The position numbers and the translations under genes were made by a program. Shown here piece after piece: positions 1 through 16,310 of a stretch of DNA of 16,310 nucleotides. Positions within the stretch are counted from its first letter, which is position 1, and each line of letters starts with the position of its first letter. The notes under the pieces were generated by a model, which saw only the letters and a program-made list of their open reading frames with translations, had not been told where the DNA came from and searched no databases. This DNA comes from Acidimicrobiales bacterium (lineage in GTDB: Bacteria > Actinomycetota > Acidimicrobiia > Acidimicrobiales > Poriferisodalaceae). The DNA lies in assembly GCA_020439485.1 (NCBI GenBank), contig JAGQSP010000370.1, forward strand, positions 3,808 through 20,117, read 5' to 3'.

Positions 1-1161
1 GCCGAACTGCGCAGCTTCTCGGGTCGCGTCACAGTCGGCGTCGTCTATGGCGGCGTCGGCTACACCGGCCAGATCAACCAGATGCGCAAGGGCGTCGACA
101 TAGTCGTCGCCTGCCCGGGCCGTCTCGAGGATCTGATCGATCGCAATGCGATAAGCCTGGCCGACGTCGACCGTGTGGTCGTGGACGAAGCAGACCGCAT
201 GGCAGACATGGGCTTCCTTCCGGCTGTCAAGCGCCTGCTGGACCAGACCACTCCGACGCGCCAGACCGTGTTGTTCTCGGCGACCCTCGACGGCGAGGTG
301 GCCAAGCTGACCCAGCGCTACCAGAACAACCCCGTGACCCACGAGGTCGGCGACGCCACACCCGACATCACCTCCGCCGAGCACCGCTTCTGGGCCGTCG
401 ACAAGACCGAGCGGGTCGATGCCAGCGTGAAGGTGATCTCCGACGCTGGCCAGGCGGTGGTCTTTTGCCGCACCCGTCACGGCTCTGATCGCCTGGCAAA
501 GCAGTTGAACCGCAGCGGCGTCACGGCCGCGGCCATCCACGGAGGCCACGCCCAGAATCGGCGCACCCGCACCCTCGACGAGTTCACCAGGGGCAAGGTC
601 CAAGCCCTGATAGCGACCGACGTCGCAGCTCGTGGCATACACGTCGACGACGTTGCCGCCGTCATACATTTCGATCCACCGGCCGATCACAAGACATACA
701 TCCACCGCTCGGGGCGCACTGCGCGCGCCGGTCGCAATGGTGTGGTCGTGTCGCTGGTACAGCCCGACCAGGTCGCAGACCTGAAGACCCTCCAGCGTCA
801 GCTGGGGTTCGCTGAAACCGAACCGGGTCATGTCGGATCGGGACCGGTCAACAAGGCCGCTCCCGCCAACAACAACCGCGGTGAAGGCGCAGCCAAGGCA
901 CGCCGAAGCCGTAGAGTCAAAGATGAGCCGGTCACGAGGCCGTCTCGGAAGAAAGCAAGTGCAATGCAAGGAACTGTCAAGTTCTTCAATAGCGAAAAGG
1001 GCTTCGGCTTCATTTCGCGCGAAGGCGAGGACGATGTGTTCGTCCACTACTCCAACATCGAGGGGAGTGGCTTCCGGTCGCTCACCGAAGGACAAAAGGT
1101 GGAGTTCGAGGTCGGCGCCGGCCGGAAGGGCCCTGAGGCCCAGAACGTACGAGCCATCTGA
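1..1161 (+). CDS. DEAD-box RNA helicase with C-terminal cold-shock domain (5' end outside window)
   Basis: This is an ATP-dependent RNA helicase, open from the first base in frame 1, so the N-terminus with the Q motif and Walker A lies outside the window. In visible residue numbers the motifs run in order: CPGR (motif Ib) at 38-41, DEAD (Walker B) at 62-65, SAT (motif III) at 93-95, then the second RecA lobe with [15 protein letters not shown] (motif V) and [10 protein letters not shown] (motif VI). A basic, Ala/Asn-rich linker of about 50 residues follows. Residues 322-386 form a full-length cold-shock domain with RNP1 KGFGFI and RNP2 VFVHYS. Such a tail would add single-strand RNA binding, which fits unwinding of structured mRNA or rRNA in the cold; that role is inferred. 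DEAD-box proteins usually end in basic, RGG-like or DbpA-type tails, so the fusion is uncommon. Confidence 0.95.
947..966 (+). promoter_or_regulatory. Possible internal ribosome binding site and ATG before the cold-shock domain
   Basis: A purine-rich run (GGAAGAAAG, 947-955) lies 8 nt before an in-frame ATG at 964. That ATG opens a 65-residue segment beginning MQGTVKFF, which is what a free-standing CspA-type protein looks like. Internal initiation could release a separate cold-shock protein from the helicase mRNA. The match to the anti-Shine-Dalgarno sequence is only partial, so this is a hypothesis. The ATG may instead be a relic of an ancestral stand-alone csp gene. Confidence 0.35.
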
Positions 1162-1182
1162 CGGGCAGATCCGCCCGCGGTC

Positions 1183-1212
1183 GACGCCGTCGCCCATTGG
1201 GGCGGCGGCGTT
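1183..1212 (+). terminator. Strong hairpin terminator between converging genes
   Basis: A 13-bp stem (arms 1183-1195 and 1200-1212) contains two G-T wobble pairs and a 4-nt loop, ATTG. It starts 21 nt after the helicase stop and is followed by short T runs, including TTTT, on the plus strand. It would end helicase transcription before it runs antisense into the ywiC-like gene. On the minus strand the stem is not followed by a T tract, so action in that direction is less certain. Confidence 0.7.
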
Positions 1213-1232
1213 TCGCCGTTTTGGGGCCGTGA

Positions 1233-2060
1233 TCAGCCCAACACCGCAACAGCGGTGACGACCACCACCGCCACACCCAGGAACAGCTGCTGCATGCCCA
1301 CGACCTTTGCGGGTCGAACCGGGCCTCGCGACCACCCCAGGTTCAGCAACGCGGCGCCGGCCACGGCCACCAACGCGCCCAGCGGGACCGCACCCAGCAG
1401 CCACGCCATCAGCACCGCAGCGGCGGCCAGAGCCTGGGCCAGGTCGCTGTGCCACCTCGTGATCGGACGCCCGTGAGCTCTGAGCACCTGATTTCGGGCG
1501 TATGGGATAGCCGCAGCTGCACGAGCTGACACGACGGCCCAAAGGCCCAAGGCCAGCGACGCCGACCCATCGCCGGCCAACACGATTGCGGTAACCACCG
1601 ACCCCATTCCCACGGTTCCGGCCAGCTCCGGCACTAGTCGCCTGCTGCGCGAGCGCATGTCGAACCACAGCTCGACACCGACCAATGGCGCGGCAACCGC
1701 CAGGGGCACCCAGAACCGGGGGTCGAGCGACCAGGAGAACGCGGCCAAACCCAGGGCTGCGATCGCAACCAACTCGGCGGTGGCGATTCTTGCGGCCACC
1801 TGCGTTCGGTCGAGAGTGCGGCCACGCCAGCGGTCGACCAACACCACTTTTAAGGGCGTCCTGGCGACGAACGCCAGCATGGCAGCAAGGCCCAGCGCTG
1901 CGCCTGCTGGCGACCATTCGACGACGAGCCCCAGCACGATCGGCTCGGCGGTGAGGCTCCATCCCCCGTGTTCGGTAGGTATCGCCACTTGGCGCCACAA
2001 GGGCCTGGGTCGCGCCCCTTCGGGCCCCGATCCGGGCGCTGGGTGTTCGACGCTTTGCAC
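1233..2060 (-). CDS. YwiC-like family integral membrane protein
   Basis: The 275-residue product is almost entirely hydrophobic, with about eight to ten membrane segments. Near the N-terminus (about residues 24-40) it has the YwiC-family signature PTEHGGW followed by a membrane helix. A conserved-looking cytoplasmic stretch, ARTPLKVVLVDRWR, follows. The family (Pfam YwiC) has no firmly established biochemical role; in Bacillus ywiC lies near nitrate-respiration genes, but nothing here supports that link. The start is GTG at 2060. GATACT, a -10-like hexamer, sits 6 nt before it with no clear Shine-Dalgarno, which would suit a leaderless mRNA. The gene converges on the helicase and diverges from the SDR gene. 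Confidence 0.85.
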   Translation of the reverse strand: MQSVEHPAPGSGPEGARPRPLWRQVAIPTEHGGWSLTAEPIVLGLVVEWSPAGAALGLAAMLAFVARTPLKVVLVDRWRGRTLDRTQVAARIATAELVAIAALGLAAFSWSLDPRFWVPLAVAAPLVGVELWFDMRSRSRRLVPELAGTVGMGSVVTAIVLAGDGSASLALGLWAVVSARAAAAIPYARNQVLRAHGRPITRWHSDLAQALAAAAVLMAWLLGAVPLGALVAVAGAALLNLGWSRGPVRPAKVVGMQQLFLGVAVVVVTAVAVLG

Positions 2061-2184
2061 CTTGGCAGTATCTGCAGCCAGGCACGACCGGTCGAGGGGC
2101 GAAGGTCCTGCACGGCTCAGGTCTGATCAGTCGAGCGCGGCTCGGCTGGGTAGGTTGGCGTCCAGGAACATCGGGCAACATTTT

Positions 2185-2188
2185 GGAG
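2185..2188 (+). promoter_or_regulatory. Shine-Dalgarno fixing the SDR start
   Basis: GGAG lies 8 nt before ATG 2197. The reading frame continues about 540 nt upstream without a stop, so this site decides the start codon. Confidence 0.7.
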
Positions 2189-2196
2189 ACGCGGCC

Positions 2197-3108
2197 ATGG
2201 GCCAAAAGTGGACAACCCAGGACATGCCTGATCAGTCGGGCAGGGTCGCGGTGATAACGGGTGCCAACTCGGGCCTGGGCCTCGAGACCGCGCGGGCTCT
2301 TGTAGCCAAGGGCGCACACGTCGTGATGGCTGTGCGCAGCCTCGAGCGCGGTCAGGAGGCGGCCGACGACATCAAGCGTGATGTACCTGACGCCCAGCTC
2401 GAGGTTCAGCAACTCGACCTGGCATCGCTCGAATCGATCCGCGCTGCGGCAGCCCACGTGGTCAACGCCCACGATCGAATCGACCTGCTGATCAACAACG
2501 CCGGGGTCATGTACACCCCGCAGCAAAAGACGGCAGACGGTTTCGAGATGCAGTTCGGCACCAACCACCTGGGCCACTTCGCCTGGACAGGGTTGTTGCT
2601 GAACCGCCTGGTCGGCACCGATGGGTCTCGGGTGGTCACGGTCAGCAGCGTCGGGCACAAGATCCGGTCGCGCATCGACTTCGACGATCTCCAGAGCGAA
2701 AAGAGCTACGACCGCGTCGTCGCCTACGGCCGCTCGAAGCTGTCGAACCTGCTGTTCACCTACGAGCTGCAGCGCCGCCTGTCGAACGCCGGCGCGCCGA
2801 CCCAGGCGCTGGCTGCCCATCCCGGCGTGTCCGACACCGAACTCGGACGCCACATCCCGGGTGCGAAGCTGCTGCGGCCTGTGGTGGGGCTGATGCTGCA
2901 GGGTCCTGATATGGGCGCGCTACCCACGCTCCGGGCCGCCGTCGACCCACAGGCGACTGGCGGCCAGTACTACGGGCCGGGCGGGTTCATGGAGGTCAGA
3001 GGGCATCCGGTGGTTGTCGAGTCGAACGCCGACTCACACGACCAAGAGACGCAGCAGCGACTTTGGGCGGTTTCAGCCGAACTGACCGAGGTGACCTACC
3101 CGGTCTGA
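2197..3108 (+). CDS. Short-chain dehydrogenase/reductase, retinol-dehydrogenase-like
   Basis: A 303-residue classical SDR that would oxidise or reduce an alcohol/carbonyl group with NAD(P)(H); the substrate is unknown. Visible motifs are the Rossmann dinucleotide loop TGANSGLG (21-28), NNAG (100-103), the catalytic Ser in VSS (149-151), and YGRSK with catalytic Tyr177 and Lys181. The N-terminal WTTQDMPDQSGRVAVITG is typical of the large actinobacterial subgroup annotated as SDR oxidoreductases resembling retinol or protochlorophyllide reductases. The frame is open far upstream, but ATG 2197 is chosen because GGAG lies 8 nt before it and homology begins there. It is transcribed alone, divergent from the ywiC-like gene and convergent with the FAA hydrolase gene 25 bp away. 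Confidence 0.93.
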   Translation: MGQKWTTQDMPDQSGRVAVITGANSGLGLETARALVAKGAHVVMAVRSLERGQEAADDIKRDVPDAQLEVQQLDLASLESIRAAAAHVVNAHDRIDLLINNAGVMYTPQQKTADGFEMQFGTNHLGHFAWTGLLLNRLVGTDGSRVVTVSSVGHKIRSRIDFDDLQSEKSYDRVVAYGRSKLSNLLFTYELQRRLSNAGAPTQALAAHPGVSDTELGRHIPGAKLLRPVVGLMLQGPDMGALPTLRAAVDPQATGGQYYGPGGFMEVRGHPVVVESNADSHDQETQQRLWAVSAELTEVTYPV

Positions 3109-3133
3109 GCCACCCCTCACGCAGAGGGCAGGG

Positions 3134-3961
3134 TCAGACGCAGCGGTTGCGAATGGTTCCGATGCCCTCGACCCAGGTCTCCAGAAGCTGGCCGGGCTGC
3201 AGCATCCGAGGCGGCCTGCGCGCCATACCCACGCCCGAGGGTGTGCCGGTGAAGATGACATCGCCAGGCAGCAACGGAAGCACCGACGACAGCTCGGCGA
3301 CCAGCTGAGGCACGCTGAACACCAGGTCGCTGGTGCGGTCGGACTGCATGACCTCTCCGTCGACCGAGCAACCGAGCGCCAGGTCGTCGGGGTTTTCGAA
3401 CTCGTCCGGCGTCACCAACCAGGGCCCCATCGGCCCATAACCCCGGCGCGACTTGCCCAGCGAGAACTGGGCGCCCGCAGCCATCTGCAGGGTTCGGTCG
3501 CTGATGTCTTGGCCAACGGTCAACCCGGCGATATGTGCCCAGCCGTCTGCCGCGTCGACACGATCAGCACGTCTGCCGATGACGGCTACCAGTTCGACCT
3601 CCCAGTCCACGGTGTCGCCGACGATCTCGATGTCGTCGAATGGCCCCGACAGCGAAGCAGGAAACTTGGTGAAGGTCGCGGGAACCGAGGGCACTTGCAA
3701 ACCCGACTCCTCGGCGTGCTTGCGATAGTTCAGACCGATGGCGAACGACTGCCGCGGGGCCGGCACCGGGCACCCGAGCAACGACTGGTCGAGCGCACCC
3801 GTCGTGTCGGTCACGGCTCGGGCAAATTCGACGAAGGCATCCCACCGCTCGTAGAGCGACATCGGATCTGGGCCGAATTCGCCGCCCGAAACGACAGCGA
3901 TGTCCGTCACCATGTCATCGACGACGATGACGGCCCGACCGTCGTGGTTCGCGATTCTCAC
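3134..3961 (-). CDS. Fumarylacetoacetate hydrolase family protein
   Basis: A 275-residue protein of the FAH superfamily, which hydrolyses or decarboxylates C-C bonds in beta-diketo or 2-oxo acids such as intermediates of aromatic catabolism. The catalytic segment NYRKHAEE is at about 78-85. The metal ligands are visible as E121 and E123 in DWEVEL and D152 in QDISD. The C-terminal GTPSGVG loop is present. The N-terminal half (residues 1-70) is the short cap seen in MRIAN-type members. GTG 3961 is preferred: homology starts at VRIAN, and AAGGGA lies 7 nt upstream. The longer ATG at 4057 would overlap the divergent gene at 4012. The exact substrate cannot be told. Confidence 0.9.
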   Translation of the reverse strand: MRIANHDGRAVIVVDDMVTDIAVVSGGEFGPDPMSLYERWDAFVEFARAVTDTTGALDQSLLGCPVPAPRQSFAIGLNYRKHAEESGLQVPSVPATFTKFPASLSGPFDDIEIVGDTVDWEVELVAVIGRRADRVDAADGWAHIAGLTVGQDISDRTLQMAAGAQFSLGKSRRGYGPMGPWLVTPDEFENPDDLALGCSVDGEVMQSDRTSDLVFSVPQLVAELSSVLPLLPGDVIFTGTPSGVGMARRPPRMLQPGQLLETWVEGIGTIRNRCV

Positions 3962-4011
3962 AGGAGGTTCCCTTTCAGCACGTTGGGCCTGCCGAGGCCA
4001 CAATCGATGGT

Positions 4012-4884
4012 ATGCAGAAAGACCGTCGATCACCGAGCGGTGAAGGAGCTCGCACACTCTGGAAGCTGCTCGAGCCGATCCACGCAGTCGTCTATTTCGC
4101 TCCCGAGGTCACGGCGGCGTTCGCCGATCGGGGTTTGAAGGGCTTTTGGCGCGGCTACTTCGCCGCCCGGTCGGCGCCTATGGGAGCCGTGGGTCCTGGC
4201 GCTGTGACCGCCGCCTTCTATGGGTTTCACCCCGACTTCGTCGCCCGGTCGGTGCCAGAGATCTGGAGCGTGGTATCGCCCCAGTCGGCCCTCGAGGCCC
4301 GCCTGGACGGGGTCGGGCGCTGCTTCGGTCGGCTGGGTATCGACGAGGCCGACCCCCGCTGGGCCATGGCTGCGAGCGCCCTGGTCGACGCGCTGCATGC
4401 GGCACCGGTGGGTGGACGGCCCATCTTCGCTGCCAACCGAGGACTCGAGGTGCCCGATGCTCCCCTGCCGGCCTTGTGGCACGCGGCGACGATGTATCGC
4501 GAATATCGCGGAGATGGGCATGTCGCAGCCCTGCTGACCAACGATCTGGACGGGCTCGAGTCGACCGTTCTGCGGCTGGCGGTAGACGGCACGCCGCGCG
4601 AGGTGATCGAACCTCACCGGGGCTGGACCCAGCAAGACTGGTCGGAAGCACTAGATCGCCTCGTGAAGCGCGGGCTGATCGACCGGCAACACCAGGCCAC
4701 GGTCGCCGGCCTGCAAGTGCATCGACACGTCGAGAACCTGACAGACGATCTGTGCGCCGCGGCGATCTCGTCGCTTGGCGAACGCTTTGCGGCGGTGCTC
4801 GACGCAGTGGCCCCGCTGGCCGACATGGCCGCAACCCAGGTGCCCTACCCCAACCCGATGGGGGTACCTCGTCGGGAGGTGTGA
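4012..4884 (+). CDS. SCO6745 family protein (SalK-like, winged-helix-like)
   Basis: The 290-residue product matches the actinobacterial SCO6745 family, recognised by the N-terminal motif LEPIHAVVYFAPE (20-32), the following GFWRGYFAARSAPMG, and FYGFHPDFVARSVPEIW. The C-terminal half has alpha-helical, winged-helix-like character: it begins with a segment like RGWTQQDWSEALDRLVKRGLID and ends in DDLCAAAISSLGERFAAVLDAV. Its function is not established. Some relatives sit near secondary-metabolism genes, and a DNA-binding role has been suggested only from fold. ATG 4012 places the conserved motif 20 residues in. No good Shine-Dalgarno is visible, only GAGGCC 14 nt upstream. The stop is 6 bp from the next gene, so the two are very likely co-transcribed. 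Confidence 0.85.
   Translation: MQKDRRSPSGEGARTLWKLLEPIHAVVYFAPEVTAAFADRGLKGFWRGYFAARSAPMGAVGPGAVTAAFYGFHPDFVARSVPEIWSVVSPQSALEARLDGVGRCFGRLGIDEADPRWAMAASALVDALHAAPVGGRPIFAANRGLEVPDAPLPALWHAATMYREYRGDGHVAALLTNDLDGLESTVLRLAVDGTPREVIEPHRGWTQQDWSEALDRLVKRGLIDRQHQATVAGLQVHRHVENLTDDLCAAAISSLGERFAAVLDAVAPLADMAATQVPYPNPMGVPRREV
4875..4881 (+). promoter_or_regulatory. Shine-Dalgarno overlapping the upstream stop region
   Basis: GGAGGTG ends 9 nt before GTG 4891 and touches the last codons of the SCO6745-family gene (stop 4882-4884). This favours GTG 4891 over ATG 4897 and suggests that translation of the pair is coupled. Confidence 0.65.
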
Positions 4885-4890
4885 CAGGCT

Positions 4891-6132
4891 GTGCGCATGA
4901 GCGCATCCTCGACCAACACCGGCTCGTCACACGCTGCTTCCTCGACCGAGGAGATCCGCCTAGAGGCGCGCAAATGGCTCGCCGACAACTGGTCGCCGGG
5001 TATGGACCGAAGCCATTGGCTCGACATGGTCATCGACCGTGGCTTCGCGGTGCCGACGTGGCCCACCGAGTGGCACGGGCTGGGGCTCAGCGCCGACCAG
5101 GGCCGAGCCATCGCAACCGAGTTCGCCGCGGTGAGGGCGCCCGGCTCGGGCCAGGACATCCACAACCTGTGGGCCAACACCTTGCTGACGTTCGGTACCG
5201 AACAGCTGAAGCACAAGCTGATCCGCCCCCTGTTGCGCAGCGAGGTCGCAATGTGCCTGCTGTACTCAGAACCCGGTGCCGGCTCTGATCTGGCCGGGCT
5301 GCAGACACGCGCCGAGCGCGACGGCGACGAATACGTGGTGACCGGCCAGAAGGTGTGGACCTCGGGTGCCCATCTGGCCGAGTACGGCATGCTCATCGCA
5401 CGCACCGACTGGGACGTTCCCAAGCACAGAGGCATCTCGTTCTTCTTCCTGCCCATGCGCCAACCCGGCATCGAGATCAGGCCCATCAGACAGATCACGG
5501 GTGAGAAACACTTCAACGAGGTGTTCATCGACGGTGCGAGGGTGCCGGCCGAGAACCTTCTTGGCGGCCTGGGCGACGGCTGGAGGGTGCTGCAGACCGC
5601 ACTGGCCTACGAGCGTTCGGTGATGGGCGACTCGGCGCGCGGACCCAGGGCGTCCGAGGACGAGGAGTTCGGCCGCACCGACAGCAAGGGCGCCGAGATC
5701 GACCTCGTTTCGCTGGCCAGAGAGTACGGCCGCGCCGACGATCCGACGATTCGCCAGGAGCTGATGCGCGTGCACAGCCTGCGCCAGGTCAACAAGTGGA
5801 ACGCGGCCAGGGCCAAGGCTCAGCTCAAGCAGGGGACGTCGTCTCCGATCCTGTCGCTCGGCAAGCTGGCCATGTCGCGGATCCTGCACGACGGCGCCCA
5901 CCTGCAGCGGCTGATCATCGGGCCCCAAGCCATGCTGGCCGGACCTGCCAACCCCGACGGCGACGCGGCCAACTTCATGTCGCTCAACGCCTACTTCACG
6001 TCCATCGGTGGAGGCACAGACCAGATTCAACGCAACATCATCGGCGAGCGGGTACTGGGCCTGCCCAAAGAACCCGAGCTCGATCGCGACGTTCCGTTCC
6101 GCAACGTCGCCAAGGCCTCGACCACCCGCTGA
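4891..6132 (+). CDS. Acyl-CoA dehydrogenase, FadE-type
   Basis: A 413-residue flavoenzyme that would introduce an alpha,beta double bond into an acyl-CoA. Visible features are SEPGAGSD (126-133) followed by GDEYVVTGQKVWTSG in the FAD/substrate-binding beta domain, and the C-terminal GGGTDQIQRNIIGERVLGLP. The usual MCAD-type catalytic Glu (in YEGT) is Gly374 here. E241 in AYERSV occupies the position used as base in isovaleryl- and long-chain acyl-CoA dehydrogenases, so the enzyme is probably active. The helices around 245-300 are charged, as in mycobacterial FadE proteins acting on bulky or branched acyl groups. GTG 4891 is chosen because GGAGGTG (4875-4881), overlapping the stop of the previous gene, is better spaced to it than to ATG 4897; this also implies translational coupling. 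Confidence 0.93.
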   Translation: MRMSASSTNTGSSHAASSTEEIRLEARKWLADNWSPGMDRSHWLDMVIDRGFAVPTWPTEWHGLGLSADQGRAIATEFAAVRAPGSGQDIHNLWANTLLTFGTEQLKHKLIRPLLRSEVAMCLLYSEPGAGSDLAGLQTRAERDGDEYVVTGQKVWTSGAHLAEYGMLIARTDWDVPKHRGISFFFLPMRQPGIEIRPIRQITGEKHFNEVFIDGARVPAENLLGGLGDGWRVLQTALAYERSVMGDSARGPRASEDEEFGRTDSKGAEIDLVSLAREYGRADDPTIRQELMRVHSLRQVNKWNAARAKAQLKQGTSSPILSLGKLAMSRILHDGAHLQRLIIGPQAMLAGPANPDGDAANFMSLNAYFTSIGGGTDQIQRNIIGERVLGLPKEPELDRDVPFRNVAKASTTR

Positions 6133-6159
6133 CATCGGTCGGCTGGGCGGGCATACACT
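6130..6159 (+). promoter_or_regulatory. Possible housekeeping-type promoter for kup
   Basis: TACACT (6154-6159) fits the actinobacterial -10 pattern TANNNT. A TGACAT near 6130, overlapping the acyl-CoA dehydrogenase stop, could serve as a poor -35 at 18-bp spacing. The predicted transcript would begin within about 3 nt of GTG 6169, making it almost leaderless, in keeping with the lack of a Shine-Dalgarno. Read-through from the upstream gene is the alternative. Confidence 0.35.
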
Positions 6160-6168
6160 CGCCTCCTG

Positions 6169-8043
6169 GTGAATAGGCACGATTCAGGCCGACCTCGCAT
6201 CACCTACACCGCCGCCCTTTCGCTGGGGGCGTTGGGCGTCGTGTTCGGCGACATCGGAACCAGCCCGCTGTATGCGTTCAGAGAATCTCTGGCCGGTCAA
6301 CACGACCTGGCGGTCACCGAACAAAACATCCTGGGCGTCTTGTCGCTGATGTTCTGGTCGCTGATAGTCGTGATCACGGTCAAGTACCTGTTGCTGGTCA
6401 TGCGTGCGGACAACCACGGCGAGGGCGGCATCTTGGCCCTCGCCTCGCTGATCGAACGCGGCCGCTCGCGCCAGACCCTGATGCTGATGGGGCTGTTCGG
6501 AACGGCGCTCTTGTATGGCGACGGCATGATCACGCCCGCCATATCGGTGTTGTCGGCGGTCGAGGGTCTGGAGGTTGCGGCCCCCAGCGTCCACAGCTGG
6601 GTACTGCCGATAGTGGCTGCGATCCTGATCGGATTGTTCGCCGTTCAGCGTCACGGCACCGAGACTGTGGGGCGCTTCTTCGGACCGGTGATGGTGGTGT
6701 GGTTCGCAACCCTCGCTCTGCTCGGCGTGATCGGCATCTCGCACGAACCCGACATCGTCAGAGCCCTCGACCCCACCCGCGCCATGGTGTTCTTCGCAAA
6801 CAACGGCCTCGAGGGCTTCCTGGTCCTCGGCTCGGTGTTCCTGGTGGTCACCGGCGGCGAGGCTCTGTATGCCGACATGGGTCACTTCGGCAAGCTGCCC
6901 ATCCAGCTGTCTTGGTTCGTGCTGGTGCTGCCGGCGCTGACGCTCAACTATTTCGGGCAGGGCGCCTTGCTGTTGCAGGACCCGACCGAAATCGAGAACC
7001 CGTTCTTTCACCTGGCCCCAGATTGGGCCCAACTGCCCCTGACGGCACTTGCCACGGCAGCCACCATCATTGCGTCGCAGGCGCTGATTACCGGGGCGTT
7101 CTCGCTGACCGTGCAGGCCATGAACCTCGACTACCTGCCCCGAATGCGCACGGTGCAGACCTCGTCGGCCCACCGGGGACAGGTATACGTCCCTGGTGTC
7201 AACTGGATGCTGCTGGTCGCGTGTCTGGGTCTGGTGTTCTCGTTTCGTTCCTCGGGTTCGCTAGCCGCGGCGTACGGCGTTGCAGTGACGCTGACCATGG
7301 CCGTCACCACCTTGTTGCTCGCCTCGATCGCACGCCACCGCTGGGGCTGGAGCAACCTGCGCACGGCCGCGACCCTGCTGCCGCTGTTGGCCATCGACCT
7401 GGCCTTCGCCGGGGCAAACCTGTTCAAGATCGCAGCCGGCGGATGGTTCCCGCTGTCGATCGGGCTGATCGGTTTCCTGGTGTTCACCACCTGGCGCACA
7501 GGCAGATCACAGATATCCAGCCGGGTACAACGCGACGGCCTGTCGATAGACGACTTCGTCGAAGGACTTCAGTCGGCGCAACCGGCCAGACATCCCGGAA
7601 CCGGTGTGTATCTGTATCGCCAGCCAGGCCTGGTGCCGCCGGCGTTGCTCACGAACCTCCGCTACAACGAAAGCCTCCACGAGACCGTGGTCATCTTGCG
7701 GATCGTCACCGACGATCGCCCACACGTGCACCCTGCACAGCGGCACCAGCACCGCGCCCACGACTTTGGGTTCCACGAGCTGGAGATGCGCTATGGGTTC
7801 AGCGACAGGGTCGATCTCGAACGCGATCTCGGCCGGCTCCTGATCGATGGCGTGAGCTTCGACGCGCAGCACACGACCTTCTTCTTAGGACGCGAACGCC
7901 TGCATGTCGGCAAGCAGCCAGGCATGGCGCGCTGGCGAGAGAGGTTGTTTGCCCTAATGCACCGCAACGCTGGAGACCCCACCGAGTACTACGGACTATC
8001 CCCGGCCCACAGCGTCGACATAGGCACCCACATCGACCTCTGA
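6169..8043 (+). CDS. kup: KUP/HAK/KT family potassium uptake transporter
   Basis: A 624-residue low-affinity K+ uptake system of the Kup family, probably K+/H+ symport across the inner membrane. Family signatures are FGDIGTSPLYAF (26-37) in the first membrane helix, ADNHGEGGILAL (80-91), GDGMITPAISVLSAVEG (117-133) and a YADMGHFGK segment. About twelve membrane helices occupy roughly the first 450 residues. The C-terminal 170 residues are the hydrophilic Kup domain, including a His-rich stretch (VHPAQRHQHRAHDFGF) and HELEMRYGF. The length is normal for the family. The start is GTG 6169 with no Shine-Dalgarno. It lies 36 bp after the acyl-CoA dehydrogenase gene and converges closely (14 bp) on the enolase-superfamily gene. 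No riboswitch-size leader is present. Confidence 0.95.
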   Translation: MNRHDSGRPRITYTAALSLGALGVVFGDIGTSPLYAFRESLAGQHDLAVTEQNILGVLSLMFWSLIVVITVKYLLLVMRADNHGEGGILALASLIERGRSRQTLMLMGLFGTALLYGDGMITPAISVLSAVEGLEVAAPSVHSWVLPIVAAILIGLFAVQRHGTETVGRFFGPVMVVWFATLALLGVIGISHEPDIVRALDPTRAMVFFANNGLEGFLVLGSVFLVVTGGEALYADMGHFGKLPIQLSWFVLVLPALTLNYFGQGALLLQDPTEIENPFFHLAPDWAQLPLTALATAATIIASQALITGAFSLTVQAMNLDYLPRMRTVQTSSAHRGQVYVPGVNWMLLVACLGLVFSFRSSGSLAAAYGVAVTLTMAVTTLLLASIARHRWGWSNLRTAATLLPLLAIDLAFAGANLFKIAAGGWFPLSIGLIGFLVFTTWRTGRSQISSRVQRDGLSIDDFVEGLQSAQPARHPGTGVYLYRQPGLVPPALLTNLRYNESLHETVVILRIVTDDRPHVHPAQRHQHRAHDFGFHELEMRYGFSDRVDLERDLGRLLIDGVSFDAQHTTFFLGRERLHVGKQPGMARWRERLFALMHRNAGDPTEYYGLSPAHSVDIGTHIDL

Positions 8044-8057
8044 ACCGCGGGTGGTGC

Positions 8058-9110
8058 TCAGTCCGCGATGACTACGCCCAGGCCCGGGCCCGCCGGCGGC
8101 AGCACCATGCCGTCGACCAATGGTGGCAGCTGAGCCCGGTGCGAGAAACCGACCTGGGGGCGCACCCACGGGATCTCGAGCCACTTCGTGGCCGGACTCG
8201 TGAAGCCCCATTGGATCGATGCGTACAGCGCAGGCCCCAGTCTGAAGTTGTGGGGGCTCAGCGCCACGCTGTGCAGCTCGGCCAGGGTGCTGACCCGCCT
8301 GGCTGCGGTGAGCCCGCCGATCTTGGTGATCTCGGGCTGCAGATAGGTGATGGCACCGGTGCGAAGCAGACGGTCGAAGTCCTCGAGGGTGTACTCGTTC
8401 TCGCCGCCGGCGACGGCGCACGGCACCGCCGCTGCGACCCTGGTGATGGCGCGGTGGTCGCGCATGGGTCGTACCGGTTCCTCGAACCAGACGATGCCGA
8501 ACTGGCCGAGGCGCCGACCGTGTTCGATGGCTTCGACGACATCGAAGTGCCCGTTGACGTCGACCATGATGTCGAGCGAGTCCCCGAATTCGGTTCGCAG
8601 CAGACCGGTCAGTTCTGGATCTAGCTCGTGGAGCTTCACGGCTGTGAACCCGTATTCAATGGCCCGGGCAGTCTCGGCCACCAACAGGGCCGGCTCTCGT
8701 AGCGGAGGCAGGCTGGCATAGCCGCGGATAGCCGCCTGGGCTGGCCCACCGAACAACGACATAACGGGCCTGTTGAGGCGTTTGCCCAGCAGATCCCAAA
8801 GGGCGAGATCCACGCCCGACAGCCCCATGGTGAATATTCCCTGGTCGGCGTAGCGGTAGCCCCAGTCCGACAGTTCGAACCAGATGCTTTCGATCTCGTC
8901 GGCCTCGCGGCCCACCAGTCGGGGCGCCAACAGATCGTCGACGACCGACTTGATGGGCCGGGCCTCTCGACCTGGCTCCGCCGCGTCTTTGATACCCCAC
9001 CAAGCCTCGCCTTGGCCCACCACGCCGTCGGTGTCCTCGACCTCAACCACCAGGTTCGAAAGGGTCCGGTCGGTGAGGATCTCGGCTGTGACAGACCTGA
9101 TCTGAGCCAT
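8058..9110 (-). CDS. Mandelate racemase/muconate lactonizing enzyme family protein (enolase superfamily)
   Basis: A 350-residue enolase-superfamily enzyme: an N-terminal capping domain (about 1-115) followed by a TIM-barrel. The Mg2+ ligands are D184 (VDVNG), E210 (WFEEP) and E237 (GGENE). The His base is H287 in SPHNF. Its dyad partner, normally Asp in mandelate racemase (QPD), is E260 (QPEITKIGG), with the family spacing of 27 residues to H287. The second-strand motif is K159-L-H161 rather than KxK. The reaction is therefore abstraction of a proton alpha to a carboxylate, as in a sugar-acid dehydratase or racemase; the substrate is unknown. ATG 9110 has no Shine-Dalgarno, but TAGGTT lies 6 nt upstream, consistent with a leaderless mRNA. 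Confidence 0.9.
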   Translation of the reverse strand: MAQIRSVTAEILTDRTLSNLVVEVEDTDGVVGQGEAWWGIKDAAEPGREARPIKSVVDDLLAPRLVGREADEIESIWFELSDWGYRYADQGIFTMGLSGVDLALWDLLGKRLNRPVMSLFGGPAQAAIRGYASLPPLREPALLVAETARAIEYGFTAVKLHELDPELTGLLRTEFGDSLDIMVDVNGHFDVVEAIEHGRRLGQFGIVWFEEPVRPMRDHRAITRVAAAVPCAVAGGENEYTLEDFDRLLRTGAITYLQPEITKIGGLTAARRVSTLAELHSVALSPHNFRLGPALYASIQWGFTSPATKWLEIPWVRPQVGFSHRAQLPPLVDGMVLPPAGPGLGVVIAD

Positions 9111-9172
9111 CGGCCAAACCTAACCGGCCACCCAGTGTCTGACGAAACGGGCGACCGGTCCGTCGCTGGCGT

Positions 9173-9412
9173 TCACGACAGCTTCTGTCTCAGGTCGTCT
9201 ACCTTGTTCTTGGCGGTGTTCTTCGCCTTGTCGGCGGTGTCCTTGGCCTTGTCAGCGAGGTCGTCGAACTTGCTCTTCAGGTCGTCGACCTTCTCCTTGG
9301 CCTCGCCTTCGGCTTCGTCGAGCTCGCCTTCCATCGCGAGCTCGTCATCGTCGGTGAGATCTCCGGCCGCCTGCTTGGCACGGCCCTTCAGCTTGTCGGT
9401 TTCAGCAGACAT
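9173..9412 (-). CDS. CsbD family stress protein
   Basis: A 79-residue, highly charged protein. Residues 6-41 match the CsbD domain (DKLKGRAKQAAGDLTDD, then the EGELDEAEGEAKEKVDD helix). The C-terminal 35 residues are an Ala/Lys/Asp-rich amphipathic repeat (DKAKDTADKAKNTAKNK) resembling LEA-type stress proteins. CsbD was defined in Bacillus as a SigB-dependent general stress protein of unknown mechanism. GAGGAG lies 4 nt before ATG 9412. A GTTT-N15-GGGTAG promoter stands 31 nt upstream of the start, so SigB-like control is supported here too. The gene follows the AI-2E permease on the same strand but has its own promoter. Confidence 0.9.
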   Translation of the reverse strand: MSAETDKLKGRAKQAAGDLTDDDELAMEGELDEAEGEAKEKVDDLKSKFDDLADKAKDTADKAKNTAKNKVDDLRQKLS

Positions 9413-9442
9413 GTGTCTCCTCGTGTTGGGTACGCCTCGTGC

Positions 9443-9467
9443 CTACCCAGACACACACATGTCAAAC
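9443..9467 (-). promoter_or_regulatory. SigB/SigF-type promoter of csbD
   Basis: Read on the minus strand: GTTT (9467-9464), 15 nt, GGGTAG (9448-9443). This matches the general-stress sigma consensus GTTT-N15-17-GGGTA, and the downstream gene is a known stress family. Confidence 0.8.
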
Positions 9468-9481
9468 ATCGCCTACCAACC

Positions 9482-10570
9482 TCAGCCGTCGCCCGCGCCG
9501 ACAGGCCAGGGTGCGCGATGGCTTCGAAGTACCCCGATCGCCGTCGTCATCACAGCTGCCAGGGGTACTGCGACAAATGCACCGATTACCCCGGCAATCG
9601 CTCCGCCGGCAGCCAAGGCGGCCAGAACCGCGGCGGGATGCAGAGGCACCTGGCGCCCCATGACCACGGGCATCACTACATCGCCTTCGATCTGCTGCAC
9701 CGCCAGCGTCAAGATGACGACCAGGGCAGCATCGCCGGGTCCATTGGCGACCAGGGCCACCAGCGCTGCAAGCCCGCCGGCCGCGGTGGCTCCGACAACG
9801 GGCAGGAACGCCCCGAAGAACGTGATGACGGCAAGAGGTATCACCAACGGCACGCCGATCAACAACAGGCCGACGCCTATTGCAACCGAGTCGACCACCC
9901 CGGTGATCGACACCGCTTTCAGGTAGGCGCTCAGCGTGGCCACCGCCTCGCGGCCCGCTTGGTCGACGGCGCGACGGCGTTGCGGATGAACGTGTTCGAC
10001 GAGCCAGCCCCACATCTCGGGCCCGTCCTTGACAAAGAAGAAGGTCAGGGCTGCGGTCAGGAACAGGCCGCTCAGCAGCTCGACCACCAGGGTCGCCCGG
10101 CTCGTCCCCAACGACGACACGCCACCTATCACCGACTGACGCAACCGCTGCTCGATGTCGTCGATGGTCTGTTCGGACAGGTCTAACGGGCCGGTTGCCA
10201 GCCAGTTGCGAACATCGTTCGCAACGTCGCTCCAGCGCGCCGAGTCTTGGGTCAGCTCGGCTGTGAGGCCCCAAGCCGCACCCGCCAGCACGCCGCCAAC
10301 GACCGTCAACACGCCCACCAGCACCAACCATGTCGCCGCCAGAGCGGGAACACCCCTCCTGGTCAGCCTCCTGACCAGCGGTGACAACACCGACGCGACC
10401 ATCGTCGCCACCAGTATCGGCACCACGACGACGCGCAACTGCAGCGCCATCCATCCGAGCGCAAGTGCAGCGACGCCGATGACCAACAGACGCCAGGCCC
10501 ACCCGGTCAGGCGCACCAGCCACCTGGGTGGTTCGAGAAACGCTCGGTCTGGTGCTTGGGCCTCCGACAT
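9482..10570 (-). CDS. AI-2E family transporter (putative permease)
   Basis: A 362-residue membrane protein of the AI-2E exporter/permease family (TqsA/YdiK/PerM type). An N-terminal pair of helices is followed by a long amphipathic periplasmic-type segment (about 120-170: ELTQDSARWSDVANDV... LRQSVIGGVSSLG). A cluster of membrane helices then includes TFFFVKDGPEMWGWL and the conserved C-terminal block VMPVVMGRQVPLHPAAVLAALAAGG. Members export autoinducer-2 or other small solutes, or act in Na+/H+ exchange and stress; the cargo is unknown here. ATG 10570 is chosen over the upstream in-frame extension because the family begins there, and a GTTT-N16-GGGTAG promoter ends 11 nt before it. The leader is very short and has no Shine-Dalgarno. 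Confidence 0.88.
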   Translation of the reverse strand: MSEAQAPDRAFLEPPRWLVRLTGWAWRLLVIGVAALALGWMALQLRVVVVPILVATMVASVLSPLVRRLTRRGVPALAATWLVLVGVLTVVGGVLAGAAWGLTAELTQDSARWSDVANDVRNWLATGPLDLSEQTIDDIEQRLRQSVIGGVSSLGTSRATLVVELLSGLFLTAALTFFFVKDGPEMWGWLVEHVHPQRRRAVDQAGREAVATLSAYLKAVSITGVVDSVAIGVGLLLIGVPLVIPLAVITFFGAFLPVVGATAAGGLAALVALVANGPGDAALVVILTLAVQQIEGDVVMPVVMGRQVPLHPAAVLAALAAGGAIAGVIGAFVAVPLAAVMTTAIGVLRSHRAPWPVGAGDG

Positions 10571-10580
10571 CGGTGGCGAC

Positions 10581-10606
10581 CTACCCCGCCAATGCCGGCG
10601 CCAAAC
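10581..10606 (-). promoter_or_regulatory. SigB/SigF-type promoter of the AI-2E permease gene
   Basis: On the minus strand: GTTT (10606-10603), 16 nt, GGGTAG (10586-10581), 10 nt before ATG 10570. The predicted transcript is nearly leaderless. Confidence 0.75.
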
Positions 10607-10632
10607 GTACCGACCGTTGTCGTGTGGGTCGG

Positions 10633-10659
10633 GTTTCGCCCGACCCCACCCGGGGGTAG
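10633..10659 (+). promoter_or_regulatory. SigB/SigF-type promoter of the DUF6328 gene
   Basis: GTTT (10633-10636), 17 nt, GGGTAG (10654-10659), followed by a 26-nt gap to ATG 10686 that contains GGGGAA as a possible Shine-Dalgarno. It lies back to back with the AI-2E promoter, the two GTTT boxes being 26 bp apart. Confidence 0.72.
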
Positions 10660-10685
10660 GCCGTACCTCGGGGAACGACCACGAG

Positions 10686-11192
10686 ATGACGATGAACGAA
10701 ACGACCACAACACCAGACTCAGCAGCACAACCCTCGGGCGCAGGGGAAGACGACGAAGTCGACGAACAGTTCCGAGCCCTACTGGAGGGCTTGCGCACCT
10801 CACTTCCAGGAGTACAGGTGCTGTTCGGCTTCCTGCTGGTGGCGCCTTTCCAGTCCGACTTCGATGGTTACGACCGCAGCACCATCGTCAGCTTCACCGT
10901 CGCTTTCTTGTCGGCCGCGGTGTCGTCGATGCTGTTCATCGCCCCCAGCGTTCACCAACGACTTCGGGCACCGCGGTCCGGGCTGCGACGCCGCTCGAAG
11001 AAGCACCTCATCATCGCAACCTGGCTGACGATCGCCGGCACCGTCGCCATGGGCGTCGCCATCGTCGCAACGGTCTTCCTGGTGTCGACCTTCGTGTTCG
11101 ACACCGTGTGGTCGAGTGCCGTCGCCGCCTCCCTGGCCGCAGTGCTGGTGTGGGCGTGGTTCTACCTGCCCCTGAAGTGGAGTACCGACTGA
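10686..11192 (+). CDS. DUF6328 family small membrane protein
   Basis: A 168-residue protein with a charged N-terminal 30 residues, the family motif LLEGLRTSLPGVQVLFGFLL (about 36-55), and four predicted membrane helices. These are VQVLFGFLLVAPF, VSFTVAFLSAAVSSMLFIAPS, a helix around IIATWLTIAGTVAMGVAIVA, and a final one ending WAWFYLPLKW. The segment after helix 2 (APSVHQRLRAP) is the conserved cytoplasmic loop of DUF6328. The function is unknown. ATG 10686 or ATG 10692 could start it; 10686 is used because of the spacing from GGGGAA. It is divergent from the AI-2E permease, both having stress-type promoters, which suggests co-regulation. Confidence 0.85.
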   Translation: MTMNETTTTPDSAAQPSGAGEDDEVDEQFRALLEGLRTSLPGVQVLFGFLLVAPFQSDFDGYDRSTIVSFTVAFLSAAVSSMLFIAPSVHQRLRAPRSGLRRRSKKHLIIATWLTIAGTVAMGVAIVATVFLVSTFVFDTVWSSAVAASLAAVLVWAWFYLPLKWSTD

Positions 11193-11224
11193 GCCTGAAA
11201 CCTCTCCGAGATGTCATGACGCGG

Positions 11225-11259
11225 CGTCCCCGCACCCTTGGGGCGTGGGTGCGGGGACG
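11225..11259 (+). terminator. GC-rich hairpin terminator after the DUF6328 gene
   Basis: A perfect 13-bp stem (arms 11225-11237 and 11247-11259) with a 9-nt loop lies 33 nt after the DUF6328 stop. There is no T tract, as is common for actinobacterial terminators. It precedes three smaller hairpins in the same interval. Confidence 0.65.
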
Positions 11260-11275
11260 TGGATGGCCTCGATAC

Positions 11276-11361
11276 GGGCGTCAGTTCTGCTGACGCCATA
11301 CCCTTCGGGCGTCAGTTCTGCTGACGCCATACCCTTCGGGCGTCAGTTCTGCTGACGCCAT
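11276..11361. repeat. 31-bp tandem repeat, each unit a hairpin
   Basis: Two identical 31-bp units begin at 11276 and 11307, and the first 24 bp of a third begin at 11338. Each carries a perfect inverted repeat: GGCGTCAG, a 5-nt loop (TTCTG), then CTGACGCC. The third copy overlaps the last codons and stop of the PRC-barrel gene (stop 11343-11345 on the minus strand), so the array may have grown by duplication of that gene's tail. Arms of neighbouring units can also pair with each other. It probably terminates transcription from both converging genes. Confidence 0.85.
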
Positions 11362-11999
11362 GCCTCGAGGGACGAGGCAGGCAGGCCCAGCCGGACCGAT
11401 CTGGCATCGATCGAGGCGATGAAGTGGGCGGGAATCATCCGCGGTTCTCGGAACCACCCGGGGTCGACCTCGATGGCGACTATCGCCCCGCCATCGGTGA
11501 CCTCGGCGCCCGCAACGCTGCCGACCTTCTCTCCATCGGACGAGAACACGTCGGCTCCTGTCGGGACCGCCACCTCGTCATCGGGGATGTTGCGGTCTGT
11601 GCGCTCGATGACTCGCGGCGTAGCCATGTGCCTCGAGTAGGTGGGCGCAGGGCCACCAGCCCCGTAGGCGGGATAGCCCCAAACCAAAAGGCCTGCGGCC
11701 TGCGGCGGGTACTCGTTGTATGCGTCGGCTTCCTCGACTCGCACGTAGTAGCTCTCCTCGAAACGAGCCAGGTCGTCCAAGTCGACCTCCTCGTTGAGCG
11801 TGATCTGATCCTCGTCGGCACGGGCGACGAACGCCACTGGTACGACACGTTCCTCGGGAAAGAAGAATCCCTTGGACAAGACGAGATGGCTGATCTGCTT
11901 GCGACGTGGGTCCGCGACGAGCCGCTCGACCTTGCCTAGATCGTTGCCGTCCGCCGACACCACTTGGGTTCCTTCCGTGAACTGCAAAGTCTGCGTCAT
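11343..11999 (-). CDS. PRC-barrel domain protein
   Basis: A 218-residue soluble protein. Residues 8-75 form a PRC-barrel (GTQVVSADGNDLGKVERLVAD, then ISHLVLSKGF, EERVVPVAFV and DQITLNEEVDL). A Pro/Tyr/Gly-rich linker (about 95-125) leads to a second PRC-like or DUF2171-like domain (GADVFSSDGEKVGSVAG to the end). PRC-barrels occur in photosynthetic reaction centres and in RimM, and stand-alone ones are common in desiccation- or stress-related gene sets of high-GC bacteria; the role here is unproven. ATG 11999 is chosen over the long upstream extension because GAGGAG lies 8-9 nt before it and the domain starts there. A GTTT-N15-GGGTAG promoter is at 12040-12064. The 3' end runs into the tandem hairpin repeat. 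Confidence 0.88.
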   Translation of the reverse strand: MTQTLQFTEGTQVVSADGNDLGKVERLVADPRRKQISHLVLSKGFFFPEERVVPVAFVARADEDQITLNEEVDLDDLARFEESYYVRVEEADAYNEYPPQAAGLLVWGYPAYGAGGPAPTYSRHMATPRVIERTDRNIPDDEVAVPTGADVFSSDGEKVGSVAGAEVTDGGAIVAIEVDPGWFREPRMIPAHFIASIDARSVRLGLPASSLEAWRQQN

Positions 12000-12039
12000 G
12001 GGTTTCACTCCTCTGTGTTTGTCGGTGTACGTGCATGGA

Positions 12040-12064
12040 CTACCCGATGAGCGGCATCTGAAAC
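12040..12064 (-). promoter_or_regulatory. SigB/SigF-type promoter of the PRC-barrel gene
   Basis: On the minus strand: GTTT (12064-12061), 15 nt, GGGTAG (12045-12040), leaving a leader of about 33 nt with a good GAGGAG before ATG 11999. Confidence 0.78.
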
Positions 12065-12089
12065 ATCGGACCTGACTCACAGCTGCTTG

Positions 12090-12115
12090 GTTTGTGGCCC
12101 CGCGTCTGCGGGTAG
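12090..12115 (+). promoter_or_regulatory. SigB/SigF-type promoter of the small membrane-anchored protein gene
   Basis: GTTT (12090-12093), 16 nt, GGGTAG (12110-12115), 10 nt before ATG 12126. It is back to back with the PRC-barrel promoter, 25 bp separating the two GTTT boxes, the same arrangement as at 10581-10659. Confidence 0.75.
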
Positions 12116-12125
12116 ACCCACCGCC

Positions 12126-12413
12126 ATGAAGATCACCCGAACACTGAAGACGATGGCGTTCACCGCATTGGCTGGCGCTGTCGCGTCGTACTTCCTCGAC
12201 CCGCGGTCGGGCCAGCTGAGGCGCGAGCGCCTGGCCGGCGCAGCCGAGCGGCGCCGCCGTGACCTCGATCACCTCAGGTCCAGCGTCAGCCGTGTTGCCA
12301 ACGCCGTCACACCCGACGGCACAGAAGAGACAGCCGTCTCACCCGACGGCACAGAAGAGACACCCGACGACGAGCACCACATATCGCTGGAAGCCGAGGT
12401 CGCTGTCGGCTGA
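12126..12413 (+). CDS. Small YtxH-like membrane-anchored protein with acidic repeat tail
   Basis: A 95-residue protein. An N-terminal hydrophobic helix (about 10-24, FTALAGAVASYFL) is followed by DPRSGQLRRERL. The pattern YF(L/F)DPxxGxxRRxR recurs in small YtxH- or BON-linked actinobacterial proteins anchored to the membrane. A basic helix follows (AAERRRRDLDHLRSSV). The tail is acidic and contains two copies of PDGTEET, encoded by a 30-bp tandem repeat. No specific function is known. ATG 12126 has no Shine-Dalgarno; the stress-type promoter ends 10 nt before it, implying an almost leaderless mRNA. It converges on the Rieske gene 18 bp away. Confidence 0.7.
   Translation: MKITRTLKTMAFTALAGAVASYFLDPRSGQLRRERLAGAAERRRRDLDHLRSSVSRVANAVTPDGTEETAVSPDGTEETPDDEHHISLEAEVAVG
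12310..12362 (+). repeat. 30-bp tandem duplication within the small protein gene
   Basis: Two identical 23-bp blocks (12310-12332 and 12340-12362) lie at a 30-bp period, each encoding PDGTEET. The in-frame duplication lengthens the acidic tail by ten residues and is a likely site of length variation between strains. Confidence 0.85.
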
Positions 12414-12431
12414 CCCGACCGCCCGTGCAGG

Positions 12432-13667
12432 TCAGTCGAAGTACTGGCCGCACTCGATCTGGACGAGCTCGTCGCCCTCGTCGAATGCCACGTTCAGCGG
12501 ATCGCCGCCGCCGGCAACGTTTTCCATCTGTTCGCGGAACAACCTTCGCAGGGTCCGCACACCACGATCGGAGCTGGCCAGGTGCTCGTCTGAGTGAAGG
12601 GTTATTTCGCCCATGCTCTTCATCGCCTCCCAGTCACCCGGGAACCGCTGGGTGGTCTCGAAATCGGGCTCTCCGCTGGGGCGCAGCGCCTCTATCCGCT
12701 CGAAGAAGGTGCGATCCTTACCTCGCAGCACCGTGAAGATACGGAAGTGAGTGTCGTCGACGGGCACCACGAAACCCAGAGCGTCGCCGCGGCCTGGTGC
12801 GCCGAACGGGTTCGAGACGCCACGGATTCCCGGCAGCACCGTCTCGGTTACGGTTCGCAGGCTTCGTCCGTCGGGGATGTCCATTATTCGGGTTGCGGCC
12901 ACCCCGGTTTCGGTGGTGGCGAAGGTGGTCTGGTCAAGACGTTCCCATGGCTGGAAGTCGAGGGTGTCGAACTCGCCATATCGCGACCCGAACTGTGGAC
13001 CCGAGTGGAAGAAGTGAAGCCACATGAAGTGAGCTGGGTCGAGAATGTTCTCGAAGTGCTGGAACCAGTTGAACGGAACCTCGCCGCGGAAATAGCGGCC
13101 GCTGCCGATGTTCTTGTCGTCGGTGAACAGCTGCTCGTCGTCGTCGAGGTTCTCGAACGTGCTGTAGCGCGGCAGCAACGGCTTGCGTTCGGGCGGTCCT
13201 ATGTAGGCCCACACCAGGCCGTACCGCTCGTCGGCGGGATACCACGGCTGCCTGAACTTGTCGCGGTTCTGGCCGTTGTGCGGTTCGCAGGGTTGGTCGG
13301 TGCAGTTGCCCTGCGTATCGAACGCCCAGCCGTGATAGCAGCAGCGGATGCCACAATCGTCGACGCGCGCATACAACAACGACGTTCCCCGATGAATGCA
13401 GCGAGGATGAACCAGGCCCGGCCTTCCGTCGCGGTTGCGAAACAGGATCAGATCTTCGCCCAGCAGCCGCACCTGCTTGGGCACCTCGGTGGCGTCTTCG
13501 CTGGGACCGATCGGGTGCCAATACCGGCGCAGGAGTTCTCCCATAGGCGTACCCGGACCCACCTCGGCCAGCTCGCGGTCGTATTCGCCAGGCGCCTTTC
13601 CGTAGGCCGTTCCCTGATCTGCTCCGGCCGCCCCACCGTGTGAACGTGTCTCATCGGTGATGCTCAT
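12432..13667 (-). CDS. Rieske non-heme iron aromatic ring-hydroxylating oxygenase, alpha subunit
   Basis: A 411-residue oxygenase component. The Rieske [2Fe-2S] ligands are C90 and H92 (CIH) and C109 and H112 (CCYH). The catalytic mononuclear iron ligands are H213 and H218, with the bridging D210 (DPAHFMWLH). A likely third ligand is D345 in GDWEAM. The C-terminal block SMGEITLHSDEHLASSDRGVRTLRR is characteristic of the phthalate-dioxygenase-like, homomeric branch, which needs a separate reductase. None is encoded in the window. The substrate is unknown; aromatic acid, steroid or O-demethylation roles are all possible. AGGGGG lies 7 nt before ATG 13667. A palindrome at 13694-13712 covers the predicted -10, suggesting repressor control. 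It has no stress-type promoter. Confidence 0.94.
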   Translation of the reverse strand: MSITDETRSHGGAAGADQGTAYGKAPGEYDRELAEVGPGTPMGELLRRYWHPIGPSEDATEVPKQVRLLGEDLILFRNRDGRPGLVHPRCIHRGTSLLYARVDDCGIRCCYHGWAFDTQGNCTDQPCEPHNGQNRDKFRQPWYPADERYGLVWAYIGPPERKPLLPRYSTFENLDDDEQLFTDDKNIGSGRYFRGEVPFNWFQHFENILDPAHFMWLHFFHSGPQFGSRYGEFDTLDFQPWERLDQTTFATTETGVAATRIMDIPDGRSLRTVTETVLPGIRGVSNPFGAPGRGDALGFVVPVDDTHFRIFTVLRGKDRTFFERIEALRPSGEPDFETTQRFPGDWEAMKSMGEITLHSDEHLASSDRGVRTLRRLFREQMENVAGGGDPLNVAFDEGDELVQIECGQYFD

Positions 13668-13693
13668 CTGTGTTCCCCCTGCTCGACGCACTT

Positions 13694-13712
13694 GCCATGT
13701 TATGTACATGGC
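13694..13712. promoter_or_regulatory. Palindromic operator candidate at the Rieske gene promoter
   Basis: A perfect 7-bp inverted repeat, GCCATGT-N5-ACATGGC, starts 26 nt before ATG 13667. On the minus strand it contains TAACAT (13702-13697), a plausible -10. A regulator such as a TetR- or GntR-type repressor bound here would block transcription; none is encoded nearby. A read-through terminator of the MFS gene is a weaker alternative because the stem is AT-poor only in the loop and has no T tract. Confidence 0.5.
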
Positions 13713-13758
13713 CATGCCCGCCCCCACCCGGGGCATCGGCCGGCCGTATCACGTTCCT

Positions 13759-15060
13759 CTACTGAACCTCGTCGAGCCGGTAGGCGGTGAACATCGCTGC
13801 AATCGACGCGGCGGCGAACGCCAGGAACACAAACCCCAGACCCAACCCGTCTTGAAGTGTCCCGAACACGCCGGTGACCAGCAGCGCCGCGCCAACGACG
13901 GTGTTGGAGACGGCGGTGAAGACTGCGCGTTCGTCGGCAGCGGCCATGTCGACCAGGTGGGTCGACCGTCCCAGCCTGACACCTTGATATGCCAGCACGA
14001 CCAGGAACAACAGGCCGCCGGCGACCCAAACCGACGACAGCAGGTTTCGGTCGATCGTAACCATCGCCCCTGCAGCCGCGAACAGGAGCGAGCTGGCTGC
14101 CGCACTGCCCAACAAGACCTTGCGCGACGACTTGTCCGAAAGCCGACCCCACAAACGACCACCGATGATCGTTGCGACACCGGATGCGATGACGAAGGGC
14201 CCCAGGCTGGAGGCGCTTCGCCCTCCCGAAGCCGTCAGGGCCAGCACATAGGGCGGCGAGATCGCGGTGACCGTCAGCAGCGACCGAGCCGTTATGAACA
14301 ATCGGAGCTGACGTTCGGTACGAAGTATTGCCAGATTGGCGATGGCTGCGGCTACACCGTCGACGCCACCTTCGGTGGCCCCTGGCGTTTCCTCCAGTCC
14401 GGCGAACAGGCCGGCAGCCAGCGTCCAGAGAGCTCCGGCCAACAACAGCGTCGCCCCTACGCTGGTGGTCGTCAGGGGAATCCAGCCGGTGGCCAGACCC
14501 AGCCCGAACACCAGGGTGGCGGCCGCGGCGATCGACGTAGCCGTGCCTGTCACCGTGCCACGGCGCGACTTCGACACCGTCTTGCCGAGCACGTCCTTGT
14601 ACGAGGCCGAAGCCACACTGCGAGCCAGGGCAAACACGGCTACCAACGCAACTATCGTCCAGGCGGCCCCTCCACCATCGAAGGTCAGCGCAACCAGGCC
14701 CATGGCCGCCACAGCCGCTCCCTGCACAGCGCTCGCCGCGGCCCAGGCCCACTTGCGTACCGACATGGCCCTGACCCGGTGGCCGACGAACAGCTGCGGC
14801 AGCAGGGCCAGGGCCTCTCGTGCCGGCACGATCAGCCCCACCGCCAGGGCAGAGCCGCCCAACGCCGACACCAGCCACACCAGCACCAGCTTGGGGTCGG
14901 CAAGTCCGTCGCCAGTCTTGGTCGCAGAGAGGCTCGCCAGATGACGGCGAAGGTTGGCAGGTTGTTCGTTACATGCGCTGTCTGGAATGTCCTCGCAAAC
15001 GCGATCGGCGCCCTCACCGAAGAGTGCCTCGGTGGCCCGATCGGCCAGGTCGTCGGCCAT
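13759..15060 (-). CDS. MFS transporter
   Basis: A 433-residue multi-pass membrane protein with about twelve helices. The N-terminal 55 residues are hydrophilic (ADDLADRATEALFGEGADRV...). Helix-rich halves flank a central loop near GLEETPGATEGGVDG. The major-facilitator cytoplasmic loop motif is visible in the second half as GRLWGRLSDKSSRKVLL, and a related VGHRVRAMSVRKWAW lies after helix 2. The cargo is unknown. ATG 15060 is used; an in-frame ATG at 15096 would overlap the upstream gene by 26 nt, and neither has a convincing Shine-Dalgarno. The start is 10 nt after the TAG stop of the small gene at 15071, so the two should form an operon driven by the stress-type promoter at 15287. Confidence 0.85.
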   Translation of the reverse strand: MADDLADRATEALFGEGADRVCEDIPDSACNEQPANLRRHLASLSATKTGDGLADPKLVLVWLVSALGGSALAVGLIVPAREALALLPQLFVGHRVRAMSVRKWAWAAASAVQGAAVAAMGLVALTFDGGGAAWTIVALVAVFALARSVASASYKDVLGKTVSKSRRGTVTGTATSIAAAATLVFGLGLATGWIPLTTTSVGATLLLAGALWTLAAGLFAGLEETPGATEGGVDGVAAAIANLAILRTERQLRLFITARSLLTVTAISPPYVLALTASGGRSASSLGPFVIASGVATIIGGRLWGRLSDKSSRKVLLGSAAASSLLFAAAGAMVTIDRNLLSSVWVAGGLLFLVVLAYQGVRLGRSTHLVDMAAADERAVFTAVSNTVVGAALLVTGVFGTLQDGLGLGFVFLAFAAASIAAMFTAYRLDEVQ

Positions 15061-15070
15061 GGCTGTGGGT

Positions 15071-15277
15071 CTAGCTTCCCGACCTCGAGGCGTCATCGCG
15101 GTGTCGCATCAGCAGATAGCCGAGCAGACCCGTCGTCGCGGCCAGAGCCGCAACGGTCAGTGCACGGTGTTCGTTCCAGAGCCTTCCGGCGAGACGGGAA
15201 GTCGTCGGTGCGATCTCGCCAGCCGCGTCGGTTACTCGTTCCGTCAGGTCTTCGATCGTTTCGGTTTGGGTGAACAT
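15071..15277 (-). CDS. Small single-TM protein heading the MFS operon
   Basis: A 68-residue protein of unrecognised family. It has an acidic amphipathic N-terminus (ETIEDLTERVTDAAGEIAP), a basic segment (SRLAGRLWNEHR), one membrane helix (about 40-58, ALTVAALAATTGLLGYLLM) and a charged tail. It resembles the many small stress-related membrane proteins of actinobacteria, but no specific family can be named. ATG 15277 has no Shine-Dalgarno. A GTTT-N16-GGGTAG promoter ends 9 nt upstream. The MFS gene follows after 10 nt. Confidence 0.7.
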   Translation of the reverse strand: MFTQTETIEDLTERVTDAAGEIAPTTSRLAGRLWNEHRALTVAALAATTGLLGYLLMRHRDDASRSGS

Positions 15278-15286
15278 GTCAGCGAA

Positions 15287-15312
15287 CTACCCCACGGCTC
15301 CCTGCCCCAAAC
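15287..15312 (-). promoter_or_regulatory. SigB/SigF-type promoter of the small TM protein-MFS operon
   Basis: On the minus strand: GTTT (15312-15309), 16 nt, GGGTAG (15292-15287), then 9 nt to ATG 15277. Confidence 0.75.
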
Positions 15313-15337
15313 ACCGGTGTTCGATGGCGGGGTGGGT

Positions 15338-15341
15338 GGAG
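15338..15341 (+). promoter_or_regulatory. Shine-Dalgarno fixing the phosphotransferase start
   Basis: GGAG lies 8 nt before ATG 15350. This favours 15350 over the in-frame ATG at 15362, which is 20 nt away. Confidence 0.6.
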
Positions 15342-15349
15342 ACGGGTGT

Positions 15350-16310
15350 ATGTATTGCTCGATGGAACTGGGTTCGACCGAGCTGGCGGCGAGGCTCGAG
15401 GGCTGGACCAAGGAGAGCCACGGACCCGACGTTCGATTGGTCGGTGAGCCAGAGGGCAACTCGAGCGGGTTCGACAGCGACATCTACTTCGTTCGGTTCG
15501 AAGGCGAAAGCCTCGTCGACCGATGGCGGGGCCCGCTGGTGCTGCGAGTTCGGCCCGAAGGTGTTCCGGTCGAAAGCGCATGTCACGAAGCCAGGATCCA
15601 GAACTGGCTAGCCGACAGCGGGTTTCCGGCACCCAGGGTGTTGGAGGTCCTCGACGAAGACGGGCCCACCGGGCGGCCGGCCCAGCTGATGGAGAGGGCT
15701 CCGGGGCTGCTGCTGATAGACGCTGCCAAACGTCGGCCGTGGAGCGCTCGGAGTCTGATCGGTGCCATGGCCAGGTTGCAGGTAGAGCTGACCCGGATGT
15801 CCACGGTGGGATTTCCCGACGGGGCCGATCTCCTAGACCGGCGCCTAGCCCTCGTCCGCAACACACTGGATGCTGTGCGTGACCCGAACCTCGAGCAGGC
15901 TCTTCAGCGGGTCGAGGGCCGCTCGGGCTATCTGCGCAACTGCGAGCCCGTGATCTGCCACGGCGACTATCACCCGCTGAACGTTCTGGCCGATGGCCGT
16001 CGCTTGTCTGTGATCGATTGGTCCGATGCCGGGCTCGGCGATGCCGATGGTGACCTTGCGAGAACCCTGCTGCTGTTCAAAGTGGCGTACCTGGGAGCTT
16101 CCTCGCCTTTCGAAGCGAGGATTCTCAAGGCGGTCGGTCCACGCCTCGAACGGACATACCGCCGGGCGTATGAGACGCATCGCAAGCCAGACCCCGAGCG
16201 TGTCCTGGCGTGGCAGGCCGTGCACGCCGTGCACGGCTGGAGCCAGGTGGTGGCTGCTCGGGCCGGCCTGTTCGGTGTCGATCCGGCGCGCCTTCCCGAA
16301 GGGCTCGAGA
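15350..16310 (+). CDS. Aminoglycoside phosphotransferase (APH) family kinase, 3' end outside window
   Basis: A protein-kinase-like phosphotransferase of the APH/choline-kinase family; 320 codons are visible and the frame is open at the right edge. The N-lobe includes LVLRVRP, where R is near the usual ATP-contacting Lys position, and CHEARIQNWLADSGFPAPRV, the alphaC/Glu region typical of the family. The catalytic loop is HGDYHPLNVL (204-213, D206 the base). The DFG-equivalent is IDWSDAGLGD with D223, followed by DGDLARTLLL. Housekeeping members phosphorylate small metabolites or resemble the N-terminal module of acyl-CoA dehydrogenase family 10; there is no reason to assume antibiotic resistance. 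The gene is divergent from the small TM protein gene and shows no stress-type promoter. Confidence 0.88.
   Translation, partial: MYCSMELGSTELAARLEGWTKESHGPDVRLVGEPEGNSSGFDSDIYFVRFEGESLVDRWRGPLVLRVRPEGVPVESACHEARIQNWLADSGFPAPRVLEVLDEDGPTGRPAQLMERAPGLLLIDAAKRRPWSARSLIGAMARLQVELTRMSTVGFPDGADLLDRRLALVRNTLDAVRDPNLEQALQRVEGRSGYLRNCEPVICHGDYHPLNVLADGRRLSVIDWSDAGLGDADGDLARTLLLFKVAYLGASSPFEARILKAVGPRLERTYRRAYETHRKPDPERVLAWQAVHAVHGWSQVVAARAGLFGVDPARLPEGLE

Follow-up and report, generated by a model that had tools for sequence, protein, structure and literature searches.

Clustered SigB/SigF-type promoter motifs and a candidate cognate sigma factor in a draft genome of the Acidimicrobiales

The window analysed here is a stretch of 16,310 nucleotides from the draft genome of an uncultured Acidimicrobiales bacterium of the family Poriferisodalaceae. 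It contains genes for a CsbD family protein, an AI-2E family permease, a DUF6328 protein, a PRC-barrel protein, a YtxH-like small protein and a 68-residue protein, the last being the first gene of a presumed operon with an MFS-type transporter (Table 1). Gene calls were made with a codon model trained on known genes. The starts used for the AI-2E gene (10570) and the 68-aa gene (15277) come from frame reading, as in the preliminary description of this DNA, while the rough gene caller places the AI-2E start at 10516 and leaves the 68-aa open reading frame uncalled. The search of the 68-aa protein against Pfam gave no family match.

The exact motif GTTT-N15-17-GGGTAG occurs six times in the window. 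The expectation is 0.04 sites (mean of 200 dinucleotide shuffles of the window), and none of the 200 shuffles held six or more. Each site points at its own gene and ends 9–40 nt upstream of the start codon. The preliminary description had claimed these six matches, their orientation and their distances; all coordinates and strands proved exact, and the placement is borne out at 6/6 sites. Relaxing the motif to GTTT-N13-18-GGGTA yielded no further site across the window, and six degenerate variants recovered only the same ones.

Table 1. Genes and SigB-type promoter motifs in the window (gap: end of GGGTAG to start codon; SD: Shine-Dalgarno sequence).
Feature	Position	Strand	Basis and remarks
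csbD, CsbD family, 79 aa	9173..9412	-	PF05532, 46.8 bits (cut-off 40)
Promoter of csbD	9443..9467	-	GTTT-N15-GGGTAG; gap 30 nt with AGGAG; leadered
AI-2E family permease, 362 aa	9482..10570	-	PF01594 (AI-2E_transport), 191.8 bits, passes Pfam cut-off
Promoter of AI-2E gene	10581..10606	-	GTTT-N16-GGGTAG; gap 10 nt to ATG, no SD; predicted leaderless
Promoter of DUF6328 gene	10633..10659	+	GTTT-N17-GGGTAG; gap 26 nt
DUF6328 protein, 168 aa	10686..11192	+	PF19853, 89.2 bits, passes Pfam cut-off
PRC-barrel protein, 218 aa	11343..11999	-	PF05239, 53.1 bits, passes Pfam cut-off
Promoter of PRC-barrel gene	12040..12064	-	GTTT-N15-GGGTAG; gap 40 nt with AGGAG
Promoter of YtxH-like gene	12090..12115	+	GTTT-N16-GGGTAG; gap 10 nt, no SD; predicted leaderless
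YtxH-like small protein, 95 aa	12126..12413	+	PF12732, 24.1 bits, below cut-off 37.5
MFS-type transporter, 445 aa	13759..15096	-	PF07690, 29.8 bits, just under cut-off 33.4; second gene of presumed operon
68-aa protein, one TM-like stretch	15071..15277	-	Open reading frame; first gene of presumed operon
Promoter of 68-aa and MFS genes	15287..15312	-	GTTT-N16-GGGTAG; gap 9 nt, no SD; predicted leaderless

The preliminary description also proposed a genome-wide check of the motif, and its outcome is mixed: 20 of the 24 GTTT-N-GGGTA sites of the draft genome lie outside called genes, but their number does not exceed the 28 of a reversed-pattern control. As the motif is not over-represented, the count was dropped as proof of function, and position, clustering and conservation were used instead. 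Eleven of the 24 sites fall on two contigs, that of the window and contig C239, which together make up 0.74% of the assembly (clustering P about 8e-18), and all eleven lie outside called genes. Of the 13 sites elsewhere, four fall inside genes and no more than four are found at 150 nt or less from a called start; many of them are therefore probably due to chance. Two motif occurrences were considered in connection with sigma factor genes and set aside as weak, one near a sigma-70 gene on contig C634 (gap 169 nt) and one near an ECF-like gene at locus L019 (gap 185 nt).

The local general-stress regulon suggested by the preliminary description is supported by these data, yet it is not only local, with five further sites on C239. 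These precede a cut-off gene and the genes for a 127-aa protein, a weakly Rv2629-like protein, UspA and a NuoF-like protein. CsbD and UspA are known stress proteins among the products of the putative target genes of this genome.

The same contig encodes a sigma factor (positions 565-1323, minus strand) which reaches 238.2 bits with the SigBFG family model (cut-off 234.35). Nine stretches of the draft genome match this model at E<=0.001, and only the one on C239 passes the cut-off. Among 39 genomes of the family, no other carries a close match to this sigma factor. The more specific models are not satisfied: the protein scores 170.9 bits with the SigB equivalog TIGR02941 (cut-off 315) and 237.4 bits with the SigF subfamily NF005514 (cut-off 372).

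Partner switching involves an RsbW-type kinase, a STAS antagonist with a DSSG serine and a PP2C phosphatase. Near the C239 sigma gene, STAS, SpoIIE phosphatase and HATPase_c_2 proteins are encoded, all above their Pfam cut-offs, and the STAS protein carries IDSSGL. The gene directly before the sigma gene is a weak match, with 23.9 bits for HATPase_c_2 (cut-off 27.4) and 42.7 bits for the RsbW model (cut-off 145). Judged by these domains, a putative partner-switch set of RsbW-, RsbV- and RsbU-like genes adjoins the sigma gene; the SigB-family sigma factor sought in this genome is present, with putative regulators alongside. A variant site, GTTT-N16-GGGAAA, is located upstream of rsbW-sigB and suggests positive feedback.

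Contamination of the draft genome was considered and rejected, with a reservation for C239. Contigs C150, C239 and C634 have a G+C content of 0.65-0.66 and tetranucleotide correlations of 0.98, and genes in the left part of the window find their best DNA matches within the family: the DEAD helicase with 75% in family member G001 (vs 72% in genome G018, considered below), Kup with 70% in G010 and an enolase-like gene with 72% in G009. This DNA-match comparison covered the left part of the window, and C239 itself might still be a contaminant.

Related promoters are found in other genomes. G018 contains 37 motif sites vs 4 reversed ones. Of the 36 examined, 32 are outside called genes, 29 have a called start no more than 150 nt away and 14 have one at 9-12 nt; the genes behind them include those for a ferritin-fold (Dps-like) protein, Ni-SOD, a trehalose-phosphate synthase family protein, GlgE, MscS, CsbD and AI-2E. 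In G183, of the uncultured actinobacterium RBC023, HSP20 and ferritin-fold genes are among the putative targets. Both G018 and RBC023 (locus L037) possess modules in which STAS, RsbW-like and sigma genes stand together, with the same promoters; a gene related to that of the 127-aa protein is found nearby. The csbD, AI-2E and MFS relatives are scattered in G018, whereas here they are gathered in 6 kb.

Several promoter-gene pairs are conserved. The same promoter precedes csbD in 7 of the 15 csbD-bearing genomes (this one and six others), while the strict motif is absent from the 250 nt upstream of 20 of 27 csbD matches, and of 12 of the 18 above the family cut-off. In G018, an in-frame ATG follows the site of the AI-2E relative after 10 nt, and an MFS relative of 62-63% identity has the motif 12 nt upstream. 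The DUF6328 relative of G183 has it 10 nt before the called GTG start; in G017, G149 and G137 the 250 nt upstream of the DUF6328 genes lack the strict motif, and a conserved promoter was rejected for these three genomes. Across the order, the 75 genomes with the sigma factor show a higher motif-to-control ratio than the 73 without it (median log2 0.68 vs -0.76, P 3e-11). Summed over the 75 sigma-bearing genomes there are 916 sites vs 795 for the control, and 42 of these genomes stay below twofold.

The preference for G as the last base of the -10 element, proposed earlier as a trait of this lineage, holds within this genome, where 10 of the 11 clustered sites have G, compared with 9 of 38 other GGGTA occurrences in a sample of its own DNA; it nevertheless lies inside the known range. 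In the available text of PMC8346170, the SigB-homologue promoters SCO1566p, SCO7446p and SCO1276p of Streptomyces coelicolor already read GGGTAG, and a novel consensus was accordingly not retained. The base is mostly C in G018 (19/36), and G183 shows G in 12 and C in 11 of 30 sites.

The clustered sites fall into two spacing classes. By frame reading, six of the 11 end 9-10 nt before an ATG, vs only three at 9-12 nt with the rough caller's own starts; five of the six lack a Shine-Dalgarno sequence. The same 17 nt before the start were scanned for every gene, and in short-spaced genes the promoter fills part of these 17 nt and lowers the chance of a Shine-Dalgarno sequence there. With this reservation, one was present in 1/6 short-spaced and 3/5 long-spaced genes of this genome, in 0/15 and 7/14 of G018, and in 30/102 other called genes of those loci. 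When the spacer only was scanned, the counts were 0/15 (short) and 8/14 (long), short spacers offering less sequence. The NuoF-like gene has an AGGAG that overlaps the -10 element at normal Shine-Dalgarno distance; for this reason, it may carry a leader supplied by another promoter. Leaderless transcripts are taken as those with a leader of 5 nt or less in the available text of PMC6448022. From the gaps of 9-10 nt and the missing Shine-Dalgarno sequences, we predict leaderless mRNAs for about half of the clustered promoters. This predicted class among SigB-type promoters is the new element of the present analysis; such regulons themselves are well known.

Bacillus subtilis has the RsbU/V/W partner-switch genes, and csbD is a member of its SigB regulon; the present genome has putative counterparts of both. 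The B. subtilis promoter is GTTTAA-N12-14-GGG(A/T)A(A/T) in the source text available; here the AA after GTTT is missing and the spacer, counted in the same way, is 13-15. The C239 protein also remains below the SigB equivalog cut-off. The SigF regulon of Mycobacterium smegmatis likewise combines a SigB/F/G-family sigma factor with GTTT-N14-19-GGGTA promoters (excerpts of PMC4694148 and PMC6448022, the consensus being from the former), and has RsbW-type control (excerpt of PMC7693655), as is predicted here. It differs in regulon content, and the C239 sigma falls under the NF005514 cut-off. In M. smegmatis, 24% of all transcripts are leaderless, and the excerpts of PMC4694148 and PMC6448022 make no mention of a leaderless class within the SigF regulon such as we infer here. 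The SigB homologues of S. coelicolor share the GTTT and GGGTA elements, but number nine according to the available part of PMC8346170, compared with one family member over the cut-off here.

The sites, the sigma family, the gene neighbourhood, the conservation of several promoter-gene pairs and the two spacing classes were computed, and we regard it as highly probable that the six sites are promoters of the SigB/SigF-type sigma factor encoded on C239. That a different sigma factor encoded in this genome (e.g. those of C421, C657 or C574) reads the sites is improbable. C421 and C657 do reach 129 and 117 bits with the SigBFG model, and promoter cross-recognition is described for the SigB homologues of S. 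coelicolor (PMC8346170), but the C239 protein alone exceeds the family cut-off, and its own contig carries five of the sites. The 12 other family genomes counted show no motif excess, though many family genomes have distant sigma matches of 25-34% identity, perhaps not relatives of the C421 or C657 genes. It is less probable still that the motif is recognised by a DNA-binding regulator and not by a sigma factor: both half-sites fit the published SigF consensus (PMC4694148, in part), their spacing is that of a promoter, their orientation toward the gene is fixed and the start site would often nearly coincide with the ATG. An accident of composition in a G+C-rich genome fits the genome total, yet hardly deserves credence against six sites in 5.9 kb, their clustering, the recurrence of the motif before related genes elsewhere and the 9-12 nt spacing peak of G018.

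With the C239 sigma factor as the reader of these promoters, the regulon could operate as follows. Under stress, the RsbU-like phosphatase would dephosphorylate the RsbV-like STAS protein, which would then pull the RsbW-like kinase away from sigma. Once released, the sigma factor would bind RNA polymerase and guide it to promoters of the form GTTT-N15-17-GGGTA(G). In the window, csbD, the genes for the AI-2E permease, DUF6328, PRC-barrel and YtxH-like proteins, and the operon of the small protein and the MFS transporter would be induced; on C239, the targets would be the 127-aa protein, a weakly ribosome-hibernation-like protein, the universal stress protein and the NuoF-like flavoprotein. The variant site before rsbW-sigB would add positive feedback. 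Promoters 9-10 nt from the start codon would give leaderless mRNAs, and the remaining ones mRNAs with a leader.

Full-text literature searches found no paper linking a sigma factor to general stress in Acidimicrobiia, and only other subjects for Ilumatobacter with SigB. None of the papers listed by a broader query contained the word Acidimicrobiia. A search for Acidimicrobiales with sigma and anti-sigma returned only Streptomyces and c-di-GMP subjects; such a regulon may already have been described in the order.

A portable, self-contained regulon, made of a sigma factor, its partner switch and compact targets with often leaderless promoters, might have entered or been kept in one lineage, the rest of the family being without it; we consider this origin possible but rather doubtful. 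If true, leaderless promoters, which need neither leader nor Shine-Dalgarno sequence, would make target genes easily moved as units of ~26 bp plus an open reading frame. The prediction of leaderless mRNAs is precise enough to be put to the test, and through the spacing such regulons can be recognised in the DNA of uncultured relatives. The analysis assigns the functionally obscure AI-2E permease, DUF6328, PRC-barrel and YtxH-like families and the 127-aa protein to a probable general stress response.

The six GTTT-N15-17-GGGTAG sites of the window very probably mark a genuine regulon of the SigB type, for which the genome offers a plausible sigma factor and partner switch; regulons of this sort are already known. 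The preliminary description had placed the sites exactly. All lie outside called genes, and each faces the gene named for it, with the ATG 9-40 nt past the site end. In 200 shuffles a count of six was never reached (mean 0.04), and the window holds no further GTTT-N13-18-GGGTA site.

Two repeats were noted in the same stretch. A 30-bp tandem repeat (12303-12366, 2.1 copies) within the YtxH-like gene gives a repeated stretch near the protein end. A 31-bp unit that makes a GC-rich hairpin (GGCGTCAG-TTCT-GCTGACGCC) recurs without mismatch, in 2.8 copies, at 11275-11361, between the converging genes for DUF6328 and PRC-barrel. This stretch (fold -52.8 kcal/mol, z -8.3) is possibly a terminator; the unit was seen nowhere else among 197 loci searched.

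The source draft (3.89 Mb, 777 contigs, 77% complete; the window is C150:3808-20117) was scanned with genes called by a rough codon-usage script. GTTT-N15-17-GGGTA occurs 24 times versus 28 for the reversed control, so the raw count shows no enrichment across the genome. The sites are nevertheless concentrated: contig C150 bears six and the 8.5-kb contig C239 five, placing 11/24 on 0.74% of the assembly (binomial P ~8e-18, a simple calculation treating sites as independent, on contigs chosen after the data were seen). None of these 11 clustered sites falls within a called gene. Among the remaining 13, four are intragenic and nine are not, and for four of the 13 a called start lies at most 150 nt away (L003, L004, L020, L023). 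The L020 and L023 genes look like additional regulon members: their sites stand 10 nt before the gene of a 150-aa protein without family and 11 nt before that of a BrkB-family membrane protein. Two more distant sites, C634:5972-5996 (L035; 169 nt before a sigma-70 gene) and L019:1500-1524 (185 nt before an ECF-like sigma gene), possibly reflect a sigma cascade, or chance.

The SigB/SigF homologue with partner-type genes, which had been looked for, is encoded on C239. Nine stretches of the genome matched the SigBFG model, and C239:565-1323(-) is the sole sigma above cut-off (238.2 bits; cut-off 234.35). Weakly RsbW-like, STAS and SpoIIE-type phosphatase genes lie beside it.

Motif sites of the window and of contig C239, with genes neighbouring the sigma gene
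Feature	Position	Strand	Gap from site to gene start (nt)
Window site, csbD			30
Window site, AI-2E			10
Window site, DUF6328			26
Window site, PRC-barrel			40
Window site, YtxH-like			10
Window site, 68-aa protein, then MFS			9
C239 site, gene truncated by contig end			45
C239 site, 127-aa protein			9
C239 site, hibernation-like gene			33
C239 site, UspA			9
C239 site, NuoF-like gene			10
Weakly RsbW-like gene	C239, start 1703, stop 1320
SpoIIE-type phosphatase	C239:1783-3105	-
Gene matching Rv2629-family ribosome hibernation factors below cut-off	C239:3165-4190
STAS protein, motif IDSSGL	C239:4220-4528
HATPase_c_2 protein	C239:4539-5021
UspA	C239:4999-5448	-
NuoF-like protein	C239:5939-7381	-

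The variant GTTT-N15-17-GGGAA occurs just once in the window and C239 combined, at C239:1749-1774 (minus strand), upstream of rsbW-sigB, which suggests that the sigma factor may feed back on its own genes. The 127-aa protein (L034:139-522) has no Pfam or NCBIfam family. Its relatives lie beside sigma in actinobacterium RBC023 and, in G018 (a one-contig genome of the same order), as the second gene behind a SigB-type site; it is likely a conserved SigB-module partner.

The same promoter is found in other genomes. G018 holds 37 motif sites versus four reversed; of the 36 examined, 32 fall in no called gene, and for 29 a called start is at most 150 nt away. Genes below them, with families assigned from 20 scanned downstream proteins, include DUF6131, MscS, Ni-SOD, trehalase-like GH15, trehalose-phosphate synthase family, cytidine deaminase, GlgE, ferredoxin-type, DUF7218, ferritin-fold (Dps-like), two AI-2E, CsbD and an MFS relative. 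The RBC023 draft (G183), which holds the closest sigma (60% identity), has 30 sites versus eight reversed; 26/30 fall in no called gene, and 18 have a start at most 150 nt away; in five of these 18 the gap is 9-12 nt. There the DUF6328 site stands 10 nt before the start, and the relative of the 127-aa protein keeps the 9-nt gap of the source genome; HSP20, ferritin-fold, sub-cut-off PRC-barrel, hemerythrin and DUF4383 genes also follow sites. Among 27 csbD matches in 15 genomes, the strict motif occurs within 250 nt upstream of seven (seven genomes, all sigma-bearing; the G013 match is below the family cut-off) and is absent there for 20.

In a set of 148 genomes from the order, the median log2 motif/control ratio is 0.68 with sigma (match at E<=1e-30, n=75) versus -0.76 without (n=73), a comparison in which base composition may differ and is covered only in part by the reversed control. 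The ratio is at least twofold in 33/75 versus 2/73 genomes; summed counts are 916 versus 795 control with sigma and 1640 versus 2993 without. The source genome's own ratio is below 1. G117 holds another clustered regulon within the order: a 17-kb locus surrounding its sigma gene (L095, G117:C97:1-17000) contains six sites, and the genome has 24 versus four.

The clustered sites fall into two spacing classes. From the -10 hexamer end to the ATG, six measure 9-10 nt and five 26-45 nt, three of the short ones (AI-2E, 127-aa and 68-aa) having starts taken from reading frames where the caller gave longer gaps or no call. Transcription is expected to start 6-8 nt after the -10 element, so short-class transcripts would begin with leaders ~1-4 nt long. 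A Shine-Dalgarno (SD) sequence (AGGA/GGAG/GAGG within 17 nt of the start) precedes 3/5 long-spaced genes (csbD, PRC-barrel, hibernation-like) and 1/6 short-spaced genes, the NuoF-like one, whose AGGAG overlaps the -10 element and falls outside the predicted mRNA. With caller starts throughout, 14 of the 29 G018 gaps up to 150 nt are 9-12 nt (P ~4e-15 versus an even spread over 0-150 nt). At the same G018 loci, SD sequences precede 0/15 short-spaced genes (gap <=12 nt; the test window is partly filled by the promoter itself), 7/14 long-spaced and 30/102 other called genes (Fisher P 0.002 and 0.011). The G018 AI-2E gene has a called gap of 25 nt, yet an in-frame ATG lies 10 nt past the site, as in the source genome. 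Beside the G018 sigma module, a 24-codon ORF (L090:11747-11821, minus strand) follows a SigB-type site by 9 nt; with its one hydrophobic stretch, MLYTIFIILAIIALLLFIFGRRRV, it is a possible leaderless membrane peptide. For M. smegmatis, PMC6448022 gives 24% of transcripts as leaderless under a 5-nt rule.

The proposed G for T at the last -10 position is favoured in the source genome, where G follows GGGTA at 10/11 clustered and 16/24 genome sites, and at 9/38 of the remaining GGGTA occurrences in a sample of the genome's DNA (P ~5e-6). The hexamer itself is within the known range: the S. coelicolor SigB-homologue promoters in PMC8346170 include GGGTAG. In G018, G is found at 8/36 sites and C is commonest (19).

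Among the family's 39 genomes, a close match to the sigma is confined to the source genome, the best others reaching 34% (G010) and 32% in the same-genus G001 (96% complete). Neither csbD nor DUF6328 was found in eight other family members searched, and the MFS gene occurs in 2/46 genomes, the source and G018 (E<=1e-20). With at most 40 first-look candidates scored per genome, DNA matches to window 9173-15277 in five family members are confined to the Rieske gene (12432-13667), and CsbD, AI-2E and MFS have DNA matches in G018. In the tree, the source sigma groups with RBC023 (support 98/88), and a wider group adds G069, G018, G143 and G149 (91/84). Taken together, these distributions, DNA matches and tree fit a regulon gained from, or solely retained among, related families. 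The predicted leaderless promoter class and the patchy presence of the regulon within the family are worth following.
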